A stretch of 64,000 nucleotides of DNA. Origin: Cellulomonas sp. PhB143. GTDB lineage: Bacteria > Actinomycetota > Actinomycetes > Actinomycetales > Cellulomonadaceae. Positions 1 through 64,000 of this stretch are shown one piece after another (position 1 is the stretch's first letter; each line of letters opens with the position of its first letter). Location: the NCBI RefSeq assembly GCF_003752595.1, contig NZ_RKIJ01000013.1, forward strand, positions 62,001 through 126,000, written 5' to 3'. The notes under the pieces were generated by a model, which saw only the letters and a program-made list of their open reading frames with translations, had not been told where the DNA came from and searched no databases. Position numbers and translations under genes: made by a program.

Positions 1-2
1 CG

Positions 3-1010
3 TTCGCCTACCTCGTCTACGCGAGCTCGTGGCTCAAGGTCCACCACCCGGCCGCGTTCTACGCCGGCCTGCTCGCGGCGCAGCCCATGGGCTTCTACTC
101 GCCGCAGTCGCTCGTCGCCGACGCGCGCCGGCACGGGCTCACGGTGCTGCGCCCGGACGTGAACGCGTCCGCGGTGCTCGCCGCCGTCGAGCGGCTCCCG
201 GGCTCCGTGGACCCGCCGCGGGGCTCGCGGGAGCCGGCGGCGCCCGACGGCGTACCCCACCCGGACCGCGGCCTCGCCGTGCGCCTCGGGCTGGCGAGCG
301 TGCGCGGGGTGGGGGAGCCGGTCGCCGAGCGCGTCCTGGCGGCGCGGCGGCGCGACGCGGAGGGCGCCCCGCTGCCGGCCGGGGCGCCGGACCGCCCGTT
401 CGCAGACCTGCGCGACCTCGTCCGCCGCGTCGACCTGAGCACCGCCCAGCTCGAGGCGCTCGCGACCGGCGGCGTGCTCGCGCCGCTCGGCGTGGACCGG
501 CGCGAGGCACTGTGGGCCGCGGGGGCGCTCGCCCAGGAGGGGCCGGACACCCTGGCGGGGGTGAGCGTCGGGGTCGAGGCCCCGACGCTGCCGGGGATGT
601 CCGAGGTCGAGGAGGCGGTCGCGGACGTGTGGGCGACCGGGGTGTCCACCGAGTCCTACCCCACGCAGTTCGTGCGCGAGGGGCTGGCGGCCGCCGGGGT
701 GGTCACGGTGGCGCAGGCCTTCGCCCACGAGCCGGGCCGGCGCGTCGCGGTGGGCGGCGTGGTCACGCACCGCCAGCGACCCGGGACGGCCGGGGGAGTG
801 ACGTTCCTGTCGCTGGAGGACGAGACCGGCATCCTCAACGTCGTCTGCTCGCCGGGCCTGTGGCAGCGGTTCCGGGGCGTCGCCCGCCGGTCGGCCGCGA
901 TGGTGGTCCGGGGCCGGCTCGAGCGGGCCGACGGCGCGACGAACCTCGTCGCGGAGCACCTCGCCCCGCTCTCGCTGCAGGTGGCGACGACGTCGCGCAA
1001 CTTCCGCTGA
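3..1010 (+). CDS. dnaE2: Error-prone DNA polymerase III alpha subunit, C-terminal part
   Basis: The reading frame is open from the left edge, so only the last ~335 residues are present; the catalytic PHP and palm regions lie outside. The visible part opens with FAYLVYASSWLKVHHPAAFY, typical of the DnaE finger/thumb region, then helix-hairpin-helix-like sequence and a C-terminal OB-fold (GVTFLSLEDETGILNVVC, about residues 262-279 of the fragment) ending QVATTSRNFR. This short OB ending without the long tau-binding tail fits DnaE2 (ImuC), the translesion polymerase of the SOS mutasome working with ImuA'/ImuB, rather than replicative DnaE1. Partners would lie upstream, out of view. Confidence 0.88.
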   Translation, partial: FAYLVYASSWLKVHHPAAFYAGLLAAQPMGFYSPQSLVADARRHGLTVLRPDVNASAVLAAVERLPGSVDPPRGSREPAAPDGVPHPDRGLAVRLGLASVRGVGEPVAERVLAARRRDAEGAPLPAGAPDRPFADLRDLVRRVDLSTAQLEALATGGVLAPLGVDRREALWAAGALAQEGPDTLAGVSVGVEAPTLPGMSEVEEAVADVWATGVSTESYPTQFVREGLAAAGVVTVAQAFAHEPGRRVAVGGVVTHRQRPGTAGGVTFLSLEDETGILNVVCSPGLWQRFRGVARRSAAMVVRGRLERADGATNLVAEHLAPLSLQVATTSRNFR

Positions 1011-1030
1011 CCGGCGGGCGCCCGCGCCGC

Positions 1031-1306
1031 TTGCGAGCACGCGGGCGTCTGCGACGGTGGAGGTGGTCCAGCAGCAGGCCGTTTCCCCACGCCGGCTCCG
1101 ACCCGGCGGCCCAGCCCGCGGCTGGGAGCTTCGACCTCATCTCGCTCCAGTACCACTCGCTCAAGGCCGGGCCCGACTACGGCCAGTACGTGCGCGACGC
1201 CCGCAACGCCGGCAAGGAGGACATCGCCGGCTTCTTCGAGAAGGTCATGGCGGAGGACTCCGAGCGTGCGAAGCAGTGCCACACCTTCCTCACCGACCTG
1301 TCCTGA
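1031..1306 (+). CDS. Small ORF with conserved-looking C-terminal half, start uncertain
   Basis: The frame ends with about 60 residues of ordinary, non-repetitive composition (SFDLISLQYHSLKAGPDYGQ onward to CHTFLTDLS) that look like a true small cytosolic protein. There is no ATG or GTG in frame ahead of them. The best candidate is TTG at 1031, but the resulting first 30 residues are Arg/Trp-rich and look like translated non-coding DNA. A GTG at 1057 in another frame reads MEVVQQQAVSP and could join after an indel. Either the start codon is lost, a frameshift is present, or this is the remnant of a longer gene. Function unknown. Confidence 0.35.
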   Translation: MRARGRLRRWRWSSSRPFPHAGSDPAAQPAAGSFDLISLQYHSLKAGPDYGQYVRDARNAGKEDIAGFFEKVMAEDSERAKQCHTFLTDLS

Positions 1307-1329
1307 CGGCGTTCCGGCCGCTCTCCGCC

Positions 1330-1962
1330 TCAGCCGCCCGCGGCGGCAGCCCCGAGGAAGTCGCTCGCGTGCAGGCGTCCGGCCGCTGCGGCCTCCACGA
1401 CGTCCGCCGCTAGCTCGCGCAGGCGGACGTTGCGGTTGTTGGACACGGTCCGGAGCAGCCCGAAGGCGGCCTCGGGGTCGACGCCGCAGACCGCCGCCAG
1501 GACGCCCTTGGCCTGCTCGATGGTGCTGCGGCCGGCGGCAGCGGCCGCGATCTGCCGCGTCGCGCGGTCGTCGCTCAGCTCGGTGACCGTCGTCGTGATG
1601 TCGACGAAAAAACCCGACAGCGCCACCAGCTCGCCGGCGTCGTCCAGCTCGCCGTGGCCCACGATGGCGAGGGTCCGCTCTCGTCCGCGCGCGTCCATGA
1701 TGCGGTGGATGCTCGTGAACGGGGCTCCGGTCCTGCCGCCGGCGTCGAGGATGCGACGGACGCGCTCGCGGTCCTCCGGGTGCTTGTGCGCGAGGACGAG
1801 CTCGGTGGTGGGGACGACCTCGCCCGGTGCGAAGCCGTGGATGAGGTAGGACTCGTCGGACCACCACCACGAACCGGTGCGCAGGTCCAGGCGGTACTGC
1901 CCGGTGAGCTGGTGCGTCCCGAGCGCGAGGGCGCTCTCGACGGCGATGGGATCGATCGACAC
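1330..1962 (-). CDS. PAS-ANTAR domain regulator
   Basis: A 210-residue protein with GTG start. Residues ~20-125 form a PAS domain (GSWWWSDESYLIHGFAPGEV; the later stretch ending SGFFVDIT is the usual PAS/PAC ending). Residues ~135-195 form an ANTAR domain with the typical 'IEQAKGVLAAV' helix, which binds paired RNA hairpins and acts in transcription antitermination. The PAS module probably senses a small ligand or light/redox state and controls ANTAR dimerisation; that is inference. It is monocistronic here, convergent with the small ORF before it. No target hairpin pair was recognised nearby. Confidence 0.85.
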   Translation of the reverse strand: MSIDPIAVESALALGTHQLTGQYRLDLRTGSWWWSDESYLIHGFAPGEVVPTTELVLAHKHPEDRERVRRILDAGGRTGAPFTSIHRIMDARGRERTLAIVGHGELDDAGELVALSGFFVDITTTVTELSDDRATRQIAAAAAGRSTIEQAKGVLAAVCGVDPEAAFGLLRTVSNNRNVRLRELAADVVEAAAAGRLHASDFLGAAAAGG

Positions 1963-2091
1963 GACCCTGCTTCCCGTGCTGTGCTGGTGAGGTCCGAGCC
2001 GTGGCCTGACTCGTTCTCGTCACCGTAGCGGGACGGGCGCCGCTCGGCATCCTTCGTTCGCCGATCGCCTCGGGTCCCGGCCGCGGGGCCC

Positions 2092-2376
2092 TCAGTCGAG
2101 CAGGCCGACCGCGTAACCGAGGAAGGCTAGCGCCGTGAGGGCGACCACGCCGCCGATCACACCGATCCACAGCCACGGCACCGCTCGCGCGGGGCCATGC
2201 TCCTCGTGGCCCTGCGGGGCGCTCACCTGGTCCTCGGCGGGCGGCGTCTCGCCGGGCTGGACGTCGCCGCTCGCGGAGAAGTCGGCGGCCGGCGAGCGGG
2301 CGGTCGAACGGTGCGGGTCGGGGTCGGGCGAGGCGGGGTCGGGTGAGGGGGGTTCCCGTGAGGTGGGATCCGGCAT
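2092..2376 (-). CDS. Small single-pass membrane protein with Pro/Asp-rich N-terminus
   Basis: A 94-residue protein whose first ~65 residues are Pro/Asp/Ser-rich and probably disordered (MPDPTSREPPSPDPASPDPD), followed by one transmembrane helix (WLWIGVIGGVVALTALAFLG). The start ATG at 2376 is fixed by an excellent Shine-Dalgarno, GAAGGAGG, 6 nt upstream. It follows the SDR gene on the same strand by 44 bp, so it is probably the last gene of a three-gene unit (3469 to 2092). No family is recognised; function unknown. Confidence 0.7.
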   Translation of the reverse strand: MPDPTSREPPSPDPASPDPDPHRSTARSPAADFSASGDVQPGETPPAEDQVSAPQGHEEHGPARAVPWLWIGVIGGVVALTALAFLGYAVGLLD

Positions 2377-2420
2377 GGTCGTCCTCCTTCGGTGGCCGTG
2401 CGGATGGTGCCCGGGGTGGG

Positions 2421-3287
2421 CTACGGGCGCCGCCAGTCGTCGGACGTCAGGTGCGAGCCCGCCATCGGTCCCATGCGGAGCATCCCGCCGTCGACGGGCC
2501 ACGACGCGCCGGTGACGTAGGTGGCCGACGGCCCACAGAGGAACGCGACGACCGCCGCGACCTCCCGCGCGTCGCCGGGCCGCCCGAGGGGGACGCCCGG
2601 GCGCTGCGCCGCGTGCGGGTCCTGGTCCTCCTGACCGGTCATCGGCGTCGCGATCTCCCCGGGCGCCACCGCGTTGACGGTGATGCCGTGCTCGGCCAGC
2701 TCCAGGGCGGCGACCTGCGTCAGGAGCCCGAGCCCGCCCTTGGCCGCGCAGTAGGGCGCGGCGCCGACGCGGGGCGCGTGCTCGTGGACGCTCGTGACGT
2801 TGACGATGCGCCCGCCCCGGCCCGCGGAGACCATCTGGCGTGCGGCGGCCTGCATGAGCAGGAACGGGCCGTCGAGGTCCGTGGCCATGACCTCGCGCCA
2901 GGTGCCCAGGCTCGTCTCCAGGAACGCCGTCGCTGCGCCGGTGCCCGCGACGTTCACGAGCGCGTCGAGCCTGCCCAGCGAGGCTGCGAGACCGTCCACC
3001 GCGGGGGCCAGGGCGTCGAGGTCCGTCACATCGAGGCGGCGGGTCCGGGCGGCGGCGCCGTGCTCGCGCACCTGACCGGCGGTCCGCTCGGCCTCGTGCT
3101 CGTCGGCATACCAGCACAGGGCCAGGTCGAACCCCGCGGCTGCGAGGGCGACTGCGCTCGCGCGGCCGATCCCCGACTCCGACCCCGTCACCAGGGCGAC
3201 GGGCCGCGCCGCGGCGTCCGGGGACGAGTAGCCGGCCGTCTCCCCGCCGGTGCGCGGATCGAGGCCGCGGTCCGTGCCGGGCGGCAT
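2421..3287 (-). CDS. SDR family NAD(P)-dependent oxidoreductase
   Basis: A 288-residue short-chain dehydrogenase. The cofactor glycine motif TGSESGIG is at residues 34-41, NVAG at 112-115, and the catalytic Ser166, Tyr179 and Lys183 (YCAAK) are all present. Residues 1-28 are an extra N-terminal stretch. The C-terminal 'VTGASWPVDGGM' is classical. The overall shape resembles glucose-1-dehydrogenase/3-oxoacyl reductase-like SDRs of actinobacterial stress-response regions, but the substrate cannot be read from sequence. Its ATG overlaps the stop codon of the upstream small acidic gene (ATGA), so translation is probably coupled. Confidence 0.88.
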   Translation of the reverse strand: MPPGTDRGLDPRTGGETAGYSSPDAAARPVALVTGSESGIGRASAVALAAAGFDLALCWYADEHEAERTAGQVREHGAAARTRRLDVTDLDALAPAVDGLAASLGRLDALVNVAGTGAATAFLETSLGTWREVMATDLDGPFLLMQAAARQMVSAGRGGRIVNVTSVHEHAPRVGAAPYCAAKGGLGLLTQVAALELAEHGITVNAVAPGEIATPMTGQEDQDPHAAQRPGVPLGRPGDAREVAAVVAFLCGPSATYVTGASWPVDGGMLRMGPMAGSHLTSDDWRRP

Positions 3288-3469
3288 CAGCTTTCCCCGT
3301 CGGACGCCGCCTCGCCGCTGCGCGGGTTGAGGCTGTCCGGGTCCCCGTCGGGGTCGCCGTCGCCAGGGGAGTCTGCCGGTGCGCCGGTGCCCGTGCGCGG
3401 GTTGAGCGACGCCGGGTCGGCGTCGGGATCCTCGGCGGGGTCGTAGCCGCGCTCGTCGTTCTCGCTCAT
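3287..3469 (-). CDS. Small acidic protein with two 'SLNPR-(T/S)-G' repeats
   Basis: A 60-residue, strongly acidic protein, MSENDERGYDPAEDPDADP at the start, with two internal copies of the pattern DPxSLNPR(T/S)G (around residues 18-27 and 44-53) separated by Gly/Asp/Pro-rich spacer. ATG at 3469 has a GAGGAG ribosome site 5 nt upstream. Low complexity and high charge suggest a disordered stress-type protein. It begins the three-gene minus-strand unit with the SDR and the membrane protein. Function unknown. Confidence 0.6.
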   Translation of the reverse strand: MSENDERGYDPAEDPDADPASLNPRTGTGAPADSPGDGDPDGDPDSLNPRSGEAASDGES

Positions 3470-3625
3470 GTCGCTCTCCTCGGTCTCGGTGACCGCGCGC
3501 CGGAAAGGTGCCGGTGCGACCACGGTCACACGCGCCACCGGCGCTCGCAGCACCGGTGGCGTCCGGGCCCGCGGTGTGCGAGGCGCGTGTCCGGACGCCA
3601 CCCTCGGACGGTGGAGAATCGGGCG

Positions 3626-4726
3626 GTGCACAACACGGGACGCGACACGAGCGCGCACGGTCGACGTCCGAGGCGCTTCCTGGACGCCGCGCACCGGCAG
3701 TGGGTGCTCCACCCCCGGTGGTCGCTCGCCCTCAAGGGCGCCGTCTCCGCGGCCCTCGCCTATCTCGTCGGCGTGCTCGCGCCCGCGCCCCTCTCGGACT
3801 ACGCCTACTACGCGCCGCTCGGCGCCGTGGTCGCCACCACGAGCACCCTCGTGCGGTCCGTGCGGGAGTCGCTGCAGGCGCTCGCGGCCATCCTCGTCGG
3901 GGCGGCGATCGCGCGGGGTGTCGACCTGGTCCTGGCCCCGGACGAGGTGTCAGTGGCGCTGGTCGTGGGCCTGGCGCTGCTGGTCTCGGGCTGGCGGCCG
4001 CTGGGGGAGATGGGCAGCTGGGCGGTGACCTCCGCGCTGTTCGTGCTCATCCTCGGGAACGCGGAGAAGGTGGAGTTCGTGGGAGCGTACTCGGGCCTCG
4101 TCGTGGTCGGCTCCCTCGTCGGAATCGCGGTCAACCTCCTGGTGCCGCCGTTGCCCCTCACCCCGACCGAGGCCGCGCTCGACCGCCTGCGGGACGTGCT
4201 CGTCGAGCAGCTCGAGGCGCTCGCCGGCGGGCTCGAGGGCGACCGCGCGCCGTCCGAGGACGAGTGGGGCGAGCGGCGCCGCGCGGTGAGCCCGACCCTC
4301 GCCGAGGCCCGGGAGGCGGTCGGTCTGACGCGGGAGGCCTCGCGCGCGAACCCCCGGCTGCGCTGGCACCGGGACTGGGCCGCCGCGCAGGTCGACCGGG
4401 CGGGGGCGCTCGAGACGTCGGCCGACGTGGTGACGGACCTCGTCCGCCTCCTCGTCGAGTGGGAGCAGAGCGGGCGCGACGACCTCGCGTTCGGGAGCCG
4501 GCTCCGTCCCGCGGCTGCCGCCGCCCTGCACGCCTACGCGGACGCGCTGCGCACCGTCGGCGAGGACGCGGAGGACGACGACGCCCTCGCGCGCCTCGAC
4601 GAGGCCGCGGAGTCGCTGAGACGGGCGGTCCGGGACGCGCGCCGCGAGCTCGACAAGGACTTCTTCGTGGCCGGCGCGCTCGTCCTGGCGCTGCGCCGCG
4701 GGGCGTCGGCCGTCGCCGGTGCCTGA
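3626..4726 (+). CDS. FUSC/aromatic-acid-exporter-like membrane protein
   Basis: About 366 residues. After a basic N-terminus come roughly five to six hydrophobic segments (residues ~30-185, e.g. ALKGAVSAALAYLVGVLAP and LVVGLALLVSGWRPLGEMG), followed by a long soluble, charged helical C-terminal half. This layout matches the half-size FUSC/ArAE family, whose members export aromatic acids or are of unknown role. GTG at 3626 is chosen because a -10-like GAGAAT (3614-3619) lies 6 nt upstream, which would make it leaderless; GTG 3587 is the alternative and adds 13 residues. Transport direction and substrate are not known. Confidence 0.7.
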   Translation: MHNTGRDTSAHGRRPRRFLDAAHRQWVLHPRWSLALKGAVSAALAYLVGVLAPAPLSDYAYYAPLGAVVATTSTLVRSVRESLQALAAILVGAAIARGVDLVLAPDEVSVALVVGLALLVSGWRPLGEMGSWAVTSALFVLILGNAEKVEFVGAYSGLVVVGSLVGIAVNLLVPPLPLTPTEAALDRLRDVLVEQLEALAGGLEGDRAPSEDEWGERRRAVSPTLAEAREAVGLTREASRANPRLRWHRDWAAAQVDRAGALETSADVVTDLVRLLVEWEQSGRDDLAFGSRLRPAAAAALHAYADALRTVGEDAEDDDALARLDEAAESLRRAVRDARRELDKDFFVAGALVLALRRGASAVAGA

Positions 4727-4761
4727 CCGGGGGCAGCACGCCCGCGGCGGGCCGCGGGCAG

Positions 4762-4779
4762 GATGAACACTCGGTGAAC
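4762..4779 (-). promoter_or_regulatory. Candidate PHO box upstream of the PiT gene
   Basis: Read on the minus strand, GTTCACC (4779-4773) and GTTCATC (4768-4762) are two heptamers exactly 11 bp apart, the repeat pitch of PhoP-binding PHO boxes in Streptomyces. It lies 50-67 bp before the probable pit start. No third unit is seen. PhoP control of a phosphate transporter would make sense, but binding is inferred. Confidence 0.45.
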
Positions 4780-4828
4780 TCGCTCGCCAGGGATTGCCGT
4801 GGCCCGCCGGCGTGCCGACGCTGGGCGG

Positions 4829-5965
4829 GTGACGGAAACCATCCTGCTCGTCGTCGTGGTCGTGACCGCGCTCGGGTTCGACTTCACGAACGGGTTCCAC
4901 GACACCGGCAACGCGATGGCCACGTCCATCGCGACCGGGGCGCTGGGGCCGCGCACCGCGGTCCTCCTGTCCGCCTGCCTGAACCTGGTGGGCGCCTTCC
5001 TCTCGCTGTCCGTCGCCGCGACGATCGCGCACGGCGTCGTCGACCAGAGCGTGGTCACCCTCCCGATGGTCTTCGCCGGTCTCACGGGCGGGATCGTCTG
5101 GAACCTGACGACCTGGTACCTCGGGATCCCCTCGAGCTCGTCGCACGCCCTGATCGGGGGGCTGGTCGGGGCCGCGCTCGCCGCCGTCGGCCTGTCGGGC
5201 GTCGAGTGGCAGGGCCTCGTCTCGAGCGTCGTCATCCCGGCGGTCCTCGCGCCCGTGTTCGCCGCGCTCGTCGCGTCCGTGGGCACGTGGCTGGTCTACC
5301 GCACGACCCGGACGGTGCCTGAGAAGAGCCGCACCCGGGAGTTCCGCTGGGGCCAGATCGGCTCGGCCTCGCTCGTCTCCCTCGCGCACGGCACGAACGA
5401 CGCGCAGAAGACGATGGGCGTGATCCTGCTGGCGCTGATCGCGCACGGGACGCTGAGCGAGGGCGCCGACGTGCCCCTGTGGGTCGTCTTCGCCTGCGCC
5501 CTGGCGATGGCGCTCGGCACCTGGATCGGCGGCTGGCGCGTGATCCGCACCCTCGGCAAGGGCATCGTCGACATCGAGCCGCCGCAGGGCATGGCCGCCG
5601 AGACGTCGTCCGCCGCCGTGATCCTGCTCTCGAGCCAGCTCGGCTACCCGCTCTCGACGACGCACGTGGCGAGTGGTTCGGTCCTCGGCTCCGGGCTCGG
5701 CCGCGGCACGCAGGTGCGGTGGTCGGTAGCACGGCGGATGGCGACGGCGTGGGTCGTGACGCTGCCCGCCGCCGGGCTCGTCGGCGCCGCGACCTTCGCG
5801 GTCCAGCACGTCGTCGGCGGGGGGCTCGGGGACGTCGTGGTGCTCGCGCTGCTGGTCGCAGCGGCGGCCGGGTTCTGGTACGCCGCCCGCAGGACGCCGG
5901 TGGGCCACCACAACGTCAACGACCCGTGGGAGGCGGACCAAGCGTCCGCCCCCGCCACCGCCTGA
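4829..5965 (+). CDS. pit: PiT-family inorganic phosphate transporter
   Basis: A 378-residue polytopic membrane protein taking up metal-phosphate by a proton-coupled mechanism. Both PiT signature repeats are visible: GFDFTNGFHDTGNAMATS (residues ~12-29) and SLAHGTNDAQKTMGV (residues ~185-199). The N- and C-terminal halves are related, as in the family. GTG 4829 (VTETILLV) is preferred over GTG 4799, because family members begin directly before the first helix. Downstream lies a small two-helix protein only 10 bp away, then a DUF3349 protein, forming a probable operon behind the candidate PHO box. Confidence 0.92.
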   Translation: MTETILLVVVVVTALGFDFTNGFHDTGNAMATSIATGALGPRTAVLLSACLNLVGAFLSLSVAATIAHGVVDQSVVTLPMVFAGLTGGIVWNLTTWYLGIPSSSSHALIGGLVGAALAAVGLSGVEWQGLVSSVVIPAVLAPVFAALVASVGTWLVYRTTRTVPEKSRTREFRWGQIGSASLVSLAHGTNDAQKTMGVILLALIAHGTLSEGADVPLWVVFACALAMALGTWIGGWRVIRTLGKGIVDIEPPQGMAAETSSAAVILLSSQLGYPLSTTHVASGSVLGSGLGRGTQVRWSVARRMATAWVVTLPAAGLVGAATFAVQHVVGGGLGDVVVLALLVAAAAGFWYAARRTPVGHHNVNDPWEADQASAPATA

Positions 5966-5975
5966 GGAGGACGTC

Positions 5976-6245
5976 ATGGACCAGTGGATCGATCTCGAGG
6001 CGCTCGGCAAGGTCGCCGTCGCGAGCCTGCTCTTCGGGGCCGGGCTGCCGTTGCTCTTCGCCCTGGGCATCCGGGCGCTCGCCGGCCGGCCCGTCCCGGC
6101 GGCGGGCGGCGCGCGCCCGGGCGACGGCGGCCAGGACGACGCGCCGTGGCACCGGACGCCCGCCCACCTCGCCGCCGCCGTCGTGTGCTTCGCCCTGGTG
6201 GCGGTCGCCGTCACGGGCGGCATCTGGCTGATCGTGGCGGGCTGA
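5976..6245 (+). CDS. Small two-helix membrane protein following pit
   Basis: 89 residues with two transmembrane segments (VAVASLLFGAGLPLLFALGI, residues ~13-32, and AVVCFALVAVAVTGGIWLIV, residues ~68-87) joined by a Gly/Asp-rich loop. A TGAGGAGGACGTC ribosome site precedes the ATG. Small two-helix proteins of this kind commonly accompany actinobacterial PiT genes, so it may assist or modulate the transporter; this is inferred from position only. Confidence 0.75.
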   Translation: MDQWIDLEALGKVAVASLLFGAGLPLLFALGIRALAGRPVPAAGGARPGDGGQDDAPWHRTPAHLAAAVVCFALVAVAVTGGIWLIVAG

Positions 6246-6248
6246 GGG

Positions 6249-6548
6249 ATGGCCGCCGGAGCCGTCGCCCGCGTCGTGGGCTGGCTGCGCACCGGGTATC
6301 CCGGGGGCGTGCCCGAGCACGACTACGTGCCCCTGTTCGCGCTGCTGGGACGCACCCTCACCCACGACGAGACGCGCGACGTGGCGCTCGAGGTGGTCCG
6401 CTGGCACGACGGCGGACCGATCGACGTCCGGTCGGTCGAGGCGGCGATCGAGCGGGCCACGCTCGAGCCGCCGCTCGAGGACGACGTCGCCCGGGTGCGG
6501 GCGGTCCTCGCCGCGGGTGGGTGGCCGCTGGCCCCCCTCGACGCGTGA
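6249..6548 (+). CDS. DUF3349 domain protein
   Basis: A 99-residue soluble protein matching the DUF3349 pattern: N-terminal 'VVGWLRTGYPGGVPEHDYVP' followed by 'LLGRTLTHDETRDVALEV', and a C-terminal helical ending 'ARVRAVLAAGGWPLAPLD'. The family is small, mostly actinobacterial and of unknown function. It starts 3 bp after the preceding stop codon, so it is cotranscribed with pit and the two-helix protein. Confidence 0.82.
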   Translation: MAAGAVARVVGWLRTGYPGGVPEHDYVPLFALLGRTLTHDETRDVALEVVRWHDGGPIDVRSVEAAIERATLEPPLEDDVARVRAVLAAGGWPLAPLDA

Positions 6549-6561
6549 GCCGCGCGGCACC

Positions 6562-7365
6562 TCAGAGCGCCGCGCGGATCTCGCCGACCATCCCGGACGT
6601 GTCGAACCCCATCTGGGTGAGCAACGACCAGAGCACGCCCGCGACGGCGTAGCAGCTCACCGGTGTCATCACGACCCACTCTCGCGCGGAGCCGGCGTCG
6701 CCGAGCAGGGGGAGCGCCACGTTCCCGCCGGAGTGCCACAGCTGCCTGAGCAGCAAGCTGCGCCGCACCCAGCGGGGCGAGGGGATCTCGACGGGCCACA
6801 GGAGCGGGCAGCCGCCGGTGGTGAGCAGGTCGCCGAGCACGTGCACGGTGGCGCCCAGGCCCACGGCGAGGGGGAGCCAGTTCCACTCCTCGGGCGCGAG
6901 GACGGCCACGAGGCCCGCGACGACGACCGACATCGCCCACGGCGCGAGCTTGCCGGTGCCCAGGAGGTCGAGCGCGTCCATCGCGTACGCGACGAGCAGC
7001 ACCGCGACGACGCCGGCTCCGACGTCCACCGTCCCGAGGGCCGCCGTCTCGACGTGCCAGCGCCCGAGGAGCCACGCGAGGCCGGTGAAGACCGCGATGC
7101 CGAGGATCGAGTGGGTGCCGTTGCGGTGCCCTCCCGAGACGGCGGCCACGGCGCGCGCGACGACGTTCGACACGGGCGGCAGCGAGCGCGCGATCGTCCC
7201 CGAGCGGTGGTCGGCGTCGGGCAGGAGGGCGGCGCCGGCGCAGACGACCGCACCGGTGACGACCCCGACGTCGGAGACCGGGTGGATGCCCAGGGTGTAG
7301 GGGGCGGTCGAGGTGACCGCGACCCAGGCCGCGGCGCCGCTCGCCGCGTGGTGACCGCCCATCAT
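6562..7365 (-). CDS. Membrane-bound metal-dependent hydrolase (YdjM/DUF457-like)
   Basis: 267 residues with about five hydrophobic stretches. The N-terminal 'MMGGHHAASGAAAW', the 'LLPDADHRSGTIAR' segment and 'GHRNGTHSILG' are the conserved His/Asp positions of the LexA-regulated, inner-membrane YdjM-type hydrolase family; 'LGDLLTTGGCPLLWPVE' is a further family block. The enzymatic substrate is unknown. It ends 13 bp from the DUF3349 gene (convergent) and is divergent from the GH105-type gene over a 192-bp gap that contains an unusual A-tract near 7449-7456. Confidence 0.82.
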   Translation of the reverse strand: MMGGHHAASGAAAWVAVTSTAPYTLGIHPVSDVGVVTGAVVCAGAALLPDADHRSGTIARSLPPVSNVVARAVAAVSGGHRNGTHSILGIAVFTGLAWLLGRWHVETAALGTVDVGAGVVAVLLVAYAMDALDLLGTGKLAPWAMSVVVAGLVAVLAPEEWNWLPLAVGLGATVHVLGDLLTTGGCPLLWPVEIPSPRWVRRSLLLRQLWHSGGNVALPLLGDAGSAREWVVMTPVSCYAVAGVLWSLLTQMGFDTSGMVGEIRAAL

Positions 7366-7557
7366 GTTCGTGCAGGACCTCGCTCGTCGGTGGTGGCGGC
7401 TGTGCCGGTTCGTCCCGGATGTCGCCGCACTCTATCCCGGAACCGCGTTAAAAAAAGTGTGCCAAGCGCGCCAAACACCACCCCCCACGGAAGCCTCGAC
7501 CGACACGCCCCGATAGAGTCCGCCCTGCTGGAGGTCCGTGGAGAGGCGTGGTCCAGG

Positions 7558-8542
7558 ATGGCTCAGGAACGGCGGGGTGCATCGGTCGGTGCCGGACATC
7601 GGGTGCTGTGCGCGTTGCTGGCGATGCAGCGACAGTCCTGGGAGCAGGGCGTGGCGAGCCACGCGTTCCTCGACCTCGGGCTGGACGACCTGGCCGACGT
7701 GGTCGCCTACGACGCCGTAGCACGGCAGGCCTCGGACGGCCGGCTCGCCGAGATCGACGGGGACGGGCTGGTCAACTCCGCGTCCGTCGGCGAGGTGGTG
7801 CGCCGGGCGAGCTGCCGGCACGACGACGACGCCCTGGCCGAAGCGTTCGACCGGCAGGTGGCCTGGATCTGCAGCGGTGCGCCGCGTGCCGCCGACGGCA
7901 CGGTCTTCCACCTCGCGGGGATGCGCGAGGTCTGGGTCGACACCGTCTACATGGTCGTCCCGCTGCTCGTGCTGGCTGGCCGGGTCGACGAGGCCCGGCG
8001 CCAGCTCGACGGGCACGAGCGGCGATTGCGGGACCCCGCGACGGGCCTCTACGCGCACCGCTGGGACGAGGACTCCCGGACGCTCAGCAGGGCTGCGCGG
8101 TGGGGGACCGGCAACGGCTGGGTCGCCGCGGGCCTGGCCCGCGCGCTGCACCTGCTCGCCGAGGAGGGCATCGACGACGGCGGCTTCGCCCGCCGGGCGC
8201 GGGAGCAGGCGCGAGAGCTGGTCGACGCCTGCCTGGAGCACCGACGGCCCGACGGCCTGTTCCACGACGTCTTGGACGACCCGACCAGCTTCACCGAGAC
8301 GAACGTCGCGCAGATGCTCGCGTACACCGTGCTCACCGGCGTGGCCGACGGGTGGCTCCCCGCCGGCTACGCCGACGTGGGGACCTCGCTCCTCGATACC
8401 GCGCGAGCGCAGGTGGGTCCGCTCGGCTTCGTCGAGGGCGTCTGCGGCGCGCCGCGGTTCGACCGGCCCGGGCCGATCCGTGGAGGCCCAGTCGTTCCAC
8501 CTTCTGGCCCTCGCAGCGGCACGGCGCCTGGACGGCGGTTGA
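7558..8542 (+). pseudogene. Glycoside hydrolase family 88/105-type protein, frameshifted near the C-terminus
   Basis: The frame from ATG 7558 encodes a six-hairpin (alpha/alpha)6-barrel protein like unsaturated rhamnogalacturonyl/glucuronyl hydrolases: 'QRQSWEQGVASHA' near the N-terminus, 'MREVWVDTVYMVVPLLV' (the catalytic-Asp helix) and 'ARWGTGNGWVAAGLARAL' (family WGxGNGW). After 'CGAPRFDRPG' this frame degenerates into unrelated sequence to a TGA at 8640, whereas the +1 frame continues naturally as SVEAQSFHLLALAAARRLDG and stops at 8542. One extra base in the GC-run near 8465-8475 would explain it. A candidate -10, TAGAGT, lies at 7514-7519. Only ~20 terminal residues are affected, so activity may survive. 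Confidence 0.72.
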
Positions 8543-8564
8543 GTCCTCCGTCCTGTCGCGGGCA

Positions 8565-8605
8565 CGACGAAGGCCCCCGATCGGCGGGATCGGGGGCCTT
8601 CGTCG
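8565..8605. terminator. Strong intrinsic terminator hairpin
   Basis: A perfect 18-bp inverted repeat (8565-8582 with 8588-8605) around a 5-nt loop, GGCGG. It sits after the GH105-type gene and before the convergent tRNA-Leu, so it can stop transcription from either side. Confidence 0.85.
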
Positions 8606-8621
8606 TCGCTGTCTCAACGAG

Positions 8622-8706
8622 TGTCCGGAGGGGGACTTGAACCCCCACGCCCGTTAAAGGGCACTAGCACCTCAAGCTAGCGCGTCTGCCATTCCGCCAC
8701 CCGGAC
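8622..8706 (-). tRNA. tRNA-Leu (anticodon GAG)
   Basis: An 85-nt class II tRNA read on the minus strand. Acceptor GTCCGGG pairs with TCCGGAC (one G-U), the D arm is GCG/CGC with GGCAGA in the loop, the anticodon stem is CTAGC/GCTAG with loop TTGAGGT (anticodon GAG), a long variable arm follows (TGCCCTTTAACGGGCGT), and the T arm is GGGGG/CCCCC with loop TTCAAGT. Discriminator A; CCA is not encoded. It decodes CUC/CUU leucine codons. Confidence 0.95.
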
Positions 8707-8866
8707 GAGTGGACCTCGGGAGCCTTCCGGCCCTCGCGGTGCGGGTAGAAATCTAGCACGGGTTCTGGGTGGCGCGTGCATCCCTGCGGTGGGGGAGACT
8801 GGGGTCACACCGGGCGCTGCGGTGGTCCCCGGACCGCCGCAGCGCGTCACGTCGACGGGAGGTCGG

Positions 8867-10102
8867 ATGGGCAGCGTCGAACCGAGCACGCCACCGCGGA
8901 GGGTCGCGGGGATCCGGCCGGCTCCGCCCGGGGCGGCGCGCAGCGACCTCCCGCCGCGCTGGCTGCGGGTCTCCGCCGGGTGGACGTGGCGGCTGCTCGT
9001 CGTCGCGGTCGGCATCGGCCTCGTGTTCGTCGCGACCAGCCGGATCGCGATCGTCTTCACCGCCGTGTTCCTGGCGCTGGTGTTCACCGCGGTGACCCGG
9101 CCGCTGACCAACCTGTACGCGCGGGGGATGCCGCGGCCGCTCGCCACGGCGCTGTCCCTGCTCACGGGCTTCGCGGTCTTCGCCGGCCTGCTCGCCTACG
9201 TCATCACGTCCGTGGCCGGCCAGTGGCAGGACCTCAGCCAGGAGTTCGGCGCGGGGGTCGACAAGATCCTCGACTACCTGGAGAACGGTCCGTTGCCGGT
9301 GAACCTGACGGCCGACCAGGTGAACCAGTGGGTCGACAACGGGCGCGAGTGGCTCACGTCGCACAGCGGCGACATCGCGAGCCAGGCGGCGGCGAGCGCC
9401 GGGTCGATCGCCGAGGGCCTCGCCGTGCTCGCCCTCGCGATCTTCTGCACCGTCTTCTTCCTCGCGTCCGGGTCGAAGATCTGGGACTGGTTCCTCGGGC
9501 AGCTGCCGGAGGACGGCCGGGAGAGCTGGCGCACCGCCGGCGGCGCGGGCTGGTACACGTTCTCCGGCTATGCGCGCGGCACGGTGCTCGTGGCGCTGTC
9601 CGACGGGATCCTCGCGGGGATCTTCCTCGCGATCCTCGGCGTCCCGCTGGCCGCACCGCTGGCGGTGCTGGTGTTCATCGGCGCGTTCATCCCGCTCATC
9701 GGCGCGCCGCTGGCGATGGTGGTCGCGATGGTCGTGGCGCTCGCGGCCGACGGAGTCGTGATCGCCGCGGTCGTGGGGATCGGGATCGCCCTCATCGGGC
9801 AGCTCGAGGGTCATGTCCTGCAGCCGCTCATCATGGGTAAGCAGGTCTCCCTGCACCCGCTCGTCGTCGGCCTCGGGGTGACGACGGGCACGATCCTCGG
9901 CGGCATCCTCGGCGCGGTCGTCGCCGTCCCGCTCCTCGCGGTCGCGTGGGCGGTCTTCGGCGTGCTGCGCTCGCGGGGGACCGCCGGTACGGTCGCCCGG
10001 GCGGGCGCGGGCGACGCCGACGAGGCCCGCACCGGCGACCGGTCGCCGGGTGACGAGCCGCCCGACCCGGGATCGGGCACGGCCGCGGAGACACCGGCAT
10101 GA
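8867..10102 (+). CDS. AI-2E family transporter (PerM-like)
   Basis: About 411 residues and seven to eight membrane helices. The arrangement is that of the AI-2E/PerM exporters: two N-terminal helices, a helical periplasmic section ([20 protein letters not shown]), then the conserved C-terminal block '[12 protein letters not shown]' and '[20 protein letters not shown]'. Family members export autoinducer-2 or act in Na+/H+ exchange; the substrate is not readable here. ATG 8867 has GGGAGG upstream. The stop overlaps the ald start (ATGA), so the two are cotranscribed. Confidence 0.88.
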
Positions 10103-11211
10103 AGGTCGGGATCCCCACCGAGGTGAAGAACAACGAGTACCGGGTAGCGCTGACGCCGGCGGGCGCGCACCGCCTGGCCGGTGCTGGCCACGTGGTCCTG
10201 GTGTAGGCCGGCGCGGGCCTCGGCTCGGCGGTCGCCGACGCGGACTACGTCGCCGCGGGCGCCCGGATCGTGGCGTCCGCCGAAGAGGTCTGGGGCGCCG
10301 CCGACCTGGTGTGCAAGGTCAAGGAGCCGGTGGCCGACGAGTACCCGCTGCTGCGCCAGGGGCAGATCCTCTTCGCCTACCTGCACCTGGCGGCGGACCC
10401 CGCGGGCACGCGGGCGCTGCTCGGCGCGGGCACGACGGCGATCGCCTACGAGACCGTGCGCGGGCGCGACGGCGGCCTCCCGCTGCTGGCCCCCATGTCG
10501 CAGGTCGCCGGACGGCTGGCGACGCAGGTCGGCGCGCACTACCTCCTGCGCAGCGCGGGCGGCGCCGGCGTCCTGCTCGGCGGGGTGCCGGGCACCCTGC
10601 CCGGACGCGTGGTGGTCCTGGGCGGCGGGACCGTCGGGCGCCACGCGGCCGAGATCGCCGTCGGCCTGCGTGCCGACGTGACCGTGCTGGACCTGAGCCT
10701 CGACGTCCTCGACGACCTCGACCGCCGGTTCGACGGCCGGGTGCGCACCGTGGCCTCGACGCCGTACGCCGTGGAGCAGGCGGTGCTGGCCGCCGACCTG
10801 GTGGTGGGCGCCGTCCTGGTCGCCGGCGCCCGGGCCCCACGGCTCGTGAGCACCGAGCTCGTGGGCCGCATGCGGCCCGGGTCCGTTCTGGTGGACGTCG
10901 CCGTCGACCAGGGCGGGTGCTTCGAGGCGACGCGGCCCACGACCCACGACGACCCGGTGTTCCGGGTCGCGGGATCGACCTTCTACTGCGTGGCCAACAT
11001 GCCCGGCGTGGTCCCCGTGACCAGCACGCACGCGCTGACCAGCGCGACCCTGCCCTACCTCGCGCGCCTTGCGGACCGCGGGCGGGACGCACTCGACGAC
11101 CGTGGCCTGCGCGCCGGCCTCACGGCCCACCGCGGCGCCCTGACGAGCCAGGCGGTCGCCGACGCGCACGGCATGGCGTCCACGCCCGTCGACGACGCGC
11201 TGGCGGACTGA
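10099..11211 (+). pseudogene. ald: Alanine dehydrogenase interrupted by an in-frame TAG at codon 36
   Basis: From ATG 10099 the frame gives [20 protein letters not shown]... and then an in-frame TAG at 10204-10206, exactly where family members have 'VL(V/I)-E/Q-AGAG'. Reading through gives 370 codons, the normal Ald length. Downstream everything is intact: KVKEP substrate lysine, 'YLHLAAD' catalytic His, '[14 protein letters not shown]' NAD-binding fold, '[14 protein letters not shown]', and '[20 protein letters not shown]'. GAG or CAG to TAG would be a single substitution. The next in-frame start (GTG 10270) would lose 57 residues including part of the substrate domain. Ald reductively aminates pyruvate and reoxidises NADH during low oxygen. 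Recent inactivation or a sequencing error are both possible. Confidence 0.88.
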
Positions 11212-11234
11212 GGGCCGGCTCCCCGCGTGGCAGC

Positions 11235-11849
11235 ATGAGCGCCATGGAGCCATTCGTGATCCGCGGCGAGCGGGTCGAGCTGAGCGTCCCGACGCACGAC
11301 GACGTCGACCGGATCGCCGAGGTCTGCAGCGACGCGGCGGTCCAGGAGTGGACGACGGTCCCCTCGCCCTACACGCGCGACGACGCCGTCGGGTTCGTCG
11401 AGAACGTCGTCGGGCCGGGGTGGGCGCGCGGGACCGAGCACACCTGGGCGCTGCGCGAGCGCGGGCGGCTGGTCGGGATGGTCGGGCTGAACCTCGACCC
11501 GGCGGTGCCGCGCGTGTCCGCCGAGATCGGGTACTGGCTCGCGCCGCAGGCGCGCGGGCGCGGGCTGATGGGCGAGGCCGCGACCCTCGTCGTCGACTGG
11601 GCGCTCGACCCGGAGGGCCTGGACGCCGAGCGGCTCGTGTGGCGGGCGGAGGTCGGCAACTGGTCCTCGCGCCGGGTCGCGTGGCGGCTCGGGTTCCGCG
11701 TCGAGGGCCAGGTCCGCGGGTTCCTCACGAAGCGCGGGGTCCGCGTGGACGGCTGGATCGGGACCCTCCTGGCCGGCGACGCGCGCACCCCCGCCGAGCC
11801 GTGGCCCGACGGCGTCCCGACCGTCACTCCCGGGGTGCGCGCGGGCTGA
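11235..11849 (+). CDS. GNAT acetyltransferase (RimJ/RimL-like)
   Basis: 204 residues of the ribosomal-protein-acetyltransferase-like GNAT type: an N-terminal beta strand 'RGERVELSVPTHDDVDRIAE', the acetyl-CoA loop 'YWLAPQARGRGLMGEAA' (Q/R-x-x-G-x-G/A) and the late 'NWSSRRVAWRLGFRVEGQVR' motif typical of RimJ/RimL proteins. The acceptor is unknown. ATG 11244 is an alternative start. It lies 23 bp after the ald frame. Confidence 0.85.
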   Translation: MSAMEPFVIRGERVELSVPTHDDVDRIAEVCSDAAVQEWTTVPSPYTRDDAVGFVENVVGPGWARGTEHTWALRERGRLVGMVGLNLDPAVPRVSAEIGYWLAPQARGRGLMGEAATLVVDWALDPEGLDAERLVWRAEVGNWSSRRVAWRLGFRVEGQVRGFLTKRGVRVDGWIGTLLAGDARTPAEPWPDGVPTVTPGVRAG

Positions 11850-11883
11850 CGGGCTGGTTGCGCCCGCCGGGTAGCGTTGCGGC

Positions 11884-13221
11884 ATGAGCGCCTCCTCCCG
11901 ACCCGCCGGCACACCCGAGACCGCCGAGTCGGAGGTCGTGCGCATCTGCCAGGACCTCCTGCGGATCGACACCTCCAACTTCGGCGACGGCTCCGGCCCG
12001 GGGGAGCGCAAGGCCGCCGAGTACGTGATGGCCTGCCTCGAGGAGGTCGGCCTGGAGCCGGAGCTCTTCGAGTCGGCGCCCGGGCGCGCGAGCGTCGTCG
12101 TCCGCCTGGCCGGCGAGGACCGCTCGCGTCCCGCGCTCGTGCTGCACGGTCACCTCGACGTCGTGCCGGCCCAGGCCGGCGACTGGTCCGTGGACCCGTT
12201 CGCGGGCGAGGAGATCGACGGGCTGCTGTGGGGGCGCGGCGCCGTCGACATGAAGGACATGGACGCGATGATCCTCGCGGTCGTGCGGCAGATGGCGCGC
12301 GAGGGGCGCAGGCCAGCGCGGGACGTCGTCGTCGCCTTCTTCGCCGACGAGGAGGCCGGCGGCGCCTACGGGGCGCGCTACGCCGTCGACCACCGGCCCG
12401 AGCTGTTCGAGGGCGCGACCGAGGCGATCAGCGAGGTGGGCGGCTTCTCCGTCGAGATCGACGGCCGGCGCACCTATCTGCTGCAGACCGCCGAGAAGAG
12501 CCTGGCCTGGTTGCGGCTCGTCGCCGACGGCACCGCCGGGCACGGCTCCCAGGTCAACCTCGACAACGCGGTGACGCGCCTGGCGGAGGCGGTCGCACGG
12601 ATCGGGTCGCACCCGTGGCCCTACCGGCTCACGCCGACCGTCGACGCGCTGCTGCGCGGCGTGGCCGACCTGACGGGGCTGCCGTTCGACGCACAGGACC
12701 CCGGGGCGGTCGACGCGCTGGTCGACGCGCTCGGGCCGGCCAAGAAGTTCGTCGGAGCGACCGTCCGGCACACCGCGAACCCCACCCAGCTCGGCGCCGG
12801 CTACAAGGCGAACGTCATCCCGGGCACGGCCGAGGCGACGATCGACGTCCGCCTCCTGCCCGGCCTCGAGGACGACGGCATGGCCACCCTGCGCGAGCTC
12901 GCCGGCGAGCACGTGCGCATCGAGCCGGTGCACCAGGACGTCGCGCTCGAGGTGCCGTTCTCCGGCGACCTCGTCGACGCGATGGTCGACGCCCTGCACG
13001 CCGAGGACCCGGGCGCGAGCGTGCTGCCCTACACGCTCTCCGGCGGCACCGACAACAAGTCCCTGGCCCGCCTCGGCATCACGGGCTACGGGTTCGCGCC
13101 GCTGCGGCTGCCGCCGGACCTCGACTTCTCGGGGATGTTCCACGGCGTCGACGAGCGGGTGCCGACCGACGCGCTGCGCTTCGGGTGCCGGGTCCTGGAC
13201 CGGCTGCTGCGTACCTGCTGA
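11884..13221 (+). CDS. M20 family zinc metallopeptidase/deacylase
   Basis: 445 residues, a cytosolic two-zinc hydrolase of the ArgE/DapE/CPG2 clan. Metal and catalytic residues are visible: His90 and Asp92 in GHLDVVP, Asp122 in GRGAVDMKD, catalytic Glu156 with ligand Glu157 in ADEEAGG. The lid/dimerisation domain is inserted after ~residue 200 (GTAGHGSQVN). C-terminal 'PYTLSGGTDNKSLARLG' belongs to the family. The closest flavour is the actinobacterial 'M20/M25/M40' dipeptidase-like group; the substrate is not known. ATG 11884 stands 6 nt after a -10 box TAGCGT (11872-11877), so the mRNA is probably leaderless. Confidence 0.9.
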   Translation: MSASSRPAGTPETAESEVVRICQDLLRIDTSNFGDGSGPGERKAAEYVMACLEEVGLEPELFESAPGRASVVVRLAGEDRSRPALVLHGHLDVVPAQAGDWSVDPFAGEEIDGLLWGRGAVDMKDMDAMILAVVRQMAREGRRPARDVVVAFFADEEAGGAYGARYAVDHRPELFEGATEAISEVGGFSVEIDGRRTYLLQTAEKSLAWLRLVADGTAGHGSQVNLDNAVTRLAEAVARIGSHPWPYRLTPTVDALLRGVADLTGLPFDAQDPGAVDALVDALGPAKKFVGATVRHTANPTQLGAGYKANVIPGTAEATIDVRLLPGLEDDGMATLRELAGEHVRIEPVHQDVALEVPFSGDLVDAMVDALHAEDPGASVLPYTLSGGTDNKSLARLGITGYGFAPLRLPPDLDFSGMFHGVDERVPTDALRFGCRVLDRLLRTC

Positions 13222-13241
13222 GCGGGCGCCCGCCCGGCGCG

Positions 13242-14021
13242 TCAGGAGTCGAGCAGCGCGTCGATCGACCGGCGCAGCCGTGCCCGGTAGCCGCCACCGA
13301 AGAGCACCGCGTGCACGGCGAGCGGGTAGACCTGGTGCAGGGCCCGACGCCGCTGCCAGCCCGGGGCGAGCGGGTCCGCCTCGTCGTAGGCGGCCACGAT
13401 CGTGTCCAGGTGCGGTGCGCCGAACAGGACGAGCATCGCCAGGTCGGCCTCCCGGTGACCGCCGTGCGCCGCCGGGTCGATGAGGACGGCCCCCTCGCTC
13501 GACCACAGCACGTTGCCCGACCACAGGTCCCCGTGCAGGCGGGCCGCGGGCTCCGCCGCGGCCGTGGGCCCGGCCACCCGGGCGACGCGGGACGCGAGCC
13601 GCTGCAGGGCCGCGACGTCGTCCGGCCCGAGCGCGCCGCGCTCCCTGCCCTGCTCGGCGACCGGCAGGAGCCGCGCCTGCGCGTAGAACGTCGGCCAGTC
13701 GTCCCACCGGCCGGCGGGCAGCGGCAGCGGGTCCTCGAGCGGGCCGAACCAGGCGTGCTCGGCGCCCGGCGGCAGCGCCCCGTGGGCCGCGGCGCCCGCG
13801 CGGTGCATCCGGGCGAGGTCCCGGCCGAACCGCGCGGCGGCGTCGGGAGTGGCGGGGGCCGGCTCGACGCGCTCGAGGTCGAGCCGGTCGTCCGTGACGT
13901 CGATCACGCGCACGACCCGCGGGCCGTCGTCGACCGCGAGCCACCGCAGCCCCGCGGCCTCGGTCGCGAAGAAGCCGTGCGGCGCGCCGGGGCGCTGCTT
14001 GCGGAACGTCGGCGTCGTCAT
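13242..14021 (-). CDS. Fructosamine/ketosamine-3-kinase family protein
   Basis: 259 residues with an aminoglycoside-phosphotransferase-like kinase fold. The sequence shows 'FFATEAAGLRWLA' near the N-terminus, 'HAWFGPLEDPLPLPAGRWDD' (family block NNTIG-like region), the catalytic loop 'RLHGDLWSGNVLW' (HGDLWxGN) and 'VLIDPAAHGGHREADLAML' (metal-binding DPA). Such enzymes phosphorylate ketoamines so that glycated proteins are repaired. The start ATG 14021 gives MTTPTFRKQRPG. Convergent with the M20 gene, 20 bp apart; the DUF5703 gene lies 13 bp upstream on the same strand. Confidence 0.86.
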   Translation of the reverse strand: MTTPTFRKQRPGAPHGFFATEAAGLRWLAVDDGPRVVRVIDVTDDRLDLERVEPAPATPDAAARFGRDLARMHRAGAAAHGALPPGAEHAWFGPLEDPLPLPAGRWDDWPTFYAQARLLPVAEQGRERGALGPDDVAALQRLASRVARVAGPTAAAEPAARLHGDLWSGNVLWSSEGAVLIDPAAHGGHREADLAMLVLFGAPHLDTIVAAYDEADPLAPGWQRRRALHQVYPLAVHAVLFGGGYRARLRRSIDALLDS

Positions 14022-14034
14022 CGAACGCGCCGGC

Positions 14035-14280
14035 TCAGAGCGTGCTGCGCGCGCGGATGATCTTGCGGCGGAGCCAGACCTTGCGCATGCCTCCGAGGTA
14101 CAGGCGGGTGCGGGCGAGCTCCCAGCGGCCGTACTCGGCCTCCTCGGTGAGCACCTGGCGCGCGGCCAGGGGGCTGGTGCTCCGGTCGAAGGTGAGCACC
14201 CGGTACTCGTAGTGGCCGTGGGTGGACCAGGCGGACCGGTACGCGGGCCGGTCCGACGTCGTCCGTGCCGTAGGTGCCAT
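14035..14280 (-). CDS. DUF5703 family small protein
   Basis: 81 residues ending in the recognisable block 'ARQVLTEEAEYGRWELARTR' followed by 'LYLGGMRKVWLRRKIIRA', which defines this small, basic, actinobacterial family of unknown function. GAGGGA lies 6 nt before the chosen ATG at 14280; ATG 14286 adds two residues. It precedes the fructosamine-kinase-like gene and is divergent from the acidic protein gene. Confidence 0.8.
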   Translation of the reverse strand: MAPTARTTSDRPAYRSAWSTHGHYEYRVLTFDRSTSPLAARQVLTEEAEYGRWELARTRLYLGGMRKVWLRRKIIRARSTL

Positions 14281-14385
14281 GCGCATCCCTCGCTCGTCGT
14301 CGCCGTCTCGGGCGCGTCCGGCGCCGAACGGGCCGGCCGCGCATTCTGGATGCCATTGTGCACCGCGCGGCGATACCGTCAGCAC

Positions 14386-14754
14386 ATGACCGATGACCCG
14401 CGTGCCGCGCTCGACCGCTTCATCGCCGCGCTCGAAGCCCACTACGACGCCGTCGTCACGCGACGCGGCGACGACGACCCGCGTGTCGACGACACCTACT
14501 ACGTGCTGGCGGACGCGTTCGACGTCTACGACGAGGCGCTCGGTGAGGTGCACGGCGAGGCGACGCCCCTCGTCGTCGACGACTCGGACGACGACGATGA
14601 CGACGACCAGGACGACGAGGACGACGACGAGCGTCACGACCACGGTGGGTCCGGCGACGAGCCGCAGGTGCCTCGTGGCGGCCGCGGGCTGACCTCGTCG
14701 GACATCGACGACCACATCGACGACGACGACCAGATCCACGGCTCCCTGAGCTGA
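14386..14754 (+). CDS. Aspartate-rich acidic protein
   Basis: 122 residues. The first ~60 form an ordered helical part (DPRAALDRFIAALEAHYDAV, then DDTYYVLADAFDVYDEAL) that resembles small actinobacterial proteins next to DUF5703 genes. It is followed by a run of Asp residues (about 66-85) and an acidic tail. ATG 14386 stands 6 nt after TACCGT (14374-14379), so it is probably leaderless. Metal binding by the Asp tract is conceivable but not shown. Function unknown. Confidence 0.7.
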   Translation: MTDDPRAALDRFIAALEAHYDAVVTRRGDDDPRVDDTYYVLADAFDVYDEALGEVHGEATPLVVDDSDDDDDDDQDDEDDDERHDHGGSGDEPQVPRGGRGLTSSDIDDHIDDDDQIHGSLS

Positions 14755-14770
14755 CCGCGGCGCCCAACCG

Positions 14771-14838
14771 CCCGCCGAGACGTCGAATTCGGCCCCTGAT
14801 CCGACTGGATCAGGGGCCGAATTCGACATCTCGGCGGG
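14771..14838. terminator. Very long bidirectional terminator hairpin
   Basis: A 32-bp inverted repeat (14771-14802 with 14807-14838), loop GACT, with a single C/A mismatch at 14781. It includes the locally AT-containing core GTCGAATTCGG. It lies between two convergent genes (acidic protein and aldo/keto reductase), so it can terminate both. The arm is much longer than a terminator needs. Confidence 0.85.
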
Positions 14839-14892
14839 CGGGCGCCCAGCGGGCTCGCTCGGCGCGTCTCGAGGGTCTCGGGGTCAGCGGGG

Positions 14893-15858
14893 TCAGCGGG
14901 TCTCGGGGTACCCGCGACCCGGGGCGCTCACGTCGTCGAGCGCGCTCAGCACGGCGGCTGGCAGCACGACGTCCGTCGCCCCGAGCGTCGCCCGCAGCTG
15001 GGCGGGGGTCCGCGCCCCGACGATCGCGGAGCCGACGTCGCGGGCGAGCAGCCACGCCAGCGCGACCTCGAGCGGCGCGCGCCCCAGGCCGTCCGCCGCC
15101 GTGGCCACCGCCTCGACGACGCCGGACGAGTCGCGCCCGAGGTACGGCTCGACGAAGGACGCCAGGTGGCTGCTCGCACCCCGGGAGTCCGCGGGCATGG
15201 CCCGGCGGTACTTGCCTGTCAGGACGCCGCGTCCGAGCGGGGACCACGCGAGCACGCCGATCCCGAGCGCCTGCGCCGCGGGGGCGACCTCGCGCTCGAG
15301 CCCGCGCTCGAGCAGCGAGTACTCCAGCTCGACCGCCGCGAGCTCGCAGTCCCCGCCCGCCTCGAGCAGCGTCGCGGCCCGCGCCGTCTGCCAGCCCGCG
15401 TGGTTCGAGAGCCCGACGTAGCGTGCCCGCCCGCTCGTGACGGCCTGGCGCAGGGCCGACACCGTCTCGGCGAGCGGGGTGCGCCCGTCCGGCGCCTGCA
15501 CGAGGAACAGGTCGACGTGGTCCGTGCCCAGCCGCGCGAGCGAGCGGTCCAGCGAGTCGAGCAGCGCCCCGCGGGACGCGTCGACGATCGCGGCGTCCCG
15601 CTCGCGGCGGACGCCCGCCTTGGTGCACAGCAGCACCTCGGACCGGTCCACCTCGGCGGCCAGCAACGACCCGAGCACCGACTCGGCGGCGCCGTCGCCG
15701 TAGGAGGCTGCCGTGTCGACGAGCGTGCCGCCCGCGTCCACGAAGAGGCGCAGCTGCTCGGCTGCGTCGATCTCGTCCGTGTCCCGCCCCCACGTCATGG
15801 TGCCGAGCCCGAGCGAGGAGACGTGCAGGCCGGTGCGCCCGAGCTGGCGAAGTTCCAT
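14893..15858 (-). CDS. Aldo/keto reductase
   Basis: 321 residues, NADP-dependent (beta/alpha)8-barrel. Tetrad positions: Asp48 and Tyr53 (VDTAASYGDGAAE), Lys80 (LLCTKAG), but the fourth position, usually His, is Gln121 (DLFLVQAPD). A Gln there is known in some AKR groups (I recall family 11), so this need not be inactive. The cofactor end 'SAIVGARTPAQLRATLGA' is present. The ATG stands 6 nt after a -10 box TAGCCT (complement of 15865-15870), so leaderless. Substrate unknown. Confidence 0.9.
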   Translation of the reverse strand: MELRQLGRTGLHVSSLGLGTMTWGRDTDEIDAAEQLRLFVDAGGTLVDTAASYGDGAAESVLGSLLAAEVDRSEVLLCTKAGVRRERDAAIVDASRGALLDSLDRSLARLGTDHVDLFLVQAPDGRTPLAETVSALRQAVTSGRARYVGLSNHAGWQTARAATLLEAGGDCELAAVELEYSLLERGLEREVAPAAQALGIGVLAWSPLGRGVLTGKYRRAMPADSRGASSHLASFVEPYLGRDSSGVVEAVATAADGLGRAPLEVALAWLLARDVGSAIVGARTPAQLRATLGATDVVLPAAVLSALDDVSAPGRGYPETR

Positions 15859-15908
15859 GGCCGCAGGCTACCGGGACGTCGTGCGCCCGGTGTGTATCGT
15901 GACCGCTC

Positions 15909-16763
15909 GTGAACTCATGGGAAGCAGTCGTCCTCGGCCTGGTGCAGGGCCTGACCGAGTTCCTCCCGATCTCCTCCAGCGCGCACCTGAGCATCGTCGG
16001 CCAGCTCCTCGGGGACGTGGACCCGGGCGCCGCGTTCACCGCGATCACGCAGATCGGCACGGAGACCGCGGTGCTGCTGTACTTCCGCCGCGACATCAGG
16101 CAGATCTGCGTCGCCTGGTGGAAGGCGGTGCGCGGCGACGCGGGCACGGACTGGCGCTCGCGCATGGGCGCCCACGACCTGCACGCCCGGATGGCGTGGT
16201 TCATCGCCCTCGGCTCCGTGCCGATCGTGATCCTCGGGCTCCTGTTCCAGGACGCCATCGAGACGAACCTGCGCAACCTCTGGATCACCGTGGCGATGCT
16301 CGCGCTGTTCGGCGTGCTCCTGGGCGTCGCCGACCGCGTCGGGCGCAAGGTGCGCCCGTTGGACGACCTGACCCCCGCCAGCGCGGTCGGCTACGGGTTC
16401 GCGCAGGCGCTCGCGCTCATCCCGGGGGTCTCGCGGTCCGGCGGGACCATCACGGCGGGCCTGCTCATGGGGTTCACCCGCGAGGCGGCTGCCCGCTACT
16501 CGTTCCTCCTCGCGATCCCTGCCGTGCTCGGCTCCGGGTTCTTCCAGCTCGCGAAGTCCGTCGCCGACGGGCCCGAGCCCGGCTCGCCCGGCGCGGGGGC
16601 GACGCTGGTGGCCACGCTGATCGCGTTCGTCGTCGGCTACCTGGTGATCATCGTCTTCCTCAAGATCATCTCGACCTACAGCTACCGGCCGTTCGTCTGG
16701 TACCGCCTGGGTCTGGCCGCCGTGGTCTCCGTCATGCTGGTCACGGGCGTGCTGACCGCCTGA
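15909..16763 (+). CDS. uppP: Undecaprenyl-diphosphate phosphatase
   Basis: 284 residues, membrane protein recycling the C55 lipid carrier for cell-wall synthesis. The N-terminal '[17 protein letters not shown]' (catalytic Glu and phosphate loop) and '[19 protein letters not shown]' (second catalytic repeat with Arg/Ser) are diagnostic of the BacA/UppP family. GTG 15909 lies 8 nt after TATCGT (15895-15900). It is divergent from the aldo/keto reductase gene (50 bp) and followed by mshC after 19 bp. Confidence 0.96.
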
Positions 16764-16782
16764 CGGCCGATAGGGTGGCCGG

Positions 16783-18057
16783 GTGCTCACCTGGCCCGCC
16801 CCACAGATTCCCGCGCTGCCCGGAGAGGGCCGCCAGGTCCGCGTCCACGACAGCTCGACCGGTGCGCAGGTCGTCGCCGCGCACGGTCGCCGCGCCACGA
16901 TGTACGTCTGCGGCATCACCCCCTACGACGCCACCCACCTCGGCCACGCGGCCACGTACGTCGCGTTCGACCTGCTCTACCGGGCCTGGCTCGACGCCGG
17001 CCACGAGGTGGTCATGGCCTCGAACGTCACGGACGTCGACGACCCGCTCCTCGAGCGGGCGACCGCGACCGGTGTCGGGTGGCGGGACCTGGCCACCGAG
17101 CAGATCGCGCTCTTCGCGGAGGACATGACGGCGCTCGGCGTCGTGCCGCCCGACGTCTACGAGGGTGTCGTCGAGACCATCCCGCGCGTGCAGGACGCCG
17201 TCGCCCGCCTGCTCGAGACGGGTGCGGCCTACCGGGTGCCGCTCGAGGCGGGGGCGGGCGGCACGGAGCCCGGCCTCGGCGACGTGTACGCCGACCTCTC
17301 GGCCGACCCGTCGTTCGGTGACGTCGCGCGCCTGTCCCCGCAGGAGATGGCGACGCTCTTCGCCGAGCGCGGCGGGGACCCGGAGCGGCCCGGCAAGCGT
17401 CATCCGCTCGACCCGCTGCTGTGGCGCCGCGAGCGCCCGGGCGAGCCGGCGTGGGACTGCGCGACGCTCGGCAGCGGGCGGCCCGGCTGGCACGTCGAGT
17501 GCGCCGTCATCGCGCGCGACGGGCTCGGCCTGCCGTTCGACGTCCAGGGCGGGGGAGCGGACCTGCTCTTCCCCCACCACGAGATGTCGACCTCGCACGC
17601 GCGGCTCATCGACGACGGCCACGGCGCACGCACCCACGTGCACGCCGGCCTCATCTCCTACGACGGCCACAAGATGAGCAAGTCCCGGGGCAACCTCGTC
17701 CTCGTCTCGCGGCTGCGGGCCGACGGCGTGGACCCGATGGCCATCCGGCTCGCCATCCTCGCCCAGCACTACCGCAGCGAGTGGGAGTGGTCGGACGCGG
17801 TCCTCGCCGGGGGCCTCGCGCGCCACGCGCGATGGGTCGCGGCGGTCTCGGGCAACGGCGGGCCGTCGCCCGACGCGACGCTGGACGCGGTCCGCGACGC
17901 GCTCGCGGCCGACCTCGACGCCCCGCGCGCGCTCGCGGCCGTGGACGCCTGGGCCGACGCGGCGCTCGCCCCGGGACGGGACACCTCCGCCGACGAGGTC
18001 GGCGCGCCCGGCGTGGTCGCCCGGACGGTGAACGCGCTGCTGGGCGTGCGCCTGTGA
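16783..18057 (+). CDS. mshC: Cysteine--glucosaminyl-inositol ligase (mycothiol synthesis)
   Basis: 424 residues, a cysteinyl-tRNA-synthetase paralogue that uses ATP to join Cys to GlcN-Ins in mycothiol synthesis. The zinc-Cys and HIGH-type motif are in 'MYVCGITPYDATHLGHA'; the KMSKS loop is in 'YDGHKMSKSRGNLV'. It starts with 'LTWPAPQIPALPG', characteristic of MshC rather than CysS, and lacks the tRNA anticodon domain. Mycothiol is restricted to actinobacteria, supporting the taxonomic call. GTG 16783 is 6 nt after TAGGGT (16771-16776): leaderless. Neighbouring uppP and PAC2 match the usual actinobacterial order. Confidence 0.96.
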   Translation: MLTWPAPQIPALPGEGRQVRVHDSSTGAQVVAAHGRRATMYVCGITPYDATHLGHAATYVAFDLLYRAWLDAGHEVVMASNVTDVDDPLLERATATGVGWRDLATEQIALFAEDMTALGVVPPDVYEGVVETIPRVQDAVARLLETGAAYRVPLEAGAGGTEPGLGDVYADLSADPSFGDVARLSPQEMATLFAERGGDPERPGKRHPLDPLLWRRERPGEPAWDCATLGSGRPGWHVECAVIARDGLGLPFDVQGGGADLLFPHHEMSTSHARLIDDGHGARTHVHAGLISYDGHKMSKSRGNLVLVSRLRADGVDPMAIRLAILAQHYRSEWEWSDAVLAGGLARHARWVAAVSGNGGPSPDATLDAVRDALAADLDAPRALAAVDAWADAALAPGRDTSADEVGAPGVVARTVNALLGVRL

Positions 18058-18061
18058 GCGC

Positions 18062-18949
18062 CTAGGCCTCGCGGCCCCCGCCGTCGCGGCGCTTGAGGTA
18101 GCGCTCGAACTCGCGGGCGATGGCCTCGCCCGACGCCTCGGGCAGCTCGGCCGTGTCCTTCGCCTCCTCCAGCTGCTGCACGTACTCGGCGATCTCCGAG
18201 TCCTCCTGCGCGAGCTCGTCCACCCCGTGCTGCCACGCCTCGGCGTCCTCGGGGAGCTCCCCGAGCGGCACGGGCTCGCCGACGAGCTCCTCGAGCCGCG
18301 TGAGCATCGCGAGCGTGGCCTTGGGCGACGGCGGGTGCGCCACGTAGTGCGGCACCGCCGCCCACAGCGAGACGGACTGCATGCCGCGCTCGCCGGCCGC
18401 GTGCTGGAGCACGCCGACGATGCCGGTGGGACCCTCGTAGGTGTTCGGCGACACGTCCAGGACGGACTGCAGCCCCACGCTCTCCGACGTGGCGGTCAGC
18501 GGGATCGGACGGGTGTGCGGGACGTCCGCGAGCAGCGCGCCGAGGGTCACGACCGTGCTCACGTGGTAGCTCTCGGCGAGGTCGAGGAGCTCGCGGCAGT
18601 ACGTGCGCCAGCGCATGCTCGGCTCGATGCCGTCGACCAGGACGATGCGCCGGCCCGTGACGGGCGTGCGCGTCGTGGAGACCGTCGTGGTGGGCCACGT
18701 GATGGTGCGCCGGCCCTCGTCGTCGGTGGCCACGACCGGCCGGTTCACCTGGAAGTCGTGGTACTCCTCCGGGTCGATCTCCGCGACGTCGACGGCGTCC
18801 CACACGTCGTGCAGGTGCTGCACCGCGGCCGTCGCCGCGCTGCCTGCGTCGTTCCAGCCCTCGAAGGCGGCGATCAGCACGGTGCGCAGCTCGTCGCCCT
18901 GCCCCGCCGCGCCCGGCGAGCCCGGGATGTCGTCCCACGTGTCGCTCAT
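18062..18949 (-). CDS. PAC2 family protein
   Basis: 295 residues. 'LIAAFEGWNDAGSAATAAVQ' at the N-terminus and 'VVTLGALLADVPHTRPIPLT' in the middle are the typical PAC2 (proteasome assembly chaperone 2-like) blocks; the C-terminal ~70 residues are charged and helical. Actinobacterial members occur next to mshC; no direct role in proteasome assembly is proven in bacteria, although the proteasome locus lies only 5 kb away. Convergent with mshC (4 bp). The ATG lies 6 nt after TAGGCT (complement of 18956-18961): leaderless. Confidence 0.9.
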   Translation of the reverse strand: MSDTWDDIPGSPGAAGQGDELRTVLIAAFEGWNDAGSAATAAVQHLHDVWDAVDVAEIDPEEYHDFQVNRPVVATDDEGRRTITWPTTTVSTTRTPVTGRRIVLVDGIEPSMRWRTYCRELLDLAESYHVSTVVTLGALLADVPHTRPIPLTATSESVGLQSVLDVSPNTYEGPTGIVGVLQHAAGERGMQSVSLWAAVPHYVAHPPSPKATLAMLTRLEELVGEPVPLGELPEDAEAWQHGVDELAQEDSEIAEYVQQLEEAKDTAELPEASGEAIAREFERYLKRRDGGGREA

Positions 18950-19064
18950 CGGTCCAGCCTAGACGTGCCCGGCACCCGGCACGCCGCCCCGCGGGCGGAC
19001 GGTCCGTGGCCGCGGCGCACGTACCGTGGGAGAGGACACCGCAGACGAAGAGGAGCAGCACCCG

Positions 19065-19832
19065 ATGGCAGAAGTGGAGGAGGGCTCCGCCCTCCGGACG
19101 GAGGCGGGCGCCGGGACGGCGGGCGCGAGCGGCGTGCGGGGCACCGCGGGAGCCACGGGTCCCCGGACGCCGGCGGCGGTGCTGTGGGACATGGACGGCA
19201 CGCTCGTGGACTCCGAGCCGTACTGGATGGAGGCCGAGGCGGAGCTGGTCGCCCGGCACGGCGGCACCTGGACCCACGAGGACGCGCTCGGCCTGGTCGG
19301 CAACCCCCTGGAGGTCTCCGCGGCGGTGCTGCTCGAGGCCGGGGTCCGCCTCGAGGTGCCGCAGATCCTCACCTTCCTGGTCACGACCGTCGCGCGGCGG
19401 ATCAGCGAGCACGTGCCGTGGCGGCCCGGGGCGCTCGAGCTGCTCGTCGCCGTGCGCGAGGCCGGGATCCCCTGCGCGCTGGTGACCATGTCCTACCGAG
19501 AGCTCGCGGTGCCGCTCGTCGCGGCGGCACCCGCCGGGGCGTTCGACCAGCTGGTGTGCGGGGACGACGTCCGTCGCGGCAAGCCCGATCCCGAGCCCTA
19601 CCTCCGCGCGGCGCAGCTCCTCGGGGTGGACGCCCGCGACTGCGTCGCCGTCGAGGACTCCCCGCCGGGGATCGCCTCGGCGCTCGCTGCGGGCGCCACG
19701 ACGCTCGGCGTCGAGGCCGTGGTCCCGGTCCGGCCGGCACCGGGGCTCAACCGGGTCGCGACGCTCGCGGGCGTCGACGTCGAGCTGCTGCGGCGCATGC
19801 ACGGAGGCGAGCTCGTCGACCGGATGCCCTGA
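19065..19832 (+). CDS. HAD superfamily hydrolase (beta-phosphoglucomutase-like subfamily)
   Basis: About 255 residues. Motif I 'AVLWDMDGTLVDSEPYW' with nucleophile Asp, motif II 'CALVTMSYREL' (Thr), motif III 'DVRRGKPDPEPYL' (Lys) and motif IV 'CVAVEDSPPGIASALAAG' are complete; the cap is the helical C1 type. Substrate unknown (sugar phosphates likely). ATG 19065 is chosen because AAGAGGAG precedes it and a -10 box TACCGT (19022-19027) would give a ~30-nt leader; GTG 19026 would fall before that transcription start. Residues 1-35 are a low-complexity Ala/Gly-rich lead. Confidence 0.88.
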   Translation: MAEVEEGSALRTEAGAGTAGASGVRGTAGATGPRTPAAVLWDMDGTLVDSEPYWMEAEAELVARHGGTWTHEDALGLVGNPLEVSAAVLLEAGVRLEVPQILTFLVTTVARRISEHVPWRPGALELLVAVREAGIPCALVTMSYRELAVPLVAAAPAGAFDQLVCGDDVRRGKPDPEPYLRAAQLLGVDARDCVAVEDSPPGIASALAAGATTLGVEAVVPVRPAPGLNRVATLAGVDVELLRRMHGGELVDRMP

Positions 19833-19864
19833 GCGGGACCGGCACCCGCCGGGACCGCCCCGGG

Positions 19865-20722
19865 TCAGACACCGCTCTCCGGGCGGACCCCGATCGCGAC
19901 CTCTACCCGGCCGTCGGGGACGGGGGGCGGCGTGCCGCCGAAGGCGGGGCACAGGCTCCGGTGCGCGCACCAGTCGCACAGGCGGCTCGGGCGGGGCTCC
20001 CAGCTCCCGGTGCGTGCCGACTCCTGCACCGAGGACCACACGGAACGCACGCGCTGCTCGGTGATCTCGAGCTCGCGCTCCGTGGGCTCGGTGCGCAGCA
20101 CCTGACCGTCGCCGAGGTAGACGAGCTGGAGCATCGCCGGGACCTTCCCGGACTCGCGCCACAGGACGAGCCCGTAGAAGCGCATCTGGAACAGCGCGCC
20201 GCTCTCGAACCCCGGCCGGGGAGAGCGCCCGGACTTGTAGTCCACGACCCGGACCGCGCCGTCCGGGCGAACGTCGAGCCGGTCCACGATGCCGCGCAGC
20301 ACCGGCCCGTCCGCGAGCGCCGTCTCGACGCGCAGCTCGCGCGCCTGCGGCTCGAGCCGGTTCGGGTCCTCCAGCGTGAAGTAGGTCGCGAGCAGGGCCG
20401 CCGCGCTGCGCAGCCAGGCCTCCTCCGCGGTGTCGTCCGTGAAGAGCTCCCCGCACCGGGTGTCCGTCTCCTGCAGGGCGGCCCACTGCGCGGGCAGCAT
20501 CCCCTGCGCCGCCGCGAGGGTGCGTTCCCCGAGCGGGGCGTCGTACAGGTGCTCCAGCACCGCGTGCACCAGGGTGCCGCGCGCCGCGGCCTCGCTCGGC
20601 GGCTCCGGGAGCCGGTCGACGACCCGCAGCCGGTACAGCAGCGGGCACTGCATGTAGTCGTTCGCGCGCGACGGCGAGAGTCCCGGCAGCCGGGTCGGGG
20701 TGCTGACGTCCGTCGTGGTCAT
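19865..20722 (-). CDS. RecB-like PD-(D/E)XK nuclease with Cys cluster
   Basis: 285 residues. Nuclease motifs: 'GTLVHAVLEHLY' (His), 'LRGIVDRLDVRPDG' (Asp) and 'VRVVDYKSGRSPRP' (D-x-K). One Cys near the N-terminus (YMQCPLLYR) and three near the C-terminus (LCDWCAHRSLCPAF) form the Fe-S clamp seen in AddB/Cas4-type nucleases. It is a stand-alone nuclease domain without helicase. This family sits beside trmI and the proteasome genes in mycobacteria too, so the neighbourhood is conserved; its role is uncertain. Leaderless: TAACCT (complement of 20729-20734) is 6 nt before the ATG. Confidence 0.9.
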   Translation of the reverse strand: MTTTDVSTPTRLPGLSPSRANDYMQCPLLYRLRVVDRLPEPPSEAAARGTLVHAVLEHLYDAPLGERTLAAAQGMLPAQWAALQETDTRCGELFTDDTAEEAWLRSAAALLATYFTLEDPNRLEPQARELRVETALADGPVLRGIVDRLDVRPDGAVRVVDYKSGRSPRPGFESGALFQMRFYGLVLWRESGKVPAMLQLVYLGDGQVLRTEPTERELEITEQRVRSVWSSVQESARTGSWEPRPSRLCDWCAHRSLCPAFGGTPPPVPDGRVEVAIGVRPESGV

Positions 20723-20817
20723 GGCTCGAGGTTAGGCGCTGCCCCCGACAGACCGGCGCCCCCGGCCTCCCGGTCCGGGCGGCGGGCGCGCCGGCGCGAG
20801 CGGATAGTCTGACCGGC

Positions 20818-22014
20818 GTGACGCAGCCCCCTCCCGCCCCGGCCGGACCGGCCGGCCCTCCCGACCGCCGGGCCCCGCGCAGCCGCGGCTGGGTGCTGGG
20901 CCGCGTCGCCGGGGCGCCCGTCGTCGTGACCCCCTCCTGGGGCATCGCCGCGGTGGTCCTCACCGTCCTGTTCGCACCGACGGTGCGCTGGTACCAGCCC
21001 CACCTCGGCGCCGGCATCTACCTGGTCGCGTTCGCGTTCGTGCTGCTGCTCTTCGGCTCCGTGTTCCTGCACGAGGTCGCCCACGCGCTCGTCGCCCGGC
21101 GCCTCGGCCACCGCGTGACCGAGCTCGCGCTGACCGTCTGGGGCGGGCACACCGCGTACACGGGCACCACCCTGCGCCCGCGCGACGGCGTCTGGATCGC
21201 CGTCGTCGGTCCCCTGACCAACCTGGTCCTCGCCGGTGGCTTCTGGCTGCTCTTCGAGGCCCGCGCGGGCAGCGACATCGTGTGGCTCCTGTGCTACGCG
21301 GCGGCGTTCTCCAACGCGTTCGTCGGGTTCTTCAACCTCATCCCGGGTCTCCCGCTCGACGGCGGGCAGGTGCTCGAGTCCGCGGTGTGGGCGGCGACCG
21401 GCTCGCGCGACCGCGGCACTGTGGCGGCCGGGTGGACCGGCCGCGTGGTCGCGGTGGGCTTCCTCGTCGTGGCGCTGCTCGTCCCGCTGGCCCAGGGGCG
21501 CCAGCCGGACCTCGTGACCGTGGTCTGGGCCGCCGTGATCGGCTCGTTCCTGTGGTCGGGTGCCAGCACAGCGGTGCGCGTGGGCCGCGTGCGCCAGGCG
21601 GTGGCGCACGTCGACCTGCGCGGCCTGGTCCGCCCGACGGCGGTCGTCGGCACCGGGGCGAGCGCGGCGGACGTCGCGCACGGTGCGCGCTCGACGGGCG
21701 CCTGGGCGGTCGTCGTCGTCGACCCGGCGGGCTCGCCGGTCGCCGTCGTCGAGGCGCCGACGGTCGCCGCCGTGCCCCCCGAGCGGCTCGCCTCGACCCC
21801 CGTGGGTGCCGTCGCCGTGGCGCTCCCGGCGGGCGCAGCCGTCGACGTCTCTGCCCGGGGCGTCGAGCTCGTCGACCAGGTCGCCGGCCTGGCGCGCTCG
21901 GCGACCGTGCTGCCCGTGGTGGGCCAGGGGCGTGTCGTGGGCGTGGTGATGGTGGCCGACGTCGTCGGCGCCGTGCAGCACGCGCGTGCCGCCGGGCGGA
22001 CGCCCGGCACCTAG
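20818..22014 (+). CDS. Site-2 protease (M50 zinc metalloprotease)
   Basis: 398 residues. The zinc motif is in 'GSVFLHEVAHALVARRLGH' (HExxH) and the third ligand in 'NLIPGLPLDGGQVL'; about six membrane helices surround them. The C-terminal ~150 residues (from 'LVRPTAVVGTGASAADV') are soluble and look like a degenerate pair of CBS motifs, as in Rip3-type proteases. Such proteins cleave membrane-anchored regulators. GTG 20818 lies 7 nt after TAGTCT (20805-20810). trmI follows after 11 bp. Confidence 0.92.
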   Translation: MTQPPPAPAGPAGPPDRRAPRSRGWVLGRVAGAPVVVTPSWGIAAVVLTVLFAPTVRWYQPHLGAGIYLVAFAFVLLLFGSVFLHEVAHALVARRLGHRVTELALTVWGGHTAYTGTTLRPRDGVWIAVVGPLTNLVLAGGFWLLFEARAGSDIVWLLCYAAAFSNAFVGFFNLIPGLPLDGGQVLESAVWAATGSRDRGTVAAGWTGRVVAVGFLVVALLVPLAQGRQPDLVTVVWAAVIGSFLWSGASTAVRVGRVRQAVAHVDLRGLVRPTAVVGTGASAADVAHGARSTGAWAVVVVDPAGSPVAVVEAPTVAAVPPERLASTPVGAVAVALPAGAAVDVSARGVELVDQVAGLARSATVLPVVGQGRVVGVVMVADVVGAVQHARAAGRTPGT

Positions 22015-22025
22015 GATGGTGCGTC

Positions 22026-23036
22026 GTGACCCACGACGCACCCGCCCCGGCGACGCCCGAGCCCGCGACCCCGCCGACGGGGGCCGACCAGCGTCGCGGG
22101 CCCCTGCGCCTGGGCGACAAGGTCCAGCTCACCGACCCGCGCGGGCGCCTGCACACGATCACGCTCGCCGAGGGTGCGACGTTCCACACGCACAAGGGCT
22201 ACTTCACGCACGCCCAGCTCGTCGGGCAGCCCGAGGGCTCGGTGGTCACCAACACGGCGGGCATCGACTACGTCGCCCTGCGCCCGCTGCTCGCCGACTA
22301 CGTCCTGTCGATGCCGCGCGGCGCGGCCGTCGTGTACCCGAAGGACGCGGGGCAGATCGTCGGGATGGCCGACATCTACCCCGGCGCCCGGGTCGTGGAG
22401 GCCGGCGTCGGCTCCGGCGCGCTGACCATGTCGCTGCTGCGCGCCGTCGGCGACGGCGGCAGCGTGCACTCGATCGAGCGCCGCGAGGACTTCGCGGCGA
22501 TCGCCCGCGGCAACGTCGAGACGTTCTTCGGCGGGCCTCATCCCGCCTGGGACCTGACCGTCGGTGACCTCGCCGACGTGCTGCCGCAGATCGCGGGCCC
22601 GGGCACCGTCGACCGGGTCGTCCTCGACATGCTGGCGCCCTGGGAGAACGTCGACGCGGTCGCCGACGCGCTGGCGTCCGGCGGGGTGCTGGTCTGCTAC
22701 GTGGCCACGACGACCCAGCTCTCCCGCGTCGCCGAGGGGCTGCGCGCCGACGGCCGGTTCACCGAGCCCAGCGCCTGGGAGTCCATGGTCCGGGGCTGGC
22801 ACCTCGAGGGGCTCGCGGTGCGTCCGGAGCACCGGATGATCGGTCACACCGGCTTCCTGATCACCGCGCGGCGCATGGCCGACGGCGTCGTCGTCCCCGA
22901 GCGCCGGCGCCGCCCCGCGAAGGGCGCCTACCCCGCCGCCGACGCCGAGTGGACGGCGGAGGACGTCGGCGAGCGGCCGATCTCGGACAAGAAGATCCGT
23001 CGGGTCCGCCGCGACGTCGGGCAGGCGCCCGAGTGA
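22026..23036 (+). CDS. trmI: tRNA (adenine-58-N1)-methyltransferase
   Basis: 336 residues. An N-terminal barrel with 'HTHKGYFTHAQLVGQPEGS' precedes a Rossmann methyltransferase fold: SAM motif I 'RVVEAGVGSGALTMSLLRAV', acidic loop 'VHSIERREDF', catalytic region 'VDRVVLDMLAPWENVD'. This is the TrmI/Rv2118c family making m1A58 in the tRNA T loop. GTG 22026 has TAGGAT 8 nt upstream (22012-22017). The C-terminal tail is basic (RRRPAKGAYPA) and could touch tRNA. Location just before the proteasome ATPase gene is conserved in actinobacteria. Confidence 0.95.
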   Translation: MTHDAPAPATPEPATPPTGADQRRGPLRLGDKVQLTDPRGRLHTITLAEGATFHTHKGYFTHAQLVGQPEGSVVTNTAGIDYVALRPLLADYVLSMPRGAAVVYPKDAGQIVGMADIYPGARVVEAGVGSGALTMSLLRAVGDGGSVHSIERREDFAAIARGNVETFFGGPHPAWDLTVGDLADVLPQIAGPGTVDRVVLDMLAPWENVDAVADALASGGVLVCYVATTTQLSRVAEGLRADGRFTEPSAWESMVRGWHLEGLAVRPEHRMIGHTGFLITARRMADGVVVPERRRRPAKGAYPAADAEWTAEDVGERPISDKKIRRVRRDVGQAPE

Positions 23037-23117
23037 GCCCAGCGGCGGCGTGCGGCGGGCGGCCGCCGACGCGTGTCCGTCCTTCGGCCGCCTGACCCAC
23101 GACGGGGGAGGTTCCGC

Positions 23118-23123
23118 CTAGAG
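23118..23123 (+). promoter_or_regulatory. Candidate -10 box for arc
   Basis: TAGAGT in the 151-bp trmI-arc gap. Initiation about 7 nt downstream would give a ~57-nt leader carrying the GGAGG ribosome site of arc at 23178-23182. No convincing -35 is visible. Confidence 0.4.
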
Positions 23124-23187
23124 TCGTGCTCACGGCGGACGTCGGCACGGCGGCCGCCGCCAGGCGTCGGAACGGATGGAGGCTGCG

Positions 23188-24816
23188 ATGACCGAGCCGG
23201 ACCGGGAGCACGAGCGCCAGCTGGCGCTGCTCTCCGCGAAGAACGAGCGCCTCGCGGAGGCCCTGCGCGCCGCGCGGGACCAGCTCGTCGACCAGCGGCG
23301 CCAGATCGAGGAGCTCGCCAAGCCGCCGGGCACCTACGCCGTCTTCCTCTCCGCCCATCCGGACGGCTCGGTGGACGTCTCCTCCTCCGGTCGCAAGATG
23401 CACGTCGGCGCCAGCCCGGAGGTCGACGTCCGAGCCCTGCGGCCGGGCCAGGAGGTCGCGCTCAACGAGGCGATGACGGTCGTGGCCGCCGGAGGGTTCG
23501 AGCGCACGGGCGAGATCGTCGCCGTCAAGGAGGTCCTGGACGCCGAGCGCGTCCTGGTCGTGGGGCGCGCCGACGAGGAGCGGGTGGTCCGCCTCGCGGG
23601 CTCCGTCCCGGCGCGGTCGTTGCGCGCGGGGGACAGCCTGACGGTCGACACGCGCAGCGGGTTCGTCTTCGAGGTCGTCCCCAAGTCGGAGGTCGAGGAG
23701 CTGGTCCTCGAGGAGGTCCCGGACATCGACTACTCCGACATCGGCGGGCTCGGCCCCCAGATCGAGCAGATCCGCGACGCCGTCGAGCTGCCGTTCGTGC
23801 ACCCCGACCTCTACCGCGAGCACGGGCTGCGCCCGCCCAAGGGCATCCTGCTCTACGGCCCGCCCGGGTGCGGCAAGACGCTCATCGCGAAGGCCGTGGC
23901 GAACTCCCTCGCGCACACGGTGGCGAGGGCGCGCGGCGAGGAGTCCACCGAGGGCGCCCGCAGCTACTTCCTCAACGTCAAGGGCCCGGAACTGCTCAAC
24001 AAGTACGTCGGCGAGACCGAGCGGCACATCCGGCTGATCTTCTCCCGAGCGCGGGAGAAGGCCTCGCAGGGGACCCCCGTCGTCGTCTTCTTCGACGAGA
24101 TGGAGTCGCTCTTCCGGACCCGGGGGACGGGCCTGTCCTCCGACGTGGAGACGACGATCGTGCCGCAGCTGCTCAGCGAGATCGACGGCGTCGAACGCCT
24201 CGACAACGTCATCGTCATCGGCGCCTCGAACCGCGAGGACATGATCGACCCCGCGATCCTGCGTCCCGGGCGGCTCGACGTGAAGATCAAGATCGAGCGG
24301 CCCGACGCCGAGGGCGCCCGCGAGATCTTCGCCAAGTACCTGACCTCGGACCTGCCGATCCACGCGGACGACCTCGCCGAGCACGGCGAGGACGGGGCGG
24401 CGGCGGTCGAGGGCATGATCCGCGCCGTCGTCGAGCGGATGTACTCCGAGGCCGACGAGAACCGTTTCCTCGAGGTGACCTACGCGAGCGGCGACAAGGA
24501 GGTCCTGTACTTCAAGGACTTCAACTCCGGCGCGATGATCCAGAACGTCGTCGACCGGGCGAAGAAGTCCGCGATCAAGGACCTCCTGGCGACGGGCGGG
24601 CGGGGCATCCGCGTCGACCACCTGCTCGCCGCGTGCGTCGACGAGTTCCGGGAGAACGAGGACCTGCCGAACACGACGAACCCGGACGACTGGGCGAGGA
24701 TCTCCGGCAAGAAGGGCGAGCGCATCGTGTTCATCCGCACCATCGTGCAGAAGGAGGGTGAGGGCGCGGCGCCGCGGACCATCGACACGGTCACCAACAC
24801 GGGGCAGTATCTCTGA
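23188..24816 (+). CDS. arc: Proteasome-activating AAA+ ATPase (ARC/Mpa)
   Basis: 542 residues. Residues ~1-50 are the coiled coil that captures Pup, followed by tandem OB folds (~50-185), then the AAA+ module: Walker A '[17 protein letters not shown]', Walker B '[12 protein letters not shown]', sensor '[20 protein letters not shown]'. It ends in GQYL, the tail that docks on the proteasome alpha ring. It unfolds pupylated substrates and threads them into PrcBA. ATG 23188 has GGAGG 5 nt upstream; ATG 23176 would overlap that site. Its stop codon begins a 15-bp tandem repeat. Confidence 0.97.
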
Positions 24817-24895
24817 CCGCTGTACCCCTGACCGCTGTACCCCTGACCGCTGTACCCCTGACCGCTGTACCCCTGACCGCTGTACCCCTGACCGC
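24814..24895 (+). repeat. 15-bp tandem repeat starting at the arc stop codon
   Basis: The unit TGACCGCTGTACCCC occurs five times perfectly (24814-24888) plus 7 bp of a sixth. The first TGA is the arc stop codon, and the 15-bp unit keeps TGA in the same frame each time. It fills about half of the arc-dop gap. It looks like a variable-number locus produced by slippage; any regulatory effect is unknown. Confidence 0.95.
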
Positions 24896-24954
24896 GCCGC
24901 CCGACGGGCGGACGCCCACGGCGACCACCGGCCGGGTGCGCCTAGGGTGACGAC

Positions 24955-26592
24955 GTGACCGTGCGACGCGTGATGGGCATCGAGACCGAGTACGGCGTCC
25001 TGCAGCCGGGGCGCCCGCTCGCGAACCCGATGCTCATGTCCAGCCAGGTCGTGACCACGTACCGCGCCCTCGTCGCGAGCCAGGGCGCGGCCCGCGGGCC
25101 CGCCCGGTGGGACTACGACGACGAGGACCCGCTGTCGGACGCCCGGGGCTTCCGACTGCACCGGGCCTCGGCGCACCCGTCCCTGCTCACCGACGACCCG
25201 ACGCGCCCGGCGCCGTCGGGCGACGCGGCCGTGGACGTCACGCTCCAGGAGATCGACCGCCCGTCGGTCGAGGAGTACGACGACCCCAGCGCCGCGAACG
25301 TGATCCTCACGAACGGCGCGCGGCTCTACGTCGACCACGCCCACCCCGAGTACTCCTCGCCCGAGGTGACCGGGCCCCGCGACGGCGTCCGCTGGGACGT
25401 CGCCGGCGAGCGGATCATGCTCGCGGCGTGCCGCGAGCTCGCCCGCGTGCCCGGCGCCGAGGTCGTCCTCTACAAGAACAACGTGGACGGCAAGGGCGCC
25501 AGCTACGGCACGCACGAGAACTACCTCGTCGAGCGGGAGGTGCCGTTCGCGACCCTGGTGGACGTCGTGACGCCGTTCCTCGTGACCCGGCAGGTGTTCA
25601 CCGGCTCCGGGCGGGTGGGGCTCGGGCAGGCGGGCGAGGACGCCGGCTTCCAGGTGTCCCAGCGCGCCGACTACATCGAGGCCGAGGTCGGGCTGGAGAC
25701 CACCCTCCGCCGGCCGATCGTCAACACCCGCGACGAGCCGCACGCCGACCGGTCGCGGTGGCGGCGGCTGCACCTGATCGTCGGGGACGCCAACCACCTC
25801 GAGGTCGCCACGTACCTCAAGCTCGGCACGACGTCCCTGGTGCTGTGGCTGACCGAGAACCTCGGGCGCCTGGCCGACGCGGGGCACGGCGTGCGTGCCG
25901 AGCTGGCGGCGCTGCGCCTGGCCGACCCGGTCGAGGACGTGCGCCGCGTCAGCCGCGACCTGGACCTGCGCGCCCCGCTCGACCTCGCGGACGGGCGCCG
26001 GATGACGGCGCTGGAGATCCAGCGGGAGTACGCGCGGCTCGTGCGCTCCGCCGTCGTCGCCCTCGACGGGACGCCGGACGCCGAGACGGCCGAGGTCCTC
26101 GACCGCTGGGACTCGGTCCTGGAGCGGCTCGGGACGGACCGGGACCTGTGCGCGCGCGAGGTCGAGTGGGTCGCCAAGCTGCGGGTGCTCGAGGCCATGC
26201 GCCGCCGGGACGCGCTCGGCTGGGACCACCCGCGCCTCGCCGCGCTCGACCTGCAGTGGTCCGACGTGCGGCCCGAGCGGGGCGTCTACCACCGGCTGCT
26301 CGCCGCGGGCGCGGTCGAGCGGCTGGTCGACGAGCGGGAGGTCGCGCACGCCGTCGAGCACGCGCCGGCTGACACGCGTGCCTACTTCCGGGGCGAGGTG
26401 ATGGCCCGGTTCGGGGACCAGGTCTCGGCGGCCAGCTGGGACTCGGTGATCTTCGACGTCGCGGGGGCGCGGTCGCTGCAGCGCGTGCCCATGCTCGACC
26501 CGCTGCGCGGGACGCGCGCGCACATCGGCGCGCTGCTGGACGCGAGCCCGGACGCGGCCGCGCTCCTGGCGGGTCTGTCCGGCCCGGGGTGA
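24955..26592 (+). CDS. dop: Depupylase/Pup deamidase
   Basis: 545 residues, a carboxylate-amine-ligase-like enzyme. It converts C-terminal Gln of Pup to Glu and also removes Pup from proteins. 'RRVMGIETEYGVLQPG' carries the ATP/Mg Glu; residues ~40-95 (ALVASQGAARGPARWDYDDE onward) are the Dop loop, absent from PafA, which identifies this copy. Shared motifs 'YKNNVDGKGASYGTHENYL', '[13 protein letters not shown]' and 'HLIVGDANHLEVATYLKLG' follow. GTG 24955 lies 6 nt after TAGGGT (24943-24948), so it is probably leaderless and separately transcribed from arc. Pup here ends in Gln, so Dop is required. Confidence 0.96.
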   Translation: MTVRRVMGIETEYGVLQPGRPLANPMLMSSQVVTTYRALVASQGAARGPARWDYDDEDPLSDARGFRLHRASAHPSLLTDDPTRPAPSGDAAVDVTLQEIDRPSVEEYDDPSAANVILTNGARLYVDHAHPEYSSPEVTGPRDGVRWDVAGERIMLAACRELARVPGAEVVLYKNNVDGKGASYGTHENYLVEREVPFATLVDVVTPFLVTRQVFTGSGRVGLGQAGEDAGFQVSQRADYIEAEVGLETTLRRPIVNTRDEPHADRSRWRRLHLIVGDANHLEVATYLKLGTTSLVLWLTENLGRLADAGHGVRAELAALRLADPVEDVRRVSRDLDLRAPLDLADGRRMTALEIQREYARLVRSAVVALDGTPDAETAEVLDRWDSVLERLGTDRDLCAREVEWVAKLRVLEAMRRRDALGWDHPRLAALDLQWSDVRPERGVYHRLLAAGAVERLVDEREVAHAVEHAPADTRAYFRGEVMARFGDQVSAASWDSVIFDVAGARSLQRVPMLDPLRGTRAHIGALLDASPDAAALLAGLSGPG

Positions 26593-26603
26593 GCGTGAGG
26601 GCC

Positions 26604-26609
26604 TAGGCT
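26604..26609 (+). promoter_or_regulatory. Candidate -10 box for pup-prcBA-pafA
   Basis: TAGGCT, 12 bp after the dop stop codon. Start of transcription near 26616 would give a ~40-nt leader containing the GAGGAG ribosome site of pup (about 26647). This would let pup and the proteasome be made apart from dop. Confidence 0.45.
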
Positions 26610-26656
26610 GGACGAGCACGCACGCCGCACGCGGCGAGGACACCTGAGGAGACGAC

Positions 26657-26848
26657 ATGGCCGGTCAGGAACAGATCAGACCCGAGGACCGTCCCGACGA
26701 CGGCGACGTCCCCGCCGCACCCCCGGCGGTCCCTGCGGGCCAGGCCCAGGACGCGGAGATCGACTCGCTGCTCGAGGAGATCGACGAGGTGCTGGAGTCG
26801 AACGCGGAGTCGTTCGTGCGCGGGTTCGTCCAGAAGGGCGGGCAGTAG
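26657..26848 (+). CDS. pup: Prokaryotic ubiquitin-like protein Pup (GGQ form)
   Basis: 63 residues, mostly disordered, with the Arc-binding helix 'DAEIDSLLEEIDEVLESNAE' at ~32-51 and the C-terminal 'FVRGFVQKGGQ'. The terminal Gln must be deamidated by Dop before PafA can attach it to lysines. ATG 26657 is preceded by CTGAGGAGACGAC. The prcB gene starts 6 bp downstream. Confidence 0.97.
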   Translation: MAGQEQIRPEDRPDDGDVPAAPPAVPAGQAQDAEIDSLLEEIDEVLESNAESFVRGFVQKGGQ

Positions 26849-26854
26849 GCCTCC

Positions 26855-27679
26855 ATGGCAGGTGAGCACAGCGGGCGGCTGCCGAGCGCCTTCACGACGC
26901 CGGGGTCCTCGTCGTTCCTCGACTTCGTCTCGGACCACGCACCGCACCTGCTGCCCGGCCGCCGGGACACGGACGGGTCGACCGCGCCCGTGGTCCCGCA
27001 CGCGACCACCATCGTGGCCCTCGTCGTCGATGGGGGGATCGTCATGGCGGGCGACCGCCGGGCGACGGCGGGCTCGATGATCGCCCACCGGGAGATCGAG
27101 AAGGTCTTCCCGGCGGACGAGTACTCGGCGATCGGCATCGCGGGCACGGCGGGGATCGCCATCGACCTGGTGCGGCTGTTCCAGCTCGAGCTCGAGCACT
27201 ACGAGAAGATCGAGGGGACGCTGCTCTCGCTCGACGGCAAGGCTAACCGGCTCTCGACGATGATCCGGGCCAACCTCGGCCTCGCGCTGCAGGGGCTGGC
27301 CGTCGTGCCGCTGTTCGCGGGCCACGACCTGGGGCGCGGGCGGGGACGGATCTTCTCCTACGACGTCACGGGCGGGCGCTACGAGGAGCGCGACCACCAC
27401 AGCGTCGGCTCCGGCTCGGTGTTCGCGCGCGGCGCGCTGAAGAAGCTCTGGCGCCCGGGGCTCACCCCCGCGCAGGGCGTCGAGGTCGCCGTCGAGGTCC
27501 TGTTCGACGCCGCCGACGACGACTCCGCGACCGCGGGGCCGGACACGGTGCGCAAGATCTGGCCGGTGGTCGCCACGGTGGGCGGCGGCGGGTACGCGCG
27601 GGTCGCGGACGACGTGCTCGGGCCGGTCGTCGAGCGGATCGTCGCCCAGCGCACGACCGAGGGAGGGCACCGCCCGTGA
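26855..27679 (+). CDS. prcB: 20S proteasome beta subunit
   Basis: 274 residues. A 50-residue propeptide is removed to expose catalytic Thr51 ([11 protein letters not shown]). Counting from that Thr, Asp17 (MAGDRRAT) and Lys33 (IEKVF) are in place. '[20 protein letters not shown]' and '[11 protein letters not shown]' match mycobacterial PrcB. The residue before the cleavage site is Ala instead of the common Gly. C-terminal '[13 protein letters not shown]' is typical. Its stop overlaps the GTG of prcA. Confidence 0.96.
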
Positions 27680-28425
27680 GCATGCCGTTCTACGTCTCGC
27701 CCGAGCAGCTGATGCGCGACCGGGCCGACTACGCCCGCAAGGGCATCGCGCGGGGGCGCTCCGTCGTCGTCGTCGCGTACGACGACGGGATCGCGTTCGC
27801 GACCCAGAACCGGTCGCGGGCGCTGCACAAGATCTCGGAGATCTACGACCGGATCGCCTTCGCCGCGGTCGGCAAGTACAACGAGTTCGAGAACCTGCGG
27901 GTCGCGGGCGTGCGCTACGCGGACCTGCGCGGCTACTCCTACGACCGCTCGGACGTGAACGCGCGCGGGCTGGCCAACGCTTACGCGCAGACGCTGGGCA
28001 CGGTGTTCACGACCGAGTCGAAGCCGCTCGAGGTGGAGCTCGTCGTCGCGGAGGTCGGGGCGAGCGCCGCGGAGGACCAGGTCTACCGGCTCTCCTACGA
28101 CGGGACGGTGGCCGACGAGCACGGGTTCGTGGTCATGGGCGGGCGCGCCGAGCAGCTCGGCGGCGTCGTCGCCGACGGCTGGTCGCCCGGCATGACGCTC
28201 GCGCAGGTGCTGCGCCTGGCGGTCGCCGCGCTCGGCACGCCGGCCCCCGGGGAGACGGAGCCGCCGGGCGGGACGGCGCCCGACGGCCCGCCGATCCCCG
28301 CGGCCGAGCTCGAGGTCGCGGTGCTGGACCGCACGCGCGAGCGCCGGGCGTTCCGGCGCCTGGCGGGCCCGACGCTGGCCCGCCTGCTGGGCGAGGTCCC
28401 GGCGGACGGCGAGGAGGGGATCTGA
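27676..28425 (+). CDS. prcA: 20S proteasome alpha subunit
   Basis: About 249 residues. '[20 protein letters not shown]' is the N-terminal gate and first helix, '[20 protein letters not shown]' and '[20 protein letters not shown]' are the alpha-subunit core. No catalytic Thr, as expected. The gate and alpha pockets receive the Arc GQYL tail. GTG 27676 overlaps prcB by 4 bp; ATG 27682 two codons later is an alternative. A Pro/Gly-rich insert (~residues 190-205) precedes the last helix. Confidence 0.95.
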
Positions 28426-29786
28426 TGGACCGCAGGATCTTCGGGCTGGAGACCGAGTACGGCGTCACGTGCGCCTCCGACGACGGCCCGGGCCTCTCGG
28501 CGGACGAGGTCGCCCGGTACCTGTTCCGCAAGGTCGTCGCGTGGGGGCGCTCGTCCAACGTGTTCCTGCGCAACGGGTCGCGGCTGTACCTCGACGTCGG
28601 CTCGCACCCGGAGTACGCGACCGCGGAGTGCGACGACATCGCCCAGCTGGTCGCCTACGACCGCGGCGGCGAGCGCATCCTCGAGGGCCTGGTGGCCGAC
28701 GCGCAGCAGCGCCTCGAGCACGAGGGGCTGTCGGGCCGGATCCACCTGTTCAAGAACAACACCGACTCGGCCGGGAACTCCTACGGCTGCCACGAGAACT
28801 ACCTCGTGCGACGCCAGGGCGACTTCGCCCGGCTCTCGGACGTGCTCGTGCCGTTCTTCATCACGCGTCAGGTGCTGACGGGCGCGGGCAAGGTGCTCGC
28901 GACGCCGCGCGGTGCCGCGTACTGCCTCTCGCAGCGCGCCGACCACATCTGGGAGGCGGTCTCCAGCGCGACCACGCGCTCGCGGCCCATCATCAACACG
29001 CGCGACGAGCCCCACGCGGACGCCGAGCGGTACCGCCGCCTGCACGTCATCGTCGGGGACTCGTCGATGGCCGAGACCACGACGATGCTCAAGACCGGGA
29101 TGACCGACCTCGTGCTGCGCACCGTCGAGGCCGGCGTCCCGGTGCGCGACCTGGCGCTCGAGAACCCCATCCGCTCGATCCGCGAGATCAGCCACGACGC
29201 GACCGGCCTGCACCCGGTCCGCCTGGCCAGCGGCCGGACGGTGACCGCCGTCGACCTGCAGGGCGAGTACCTGCAGCGGGTGCGCGACCACGTCGACGCC
29301 CAGGGCGACGCGACCCCCATGGTCAAGCGGGTGCTCGACCTGTGGGAGCGCGGGCTGACGGCGCTGCGCACCGACGACCTGTCGCTGGTCGACCGCGAGC
29401 TCGACTGGGTGATCAAGCTCAAGCTCATCCGGCGCTACCAGGAGAAGCACGGCCTGGAGCTCGACGACCCGCGGATCGCGCGCCTCGACCTCGCCTACCA
29501 CGACATCTCCCGCACGGAGGGGCTGTACAACCTCCTCGCCGCCCGGGGGATGGTCGACCGGGTGACCACGGACCTGGAGATCTTCGAGTCGACGGCGGTG
29601 CCGCCGCAGACCACGCGCGCGCGGCTGCGGGGAGACTTCGTGCGGGCGGCCCAGGAGGCCCGGCGCGACTACACGGTCGACTGGGTGCACCTCAAGCTCA
29701 ACGACCAGGCGCAGCGGACCGTGCTGTGCAAGGACCCCTTCGCCAGCGTGGACGAGCGGGTGGAACGGCTCATCGCGGCCATGTGA
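28425..29786 (+). CDS. pafA: Pup-protein ligase
   Basis: 453 residues. PafA uses ATP to form Pup-glutamyl phosphate and links it to substrate lysines. '[20 protein letters not shown]' has the ATP-site Glu; then '[20 protein letters not shown]', '[20 protein letters not shown]' and '[20 protein letters not shown]'. No Dop loop, which separates it from Dop. It overlaps the prcA stop by one base (TGATG), so ligase and protease are translated in step. In mycobacteria pafA lies away from prcBA with pafBC; here it is inside the proteasome operon and no pafBC is visible in the window. Confidence 0.97.
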
Positions 29787-29830
29787 ACGCCGGCGGGGCG
29801 CGCCGCGCCGCGCGGGTAGGGTGTCCGCCT

Positions 29831-30778
29831 GTGCGCCGCCTTCTCGTCCTGCTCCTCACCCTCGTCCTGGCGGCGGTGCTCGGCGGGTGCGGCCTCGACT
29901 TCCGCGACCAGGGCCCGGCGGCCGCGAAGGACACCGACGTGTCCGTCTCGGGCAGCAGCGACGACCGCCCGACGCTCGCCTACCGCTCCCCGGTGAAGGC
30001 GTCGGAGCCCTGGAGCCGCACGGTGCTCGTCGGCACGGGCGACCGGCTCGCCGACGGGGGCGACGTCCTGCTCAACATGTACGCGGAGGACGGGCGCACC
30101 CACGCCGTCGTGCAGGACACCTACGGCGGCAGCCCGCGCATGCTCCGCATGGACCCGGCGGACCTGGGGCGCCGGCTGTACGACGCGCTGCAGGGTCAGC
30201 GCGCCGGTGCGCGCGTGCTGCTCGTCAGCGACGAGGACGACCGGGCCGAGGGGGACCGGATCCCGCTCGTGCTCGTGGTGGACGTCCTGCCCGTGACGGC
30301 CTCGGGCGACGACGTCGCGCCCGGGCCGGGGGTGCCGAAGGTCACGGTGCCCCCGGGCCGCGCGCCGAAGGTCACGGTCCCGGCCGCCGACCCGCCCGAC
30401 GACCTGGTGGTGCGGACCCTCGTGCGCGGGGACGGGCGCCAGGTCGAGCCCGGCAGCACGATCACCGTCCGGTACGTGGGCGTGCGGTGGAAGGACGGGA
30501 AGGTTGTCGACTCGAACTGGGACACGGGCTCGGTGTTCACCACCGTGTTCGGTCTCGGGACGATGGTCGACGCGTGGGAGCAGGGCCTCCTCGAACAGTC
30601 GGTCGGCAGCCGTGTGATGATCGTCGCACCACCGTCGGCGGCGTACGGCGGGACCGACTCGCCGCTCGCCGACGACACGCTCGTGTACGTGGTCGACATC
30701 CTCGACACGCACACGACCCCGCACGACGACGACACGGGCGACGGAGCCGCCCCCGAACCTCAGGAGACGCAGAAGTGA
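29831..30778 (+). CDS. FKBP-type peptidyl-prolyl isomerase lipoprotein
   Basis: 315 residues. A signal peptide ([18 protein letters not shown]) ends in a lipobox LGGC, so Cys19 is probably lipidated by Lgt. Residues ~45-165 resemble a degenerate FKBP-like domain (duplication). Residues ~200-298 are a canonical FKBP domain: '[20 protein letters not shown]', '[20 protein letters not shown]', '[11 protein letters not shown]'. It folds exported proteins at the membrane. GTG 29831 is 8 nt after TAGGGT (29817-29822). Its stop overlaps the hisF start (GTGA). It commonly follows pafA in actinobacteria. Confidence 0.9.
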
Positions 30779-31545
30779 CCGTGGCGGTGCGCGTGATCCC
30801 GTGCCTGGACGTGAACGCCGGGCGGGTCGTCAAGGGCGTCAGGTTCGAGAACCTGCGCGACGCGGGCGACCCCGTCGAGCTCGCGTCGCGGTACGACGGG
30901 GAGGGCGCCGACGAGGTGACCTTCCTCGACGTCTCGGCGTCCTCGGACGACCGGGAGACGACGTTCGACGTGGTGCGCCGCACGGCCGAGGAGGTCTTCG
31001 TCCCGCTGACCGTCGGGGGCGGGGTCCGCTCCGCCGACGACGTGGACCGGCTCCTGCGCGCCGGCGCCGACAAGGTCGGCGTGAACACGGCCGCGGTCGC
31101 CCGGCCCGACGTCGTCGCGGAGATCGCCGACCGCTTCGGCAGCCAGGTGCTCGTGCTGTCCGTCGACGCGCGCCGGGTGACCGGCGAGACCCGGACCGAG
31201 TCCGGCTACGAGGTCACGACGCACGGCGGACGGCGGGGCACGGGGATCGACGCCGTCGCCTGGGCCGAGCGCGCCGCCGGGCTCGGCGCCGGCGAGATCC
31301 TGCTGAACTCGATGGACGCGGACGGCACGACCGGGGGGTTCGACCTCGAGATGCTCCGCGCCGTGCGCGACCGCGTCCGGGTACCGCTGATCGCGAGCGG
31401 CGGCGCGGGCACCACCGGGCACTTCGTCGAGGCCGCCCGCGCCGGGGCGGACGCCGTCCTGGCCGCCAGCGTCTTCCACTTCGGCGCGCTGAGCGTCGGC
31501 GACGTCAAGGACGCGATGCGGGCCGCCGGGCTCCAGGTCCGATGA
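30775..31545 (+). CDS. hisF: Imidazole glycerol phosphate synthase, cyclase subunit
   Basis: 256 residues, (beta/alpha)8-barrel. It joins ammonia from HisH to PRFAR, giving imidazole glycerol phosphate and AICAR. Catalytic Asp in '[20 protein letters not shown]' and the second in 'VLSVDARRV'; phosphate loops '[15 protein letters not shown]' and '[16 protein letters not shown]'. GTG 30775 overlaps the FKBP gene by 4 bp. Convergent with the TIGR03085 gene, 7 bp apart. Partners hisH/hisA are outside the window. Confidence 0.97.
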
Positions 31546-31552
31546 GCGGCGC

Positions 31553-32164
31553 TCAGGCGGGCAGCGCGGCGCGGAAGGCCGCGACGTCGTCCGGGTCGCC
31601 CGTGAGCTCGACGGCGGCGAAGCGGCGGCGGCCCGAGGCGTGCAGCAGCAGCTCGAGCGGCGGTCCCTCGACCCGGACGCTGCCGCGCCCGCGGCGCGCC
31701 CTGCGGCCGCGGTGCGCGGTGCCGTCCGGCTCGACCAGCTCGACGCCCACGGGGCTGGCGCGGTAGCCCGCCAGCGCCGTCATGGCGACCGAACCGTCGA
31801 GCGTGGCCACGAGGCCCGGCGGCAGCTCGCGCGGCGTGAGGTCGCCCGCGCCGCGGCGCAGGTCCTCCGTGTGGATGACGAGCTCGGTGCGGTTCATGGC
31901 CTCGCCCGCCCACGAGTACGGGCTCCAGCGGGGCGGGGGCGTCGCGAACCGGTCCACCAGCCGGGCGTAGGCCGCCGGGTCCAGCGCCTCGTCGGCGAGC
32001 CGGTCGGTCGCACCGCCCAGGACCCGCCACGGCGCGTGCTCGCGCAGCACCAGGTGCGCGACCAGGTGGCGGGCCTCCCAGCCCTCGCAGGCCGTCGGGG
32101 ACGTCGGGGCGCTCTCGCGCAGGGTCTGGGCGAGCTGCTCGCGCAGCCACGGGTGCCAAGGCAT
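31553..32164 (-). CDS. TIGR03085-type metal-binding protein (DinB/maleylpyruvate-isomerase-like)
   Basis: 203 residues. The N-terminal helical bundle 'ACEGWEARHLVAHLVLREHA' with conserved Trp/His and the later 'MNRTELVIHTEDLRRG' mark the DinB/mycothiol-dependent isomerase fold; the third metal His lies in that block. The C-terminal half ends 'AAVELTGDPDDVAAFRAALP'. This family usually sits between hisF and hisI in actinobacteria and has no assigned reaction; a mycothiol link is plausible given mshC. ATG 32164 gives MPWHPWLREQ. Confidence 0.85.
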   Translation of the reverse strand: MPWHPWLREQLAQTLRESAPTSPTACEGWEARHLVAHLVLREHAPWRVLGGATDRLADEALDPAAYARLVDRFATPPPRWSPYSWAGEAMNRTELVIHTEDLRRGAGDLTPRELPPGLVATLDGSVAMTALAGYRASPVGVELVEPDGTAHRGRRARRGRGSVRVEGPPLELLLHASGRRRFAAVELTGDPDDVAAFRAALPA

Positions 32165-32245
32165 GCCACATGCTCGCAGCGGCACGCAGGGCACGCAAAG
32201 GACACCCGTCCCGTCCCCGGCGCGGCGCCGTCTAGGCTGGCGCGC

Positions 32246-33094
32246 ATGACCGGGACGACGGGGACGACGCCGCGCCGGCGCGTGGTGCGCGACGCGGACG
32301 GCGTGGCGATCCACACCGCCACCTGGGACGCGCCCGAGCCCCGCGCGGTGGTGCACGTGCTGCACGGGGTCGGGGAGCACTCCGGGCGCTACGCGAGGCT
32401 GGCGGCGTCGTTGACCGCAGCGGGGTACACCGTCGTGGCCGACGACCACCGCGGTCACGGGCGCACCGGCGAGGGCCACCTCGGGGTCGGCGTCCTCGGC
32501 CCCGGGGTCAACCGCGCCGCGATCGACGCGGCGGAGACCGTCAGCCGCGCCGTGCACGCCGACGCGCCGGACCTGCCGATCGTCCTCCTCGGGCACAGCT
32601 GGGGCTCGTTCCTGGCGCAGCGGATCGTCGACCGATCGAGCGCGCACTACGCGGGCCTGGTGCTCAGCGGGTCCTCCCTCCCGCTGCCCGGCCTGACCCG
32701 CAACGCGCGGTTCAACGCCCGCTGGGCCGGCCCCGGCTCGTCCGGGCTCGAGTGGCTCAGCCGGGACCCCGAGGTGGCGCGGGCCTTCGCGGCGGACCCC
32801 TGGTGCTTCGACGTCGGCGCGCGGCCGGCCTTCACCCTGCGCGAGTCCGTGGCGCTGTCGGGCCTGCCGTCGCGCCGGCTGCACGACCTGCCGGTCCTGG
32901 TCCAGGGCGGCTCGCTCGACCCGGTCGGCGGCGAGCGCGGGCTGCGGCTGCTCGCCGCCGCGTACCGGCGCTGGTCCCGGCTGAGCGACGTCACCTGCCT
33001 CGTGTACCCGCAGGCCCGGCACGAGGTCTACAACGAGACCAACGCCGACGAGGTCGTCGGCGACCTCGTGCGCTGGCTGCGCGTGCGGTTCTGA
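32246..33094 (+). CDS. Alpha/beta hydrolase, monoacylglycerol-lipase-like
   Basis: 282 residues. Oxyanion loop 'HVLHGVGEHSGRYARLAASL', 'VVADDHRGHGRTGEGHLGV', nucleophile Ser in 'LLGHSWGSFLAQR', acid Asp in 'GGSLDPVGGERG' and His in 'YPQARHEVYNETNADEV' form a complete triad in the order seen in YtpA/monoglyceride lipases (serine aminopeptidase S33 group). Leaderless: TAGGCT (32233-32238) is 7 nt before ATG 32246. It is 4 bp upstream of the ABC exporter pair and may be cotranscribed. Confidence 0.88.
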   Translation: MTGTTGTTPRRRVVRDADGVAIHTATWDAPEPRAVVHVLHGVGEHSGRYARLAASLTAAGYTVVADDHRGHGRTGEGHLGVGVLGPGVNRAAIDAAETVSRAVHADAPDLPIVLLGHSWGSFLAQRIVDRSSAHYAGLVLSGSSLPLPGLTRNARFNARWAGPGSSGLEWLSRDPEVARAFAADPWCFDVGARPAFTLRESVALSGLPSRRLHDLPVLVQGGSLDPVGGERGLRLLAAAYRRWSRLSDVTCLVYPQARHEVYNETNADEVVGDLVRWLRVRF

Positions 33095-33098
33095 GCCG

Positions 33099-35081
33099 GT
33101 GACCGCCCCGGGGACCGACGGTCCGCCCGACGCCTACGGCGTGCCCGCGCCCCCGCGCGCGACGTACCGGCCGCACGCCGGCTACGCGCTGACCGGGTCG
33201 CGCACGCGGCGGTCGGTGCAGGTGATGGCGCGCGGCATCCGTTCGGAACCGTGGGTCTACACGCTCGCGATCGGGTCGTCGGCCGTGTTCGGCGCGGTCA
33301 CGGTCGCGGTGAGCAAGGCCGTCGGCTGGGCCACGGACACGGTCGTGGTGCCGGCGGTCGCGGGCGACGACGTCGCGCAGGGGCGCGTGTGGCTCGCCGG
33401 CGCGGTGCTGGCGGCGGTGGCGGTGACGCTCGCCGCGAGCGTCGCCGGGCGCCGGGTCTGGGCCGGCGTCGGGGTCTCGGACCTCCAGGCCGGGCACCGG
33501 GCGTCGGTGACGCGCCAGTATCTGCGCCTGCCGGTCTCCTGGCACCGCGCGCACCCCACGGGCCAGCTGCTGGCCACGGCCAGCGCCGACGTGGAGGCGG
33601 CGACCGGCGTCTTCAACCCCTTGCCGTTCGCCCTGGGCGTGGTGGTCATGGTCGCGGTCGCGGTCGCGATGCTGCTGGCCGTGGACGTGTGGCTCGCGCT
33701 CGCCGCCCTGGTGGTCCTGCCGCTGGCCGTCGTCGCGAACGTCGTCTTCCAGCGCCGCATGGCGCCGGCCGCGACCCGTGCCCAGCAGCTGCGCGGCGCG
33801 GTCGCGGACGTCGCGCACGAGAGCTTCGACGGCGCCGTCCTCGTGAAGTCCCTCGGCACCGCGGACCGCGAGGAGCGCCGGTTCGCGGAGCGCACCGACG
33901 CGCTGCGGGACGCCAACGTGCAGGCCGGCACGGTCCGGGCGGTCTTCGACCCGGTGATCGAGCTGCTGCCGTCCCTGGGCACCCTGCTCGTCCTCGCGGT
34001 CGGCGCGGCGCGTGTCGCGGCGGGCGCGGTGGACACCGGCGACGTCGTCACCGCGGCGTACCTGCTGACCGTCATGGCCGTCCCCGTGCGCGCCTTCGGC
34101 TGGGTCCTCGGGGAGCTGCCCCGCGCCGACGTCGGTCAGGAACGGATCGCGCGGGTGCTGGACGCCCAGGGCGCGATGGTCCCCGGCACGCTGCCGCTGC
34201 CCGGCCCCGACGACGGCCCCGCCCCCGGCCCCGGCCCCGGCTCCGCCGTGCGGCCGTCCGGCTCCGCCGTGCGGCCGTCCGGCTCCGCCGTGCGGCCGTC
34301 CGGCCTCGCCGTGCGGATGTCCGGCGTCGGCGTGGACGTGCACGTCCGCGGCCGGACGCTGACGCTCCTCGACGGGGTCGACCTGGCGGTCGACCCGGGC
34401 AGCACGGTGGCGGTCGTCGGCCCGACCGGGTCTGGCAAGACGACCCTCGTCTCCCTCCTGGCACGCCTCGGCGACCCGACGCGGGGCACGGTCCGCCTCG
34501 ACGGCGTCGACGCCGCCCGGCTGTCGCCGTCGGCGCTCACCGGGGCGGTCGCGCTCGTCCCGCAGTCGACGTTCGTGTTCGAGGACACCGTGCGCGGCAA
34601 CGTCGTGCTGTCCGACGACGGTGCGACGCCCGACGACGAGGTCTGGGCCGCGCTGCGGGCCGCGCGGGTCGACGACGTCGTGCGGGCGCTGCCCGGCGGC
34701 CTGGACGCGCGCCTGGGGGAGCGGGGCGCCAACCTCTCCGGCGGCCAGCGACAGCGGGTCGCGATCGCCCGCGCCCTCGTCCGGCGCCCGCGGCTGCTCG
34801 TCCTGGACGACGCGACGTCCGCCGTCGACCCGCGGGTCGAGCAGGAGATCCTGCACGGCCTCGGGGCCGGTCCGGGGGCGGGCGCGCCGCGCCCGACCGT
34901 CGTGATGGTCGCCCACCGGATGTCGAGCGTGGCGCTCGCGGACGTCGTCGTGCACGTCGAGCGCGGGCGCGTCGTCGACGTCGGGACGCACGCGGAGCTC
35001 CTGGACCGGGACCCGGGCTACCGGGCGCTGGCCACGGCCTACGAGCGCGACGCCGCGCGCCGGGCGGGGGAGCGCGCGTGA
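33099..35081 (+). CDS. ABC exporter half-transporter, degenerate-site partner
   Basis: 660 residues: membrane domain (about residues 40-345, six helices) and nucleotide-binding domain (about 405-655). Walker A 'VVGPTGSGKTTLVSLL', signature 'NLSGGQRQRVAIARALV' (canonical), Walker B 'LLVLDDATSAVDP', where the catalytic Glu is replaced by Asp, and switch His in 'VVMVAHRMSS'. A linker with tandem 'SAVRPSG' repeats (about residues 381-408) joins the two domains. It forms an asymmetric heterodimer with the next gene. GTG start; 4-bp overlap downstream. The exported substrate is unknown (lipid- or drug-like family). Confidence 0.92.
   Translation: MTAPGTDGPPDAYGVPAPPRATYRPHAGYALTGSRTRRSVQVMARGIRSEPWVYTLAIGSSAVFGAVTVAVSKAVGWATDTVVVPAVAGDDVAQGRVWLAGAVLAAVAVTLAASVAGRRVWAGVGVSDLQAGHRASVTRQYLRLPVSWHRAHPTGQLLATASADVEAATGVFNPLPFALGVVVMVAVAVAMLLAVDVWLALAALVVLPLAVVANVVFQRRMAPAATRAQQLRGAVADVAHESFDGAVLVKSLGTADREERRFAERTDALRDANVQAGTVRAVFDPVIELLPSLGTLLVLAVGAARVAAGAVDTGDVVTAAYLLTVMAVPVRAFGWVLGELPRADVGQERIARVLDAQGAMVPGTLPLPGPDDGPAPGPGPGSAVRPSGSAVRPSGSAVRPSGLAVRMSGVGVDVHVRGRTLTLLDGVDLAVDPGSTVAVVGPTGSGKTTLVSLLARLGDPTRGTVRLDGVDAARLSPSALTGAVALVPQSTFVFEDTVRGNVVLSDDGATPDDEVWAALRAARVDDVVRALPGGLDARLGERGANLSGGQRQRVAIARALVRRPRLLVLDDATSAVDPRVEQEILHGLGAGPGAGAPRPTVVMVAHRMSSVALADVVVHVERGRVVDVGTHAELLDRDPGYRALATAYERDAARRAGERA
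34239..34322 (+). repeat. 21-bp in-frame tandem repeat in the ABC linker
   Basis: GGCTCCGCCGTGCGGCCGTCC occurs three times perfectly (34239-34301), with a fourth diverged copy to 34322. It encodes GSAVRPS-type heptads between the membrane and ATPase domains. Such in-frame repeats can change length without breaking the protein. Confidence 0.92.
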
Positions 35082-36895
35082 GCGCCCGGCCCGAGGTCCG
35101 CGCGCAGACCGGCGGAGCGGGCATCGCGGAGACCAGCGACCTGGGGGTGCTCGCCACGCTGCGCCGCGGCCTGGCGCTCTCGCCCGAGATGCTCGCGGGC
35201 CTGCGGCTCACCCTGCTGCTCGCCGTCCTGGCCGCCGCGGGCCGCGTCGTGGTGCCGGTGACGGTGCAGCAGACGGTGGACTCGGGGATCGGCGCGGCCG
35301 GCGGCCCCGACGCGTCGCGCGTCACGGTGCTCGTCCTGGTGTCGGCGGTGCTGCTCGTGCTGGCCGGGGTGTGCACCTCCGTCGTCAACGTGCGGCTCTT
35401 CCGGTCCACGGAGGCGGGGCTCGCGACGCTCCGGACGCGGGCGTTCCGGCACGTGCACGACCTCTCGACCCTGGCGCAGGGCACCGAGCGGCGCGGCGGC
35501 CTGGTCTCGCGCGTGACGAGCGACGTCGACACGATCTCGCTGTTCGTCCAGCGCGGCGGGATCATGCTCCTGGTCTCGACGCTGCAGATCGCCGTGGCCA
35601 CGGTGCTGATGGCGGTGTACTCGTGGCCGCTCACGCTCGTCGTGTGGGCGGTGTTCGTCCCGCTCTTCTTCGGGCTGCGCCCCGCGCAGCGGCGCGTCTC
35701 GGTCGCCTACACGGCGGTACGGGCGCGCACGGGGGCGATGCTCGGCGCGATCTCCGAGTCGGTGGTCGGGGCCGAGACGATCCGGGCGTACGGGGCGCAG
35801 GGGCGCACCGCGCGGCGCGTCGACGCGACCGTCGAGGCGACCCGCGCCGCGACGGTCCGGTCGCAGAAGCTCGTCGCGGTCGTCTTCTCCTCGGGCGTGC
35901 TCGTCGCGAACCTGGTCCTGGCCGTCGTCGTGGTCGTCGGGACGTGGCTCGGGGTGGCGGGGGAGGTGACCACCGGCCAGCTCCTCGCGTTCCTGTTCCT
36001 GGTCCAGATCTTCACCGGCCCCGTCCAGCAGGCGACCGAGGTGCTCAACGACCTGCAGAACGCCGTCGCCGGGTGGCGCCGGGTGATCGCGATCCTCGAG
36101 ACGCCCCTCGACGTCCCGGACCGCGGGGACGACGGCGCCGCGAGCCCGCGCGGCCCCGCGGCCGTCTCGTTGCGCGGGGTGCGGTTCGCGTATCCCGGGG
36201 GTCCCGAGGTGCTGCACGGCGTCGACCTGGACCTGCCGGCCCGCACGCGCGTCGCGGTGGTCGGGCGCACCGGCTCCGGCAAGACGACGATCGCGAAGCT
36301 GGCCGTGCGGCTGATGGACCCGACCGCGGGGGCGGTGCTGCTCGACGGCGTCGACCTGCGCGAGGTCGCGCTGTCCCGGCTGCGCGAGCGCGTCGTGCTC
36401 GTCCCGCAGGAGGGCTTCCTCTTCGACGGGACGCTGGGCGAGAACATCGCCTACGGGATCCGCACCGCGGCGGCGGGGCCGGACGCCGTGCGGCGCGCCG
36501 TCCAGGACCTCGGCCTGGCCGGCTGGGTCGACGCCCTGCCGGCGGGCCTGGGCACGGAGGTCGGGCAGCGGGGCGAGTCGCTCTCGGCAGGCGAGCGCCA
36601 GCTGGTCGCCCTCGCCCGCGCCTACCTCGCGGACGCGGACCTGCTCGTGCTCGACGAGGCGACCTCCGCCGTCGACCCCGGGACGGAGGTGCGCATCGCC
36701 CGGGCGCTGGAGCAGCTCACCGCGGGCCGCAGCACCGTGACGGTGGCGCACCGGCTCTCGACGGCCGAGGCGGCCGACCTCGTCGTCGTGGTCGACGAGG
36801 GCCGCGTGGTCGAGGTGGGGTCGCACGGCGAGCTCCTCGCCCGCGGCGCCGTGTACGCGGCGATGCACGCGTCGTGGCTCACCCAGACCCGCTGA
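35078..36895 (+). CDS. ABC exporter half-transporter, catalytic-site partner
   Basis: 605 residues: six-helix membrane domain (about 40-330) and ATPase domain (about 360-600). Walker A 'VVGRTGSGKTTIAKLAV', signature 'SLSAGERQLVALARAYL' (LSAGE instead of LSGGQ), Walker B 'DLLVLDEATSAVDP' with catalytic Glu, switch 'VTVAHRLST'. Together with the previous protein, one ATP site (this Walker A/B plus partner LSGGQ) is canonical and the other is degenerate. GTG 35078 overlaps the previous stop. A hairpin terminator follows at 36897. Confidence 0.93.
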   Translation: MSARPEVRAQTGGAGIAETSDLGVLATLRRGLALSPEMLAGLRLTLLLAVLAAAGRVVVPVTVQQTVDSGIGAAGGPDASRVTVLVLVSAVLLVLAGVCTSVVNVRLFRSTEAGLATLRTRAFRHVHDLSTLAQGTERRGGLVSRVTSDVDTISLFVQRGGIMLLVSTLQIAVATVLMAVYSWPLTLVVWAVFVPLFFGLRPAQRRVSVAYTAVRARTGAMLGAISESVVGAETIRAYGAQGRTARRVDATVEATRAATVRSQKLVAVVFSSGVLVANLVLAVVVVVGTWLGVAGEVTTGQLLAFLFLVQIFTGPVQQATEVLNDLQNAVAGWRRVIAILETPLDVPDRGDDGAASPRGPAAVSLRGVRFAYPGGPEVLHGVDLDLPARTRVAVVGRTGSGKTTIAKLAVRLMDPTAGAVLLDGVDLREVALSRLRERVVLVPQEGFLFDGTLGENIAYGIRTAAAGPDAVRRAVQDLGLAGWVDALPAGLGTEVGQRGESLSAGERQLVALARAYLADADLLVLDEATSAVDPGTEVRIARALEQLTAGRSTVTVAHRLSTAEAADLVVVVDEGRVVEVGSHGELLARGAVYAAMHASWLTQTR

Positions 36896-36896
36896 C

Positions 36897-36923
36897 GGTG
36901 GGCGTCCGCGCGGGCCGCCCACC
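36897..36923 (+). terminator. Hairpin between ABC exporter and hisI
   Basis: An 8-bp perfect stem (GGTGGGCG, 36897-36904, with CGCCCACC, 36916-36923) and 11-nt loop, 1 bp after the TGA. No U-tract, as usual at this GC content. It would separate the transporter from the his/trp block. Confidence 0.5.
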
Positions 36924-36940
36924 CGTGGCAGGATTCTGGG

Positions 36941-37336
36941 GTGCCTGACACCACCGCCCTCGACCCCGCCGTCGCGTCGCGCCTCAAGCGCGACTCGGAC
37001 GGACTCGTCGCCGCGATCGTCCAGCAGCACGACACCGGAGAGGTGCTCATGCTCGGCTGGATGGACGACGAGGCGCTGCACCGCACCCTGACGACGGGAC
37101 GGGTGACCTTCTGGTCCCGGTCCCGGCAGGAGTACTGGCGCAAGGGCGACACGTCGGGCCATGCGCAGTACGTGCGCTCAACGGCGATCGACTGCGACGG
37201 TGACGCCCTGCTCGTGCGCGTGGAGCAGGTCGGTGCGGCGTGCCACACCGGGACGCGCACCTGCTTCGAGGCCGGGGGAGACCTGGGCGCCGTCGTCGGC
37301 GACGGTCCCGGCGCGGGACCGGAGGTGGCGGCGTGA
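36941..37336 (+). CDS. hisI: Phosphoribosyl-AMP cyclohydrolase
   Basis: 131 residues, opens the adenine ring of PR-AMP in histidine synthesis. '[20 protein letters not shown]', '[20 protein letters not shown]', the Mg site '[14 protein letters not shown]' and zinc Cys in '[15 protein letters not shown]' are all present. No HisE domain is fused. GTG 36941; its stop overlaps the trpE GTG, tying histidine and tryptophan genes together as commonly found in actinobacteria. Confidence 0.96.
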
Positions 37337-38910
37337 GCGTCCCGCCGGCGGCGCCGGCCGACGTGAGCGCGGAAGGGCTCGTGTGGGGCGAGACCTGGCC
37401 GCCGGAGCAGACGTTCCGCGCGCTCGCCGCCACGCGCCGCGTCATCCCCGTCGTCCGCCGCCTGCTCGCCGACGACGTCACGCCCGTGGGCCTGTACCGC
37501 ACCCTCGCGCAGGGGCGCCCGGGCACCTTCATCATGGAGTCCGCGGAGGCGGACGGCGCCTGGTCGCGCTGGTCGTTCGTCGGCGTGGCGTCGCGCGCCA
37601 CGCTGACGGTGGACGACGACGGGGCGCGCTGGGTCGGCGACGTGCCGTCGGGCGTGCCGACCACGGGCGACGTCATGGACGTCCTGGAGAGCACCCTCGC
37701 GCTGCTGCGGGCGCCCGCGATCCCGGGGCTGCCGCCGTTCACCGGGGGCATGGCGGGCGCGCTGGGCTGGGACGTCGTGCGGCACTGGGAGCCCACGCTG
37801 CCCGCCACGGTGCCGGACGAGCTCGGGGTGCCCGAGGTGACGCTCTGCCTCGCGACGGACCTCGCGGTGGTCGACCACCGCGGGGGGACGGTGTGGCTCG
37901 TCGCCAACGCGATCAACTTCGACGACACGGACGCGCGCGTCGACGAGGCGCGGGCCGACGCCGTCGCACGGCTCGACGCGATGCAGCAGGCGCTGGTCGC
38001 GGGCGCGCGGGAGGCGAGCGTGCCCGCCGTCGTCGACCCGTCGGCGAGCGAGCCGGAGCTCGAGTTCCGCTCGACGCGCGAGGAGTTCGAGGCGTCCGTG
38101 CGGGCGGGCAAGGAGGCGATCCGCGAGGGCGAGGTCTTCCAGGTCGTCCTGTCCCAGCGCCTGGACCTCGACTGCCCGGCCTCGCCGCTCGACGTCTACC
38201 GCGCACTGCGGACGATCAACCCGAGCCCGTACATGTACTACTTCCAGCTGCAGGACGCCGCGGGCCACGACTTCGCCGTGGTGGGCTCGAGCCCGGAGAC
38301 CCTGGTCAAGGTCACCGACGGCCGGGTCGTGACGTTCCCGATCGCCGGGTCGAGGCCCCGCGGTGCGACCCCGGAGGAGGACGTCGCCCTGGGCGAGGAG
38401 CTGCTCGCCGACCCCAAGGAGCGGGCCGAGCACCTGATGCTCGTGGACCTCTCGCGCAACGACCTCGTCAAGGTCTGCGAGCCGACCTCCGTCGAGGTCG
38501 TGGAGTTCATGGCGACCAAGCGCTTCAGCCACATCATGCACCTGTGCTCCACGGTCGTGGGGCGGCTGCGCGAGGGGGCGACGGCGCTCGGCGCGTTCCG
38601 GGCGACGTTCCCGGCGGGCACGCTCTCCGGCGCCCCGAAGCCCCGGGCGATCGCCCTCGTCGACGAGCTCGAGCCGGCGTCGCGGGGCGTCTACGGCGGC
38701 ACCGTCGGGTACCTCGACTTCGCCGGGGACATGGACATGGCGATCGCGATCCGCACCGCGCTGATCCAGGACGGGCGCGCGAGCGTGCAGGCGGGCGGCG
38801 GGATCGTCGCCGACTCGGTCCCGGCGCTCGAGTACGCCGAGTCGCGCAACAAGGCGGCTGCAGCGGTGCGGGCCGTCCAGCTCGCCGCCCGGCTACGGAG
38901 CCCTCGGTGA
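37333..38910 (+). CDS. trpE: Anthranilate synthase component I
   Basis: 525 residues. It converts chorismate and ammonia to anthranilate; the amidotransferase TrpG is not in the window. The N-terminal regulatory region contains '[19 protein letters not shown]' (Trp-binding LLES-like). The catalytic half has '[11 protein letters not shown]', '[22 protein letters not shown]', '[15 protein letters not shown]' and '[12 protein letters not shown]'. GTG 37333 overlaps hisI by 4 bp. No leader peptide or attenuator precedes it because it is embedded in the operon. Confidence 0.96.
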
Positions 38911-39641
38911 GCGCGCGGCGCCGGGGGATCCTGCCCGCGCGGCGCGGGGCGATCCTCGGGATGCTCCTGCTCGGGGTGCTCGCGCTCCTGCTCGCGATGC
39001 CCACGTGGCTGACGACGACCGGGACCACCGCGATCCAGGACACGGTCGACGTGACGGTCACGGGCACCACGGCCGCTCCCGCGGTCGGCGCGGGGGCCCT
39101 GGTGCTGCTCGCGGCCGCGCTCGCCCTCGGGCTGGTGGGGCGCATCGGGCGCTGGGTCGTCCTCGTCGTCGCCGCGGCGGCCGGCGTCGTCGTCCTCACC
39201 GGCGCGCTCGCGATCGCTCTCGACCCCGAGCCTGCCGCCCGGTCGGCGGCTGCCGCGACGACCGGGGTGACGACGCTGACCTCCGCGGTGAGCGTCTCCC
39301 CCCTGCCCTGGGTGGTCGCGCTGGTCGGTGCCCTGGCCACGGTGCTCGCCGTGCTCGCGGGCGTCGCCGCCCCCCGCTGGTCGGCGGGCTCGTCGCGGCA
39401 CGAGAGGGCCGGGTCCGCACCGGCGGCCGCGGCGGGCCCTGCCTCGAGCCCGACCTCGACCTCGGCCGGGGCGGCGCCCGGGGACGGGCCTGCGGGTCCG
39501 GGGACGGACGTCCCCGAGGAGGACGGTGAGGTGGACCTCGCGGCGCTGTGGGACTCGATGTCCCGGGAGGGCGAGGCCGGCGGCGAGGCGCCCGGCGGCG
39601 CCTCGGACGACGGGCGCACGGGCGAGCGCCCGGTAGGCTGA
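38907..39641 (+). CDS. Trp-operon-associated membrane protein (TIGR02234-like)
   Basis: 244 residues with four membrane helices (about residues 12-30, 55-75, 80-105, 130-152) and a disordered Pro/Ala/Ser tail ending 'EVDLAALWDSMSREGE'. The layout (TM, 'ATW(L)-TT' loop, three further TM, acidic tail with 'D-LWD-x-(L/M)-DxGxDPT'-like end) matches the Trp-biosynthesis-associated membrane protein family found after trpE in actinobacteria. Its function is unknown; a role in tryptophan or indole handling is only suggested by location. GTG overlaps trpE. Confidence 0.8.
   Translation: MSARRRGILPARRGAILGMLLLGVLALLLAMPTWLTTTGTTAIQDTVDVTVTGTTAAPAVGAGALVLLAAALALGLVGRIGRWVVLVVAAAAGVVVLTGALAIALDPEPAARSAAAATTGVTTLTSAVSVSPLPWVVALVGALATVLAVLAGVAAPRWSAGSSRHERAGSAPAAAAGPASSPTSTSAGAAPGDGPAGPGTDVPEEDGEVDLAALWDSMSREGEAGGEAPGGASDDGRTGERPVG
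39634..39639 (+). promoter_or_regulatory. Possible internal -10 box before the HGxxPAAW gene
   Basis: TAGGCT overlaps the last codons of the preceding membrane-protein gene. Transcription from ~39646 would give a ~24-nt leader containing CGAGAGG, the ribosome site of the next gene. No clear -35 is seen. Confidence 0.3.
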
Positions 39642-39669
39642 GAACACATCTTCACGAGAGGCACACACC

Positions 39670-39933
39670 ATGGCTGACACGACGACCGAGACCACCGAGG
39701 TCGCCTACCTCCCGCTCTCCGCGCCGCCCACGAACCACGGCCACACCACCGCCGCCTGGGCCACGATGATCGGCATCATGCTGGGCTCGCTGGTCGCCGC
39801 CGTCGCGTTCGTGATCCCGGCCGTGTGGCTGTTCTGGGTCGGCATGGGGATCGTCGTCGTCGCCCTCGTGGTCGGCCTCCTGCTGCGGAACATGGGCTAC
39901 GGCCAGCGGGAGATCGGCGCCGACGGGAAGTGA
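39670..39933 (+). CDS. HGxxPAAW-type small membrane protein
   Basis: 87 residues. '[20 protein letters not shown]' is the HGxxPAAW motif (here with Thr-Thr for xxP), followed by two membrane helices to ~residue 72 and '[12 protein letters not shown]'. This small family lies between trpE and trpC in many actinobacteria. ATG 39670 with CGAGAGG upstream. Role unknown. The DUF2752 gene overlaps its stop (GTGA). Confidence 0.82.
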
Positions 39934-40379
39934 CCGTCCCGGCGGCCGCCGGCGGGCGGGCCGCGTGCGCGCCGCGTCCGGCGCTCGGGCCGCTCGCGGT
40001 CGGTGCCGCAGCGGCGTCGGCCCTGGCCTACGTGGCCGTCGTCGACCCGAACCGCCCGGGGCACTACCTCGTCTGCCCCGTGCTGGCCCTGACCGGCTGG
40101 TCCTGCCCGGCGTGCGGGGGCCTGCGTGCCACGCACGACCTGACGCGGCTCGACCTCGCGGCCGCATGGTCGGCCAACCCGCTCTGGGTGATGCTCGCGC
40201 CCGTCCTGGTGGCCGCGTGGGCGGCGTGGCTGGTCCGGGCCCTGCGCGGGCAGCCCCGGCCGCCCGGCGCCCGGGCCGGGACGCGCGTCCCCGCCCGGGC
40301 GCTGGTCGTGCTCGGCGTGGTCGTCGCGTTCGGGGTGCTGCGCAACGTCCCGGTCCTCGCGCCGACGCTCGGTCCCTGA
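39930..40379 (+). CDS. DUF2752 membrane protein
   Basis: 149 residues, three membrane helices. The family signature is '[20 protein letters not shown]' followed by '[12 protein letters not shown]' and 'ANPLWVM'. The CPxCG pair could bind metal or form a disulphide. Function unknown; it is a regular member of this trp gene block in actinobacteria. The following 207 bp to trpC hold a possible -10 box and the trpC ribosome site but no other gene I can support. Confidence 0.85.
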
Positions 40380-40475
40380 CCGGCACGTGCGCCCGCCTGC
40401 CCAACGGGCGCCCCGGCTCCCCGGGCCGCACGTCTCGCGGGACGGTCCGTGGTCCGCGGGGCTCCGGGACGCCCC

Positions 40476-40481
40476 TACCAT
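40476..40481 (+). promoter_or_regulatory. Candidate -10 box for trpCBA
   Basis: TACCAT in the 207-bp DUF2752-trpC gap; initiation near 40488 would give a leader of ~100 nt ending with GAAGGAGC. No tandem Trp codons or obvious attenuator are visible in that leader. Confidence 0.35.
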
Positions 40482-40586
40482 GGCTGGCAGGACGCGTGAG
40501 CGCGGGCGGAGGGCCGCCCGGTCACGGCGGCGGCCCGGGTGCGACGCGGCGGCCGGGGGACACGCACGAGAAGGAGCTGATGAACG

Positions 40587-41402
40587 ATGACCGTTCTCGA
40601 CGACATCGTCGCGGGAGTCCGGGAGGACCTCGCGGAGCGCCAGGAGCGGACGTCGCTCGACGAGCTCAAGGAGCGCGCCGGGCGCGCCCCGGGCGCGATC
40701 GAGTGCGTCAGCCGCCTCAAGGTGGAGGACGCCGTCGCGGTGATCGCCGAGGTCAAGCGGTCGAGCCCGAGCCGCGGGGAGCTGTCGACCATCTCCGACC
40801 CGGCCGCGCTGGCCCGCGAGTACGAGCACGGCGGGGCGAGCGTCATCTCGGTGCTCACCGAGCAGCGTCGCTTCAAGGGCAGCCTGGCCGACCTGGACGC
40901 CGTGCGGGCGAGGGTCGACGTCCCGGTGCTGCGCAAGGACTTCGTCGTCACGTCCTACCAGGTCTGGGAGGCGCGGGCGCACGGCGCGGACGTCGTCCTG
41001 CTCATCGTCGCGGCGCTCGAGCAGACGGTCCTGATCTCGCTGATCGAGCGCGTGCACTCCCTGGGCATGACGGCCCTCGTCGAGGTGCACGACGTCGACG
41101 AGGTCGCCCGGGCGATCGACGCGGGCGCGCGCGTGATCGGGGTCAACGCCCGCAACCTCAAGACCCTCGAGGTCGACCGCACGACGTTCGCGCGGCTCGC
41201 CCCCGCCATCCCGGACGAGTACGTGCGCATCGCCGAGTCCGGCGTGCGCGGCCCGCACGACGTCGTCGACTTCGCCCGCTCGGGCGCCGACGCGGTCCTC
41301 GTGGGCGAGGCCCTCGTGACCGACGACGCGCCGCGTGCCTCGGTGGCCGACCTCGTGGCGGCGGGCCAGCACCCCTCGCTGCGCGCGCTGCGCCACGGGT
41401 GA
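40587..41402 (+). CDS. trpC: Indole-3-glycerol phosphate synthase
   Basis: 271 residues, (beta/alpha)8 barrel closing CdRP to indole glycerol phosphate. '[20 protein letters not shown]' has catalytic Lys and Ser; '[20 protein letters not shown]' the second Lys; '[19 protein letters not shown]' and '[15 protein letters not shown]' complete the site. Start ATG 40587 follows AGAAGGAGCTGATGAACG. No TrpF domain is fused, so PRA isomerisation must come from elsewhere (PriA/HisA in actinobacteria). Confidence 0.97.
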
Positions 41403-41407
41403 CGCCG

Positions 41408-42715
41408 ATGCCCACGCCCCACCAGAACCCCAGCGAACCGGAGGACCGGCCCGTGGCCGACGCCACCTCGTCCCTGCAGGACACCCGAGGCCCGTACTAC
41501 GGGGAGTTCGGCGGGAGGTTCGTCCCCGAGGCGCTCGTCGCGGCGCTGGACGAGCTCGAGGTGGAGTACCGCTCCGCCCTCGCCGACCCGGGCTTCGTCG
41601 CCGAGCTGGAGCGGCTGCAGCGTGAGTACACGGGACGCCCGAGCCCGCTGACAGAGGTCGAGAGGTTCGCCGAGCACGCCGGCGGCATCCGCGTCTTCCT
41701 CAAGCGGGAGGACCTCAACCACACGGGCTCGCACAAGATCAACAACGTGCTCGGCCAGGCGCTGCTCGTCAAGCGCATGGGCAAGCACCGCGTGATCGCC
41801 GAGACCGGGGCGGGGCAGCACGGCGTGGCCACGGCGACGGCGGCGGCGCTGCTGGACCTCGAGTGCGTCGTGTACATGGGCGAGGAGGACACGGAGCGTC
41901 AGGCGCTCAACGTCGCCCGGATGCGGCTGCTCGGCGCGACGGTGGTGCCGGTGACGCAGGGCTCGCGCACGCTCAAGGACGCGATCAACGAGGCGCTGCG
42001 CGACTGGGTCGCGAACGTCGAGGACACCCACTACCTGCTCGGCACCGTCACCGGCCCCCACCCGTTCCCGGAGATGGTCCGGGAGTTCCACAAGGTCATC
42101 GGCACCGAGGCACGGGCGCAGGTCCTGGAGCGGACGGGCCGCCTGCCGGACGTCGTCGCGGCCTGCGTGGGCGGCGGCTCGAACGCGATGGGCATCTTCA
42201 ACGCCTTTCTGGACGACGACGTGCGGCTGCTCGGCCTCGAGGCCGGCGGCGAGGGTGTGGCGTCGGGCCGGCACGCGGCGCGGTTCAGTGGCGGCGCCCC
42301 GGGCGTGCTGCACGGTGCGCGCTCGTACCTGCTGCAGGACGAGGACGGGCAGACGCTGCCGAGCCACTCGATCTCCGCGGGGCTCGACTACCCGAGCGTC
42401 AGCCCGATCCACGCGTGGCTGCACGACACGGGCCGGGCGGAGTACCGCCCGGTGACGGACACGGAGGCCATGGAGGCGTTCCGGCTCCTGTGCCGCACCG
42501 AGGGGATCATCCCCGCGATCGAGTCGGCGCACGCGCTCGCCGGGGCGCTCGTCGTCGGCCGCGAGCTCGCGGCCGCGGGTCGGACGGACGCGATCGTGCT
42601 CGTCAGCCTCTCGGGGCGCGGCGACAAGGACGTGGCGACGGCGGCCCGCTGGTTCGACGTCGTGGACGAGCAGGACATCGCGAAGGCCGCGACGACCGAG
42701 GGGAGCAGCCTGTGA
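41408..42715 (+). CDS. trpB: Tryptophan synthase beta chain
   Basis: 435 residues, PLP enzyme joining indole and Ser. PLP lysine in '[18 protein letters not shown]', catalytic Glu in '[14 protein letters not shown]', phosphate loop '[15 protein letters not shown]', and C-terminal '[13 protein letters not shown]'. The first ~28 residues ([15 protein letters not shown]...) are a disordered extension before the conserved '[16 protein letters not shown]'; a GTG at 41453 could shorten it. Translation is coupled with trpA (4-bp overlap). Confidence 0.97.
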
Positions 42716-43590
42716 ACGGCGCACCGGTGCCGGGCTTCTCGTCCGGCCGGACGGGGGAGCGGCTCGCCGCGCTCCGCGAGGAGGGGCGCGCGGCGCTCGT
42801 CGGCTACCTGCCGGTCGGCTTCCCGTCGGTCGAGAGGTCGGTCGAGGCGGCGCGCGCGCTCGTCGAGGCGGGTGCGGACGTCGTCGAGATCGGAGTGCCG
42901 TACTCCGACCCGGTGATGGACGGGCCGACGATCCAGCAGGCCGTGGAGGCCTCGCTCGAGCGGGGCGCCCGGGTGCGGGACTCCCTCCGCGTCGTGGAGG
43001 CCGTCGCGGAGCTCGGCGTGCCGGCGCTGGTGATGACGTACTGGAACCCCGTGCTGCGCTACGGCGTGGACGCCTTCGCGCGCGACCTCGCCGCGGCGGG
43101 CGGCGCCGGACTGATCACTCCCGACCTGATCCCCGACGAGGGAGCGCCGTGGCTCGCCGCCTCGGACGCGCACGACCTCGACCGGGTCTTCCTCGTCGCG
43201 CCGTCCTCGACCCCCGCGCGCTTGGCGACCACGGCAGCGGCGTCGCGCGGCTTCGTGTACGCGGCGTCCACGATGGGCGTCACGGGCGAGCGGACCCGGG
43301 TCGGGGCGGGGGCCCAGGGACTGGTCGAGGCCACCCGCGCGGCCGGCGCCGGCTTCGTCTGCGTCGGGCTGGGGGTCTCCACCGGGGAGCAGGCTGCGCA
43401 GGTGGGCCGCTTCGCCGACGGCGTGATCGTGGGCTCCGCCCTCGTGCGGCCCCTGCTCGGGGACGCCCCCTGGGCGCAGCGCCTCGACTCGCTGCGCGGC
43501 GTGGTCGGTCAGCTCGCGGAGGGCGTGCGGACGGCGCGCGCCGCCGCCCCGCACGCCGCGCAGGCCGCCGGCCCCGGCGGCGGCGAGTGA
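42712..43590 (+). CDS. trpA: Tryptophan synthase alpha chain
   Basis: 292 residues, barrel cleaving indole glycerol phosphate. Catalytic Glu in '[20 protein letters not shown]' and Asp in '[13 protein letters not shown]'; phosphate site '[14 protein letters not shown]' and '[13 protein letters not shown]'. About 25 residues longer than usual because of an Ala-rich C-terminal tail. GTG 42712 and the lgt overlap downstream make trpB-trpA-lgt one translated unit. Confidence 0.96.
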
Positions 43591-44582
43591 GCGCGACCGC
43601 CGTCTGGGTGCCGTGCCCCGACGGGGCGTCGTGCCTGCCCAGCCCCGCCCAGGGCGTGTGGCACCTCGGGCCGCTGCCCCTGCGCGCCTACGCGTTCGCG
43701 ATCCTCGTCGGCATCGCCGTCGCGCTGTGGATGACGTCGCGCCGGTGGGCGGCGCGCGGGGGAGTGGCCGACGACGTCCTGGAGGTCGCGTTCTGGGCGG
43801 TGCCGTTCGGCATCGTCGGCGGCCGGATCTACCACGTGATCACGACGCCCGAGCCCTACTGGGGCGCGGGTGGCGACCCCTGGAAGGCCGTCCGGATCTG
43901 GGACGGCGGCCTGGGCATCTGGGGCGCGGTGGCGCTCGGCGCGCTGGGCGCATACATCGGCTGCCGCCGCCAGGGCGTGAGCTTCTCCGCGTTCGCGGAC
44001 GCGCTCGCGCCCGGGCTGCTGGTCGCGCAGGCCCTCGGGCGGCTGGGGAACTGGTTCAACCAGGAGCTGTTCGGCGCGGCGACCACGGCGCCGTGGGGCC
44101 TCGCGGTGGACGCGCAGCACCTTCCGCCCGGGTACGCGCCGGGGACGCTCTTCCAGCCCACGTTCCTGTACGAGATGATCTGGAACGTCGCCGGTGCCTT
44201 CCTCTTGATCTACCTGGACCGACGGTTCCGGCTCGGTCATGGTCGGGTATTCTGGCTGTACGTGATGGTCTACACGCTGGGACGGGTGTGGATCGAGATG
44301 CTGCGCATCGACACGGCCGAGACGATCCTCGGCGTCCGGCTCAACGTCTGGACGTCGGTGCTGGTGGGCCTCGCCGCGTTGATAGCGTTCGTCCTCGTGG
44401 GTCGTCGGTACGGTCCGCGCGAGCCCGGTGACCGGCCGGCGGCGCGGAGCCCCGAGGCCGGGCAGGTCGGTCCCGAGGACGACCGCGGGTCCGGCGGTCC
44501 CGAGGATCACGAGGATCACCAGGAGCGTGCCGACGCGCTCGCACCACAGGTCGATGACGAGGCGCCAGACCCCGGCCGCTGA
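43587..44582 (+). CDS. lgt: Prolipoprotein diacylglyceryl transferase
   Basis: 331 residues, seven membrane helices. It attaches diacylglycerol to lipobox Cys. 'GGRIYHVITTPEPYW' contains the essential His/Arg region; 'AQALGRLGNWFNQELFG' is the Lgt signature; 'GRVWIEMLRID' follows. After residue ~275 a ~55-residue acidic, disordered tail (many Asp/Glu/His) extends beyond the core, common in actinobacteria. It follows trpA as in many Gram-positive actinobacteria. The FKBP lipoprotein in this window is a likely client. Confidence 0.95.
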   Translation: MSATAVWVPCPDGASCLPSPAQGVWHLGPLPLRAYAFAILVGIAVALWMTSRRWAARGGVADDVLEVAFWAVPFGIVGGRIYHVITTPEPYWGAGGDPWKAVRIWDGGLGIWGAVALGALGAYIGCRRQGVSFSAFADALAPGLLVAQALGRLGNWFNQELFGAATTAPWGLAVDAQHLPPGYAPGTLFQPTFLYEMIWNVAGAFLLIYLDRRFRLGHGRVFWLYVMVYTLGRVWIEMLRIDTAETILGVRLNVWTSVLVGLAALIAFVLVGRRYGPREPGDRPAARSPEAGQVGPEDDRGSGGPEDHEDHQERADALAPQVDDEAPDPGR

Positions 44583-44591
44583 GTCTCGCAC

Positions 44592-44624
44592 CGCACGTCG
44601 ACGTGCGACCGGACGACCGTCCGG
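44592..44624 (+). terminator. Two consecutive palindromic hairpins after lgt
   Basis: CGCACGTCGACGTGCG (44592-44607) is a perfect 16-bp palindrome, and CCGGAC-GACC-GTCCGG (44609-44624) is a perfect 6-bp hairpin, 9 bp after the lgt stop. Together they are the probable end of the trp-lgt transcript. Confidence 0.6.
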
Positions 44625-44678
44625 CCGCATGGTCGTGTCCACCGGGCCGATGGCGCCCCGAACCCCCTGGAACTACTT

Positions 44679-44715
44679 CGGCGCCCGGAGCACGCGGGCG
44701 CCGTCCAAAGGACGG
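44679..44715 (+). promoter_or_regulatory. Overlapping hairpins covering the gltB ribosome site
   Basis: Hairpin A: 9-bp perfect stem 44679-44687 with 44695-44703, loop GAGCACG. Hairpin B: CCGTCC (44701-44706), loop AAA, GGACGG (44710-44715), which buries the AAAGGA ribosome site. They share 44701-44703, so both cannot form fully. This resembles a translational switch for gltB; no ligand is known. Confidence 0.4.
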
Positions 44716-44720
44716 TGTTG

Positions 44721-49272
<4,552 letters not shown>

Positions 49273-49280
<8 letters not shown>

Positions 49281-50739
49281 TCCCCGTGGGTTCCTGAAGA
49301 CGCGCGAGCGCCAGACCCCGCCGTACCGGCCCGTGGAGGTGCGGCTCACGGACTGGCGCGACGTCGTCGACCACCGCGTCGCGGACGAGCCGTACCTGCG
49401 CGTGCAGGCCGCGCGCTGCATGGACTGTGGCGTGCCGTTCTGCCACCTGGGCTGCCCGCTCGGCAACCTGATCCCGGAGTGGAACGACCTGGTGCGCCAG
49501 GGGCAGTGGACCGACGCGATGGAACGGCTGCACGCGACGAACAACTTCCCCGAGTGGACGGGGCGCGTCTGCCCCGCGCCGTGCGAGACGAGCTGCGTGC
49601 TGGGCATCAACCAGCCCGCGGTGACGATCAAGAACTTCGAGTACGAGATCGTCGAGCACGCCTGGGAGCGCGGGGAGATCCACCCGCAGGTGCCGCAGCG
49701 GCTGACGGGCAAGACCGTGGCCGTCGTCGGCTCGGGTCCCGCGGGCCTCGCGGCCGCGCAGCAGCTGACGCGCGCCGGGCACACCGTCGTCGTCTACGAG
49801 CGTGACGCCGCGATCGGCGGTCTCCTGCGGTTCGGCATCCCCGACTTCAAGCTGGAGAAGGTGACCATCGACCGCCGCGTGGAGCAGATGCGCGCGGAGG
49901 GGACCCGGTTCCGCACGGGCGTGGAGATCGGCGCCGACCTCACCTGGGACGCGCTGCACACGCGGTTCGACGCGGTCGTGGTCGCGACGGGCGCGACCGT
50001 GCCGCGACCCCTGCCGGTGCCCGGTGCCGACCTCGCGGGGATCCACTACGCGATGGAGTTCCTGCACCAGTCGAACACCGTCGTCGCGGGCGGCGAGGTC
50101 CCGGACCAGATCCGCGCGACGGGCAAGGACGTCGTCATCATCGGCGGCGGCGACACCGGGTCGGACTGCCTCGGCACCTCCCTGCGCCACGGCGCCACGA
50201 GCGTCACCACGCTGGCGATCGGCAAGCAGCCGCCGCTCGAGCGCCAGGAGAACCAGCCCTGGCCGACCGACCCGATCCTGTTCGAGGTCTCGAGCTCGCA
50301 CCAGGAGGGCGGCGAGCGCGAGTACCTCGCCTCGACGGTCGAGTTCCTCGCCGACGACGCGGGCCACGTGCGCGCGCTGCGGGTCGCCGAGACCGAGTAC
50401 CTGCCGGGCGGGCGGCGCGTGCCCCGCGCGGGCACCGAGCGGGACATCCCGGCGGACCTCGTGCTCGTCGCGATGGGCTTCACCGGACCGGAGACCGAGA
50501 CGCTCACGGCCCAGGCGGGCGTGGAGCTCACGAGCCGGGGGCTCGTCGCCCGGGCCGACGACTTCGCGACGTCCGTGCCGGGGACCTTCGTCGCCGGCGA
50601 CGCCGGCCGCGGCCAGTCCCTCATCGTGTGGGCGATCGCCGAGGGCCGGGCTGCCGCGGCGGCCGCCGACGCGTACCTTCAGGGTGAGACGGAGCTCCCG
50701 GCACCCGTGCGGGGGAGCACGGTCTCGTTGCGGCCCTGA
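49273..50739 (+). CDS. gltD: Glutamate synthase, small (beta) subunit
   Basis: 488 residues, NADPH-dependent FAD flavoprotein passing electrons to GltB. The N-terminal 4Fe-4S domain has '[19 protein letters not shown]' and '[12 protein letters not shown]'; FAD motif '[17 protein letters not shown]'; NADPH motif '[19 protein letters not shown]'; FAD end '[19 protein letters not shown]'. GTG 49273 within the end of gltB. No glutamate dehydrogenase is present nearby. Confidence 0.97.
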
Positions 50740-50754
50740 CGAACCACCCACGTC

Positions 50755-50819
50755 CCGGCCTGCGGGCCGGAATACCAGACACGTCCCGCTCCGCGGAGCG
50801 TGCGGCCCGTGCGCGGGCC
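50755..50819 (+). terminator. Three successive hairpins between gltD and pyk
   Basis: CCGGCC-TGCG-GGCCGG (50755-50770), the palindrome CGCTCCGCGGAGCG (50787-50800) and GGCCCG-TGCG-CGGGCC (50804-50819) follow one another in the 105-bp gap. They can end gltBD transcription; the last lies just before the pyk ribosome site and may affect it. Confidence 0.5.
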
Positions 50820-50844
50820 GGACAGAACAACTGAGGCTGGAGAC

Positions 50845-52278
50845 ATGCGCAGAGCGAATATCGTTTGCACGATCGGTCCCGCGACGGCATCCCGAGAGAT
50901 GATGCAGCGGATGGTCGACGCCGGGATGGACGTCGCCCGGATCAACCGGAGCCACGGCGACCCGGAGGAGCACGAGGCGGTCTACCGCAACGTGCGCGCG
51001 GCGGCCGAGCAGGCGGGGCGCAACGTCGCGGTGCTCGTGGACCTGCAGGGCCCCAAGATCCGCCTCGGGCGGTTCGCCGGGGACGAGAAGCACCACCTCG
51101 CGGTGGGCGACGTCTTCACCATCACGACGGACGACGTCGTCGGCACCAAGGAGCGGGTCGGCACGACCCACAAGGGCCTGACCCACGACGCGCGCGTCGG
51201 GGACCCGATCCTCATCGACGACGGCAAGGTGACCGTCCGGGTGACGGCGGTCGAGGGCAACGACGTCGTCACGCGCGTCGAGGTGCCGGGCCCGGTGTCG
51301 AACAACAAGGGCCTCAACCTGCCGGGCGTCGCGGTCTCCGTGCCCGCGCTGTCGGAGAAGGACCGCGAGGACCTGCGCTGGGGCCTGCGCCTGGGCGCGG
51401 ACTTCATCGCCCTGTCGTTCGTGCGCTCCGCCTCGGACTACGACGACGTCCGCACGATCATGGAGGAGGAGGGACGCGTCGTCCCCGTCATCGCCAAGGT
51501 CGAGAAGCCGCAGGCGGTCGACAACCTCGCCGAGATCGTCGAGGCGTTCGACGGCATCATGGTCGCCCGCGGCGACCTGGGCGTCGAGCTCCCGCTGGAG
51601 CAGGTGCCGCTGGTGCAGAAGCAGGCCGTCGAGCTGGCGCGCCGCGCCGCGAAGCCGGTCATCGTCGCGACGCAGGTGCTCGAGTCCATGACGACGTCGC
51701 CGCGCCCGACGCGCGCGGAGGCGTCGGACTGCGCGAACGCCATCCTGGACGGCGCGGACGCGGTCATGCTCTCCGGCGAGACCTCCGTCGGTGACTTCCC
51801 GATCGAGACCGTCGAGACGATGGCGCGCATCATCGAGAGCACCGAAGAGCACGGCCGCGAGCGCATCGCGCCCCTCGGCTCGACGCCGCACACGCGCGGC
51901 GGCGCCATCACCCGCGCCGCGGCCGAGGTCGGCGAGCGGCTCGACGTGAAGTACCTCGTGACGTTCACCCAGTCGGGCGACTCGGCACGGCGCATGTCGC
52001 GCCTGCGCTCGGGCATCCCCCTGCTCGCGTTCACGCCCAACGAGCACGTCAAGCACACGCTGGCGCTGTCCTGGGGCACGGACGCGTACCAGGTCCCGGA
52101 GGTCGAGAGCACCGACGCGATGGTCGGTCAGGTCGACTCCACGCTGCAGGCCAACGGGCTCGCTGAGGTCGGAGACCTCGTGGTCGTCGTGTCCGGTGCG
52201 CCGGTCGGCGTCTCGGGGACGACGAACTCGATCCTCGTGCACAAGATCGGCACGAGCAACGACGGTCGCCAGGGCTGA
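50845..52278 (+). CDS. pyk: Pyruvate kinase
   Basis: 477 residues. It converts PEP and ADP to pyruvate and ATP. 'RRANIVCTIGPATASREMMQ' at the N-terminus, 'MDVARINRSHGDPEEH', B domain (~70-165), catalytic Lys region 'VVPVIAKVEKPQAVDNL', 'GIMVARGDLGVELPLEQVPL', and 'ADAVMLSGETSVGDFPIETV'. The allosteric C domain is complete. ATG 50845 has GGAG 2-5 nt upstream. A strong hairpin follows the gene. Confidence 0.97.
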   Translation: MRRANIVCTIGPATASREMMQRMVDAGMDVARINRSHGDPEEHEAVYRNVRAAAEQAGRNVAVLVDLQGPKIRLGRFAGDEKHHLAVGDVFTITTDDVVGTKERVGTTHKGLTHDARVGDPILIDDGKVTVRVTAVEGNDVVTRVEVPGPVSNNKGLNLPGVAVSVPALSEKDREDLRWGLRLGADFIALSFVRSASDYDDVRTIMEEEGRVVPVIAKVEKPQAVDNLAEIVEAFDGIMVARGDLGVELPLEQVPLVQKQAVELARRAAKPVIVATQVLESMTTSPRPTRAEASDCANAILDGADAVMLSGETSVGDFPIETVETMARIIESTEEHGRERIAPLGSTPHTRGGAITRAAAEVGERLDVKYLVTFTQSGDSARRMSRLRSGIPLLAFTPNEHVKHTLALSWGTDAYQVPEVESTDAMVGQVDSTLQANGLAEVGDLVVVVSGAPVGVSGTTNSILVHKIGTSNDGRQG

Positions 52279-52289
52279 CGACCTCCACC

Positions 52290-52335
52290 GACGTCGAGAG
52301 CCGGGACCCAGCGGCGGGTCTCGGCTCTCGGCGTC
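52290..52335 (+). terminator. Terminator hairpin after pyk
   Basis: A 20-bp stem (52290-52309 with 52316-52335; a few G-U pairs) with loop AGCGGC, 11 bp after the pyk stop. A second hairpin, CGGCCCC-GTGC-GGGGCCG (52352-52369), follows just before oleA. Confidence 0.75.
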
Positions 52336-52389
52336 GCTAGGAAGCACCGAACGGCCCCGTGCGGGGCCGAAGAACGGCAAGGTCTGCTT

Positions 52390-53412
52390 GTGAACGGAAA
52401 CGCCACCTCGATCCACCGCAACGTCTCGCTGCTGTCCCTGGCGACGACGCTGCCCGACGACGTCACGACGTCGGACGAGCTCGACGACCGGCTCGCGCCG
52501 ACGCTCGAGCGGCTCCGGCTGCCGCGCGGGCTGCTGCAGCGCGTGGCGGGCGTGCACGCCCGACGCCGGTGGGCCGCGGACCAGACGTTCTCGACCGCGG
52601 CGATCGCTGCGGGGGAGAAGGCGCTCGCCGAGGCCGGCGTGGCCCCCGACGAGGTCGGGCTCGTCATCAACACCTCGGTGACCCGGCCGCACCTCGAGCC
52701 GTCGGTCGCCGTGCGCATGCACCACGGCCTCGGCCTGCCCAGCTCGGCGATCAACTTCGACGTCGCGAACGCGTGCCTCGGCTTCGTCAACGGCATGACG
52801 CTGGCGGCCGGCATGATCGACTCCGGCCAGGTGCGGTACGCCGTCGTCATCGACGGGGAGGACGCCGACGAGCTGCACGAGCGCACGATCGAGCGGCTGA
52901 ACCGTCCGGGCACGGTGCGGGCCGACTTCATGAACGAGTTCGCGAGCCTGACGCTGGGCTCCGGCGCGGTCGCCGCGGTCCTCGGGCGCTCCGACGAGCA
53001 CCCGCTCGGGCACCGCCTCGTCGGCGGGGTGACGCGCGCGGCGACCCAGTTCCACGAGGTCTGCGTGGGCTCCGTCGACGGGATGTTCACCGACACCAAG
53101 GCGCTCCTGGACGGCGGCATGGAGCTGGTCGTCGCCGCCTGGCGCGAGGCCGAGGAGACGTGGGACTGGTCGGACATGGACCGGTACGTGATGCACCAGG
53201 TCTCCGACGTGCACACGAACGCGATCACCCGGGCGGTCGGTCTCGACCGCGACCGTGTCCCGCTCACCTATCCCCGCTACGGGAACGTCGGGCCGGCCTC
53301 GATCCCGATCACGCTCGCCGAGCAGGCGCCGACCCTCTCGCCGGGGGACCGCGTCCTGCTGATGGGCGTCGGGTCCGGCCTGAACACCTCGATGATGGAG
53401 CTCGCCTGGTGA
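52390..53412 (+). CDS. oleA: OleA, acyl-CoA head-to-head condensing thiolase
   Basis: 340 residues, KAS III/thiolase fold. OleA joins two fatty acyl-CoAs to a beta-keto acid in long-chain olefin synthesis. Catalytic Cys129 (NFDVANACLGFVNGM), His269 (YVMHQVSD), Asn299 (RYGNVGPAS), and Glu103 (RPHLEPSVA), the OleA-specific Glu seen next to the second acyl channel, separate it from FabH. Downstream oleBC and oleD overlap in frame steps, confirming the assignment. GTG 52390 has a weak GCAAGG site. Confidence 0.93.
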   Translation: MNGNATSIHRNVSLLSLATTLPDDVTTSDELDDRLAPTLERLRLPRGLLQRVAGVHARRRWAADQTFSTAAIAAGEKALAEAGVAPDEVGLVINTSVTRPHLEPSVAVRMHHGLGLPSSAINFDVANACLGFVNGMTLAAGMIDSGQVRYAVVIDGEDADELHERTIERLNRPGTVRADFMNEFASLTLGSGAVAAVLGRSDEHPLGHRLVGGVTRAATQFHEVCVGSVDGMFTDTKALLDGGMELVVAAWREAEETWDWSDMDRYVMHQVSDVHTNAITRAVGLDRDRVPLTYPRYGNVGPASIPITLAEQAPTLSPGDRVLLMGVGSGLNTSMMELAW

Positions 53413-56135
53413 CGGAGCGCTCTCCCGCCGGCGTCGTCGACCCGGGCTCGTTCGAGGGCGTCGAGCCGTCCTGGTCGCGCCTCGTGACCGCGCCCGACGC
53501 CGACGGCGTCGAGCGCACCTGGCACGTGCTGGACAACGCGGGCGACCTGGCGTCCGCCGGGGCGGCGCCCGTCGCCACGATCGTCTGCGTGCACGGCAAC
53601 CCGACGTGGTCCTACCTGTGGCGCTCGGTGCTGGCCGCCGCCTCCGCGCAGGCGGCCGGCGGCGGGCGCGCCTGGCGCGTGGTCGCGGTCGACCAGCTCG
53701 ACATGGGCTGGTCCGAGCGCACCGGCACGCGGCGGCGCCTCGCCCAGCGGGTCCGCGACCTGGACGCCGTCGTGCGCGCGGCGGGCGTCGAGGGCCCGGT
53801 CGTCACGCTGGGCCACGACTGGGGCGGCGTCGTCTCCCTGGGCTGGGCGGTGGACCACCGCGACGAGCTGCTGGCGTCCGCGGTGCTCAACACCGCGGTG
53901 CACCAGCCGGAGGGCACACCGGTGCCGGCACCGCTGCGCCTCGCCCTCGCCCGGGGCGTGCACGGGCTCGGCACCGAGCGGACGACCGCGTTCCTGGACA
54001 CGACCCTCGCCCTGGCCCACCCGCGGCTGACGCCGGGTGTGCGCGCGGCGTACCGGGCGCCCTACCGCACGGCCGCGCGCCGGGGCGGGATCGCGGCGTT
54101 CGTCGCGGACATCCCCGTGGACGCGGACCACCCGAGCGCGGGCGAGCTCGACCGCATCGCCCAGGGGTTGCGCACGCTGGACGTGCCGGCCCTGGCGCTG
54201 TGGGGCCCGCGCGACCCGATCTTCTCCGACCGTTATCTCGACGACCTGCGGGAGCGCCTGCCGCACCTGGACGTGCACCGCTTCGAGGGGGCGGGCCACC
54301 TCCTCGCCGAGGACGTCGACGTCGCCGGGGCGGTCCTGACCTGGCTCGGGGACGTCGCCGACCGCCGCGAGGACCGCGACGCGTCGCCCGCCGCGGACGC
54401 GCGTCCCGCCAGGGAGCCGGCGACCGCGCGCCTGTGGGCGCACCTGGACGCGCTGCGGGACGACGAGGGCACGGCCCTGGTCGAGATGGCCCCGCCGCGC
54501 GGCGCGGGCCCGCGGACCGTGAGCTGGCGGCTGCTGGCGCGGCGCGTCGACGAGATCGCCCGCGGGCTGCACGCCTTCGGCGTCCGGCCCGGCGACCGTG
54601 TCTCGCTCCTCGTCCCGCCGGGCGCGGACCTCACCGGGGTCCTGTACGCCTGCCTGCGCCTCGGCGCCGTGGTCGTGGTGGCCGACGCGGGGCTGGGGCT
54701 GCGCGGCCTGACGCGCGCGGTGCGGGGGGCCCGTCCCGACGTGGTCGTCGGCGCGGTGCCCGGCCTGGCCGCCGCCCGCGCGCTCGGCTGGCCGGGCCGG
54801 CGCATCGCGACGCACCCGCTCCCGCGGGCGACGACCGCGGCGCTCGGTGTGGAGACCACGCTGGTGGACCTCGCCTCGCTCGGCGCGGCGATGCGCGGGG
54901 CCCCGCTCCCGGAGCCCGCGCAGGACGACGTCGCGGCGGTCCTGTTCACCTCGGGCTCGACCGGCCCGGCGAAGGGCGTCGTCTACACGCACGCCCAGCT
55001 CGGGGCCGTGCGCGACGCGCTGGCCGCGCGGTACGGCATCGCGCCCGGTGGGAGCCTGGTGGCGGGGTTCGCGCCCTTCGCGCTGCTGGGCCCCGCCCTC
55101 GGCGCGCGCACCGTGACGCCGGACATGGACGTGACCGCGCCGCGCACGCTGACGGCGCGCGCCCTGGCGGACGCGGTCGCCGCCGCAGACGCCCGCGTCG
55201 TCTTCCTCTCGCCCGCCGCGGTCGCGAACGTCGTCGCGACGGCCGACGCGCTCGGCGCGGAGGACCGTGCGGCGCTGGCGGGCGTCGGTACCTTCCTCTC
55301 CGCCGGGGCGCCGGTCTCGCTGGCGCTGCTCGACGCCGTCGGGCGCCTCATGCCCGGTGCCGAGGCGCACACCCCCTACGGGATGACCGAGGGCCTGCTG
55401 ATGACGGACGTCACCGCGCAGGAGATCCGCGCCGCGCAGGCCGGCGCGGCGGCCCCCGGCGGGGTGTGCGTCGGCCGCCCGGTGCCCGGCGTGCGCGTGC
55501 GGGTCAGCGCGCTCGACGGCGACGGCCGCGCGGTCGGGGAGCTCACGGCGGACGCGGGCGTCACGGGCGAGGTCGTCGTCGACGCCCCGCACGTGAAGGA
55601 CCGCTACGACGCACTCTGGCTGACGGAGCGCGCGAGCCGGCGCACGGCCGGACCGGTCGACGGGGCCGCCGCTCGCACCGACGGCGCCCGCTGGCACCGC
55701 ACGGGGGACGTCGGCCACCTCGACGCCGCGGGCCGGCTGTGGATCGAGGGCCGCCTCGCCCACGTGGTGACGACGCCCGACGGCGTCGTCACGCCGGTCG
55801 GGCCGGAACAGGCGGCGGAGCAGGTGGCGCAGGTGCACCGGGCGGCGGTCGTCGGCGTGGGCCCCGCGGGGGTCCAGCAGCTCGTCGTGGTCGTCGAGAC
55901 GGTCGGGGACCGGCACTCCGCCCGACGGCGCCGCGCCCGTCCCCGGCTCGCCGGGCCCGGGCTCGCGGAGCAGGTGCGCGAGCGGCTGCGCGAGCGCGTC
56001 CCGGCGTCCGTGGCTGCCGTCCTCGTGGTGCCCGTGCTGCCCACCGACGTCCGGCACAACTCCAAGGTGGACCGCGCCCGCGTGGCCGCCTGGGCCGAGG
56101 GCGTGCTCTCGGGCGGCCGGATGGTCGCGCCGTGA
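53409..56135 (+). CDS. oleBC: OleBC fusion: beta-lactone decarboxylase and beta-lactone synthetase
   Basis: 908 residues. OleB domain (~1-315), alpha/beta hydrolase of the haloalkane-dehalogenase type: 'VCVHGNPTWSYLWRSV', nucleophile Asp137 in GHDWGG, acid in 'GPRDP' (~269), His297 in 'GAGHLLAED'. Linker ~315-340. OleC domain (~340-908), ANL adenylating fold: P-loop 'LFTSGSTGPAKGVVYTH' (~513-528), 'TPYGMTEGLLM', and the late Lys in 'DVRHNSKVDRARVAAW'. OleC closes the beta-hydroxy acid to a beta-lactone, OleB releases CO2 to give the cis-alkene. The fused form is the one known from Micrococcus-type actinobacteria. 4-bp overlaps on both sides. Confidence 0.93.
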   Translation: MTERSPAGVVDPGSFEGVEPSWSRLVTAPDADGVERTWHVLDNAGDLASAGAAPVATIVCVHGNPTWSYLWRSVLAAASAQAAGGGRAWRVVAVDQLDMGWSERTGTRRRLAQRVRDLDAVVRAAGVEGPVVTLGHDWGGVVSLGWAVDHRDELLASAVLNTAVHQPEGTPVPAPLRLALARGVHGLGTERTTAFLDTTLALAHPRLTPGVRAAYRAPYRTAARRGGIAAFVADIPVDADHPSAGELDRIAQGLRTLDVPALALWGPRDPIFSDRYLDDLRERLPHLDVHRFEGAGHLLAEDVDVAGAVLTWLGDVADRREDRDASPAADARPAREPATARLWAHLDALRDDEGTALVEMAPPRGAGPRTVSWRLLARRVDEIARGLHAFGVRPGDRVSLLVPPGADLTGVLYACLRLGAVVVVADAGLGLRGLTRAVRGARPDVVVGAVPGLAAARALGWPGRRIATHPLPRATTAALGVETTLVDLASLGAAMRGAPLPEPAQDDVAAVLFTSGSTGPAKGVVYTHAQLGAVRDALAARYGIAPGGSLVAGFAPFALLGPALGARTVTPDMDVTAPRTLTARALADAVAAADARVVFLSPAAVANVVATADALGAEDRAALAGVGTFLSAGAPVSLALLDAVGRLMPGAEAHTPYGMTEGLLMTDVTAQEIRAAQAGAAAPGGVCVGRPVPGVRVRVSALDGDGRAVGELTADAGVTGEVVVDAPHVKDRYDALWLTERASRRTAGPVDGAAARTDGARWHRTGDVGHLDAAGRLWIEGRLAHVVTTPDGVVTPVGPEQAAEQVAQVHRAAVVGVGPAGVQQLVVVVETVGDRHSARRRRARPRLAGPGLAEQVRERLRERVPASVAAVLVVPVLPTDVRHNSKVDRARVAAWAEGVLSGGRMVAP

Positions 56136-57103
56136 GGGTCCTCGTCACCGGGGCGAGCGGATTCCTCGGGCGGGCCGTCGCGGCGCGCCTGGTCGCGCAG
56201 GGGCACCGGGTGAGCACGCTGCAGCGCACCTCGAGCACCGTCCGGGGCGCGGCGGACATCCTCGGCACGGTGACCGACGGCCCGGTGGTGGCGCGCGCCG
56301 TCGCCGGTCACGACGCCGTCGTGCACCTCGCGGCGAAGGTCTCGCTCGCCGGGGACCCGGCCGACTTCGAGCGCGTCAACGTGGGCGGGACGCGCCTGCT
56401 GCTGGACGCGGCCGCCGCGGCGGGGGTGGGCCGGTTCGTCCAGGTGTCCTCGCCGTCGGTCGCCCACCACGGAGCATCGATCGTGGGGGAGGACGCCGCG
56501 CCGGCGGACCCGGCACGTGCCCGCGGCGACTACGCGCGGACCAAGGCGGCGGCCGAGCTGCTCGCCCTCGGGCGCGACGCGGCGGACCTGCACGTGGTCG
56601 CCGTCCGGCCCCACCTGGTCTGGGGACCGGGGGACACCCAGCTCGTCCGGCGCGTCGTCGAGCGCGCGCGGGCCGGGCGCCTGCCGCTGCTGGGGCACGG
56701 CGCCGCGCTGATCGACTCCACGTACGTGGACAACGCCGCCGGGGCGGTCGCCGCCGCGCTCGGCGCGGCGGACCGCGTGCACGGCCGGGCGTACGTCGTG
56801 ACCAACGGAGAGCCGCGCCCGGTGGCGGAGCTGCTCGCCGGCATCTGCCGCGCCGCGGGGGTGCGCCCGCCCGCGTGGCGTGTGCCGCCGGCGCTGGCGA
56901 GGGCGGCCGGCGGGGCGGTGGAGCTGGCCTGGCGGGTCCGCCCGGGGACGGACGAGCCGCCGATGACCCGGTTCCTGGCCGAGCAGCTCTCGACGGCGCA
57001 CTGGTTCGACCAACGACGCACGCGCCGGGACCTGGGCTGGTCGCCCGAGGTCTCGGTCGACGAGGGCCTGGCCCGGCTGGCGGGCGGGCCGGCCGGGTCC
57101 TGA
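56132..57103 (+). CDS. oleD: OleD, 2-alkyl-3-ketoalkanoate reductase
   Basis: 323 residues, extended SDR. N-terminal 'VRVLVTGASGFLGRAVAARL' (GxxGxxG, NADPH), 'VVHLAAKVSLAGDPADFERV', catalytic 'VQVSSPSVAHHG' (Ser) and 'GDYARTKAAAELL' (Tyr/Lys). Similar to the 3-beta-HSD family, as all OleD are. It reduces OleA's beta-keto acid before OleC acts. Its position right after oleBC with GTGA overlap makes the call firm. Last gene of the cluster. Confidence 0.92.
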   Translation: MRVLVTGASGFLGRAVAARLVAQGHRVSTLQRTSSTVRGAADILGTVTDGPVVARAVAGHDAVVHLAAKVSLAGDPADFERVNVGGTRLLLDAAAAAGVGRFVQVSSPSVAHHGASIVGEDAAPADPARARGDYARTKAAAELLALGRDAADLHVVAVRPHLVWGPGDTQLVRRVVERARAGRLPLLGHGAALIDSTYVDNAAGAVAAALGAADRVHGRAYVVTNGEPRPVAELLAGICRAAGVRPPAWRVPPALARAAGGAVELAWRVRPGTDEPPMTRFLAEQLSTAHWFDQRRTRRDLGWSPEVSVDEGLARLAGGPAGS

Positions 57104-57201
57104 CCCCTCGGGGCGGTGACCCATCCGGGGCGGGGCCCGCACCGAACCCCGGTCGAACGGTGCGCGAGCGTCGCGCGCCGACGACCGAAAGGTGGCACAC
57201 C

Positions 57202-57621
57202 ATGGCCTCGTCCACGAACAGACTCGTCGGAGCGATCTTCGGCGCCGTCTACCTGCTCGTCGGCCTCGCGGGCTTCGCCGTGACGTCCGGCGTCGGGTTC
57301 TTCGCGACGGAGGGCAAGGACCTCGTCGTGTTCGCGGTGAACCCGCTGCACAACGTCATCCATCTCGCCATCGGCGCCGCGCTGCTGATCGCCGCGCTGC
57401 GCTCTGTGCCCGCCGCGCGGGCGGTGAACGCCACCGTGGGCGGCGTCTACCTGCTGGTCGGCGTCCTCGGGCTCTTCCTCCTGGACTCCGCGGCCAACAT
57501 CCTCGCCCTCAACGGTGCCGACAACGTGCTGCACCTCGCGAGCGCCATCCTGCTGCTCGCCGTGGGCCTCGGTGCGGAGCGGACGGTGACCACGACCAGC
57601 GGTCGGGCGGCGACCGCATGA
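57202..57621 (+). CDS. DUF4383 membrane protein
   Basis: 139 residues, four membrane helices. 'LVGAIFGAVYLLVGLAGFAV', the block 'VNPLHNVIHLAIGAALLIAA' (conserved N-x-x-H-N-x-x-H), and 'NADNVLHLASAIL'-like ending 'GADNVLHLASAILLLAVGL' are family hallmarks. The repeated His/Asn within membranes suggests metal or haem binding, not shown. ATG 57202 is preceded by GAAAGGTGG. Function unknown; it precedes the Met-rich protein with ATGA overlap. Confidence 0.85.
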   Translation: MASSTNRLVGAIFGAVYLLVGLAGFAVTSGVGFFATEGKDLVVFAVNPLHNVIHLAIGAALLIAALRSVPAARAVNATVGGVYLLVGVLGLFLLDSAANILALNGADNVLHLASAILLLAVGLGAERTVTTTSGRAATA

Positions 57622-58229
57622 GCGCCGTCCTGGCCCGGACCGCCGGTCCGGGCCACCGCGCCGCGAGCGCCGCGGGCGGAGGTCAGGCCGGGCCCGCCGC
57701 CCGGCGGCCGACCGACGTGCTCGCCGTCTCGACCTCCATGGCGGTGCTGGGCGCGGCGCTCGTGGACCTCGGGCTGGTGCGCGCGGTCCACGGCGCGGAG
57801 GTCGTCGTCCCTCTCGTGCTCGGCCTCGGCGCCGTCGCGCTGGGGCTCGTGGGGCTCCGCGGGGCGACCCCCGCCGTCTGGCGCGGCGGTGCGGCCGCCC
57901 TCGGCGGCGCCGTGCCGGCGTGGCTCCTGCTGGCGATCGGGACCGAGCGGGCGCTCGGTGCCGCCGACGTCGCGGCCCTCGCGCTCACCGCGCTCGCGTC
58001 GCTCGGGGCGGCGGGACTCGGCCGACGGCGAGGGGGCGCGCCGGTCCCGGCCGGCCCGTCCGCCCGGCCTCGGCTGCGTGCCCTGCGCGACCTGGGCGCG
58101 CTGCTGGCGGTCTCGCTCGTCGTCGCGGCGGTGGCAGCGGCAGGGCTCGCCGCGACCCCGGCCGGCGGGTCGGCGCACATGCCCGGCATGGAGCAGATGG
58201 AGCACATGGACGGCATGCCGGGCATGTAG
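57618..58229 (+). CDS. Membrane protein with Met/His-rich C-terminal tail
   Basis: 203 residues, about five hydrophobic helices, and a last helix (LLAVSLVVAAVAAAGLAATP) leading to a probably extracytoplasmic tail HMPGMEQMEHMDGMPGM, with 6 Met and 2 His in 17 residues. Such MxxM/HxxM tails are used by copper-handling proteins, so a copper or silver role is possible (inference). ATG overlaps the DUF4383 stop, so the two likely function together. No known family recognised. Confidence 0.7.
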   Translation: MSAVLARTAGPGHRAASAAGGGQAGPAARRPTDVLAVSTSMAVLGAALVDLGLVRAVHGAEVVVPLVLGLGAVALGLVGLRGATPAVWRGGAAALGGAVPAWLLLAIGTERALGAADVAALALTALASLGAAGLGRRRGGAPVPAGPSARPRLRALRDLGALLAVSLVVAAVAAAGLAATPAGGSAHMPGMEQMEHMDGMPGM

Positions 58230-58404
58230 CCCTCATCGACTGCGTCCCGGGCATCGCGTCCCAGATCATCGGTCCTCCTCCGTCACGCGGGTGCCGTGAA
58301 CGCCGCGCGGCCCGTGCCGGCGCCGCGCCCGGCCTCGGCCGCCGTCTGCCCGCCGGGCCGGCGACCACACGGACGCTACGGCGGGGCAGGGGCCGGCGTC
58401 ATCC

Positions 58405-58418
58405 CCCAGGTATCTGGG
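58405..58418. promoter_or_regulatory. Palindrome upstream of the LuxR-type gene
   Basis: CCCAG-GTAT-CTGGG, a perfect 5-bp dyad, 37 bp before the start of the regulator gene and near its probable promoter (CAGACT at 58443-58448). It may be an operator, possibly autoregulatory. The rest of the 226-bp gap holds nothing I recognise. Confidence 0.3.
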
Positions 58419-58455
58419 ATGGCGCACCTGCGGCACCCGGCGTCAGACTCGTGAC

Positions 58456-59571
58456 GTGCTGTCGACGGCGGCGGTGGAGCAGGCGCGGCGCGACATCGAG
58501 GCGATGTCGCGCTCCGGCATGCCGCTGACGCGGTTCACGGACGAGGCCTGCGCCGCGCTGGCGGTGGTGGTGCCCTTCGTCGCAGGCTGCGTGAGCACCT
58601 TCGACCCGGCCACGACGCTGCTGTCGAGCATCCGCAAGCTCGGTGCGCTCGAGGGGCGCAACGAGCACGACGTCTCGTGGGCGCAGATCGAGTACGCCGG
58701 GGGCGACCCGACCGCGATGGTCAGGCTGGTCGTGGCCGGCACCCCCGCGGTGGGTCTGCACGCCGCGACCGGGGGCCGGGTGGAGCGGTCCGTCCGGATG
58801 GCGGAGCTCATGGTCCCGGCGTTCGACTTCCGCGACGAGGCGCGTGCCGTGTTCACCGACCGCGGCGGTGCGTGGGGCTCGATGTCGCTGTTCCGCGGAC
58901 CGGGCGACCGGCCGTTCTCGGCGGACGAGATCGCGCTGGTCGCGCAGCTGGCGCCGGCGTTCACCCGCGGGACCCGGGCGGGGCTGCTGGCGCAGCGCGC
59001 CGGCGAAGGCCCCCCGACGTCGTCCGGCCCGGCGATCGTCATCGTCGACGCGGCCGGCCGCGTCGTCCAGTCCAGCCCGGGCGCCGACGCCCGTCTGCTG
59101 CAGATGGCCCGCGCCCCGCGCTCGGGGGACCCCCTCGCGCTCGTCCACACGCTCGTCGCCGCCGCGCGCCGTTTCGCCCGCGGCGAGTGCGACGTCAGCC
59201 CGAGCGTGCGCGTCCGCACGCACGACGGCACCTGGCTCGTGCTGCGCGCCTCGCCGCTCAGCGGCGCCGACGACCGCGCCGGGGAGGTCGTGATCACGAT
59301 GGCGGAGGCGCGGCCCCAGGAGGTGATCGACCTGGTCGCCGCCGCGTTCGCACTGACCGCCCGCGAACGGGACGTGACGGTCCTGGTGCTGCGGGGCGCG
59401 GACACCCGGGAGATCGCCCGGGCGATGCGCATCTCCGCCTACACCGTCCAGGACCATCTCAAGTCGGTGTTCGAGAAGGCCGCGGTGACGAGCCGCGGCG
59501 AGCTCGTCGCACGCGTCTTCTTCGACCAGTACGCCCCGCGCCTCGGCGAGCAGCCGGGCGGGCACCGCTGA
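58456..59571 (+). CDS. LuxR-family transcriptional regulator
   Basis: 371 residues. The C-terminal ~65 residues are a LuxR/NarL helix-turn-helix (FALTARERDVTVLVLRGADT, then REIARAMRISAYTVQDHLKS). The N-terminal ~200 residues are GAF-like, with 'MSLFRGPGDRPFSADEIALV' as in actinobacterial GAF-LuxR proteins, followed by a PAS-like part (AIVIVDAAGRVVQSSPGAD). No receiver phosphorylation site. The signal is unknown. GTG 58456 is 7 nt after CAGACT, so perhaps leaderless. Confidence 0.88.
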   Translation: MLSTAAVEQARRDIEAMSRSGMPLTRFTDEACAALAVVVPFVAGCVSTFDPATTLLSSIRKLGALEGRNEHDVSWAQIEYAGGDPTAMVRLVVAGTPAVGLHAATGGRVERSVRMAELMVPAFDFRDEARAVFTDRGGAWGSMSLFRGPGDRPFSADEIALVAQLAPAFTRGTRAGLLAQRAGEGPPTSSGPAIVIVDAAGRVVQSSPGADARLLQMARAPRSGDPLALVHTLVAAARRFARGECDVSPSVRVRTHDGTWLVLRASPLSGADDRAGEVVITMAEARPQEVIDLVAAAFALTARERDVTVLVLRGADTREIARAMRISAYTVQDHLKSVFEKAAVTSRGELVARVFFDQYAPRLGEQPGGHR

Positions 59572-59601
59572 CCCGCGCGCGGGGTCTGCGGCACCGCCGG
59601 G

Positions 59602-59675
59602 TGCCCCGGGTGGGATTCGAACCCACACTGGATCGGGTTTGAGCCGAACGCCTCTGCCGGTTGGGCTACCGGGGC
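59602..59675 (-). tRNA. tRNA with CAA anticodon and short variable arm (Leu-like)
   Basis: 74 nt on the minus strand. Acceptor GCCCCGG/CCGGGGC (7 perfect pairs), T arm GTGGG/CCCAC with loop TTCGAAT, anticodon stem TTCGG/CCGAT (four pairs plus a T-T mismatch) with loop CTCAAAC, giving anticodon CAA (Leu UUG). The D arm (GCC, 11-nt loop ending GGCAGA-like, GGC) is Leu-type, yet the variable region is only 5 nt (CCAGT), unlike class II tRNA-Leu. It may be a non-standard tRNA. Discriminator A; CCA not encoded. Confidence 0.8.
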
Positions 59676-59790
59676 AGCGCGCCGGCTGGCCGGCGCACCG
59701 GGCCATCGAACCACATCGGCGCGGACGGATGAAACGAGCGTCACACCGCGGCGTGCGGCTCGCGTGCAGGAACTTTCCAGGGCCGAGCCG

Positions 59791-59796
59791 TAGAAT
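59791..59796 (+). promoter_or_regulatory. -10 box of the ANTAR response regulator (leaderless)
   Basis: TAGAAT, 7 nt before GTG 59804. If used, transcription would begin at or next to the GTG, which excludes the ATG at 59795. Confidence 0.55.
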
Positions 59797-59803
59797 GACG
59801 CAC

Positions 59804-60490
59804 GTGAGTGACGACAACGCCAGCGCGAAGAAGCCCGAGCCCCTGGACCTGCCGCCGATGCTGGCGCAGGAGGACGCTCCTGAGCCGACCCCCGCGCCCC
59901 CGGCGCCCAAGAAGGGCGGACGGCGCGCCGTCGTCGCCGAGGACGAGGCCCTCATCCGCATGGACGTCGTGGAGACGCTCCGCGAGGCGGGCTTCGACGT
60001 CGTCGGCGAGGCCGGCGACGGCGAGACGGCCGTGAAGCTGGCGCTCGAGCTCAAGCCCGACGTCGTCGTGATGGACGTCAAGATGCCCGAGCTCGACGGC
60101 ATCTCCGCGGCGGAGCGCATCGGCAAGGCGCACGTCGCGCCCGTCGTGCTGCTGACCGCGTTCTCTCAGACCGAGCTCGTCGAGCGCGCCCGCGACGCCG
60201 GCGCGATGGCGTACGTCGTCAAGCCGTTCACCCCGGCCGACCTGCTGCCGGCCGTCGAGATCGCGATCTCGCGCTACTCGCAGATCTCGGCCCTCGAGTC
60301 GGAGGTCGCCGACCTCGCCGAGCGGTTCGAGACGCGCAAGCGCGTGGACCGCGCCAAGGGCCTGCTGATGACGAAGATGGGCCTGTCGGAGCCGGAGTCG
60401 TTCCGCTGGATCCAGAAGACGTCGATGGACCGCCGCCTGACCATGCGCGAGGTCGCGGACGCCGTGATCGACCAGGTCGGCGGCGCCTGA
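59804..60490 (+). CDS. pdtaR: ANTAR response regulator (PdtaR-like)
   Basis: 228 residues. After a ~40-residue Pro-rich lead comes a receiver domain: acidic pair in 'AVVAEDEALIRMDVVETLRE', phospho-Asp in 'KPDVVVMDVKMPELDGIS', Thr in 'VVLLTAFSQ', Lys in 'AYVVKPFTPADLLPA'. Then a coiled coil and ANTAR domain 'RVDRAKGLLMTKMGLSEPES'. In mycobacteria PdtaR works with kinase PdtaS and binds RNA to control ethanolamine/redox responses. No kinase gene is adjacent. Position between the odd tRNA and polA follows the actinobacterial order. Confidence 0.93.
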   Translation: MSDDNASAKKPEPLDLPPMLAQEDAPEPTPAPPAPKKGGRRAVVAEDEALIRMDVVETLREAGFDVVGEAGDGETAVKLALELKPDVVVMDVKMPELDGISAAERIGKAHVAPVVLLTAFSQTELVERARDAGAMAYVVKPFTPADLLPAVEIAISRYSQISALESEVADLAERFETRKRVDRAKGLLMTKMGLSEPESFRWIQKTSMDRRLTMREVADAVIDQVGGA

Positions 60491-60688
60491 GCGCTGCCTC
60501 CCGCGGACCGGTCTCCCGGTCTCCCCGCGCCCTGCGGGCCGCCGCACGGGACCGCGCGAGCGACTGGGGCTGGTCGGACCGCCCCGGTGGGGCTACAGTT
60601 CTGGACTGTTGTCCGACACGATTCGTGACCTTGCCTCGCAAGCGTCCGGCACCGTCGGTCCACCGCCGCAGATCCGAGGAGGTATGAC

Positions 60689-61366
60689 GTGCGTCCAGGT
60701 ATCGAGGTCCGTCGTGTCACCGGTCCGGAGCTCCCCGCGCTCGCGCGGATCAGCACCGAGGCGCGGGCCGAGTCGCTGACCGGCTCGCAGGTGTGCACGC
60801 AGGACGAGGCGAAGGTCGTGCGCCAGCTGAGCGTCCTGCTCGAGGTCGACGGCGGCGCCATCCTCGCGGCCTATCTGGACGACGTGCCCGTGGGTTTCGT
60901 CCTGACCCGCGTCGTGCGCCCGACGATCTTCGACACGAGCCCCGCGCTGCACATCGAGGCCATCTACGTCTCCCAGACGGCGCGGCGGCGCGGTGCCGGC
61001 CACGCGCTCCTGACCGCGGTCGCCGACCTGGCCGAGGAGGCGGGCGCCGTCGACGTCTTCTCGGTACCGATCCCCGGCGCGCGCGGCGTCCAGCGGTTCC
61101 TCGCCCGGGTCGGCTTCGCGCCGGCGGCCGGGCACCGGGTGGTCGCGACGGCGACGCTCAAGCGGCGGCTGGCCGCCGACCCGACGGCCAAGCGACGCGG
61201 CTCGAAGGAGGCGCTCGACGACCTCATCGCACGGCGGCGCAAGGCGCGCACGGAGGGCCTGAGCGGGCCCGTCGACCTGCGCAGCTTCCAGCGGTCCCTC
61301 GCGGAGGGCGGCGAGGACTCGCCCGGGACCCCTGCGGGCGCCGAGCCGCGCGACCTCGTCGGCTGA
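60689..61366 (+). CDS. GNAT acetyltransferase
   Basis: 225 residues. 'GIEVRRVTGPELPALARIST' starts the fold; acetyl-CoA loop 'IEAIYVSQTARRRGAGHALL' (R-R-x-G-x-G/A) and 'VPIPGARGVQRFLARVGFAP' are clear. The last ~60 residues are a basic, then acidic, tail, beyond the catalytic fold. GTG 60689 has GAGGAGG at a good distance. Substrate unknown. The 198-bp gap upstream contains a TACAGT (about 60594) that might serve as -10. Confidence 0.85.
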   Translation: MRPGIEVRRVTGPELPALARISTEARAESLTGSQVCTQDEAKVVRQLSVLLEVDGGAILAAYLDDVPVGFVLTRVVRPTIFDTSPALHIEAIYVSQTARRRGAGHALLTAVADLAEEAGAVDVFSVPIPGARGVQRFLARVGFAPAAGHRVVATATLKRRLAADPTAKRRGSKEALDDLIARRRKARTEGLSGPVDLRSFQRSLAEGGEDSPGTPAGAEPRDLVG

Positions 61367-61393
61367 CGGCCGGCTGACGGCCGGCTGACGGAC
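61361..61393 (+). repeat. 11-bp tandem repeat starting at the GNAT stop codon
   Basis: GGCTGACGGCC occurs three times in a row (the third as GGCTGACGGAC). The TGA of the first copy is the stop codon of the GNAT gene. Like the 15-bp repeat after arc, it starts right at a stop codon. Confidence 0.85.
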
Positions 61394-61431
61394 GGCCGAC
61401 GCGCGAGCTGGTCGACCGACCGGCGCCCCGG

Positions 61432-61878
61432 CTAGCGAGCCTCGAGCACGAGGCAGCTCAGGCGCGCGGTGCACACCCGGCGTCCAGCCTCGTCCGTCAC
61501 GACGATCTCGTACGACGCCGTCGTGCGGCCGCGGTGCAGCGCCGTCGCGACCGCCGTGACCGTCCCCTCGCGCAGCCCCCGGTGGTGGGTGACGTTGAGC
61601 TCGGTGCCGACCGACGCGCGGCCCGGCCCCGCGTGGACCTGCGCCGCGACCGAGCCCACCGTCTCGGCGAGCGCCGCCGACGCGCCGCCGTGCAGCAGGC
61701 CCGCGGGCTGGGTGTTGCCGGAGACCGGCATCGTCGCCACGCACCGCTGTGCGGACGCCTCGACGAGCTCGATCCCGAGCCGTTCGATGAGCGTGCCGCG
61801 GGTGCTCGCGCGCAGGACGTCGAGGTCGTCGGGGTCGGGTCCGGTGGTGGCCCGGTCGGGTGCCGTCGTGTCGGTCAT
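61432..61878 (-). CDS. Hot-dog fold thioesterase (PaaI/YdiI-like)
   Basis: 148 residues. The family centre 'NTQPAGLLHGGASAALAETV' has the HGG turn and the catalytic acid Glu; C-terminal 'VGTELNVTHHRGLREGTVTA' and 'VVTDEAGRRVCTARLSCLVL' complete the fold. It hydrolyses acyl- or aryl-CoA esters; the Glu type resembles menaquinone-pathway DHNA-CoA thioesterase as well as PaaI. ATG 61878. Only 19 bp separate it from the divergent polA start. Confidence 0.88.
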   Translation of the reverse strand: MTDTTAPDRATTGPDPDDLDVLRASTRGTLIERLGIELVEASAQRCVATMPVSGNTQPAGLLHGGASAALAETVGSVAAQVHAGPGRASVGTELNVTHHRGLREGTVTAVATALHRGRTTASYEIVVTDEAGRRVCTARLSCLVLEAR

Positions 61879-61884
61879 AGCGGA

Positions 61885-61890
61885 TAGGTT
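61885..61890 (+). promoter_or_regulatory. -10 box of polA (leaderless)
   Basis: TAGGTT, 7 nt before GTG 61898, inside the 19-bp gap to the divergent thioesterase gene. Any -35 would have to lie inside the thioesterase coding sequence. Confidence 0.5.
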
Positions 61891-61897
61891 GGCACCT

Positions 61898-64000
61898 GTG
61901 ACTAGCGACGCGCGACCTCGGCTCCTGCTGATCGACGGCCACTCGATGGCATACCGGGCGTTCTTCGCGCTCCCGGTGGAGAACTTCTCCACCACGACGG
62001 GTCAGTCCACCAACGCGGTCTTCGGCTTCACCTCGATGCTCATCAACCTCCTGCGCGACGAGGCGCCCACGCACATCGCGGTGGCCTTCGACGCGGGCAG
62101 CACGACGTTCCGCACCGAGCAGCTGCCGAGCTACAAGGCCGGTCGCGCCGCGACGCCCGAGCCGTTCAAGGGCCAGGTGCCGCTGATCAAGGAGGTGCTC
62201 GAGGCCCTGAACGTGCCGGCGTTCGAGAAGCCGGGCTTCGAGGCCGACGACATCTTCGCGACGCTCGCCACCCGGGCCGCGGCGCAGGGCATGCAGGTGC
62301 TGGTGTGCTCGGGCGACCGCGACGCGTTCCAGCTCGTGTCCGAGGACGTCACGGTGCTCTACCCGAAGCGCGGCGTCTCCGACCTGACGCGCATGACGCC
62401 CTCGGCGGTCGCCGAGAAGTACGGGGTGCCGCCCGAGCGCTACCCGGACCTCGCGGCGCTCGTGGGGGAGACGGCCGACAACCTCCCGGGGGTCCCGGGC
62501 GTCGGGCCCAAGACGGCAGCGAAGTGGATCACCCAGTACGGCGACCTGGAGGCGGTGCTCGACGCGTCCGACGCGATCAAGGGCAAGGCCGGGGAGAGCC
62601 TGCGCGCCCACCTCGAGCAGGTGCGCTCGAACCGGCGGCTGAACGCCCTCCTGCGCGACATGGACCTGCCGGTCGGCCCGGAGGACCTCGCCACGCGCCC
62701 CTGGGACCGGGACGCCGTGCACCGCGTGTTCGACGCGCTGGAGTTCGCGGCCCTGCGCGAGCGGCTGCTCGCGCTCGGCCCCGAGTCGGACGCGCCCGAG
62801 GAGCCGGGGCTGGAGGTCGTGGTCGACGACGTCGCGCCCGGGCAGCTGGGCGTCTGGCTCGGCGCGCGCGCCGGGCGCCGGCTGGGCCTCGACGTCGAGG
62901 GGCGCACCACGCCCGTCGACGGCGACGCGTGGAGCGTCGCGGTCTCGGACGGCGAGCGCGCGGTCACCTGCGACCTCGCCGAGGCCGCACCCGAGGACGA
63001 GAGCGCCCTGGCGTCCTGGCTGGCCGACGCCAGCGCGCCCAAGGTGGTGCACGGTGCCAAGGCGGCCGCGCACGCGCTCGGCGCGCGCGGGCTCGCGCTG
63101 GAGGGCGTCGCCTTCGACACGGGGCTCGCGGCGTACCTGTGCCACCCCGACCAGCGCGGCTACGACCTCGGCGACCTCGCCGTGCGTCACCTGCACCGCG
63201 AGCTGAGGGTCGAGGACGAGGCCGACGCCCAGGGGGCGCTCGACCTCTCGCTCGACGGCTCCGGCGTCGGGCGCCAGGCCGCCGTGCGGGCGACCGCGGT
63301 GCTCGAGCTCGGCACCGTCCTCGCCGGCATGCTCGAGGACCGCGGCGCCACCGGGCTCCTCGCCGAGCTCGAGCTGCCGCTCTCGCGGGTGCTGGGCGAG
63401 ATGGAGTCCGACGGCATCGCGGTCGACTCCGACGAGCTGCGGGGCCTGGAGCGGCACTTCGCCGAGCTCGTCGCGAGCGCCGCCGCGTCGGCGTTCGAGG
63501 TCATCGGCCGCGAGGTCAACCTCGGCTCGCCCAAGCAGCTCCAGGAGGTCCTGTTCGACCAGCTGGAGATGCCGCGGACGAAGCGGATCAAGACGGGCTA
63601 CACGACGGACGCCTCCGCGCTCGCGGACCTGTTCGTCAAGACGGGCCACCCCTTCCTCGAGCACCTGCTCGCGCACCGCGACGCGAGCCGGCTGCGCCAG
63701 ACGGTCGAGGGCCTGCTGCGCTCGGTGGCCGACGACGGCCGGATCCACACGACCTTCCAGCAGACCATCGCGGCGACCGGCCGGCTGAGCTCGACGGACC
63801 CGAACCTGCAGAACATCCCGATCCGCACGGAGGCCGGTCGCCGGATCCGGCGTGCCTTCGTCGTCGGCGACGGCTACGAGACGCTGCTGACGGCCGACTA
63901 CAGCCAGATCGAGATGCGGATCATGGCGCACCTGTCGGGGGACGCCGGGCTGATCGAGGCGTTCCGCTCCGGCGAGGACCTGCACAGCTATGTCGGCTCG
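61898..64000 (+). CDS. polA: DNA polymerase I, N-terminal 701 residues
   Basis: The frame is open to the right edge. It starts GTG 61898 (VTSDARPRLLLIDGHSMAYR). Residues ~1-300 are the 5'-3' exonuclease ('VAFDAGSTTFRTEQLPSYKA', 'VPAFEKPGFEADDIFATLA', 'VLVCSGDRDAFQLV', helix-hairpin-helix 'NLPGVPGVGPKTAAKWI'). Residues ~310-480 are the 3'-5' exonuclease-like domain, of which only part of the acidic set is evident ('LGLDVEG'). The polymerase begins ~490 and reaches motif A 'LLTADYSQIEMRIMAHLSGD'; fingers and motif C lie outside. It works in repair and Okazaki fragment maturation. Confidence 0.97.
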   Translation, partial: MTSDARPRLLLIDGHSMAYRAFFALPVENFSTTTGQSTNAVFGFTSMLINLLRDEAPTHIAVAFDAGSTTFRTEQLPSYKAGRAATPEPFKGQVPLIKEVLEALNVPAFEKPGFEADDIFATLATRAAAQGMQVLVCSGDRDAFQLVSEDVTVLYPKRGVSDLTRMTPSAVAEKYGVPPERYPDLAALVGETADNLPGVPGVGPKTAAKWITQYGDLEAVLDASDAIKGKAGESLRAHLEQVRSNRRLNALLRDMDLPVGPEDLATRPWDRDAVHRVFDALEFAALRERLLALGPESDAPEEPGLEVVVDDVAPGQLGVWLGARAGRRLGLDVEGRTTPVDGDAWSVAVSDGERAVTCDLAEAAPEDESALASWLADASAPKVVHGAKAAAHALGARGLALEGVAFDTGLAAYLCHPDQRGYDLGDLAVRHLHRELRVEDEADAQGALDLSLDGSGVGRQAAVRATAVLELGTVLAGMLEDRGATGLLAELELPLSRVLGEMESDGIAVDSDELRGLERHFAELVASAAASAFEVIGREVNLGSPKQLQEVLFDQLEMPRTKRIKTGYTTDASALADLFVKTGHPFLEHLLAHRDASRLRQTVEGLLRSVADDGRIHTTFQQTIAATGRLSSTDPNLQNIPIRTEAGRRIRRAFVVGDGYETLLTADYSQIEMRIMAHLSGDAGLIEAFRSGEDLHSYVGS

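Follow-up and report, generated by a model that had tools for sequence, protein, structure and literature searches.

A tRNA-Leu(CAA) gene without the long variable arm beside pdtaR in Cellulomonas sp. PhB143: a short form that apparently takes the place of the long form in many actinobacteria

In two reviews, as far as their accessible text goes, tRNA-Leu is described as a tRNA with a long variable arm. The window analysed here, which is the whole stretch of 64,000 nucleotides from Cellulomonas sp. PhB143, carries a tRNA gene with a Leu anticodon and a variable loop of five nucleotides. The question raised by this locus is whether such a gene is a decayed copy, a tRNA charged by another synthetase, a tRNA with a role outside translation or an ordinary decoder of leucine codons. 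The gene, its parts and the neighbouring and comparison genes are:

59602..59675, minus strand: tRNA-Leu(CAA), class I body, 74 nt (ARAGORN; Rfam RF00005, 54.4 bits, E 6e-9, identical boundaries)
59650..59666, minus strand: D arm of Leu type, with a 3-bp stem (G10-C25, C11-G24, C12-G23), C13 and A22 unpaired, A14, A15, G18 G19, C20 and A20a
59639..59641, minus strand: anticodon CAA, reading UUG (ARAGORN and sequence)
59627..59631, minus strand: variable loop CCAGU, 5 nt, whose final base U48 is the partner of A15 (sequence)
59602, minus strand: discriminator A73 (sequence)
58456..59571, plus strand: gene of a LuxR-type (GerE) regulator on the opposite flank of the tRNA (Pfam PF00196)
59798..60490, plus strand, start provisional: pdtaR homologue, the divergent neighbour, with response regulator and ANTAR domains (Pfam PF00072, PF03861)
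62000..64000, plus strand: polA, which starts upstream of 62000 and extends past the end of the window (Pfam DNA_pol_A and 5'-3' exonuclease domains)
8622..8706, minus strand: tRNA-Leu(GAG), class II, used for comparison in the preliminary description (ARAGORN and Rfam)

The CAA anticodon, the class I body and the 5-nt variable loop given in the preliminary description were found in agreement by ARAGORN, Rfam and the sequence. A loop of this length falls within the 4-5 nt of class I and below the class II variable arm of at least 10 nt. The perfect acceptor stem (7 bp) and T stem (5 bp) and the Leu-style D arm reported there were also borne out by the sequence, and the long arm of tRNA-Leu(GAG) was confirmed by ARAGORN and Rfam. 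The anticodon stem contains a single U-U mismatch (27-43), absent from that description, and the CCA end is not encoded in the gene. The Leu identity positions are all present in the window tRNA, namely A73, A15-U48, G18 G19 and A20a. The class I YAA tRNA pattern gave one match in the window and none in 100 shuffles. The covariation analysis of 23 related sequences on the cloverleaf revealed 98.9% of cells as paired and 56 double-changed cells against 16.8 in the shuffled data; pairs changed on both sides were in modest excess only (8 against 6.0 in shuffles) and further pair types showed no excess (15 against 16.0). Folded singly for minimum free energy, the sequence failed to form the standard D arm, and the fold, with a z-score of -1.66, was only slightly better than those of shuffles. 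A scan for sigma-70-like promoters and for terminators, which is ill suited to GC-rich actinobacteria, detected neither in the vicinity of the tRNA. The segment 59602-59675 is an intact, real tRNA-Leu gene without the long extra arm. An allo-tRNA, which has an 8/4 or 9/3 acceptor/T branch, was discarded as an identification of this gene in view of its 7-bp acceptor and 5-bp T stems. Elsewhere in the window, a tRNA-Gly(GCC) called by ARAGORN at 1518-1594 was judged false, having no Rfam match and a T loop without TTC.

The whole genome comprises 3.2 Mb and is 99.8% complete; searched with the Rfam tRNA model, it yielded 46 tRNAs, all of which were also read by ARAGORN. Each Leu anticodon is represented by one gene; those for CAG, GAG and UAG are long-armed and those for CAA and UAA short-armed. 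The tRNA-Leu(UAA) of the genome (G000:C1:293452-293525, L034) likewise belongs to class I and shares its core with the CAA gene, its variable loop being GCAGU (5 nt). No long CAA or long UAA gene was found among the 46 tRNAs of this assembly. The family cut-off for LeuRS was passed by one gene, whose product of 1003 aa contains editing and anticodon-binding domains; being single, this enzyme must serve the short as well as the long tRNAs if the former receive leucine.

The preliminary description had considered that homologues of the same shape might be lacking, or that a normal class II CAA tRNA might exist elsewhere in the genome. Neither is the case, as the search of the genome gave no CAA tRNA of class II and homologues of this shape are abundant in the family, in the phylum and in named genomes; the gene is neither a relic nor unique. 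The CAA tRNA is 100% identical in 17 of the 61 family genomes, its own included (loci L045-L061). The pattern search recovered a short UUR tRNA in all 61 (short CAA in 50, short UAA in 57), five of which had been missed by the DNA-similarity search alone. The strict short pattern was matched in 55 of 198 phylum genomes (completeness filter 95), and covariance model R1 gave a match at E <= 1e-11 in 196 of 396 phylum genomes, a rough figure in which weaker near-threshold matches are mixed. The scan of named genomes gave at least 117 stretches, and 80 loci were listed; among the matches listed, 79 of the 80 named loci have an ARAGORN tRNA-Leu(CAA/UAA) shorter than 80 nt, L191 being without any, and 73 of the 80 are, by their titles, from Actinomycetota. 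The named genera with the short form include Mycobacterium, Rhodococcus, Nocardia, Gordonia, Corynebacterium, Bifidobacterium, Micromonospora, Nocardioides, Microbacterium, Planktophila and Streptomyces (two loci, both CAA), and ARAGORN read both the short UAA and the short CAA in named Mycobacterium loci.

Outside Actinomycetota, the short form was present in six MAGs among the named loci listed, and four of these six also carry a long CAA by pattern. Two phyla served as controls. In the phylum of a Gemmobacter MAG, taken as Pseudomonadota, 2 of 299 genomes matched, these being the centre and one without an ARAGORN tRNA, and in the phylum of a Chloroflexaceae MAG 8 of 201 genomes matched, the centre included. 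On the contig of a Chloroflexaceae MAG (L214), short Leu(CAA) and Leu(UAA) genes separated by about 250 bp accompany long GAG and CAG genes, apparently as an extra tRNA array; a long CAA is also present in this genome. A short-armed tRNA-Leu(UAG) was observed in two Actinomycetota genomes (L136 in G339 and L139 in G442), so the short-arm trait is not confined to UUR readers. The collected set includes 3 UAG, 2 CAG and 1 GAG among Leu sequences below 80 nt with other anticodons.

The distribution of short and long forms was analysed with exact patterns in the 198 Actinomycetota genomes. For CAA, the short form was matched in 20 genomes, the long form in 108 and both in none, where 10.9 were expected; the corresponding numbers for UAA were 44, 27 and none, with 6.0 expected. 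The P values of this exclusion treat the genomes as independent although they are related, and the exact patterns undercount, 47 of the 198 genomes having matched none. Both anticodons were short in 9 genomes and both long in 12; short UAA was combined with long CAA in 22, and short CAA with long UAA in 5 (four of family f30 and one of genus g33). The remaining 103 genomes were matched for one anticodon only (long CAA 74, short UAA 13, long UAA 10, short CAA 6). Genus g33 is presumably Streptomyces, in which case its long UAA would be bldA; ARAGORN indicated a short CAA in five more g33 genomes (L125, L126, L128-L130), most of them missed by the strict pattern. In the family of the window, eight genomes carry a long CAA and none of the eight also carries a short one, while neither CAA pattern was matched in G034, G036 and G051. 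An exception to the exclusion was found outside Actinomycetota, in the Chloroflexaceae MAG G458, which has short and long CAA together. On these counts the long form is apparently replaced by the short one in many actinobacteria.

The genomic position of the CAA gene was considered next to its class. The pdtaR and polA neighbours named in the preliminary description were confirmed by their Pfam domains, and its suggestion that actinobacteria often keep a tRNA beside pdtaR is in accordance with the present counts. The stretch surrounding the short CAA includes a pdtaR homologue in the family for 29 of 30 loci, elsewhere in the phylum for 13 of 15 and among the named loci for 27 of 33. From its ANTAR domain, the pdtaR product is presumed to be an RNA-binding antiterminator. 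The short UAA has pdtaR in its stretch in none of 33 phylum loci (24 + 9) and in 1 of 46 named loci, by a weak match 5 kb off. The long CAA lies beside pdtaR in 15 of the 27 loci examined and has no pdtaR in the stretch in the other 12. Within the family it occupies the pdtaR slot in 6 of 8 loci (L300, L303-L307; L301 and L302 are without pdtaR) and outside the family in 9 of 19 (L262, L275, L281-L287; 10 are without it). The tree of pdtaR was built from 84 loci with a CAA tRNA at most 1.5 kb from pdtaR, 69 short and 15 long. By parsimony it contains seven class switches, four of them forced by well supported branches, on what is a quick tree with several long branches and with uncertain places for L262 and L275. 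If its well supported branches hold, the class would have switched at least four times at the pdtaR locus. One genus contains both CAA classes, long in G005 and short in G030 and G047. A contig titled Sphaerisporangium cinnabarinum ATCC 31213 (L151) falls inside the family of the window on the pdtaR tree and carries an identical tRNA; because of this position and identity the record may be misnamed.

The two classes of tRNA-Leu(CAA) were compared base by base. The class II tRNA-Leu(CAA) of the same family, e.g. L307/L090 (G009), is like the window tRNA in its anticodon and loop, acceptor sequence, A14 A15, D-loop GGCAGA, U48, A73 and pdtaR slot, and differs in having the long arm with G9, G12-C23 and G13 whereas the window tRNA has the short loop with A9, C12-G23 and C13. 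Among the 80 named class I tRNAs, C12, C13, A14 and G23 are present in 80 of 80 and A9 in 77, and the 15-48 pair is A-U in 78 and G-C in 2. The class I pattern fixes G18, G19, A20a, A22, U33, A35, A36 and A37 and leaves 9, 12, 13, 15, 23, 48 and 73 free; the conservation of G18 G19 and A20a in relatives is not independent, because the search pattern requires them. The long CAA/UAA set has G9 in 42 of 42 sequences and the core G12-C23 and G13, where the uniformity of 12, 13, 22 and 23 is partly by construction because the class II pattern fixes G12, G13, A14, A15, A22, C23 and C25, position 9 being free. G9 occurs in 8 of 113 sequences of the short UAA set. A73 is present in all 184 distinct short sequences parsed (71 of 71 CAA and 113 of 113 UAA); 3 of the 239 Leu sequences were unparsed and dropped, one of them a short UAA. 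The short and long forms have in common U8, A14, A73 and, mostly, A15 and U48. Among the 71 short CAA sequences G15 occurs in 5 and C48 in 5, with G15-C48 co-occurrence seen in 2 cases, and both partners of the 15-48 pair seem to change in some of these tRNAs. G15 in place of A15 with C at 48 was noted in the Streptomyces-like short CAA tRNAs L127, L175 and L182.

The contrast between A9, C12-G23 and C13 in the short form and G9, G12-C23 and G13 in the long form is taken here to reflect a refit of the tertiary core to the short loop. The arm is lost or gained jointly with this fixed set of core bases, and the A9/C12-G23/C13 set would compensate for the missing arm. For Escherichia coli, the available part of the literature reports that A73, A15-U48, G18G19 and A20a matter for Leu identity and that tRNA-Leu stays active in variants lacking the long arm (PMC9976931).

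The decoding of UUR codons was examined in one gene, pdtaR, across the relatives. The 84 pdtaR homologues contain 118 UUR codons in 39 columns, at which the other genomes average 59% Leu against a background of 9.7%. Restriction to the 65 homologues with a strict short-CAA locus gave 98 UUR codons, whose columns hold 61% Leu, 15% Val, 11% Ile, 5% Met and 2.6% Phe; Leu is the majority residue at 62 of these 98. A small number of the 39 columns depart from the Leu-like pattern (e.g. D/E, S, A). No UUA or UUG codons were found in the four window genes checked.

The window CAA gene is read here as an ordinary tRNA-Leu for UUG charged by LeuRS, with a probability of about 0.93 on the comparative sequence evidence. 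The replacement of the long CAA by the short one, with one or the other in each genome of the samples and often at a shared locus, the Leu identity set and the mostly Leu-like UUR columns together give the profile expected of an ordinary Leu decoder. LeuRS would charge the short CAA tRNA through A73 together with the elbow and hinge, and the tRNA, once leucylated, would read UUG on the ribosome. The mismatch in the anticodon stem, the CCA end that is not encoded and the weak single-sequence fold would also suit a class II tRNA-Leu copy that has decayed or become silent, with the true UUG reader elsewhere. This is hardly credible, since no other CAA tRNA was found in the 99.8% complete genome, the same sequence recurs in the 17 family genomes, the stems covary and homologues occur in many genera of the phylum; a pseudogene or relic was set aside on this conservation in relatives, on the covarying stems and on finding no intact second CAA copy. 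The preliminary description had suggested charging by a different synthetase. A translating tRNA of this kind, charged for instance by PheRS in view of A35, A36 and A73, would have UUG read as another residue, and it would be compatible with the class I body and with an anticodon that differs from the Phe anticodon GAA at position 34 only. The suggestion found no support and is given next to no weight: the UUR columns of pdtaR at short-CAA loci average 61% Leu and 2.6% Phe, and the Leu identity elements, A15-U48 and A20a included, are retained. Reassignment of the UUR codons was likewise rejected, these columns being mostly Leu-like.

A regulatory tRNA, or one that serves non-ribosomal chemistry, had been proposed as well; a tRNA kept mainly for such a role could act as an aminoacyl donor or as a regulatory RNA tied to pdtaR. 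The fixed place beside the gene of a probable RNA-binding antiterminator and the strong sequence conservation in the family speak for it, but the long CAA of other genomes occupies the same slot in 15 of the 27 loci examined; the place therefore does not need the short shape. Further, the short UAA has the same body and lies elsewhere, with none of 33 phylum loci near pdtaR, and the CAA gene would have to double as the UUG reader. This role is very improbable, and a pdtaR-linked regulatory RNA was rejected because long forms occupy the same place. Import from a phage or plasmid array with displacement of the native gene is also unlikely as the origin of the window gene. Short tRNAs-Leu with a similar core do occur in an array on a Mycolicibacterium plasmid (L327) and in phages (L323-L325): Gordonia phage Phendrix carries UAG and CAA, Streptomyces phage Comrade carries CAA, and the enterobacterial Enterobacter phage phi63_307, with Cronobacter sakazakii as its listed host, combines CAA, AAG and UAA in a single array. 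Against import, homologues of the window gene are located next to pdtaR within the family (29 of 30 loci), and the best 20 of 72 phage records are 76.5-80.6% alike. Such import may explain the first spread of the short form.

Beyond the single gene read as an ordinary UUG decoder, the class of tRNA-Leu is probably an exchangeable trait in Actinomycetota. One orthologous locus would have flipped between long and short several times, with the same core refit (9, 12-23 and 13) each time and a single LeuRS for both forms, and phages may carry the short form between hosts. The rule that bacterial tRNA-Leu is class II would then be false for much of the phylum. A phylum in which UUR readers are often short-armed and swap at one locus would be a natural experiment on the requirements of LeuRS, as well as on the separation of SerRS and LeuRS substrates and on class change of the tRNA core. 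A gammaproteobacterial LeuRS would likewise accept the short form, provided that the tRNAs of the enterobacterial phage are functional. For annotation, a genome could lose its sole CAA tRNA to filters by which Leu anticodons on short-armed tRNAs are scored as pseudogenes or isotype conflicts (compare human Leu-CAA-5-1).

Among the matches listed by searches of openly accessible papers, none was found to describe class I tRNA-Leu in actinobacteria explicitly. The accessible text of a 2024 paper implies the short form for tRNA-Leu-1 and -4 of Mycobacterium tuberculosis and carries no comment on it (PMC11541572). Human mitochondrial tRNA-Leu(UUR) is similar in having no long arm and, in the portion of the source available, an identity that depends on A73 and A14 (PMC9976931); it is unlike the GC-rich bacterial window tRNA in the floppy anticodon branch of its unmodified transcript and in its organellar LeuRS. 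An independent origin of the human mitochondrial and actinobacterial short forms is assumed. Human Leu-CAA-5-1 shares the Leu(CAA) anticodon and the missing long arm but is, according to the available text, a recent anticodon change in a tRNA-Met and perhaps silent, whereas the window gene keeps the Leu identity elements and is the sole CAA tRNA found (PMC8450103). The short tRNA-Leu(UAG) of a mycobacterial tRNA cluster, as far as its source is accessible, is also a Leu tRNA with a short variable loop; it differs in that it supplements a normal long UAG as a further copy carried by the cluster (PMC6582537). On the Mycolicibacterium plasmid pTY66_01 (L327:280-3324), ARAGORN read 27 tRNAs, including short Leu(CAG), short Leu(UAA) and a long Leu(CAA). 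One further tRNA of this array, 86 nt in length, is assigned to Asn(GTT) by ARAGORN and has a long variable region.
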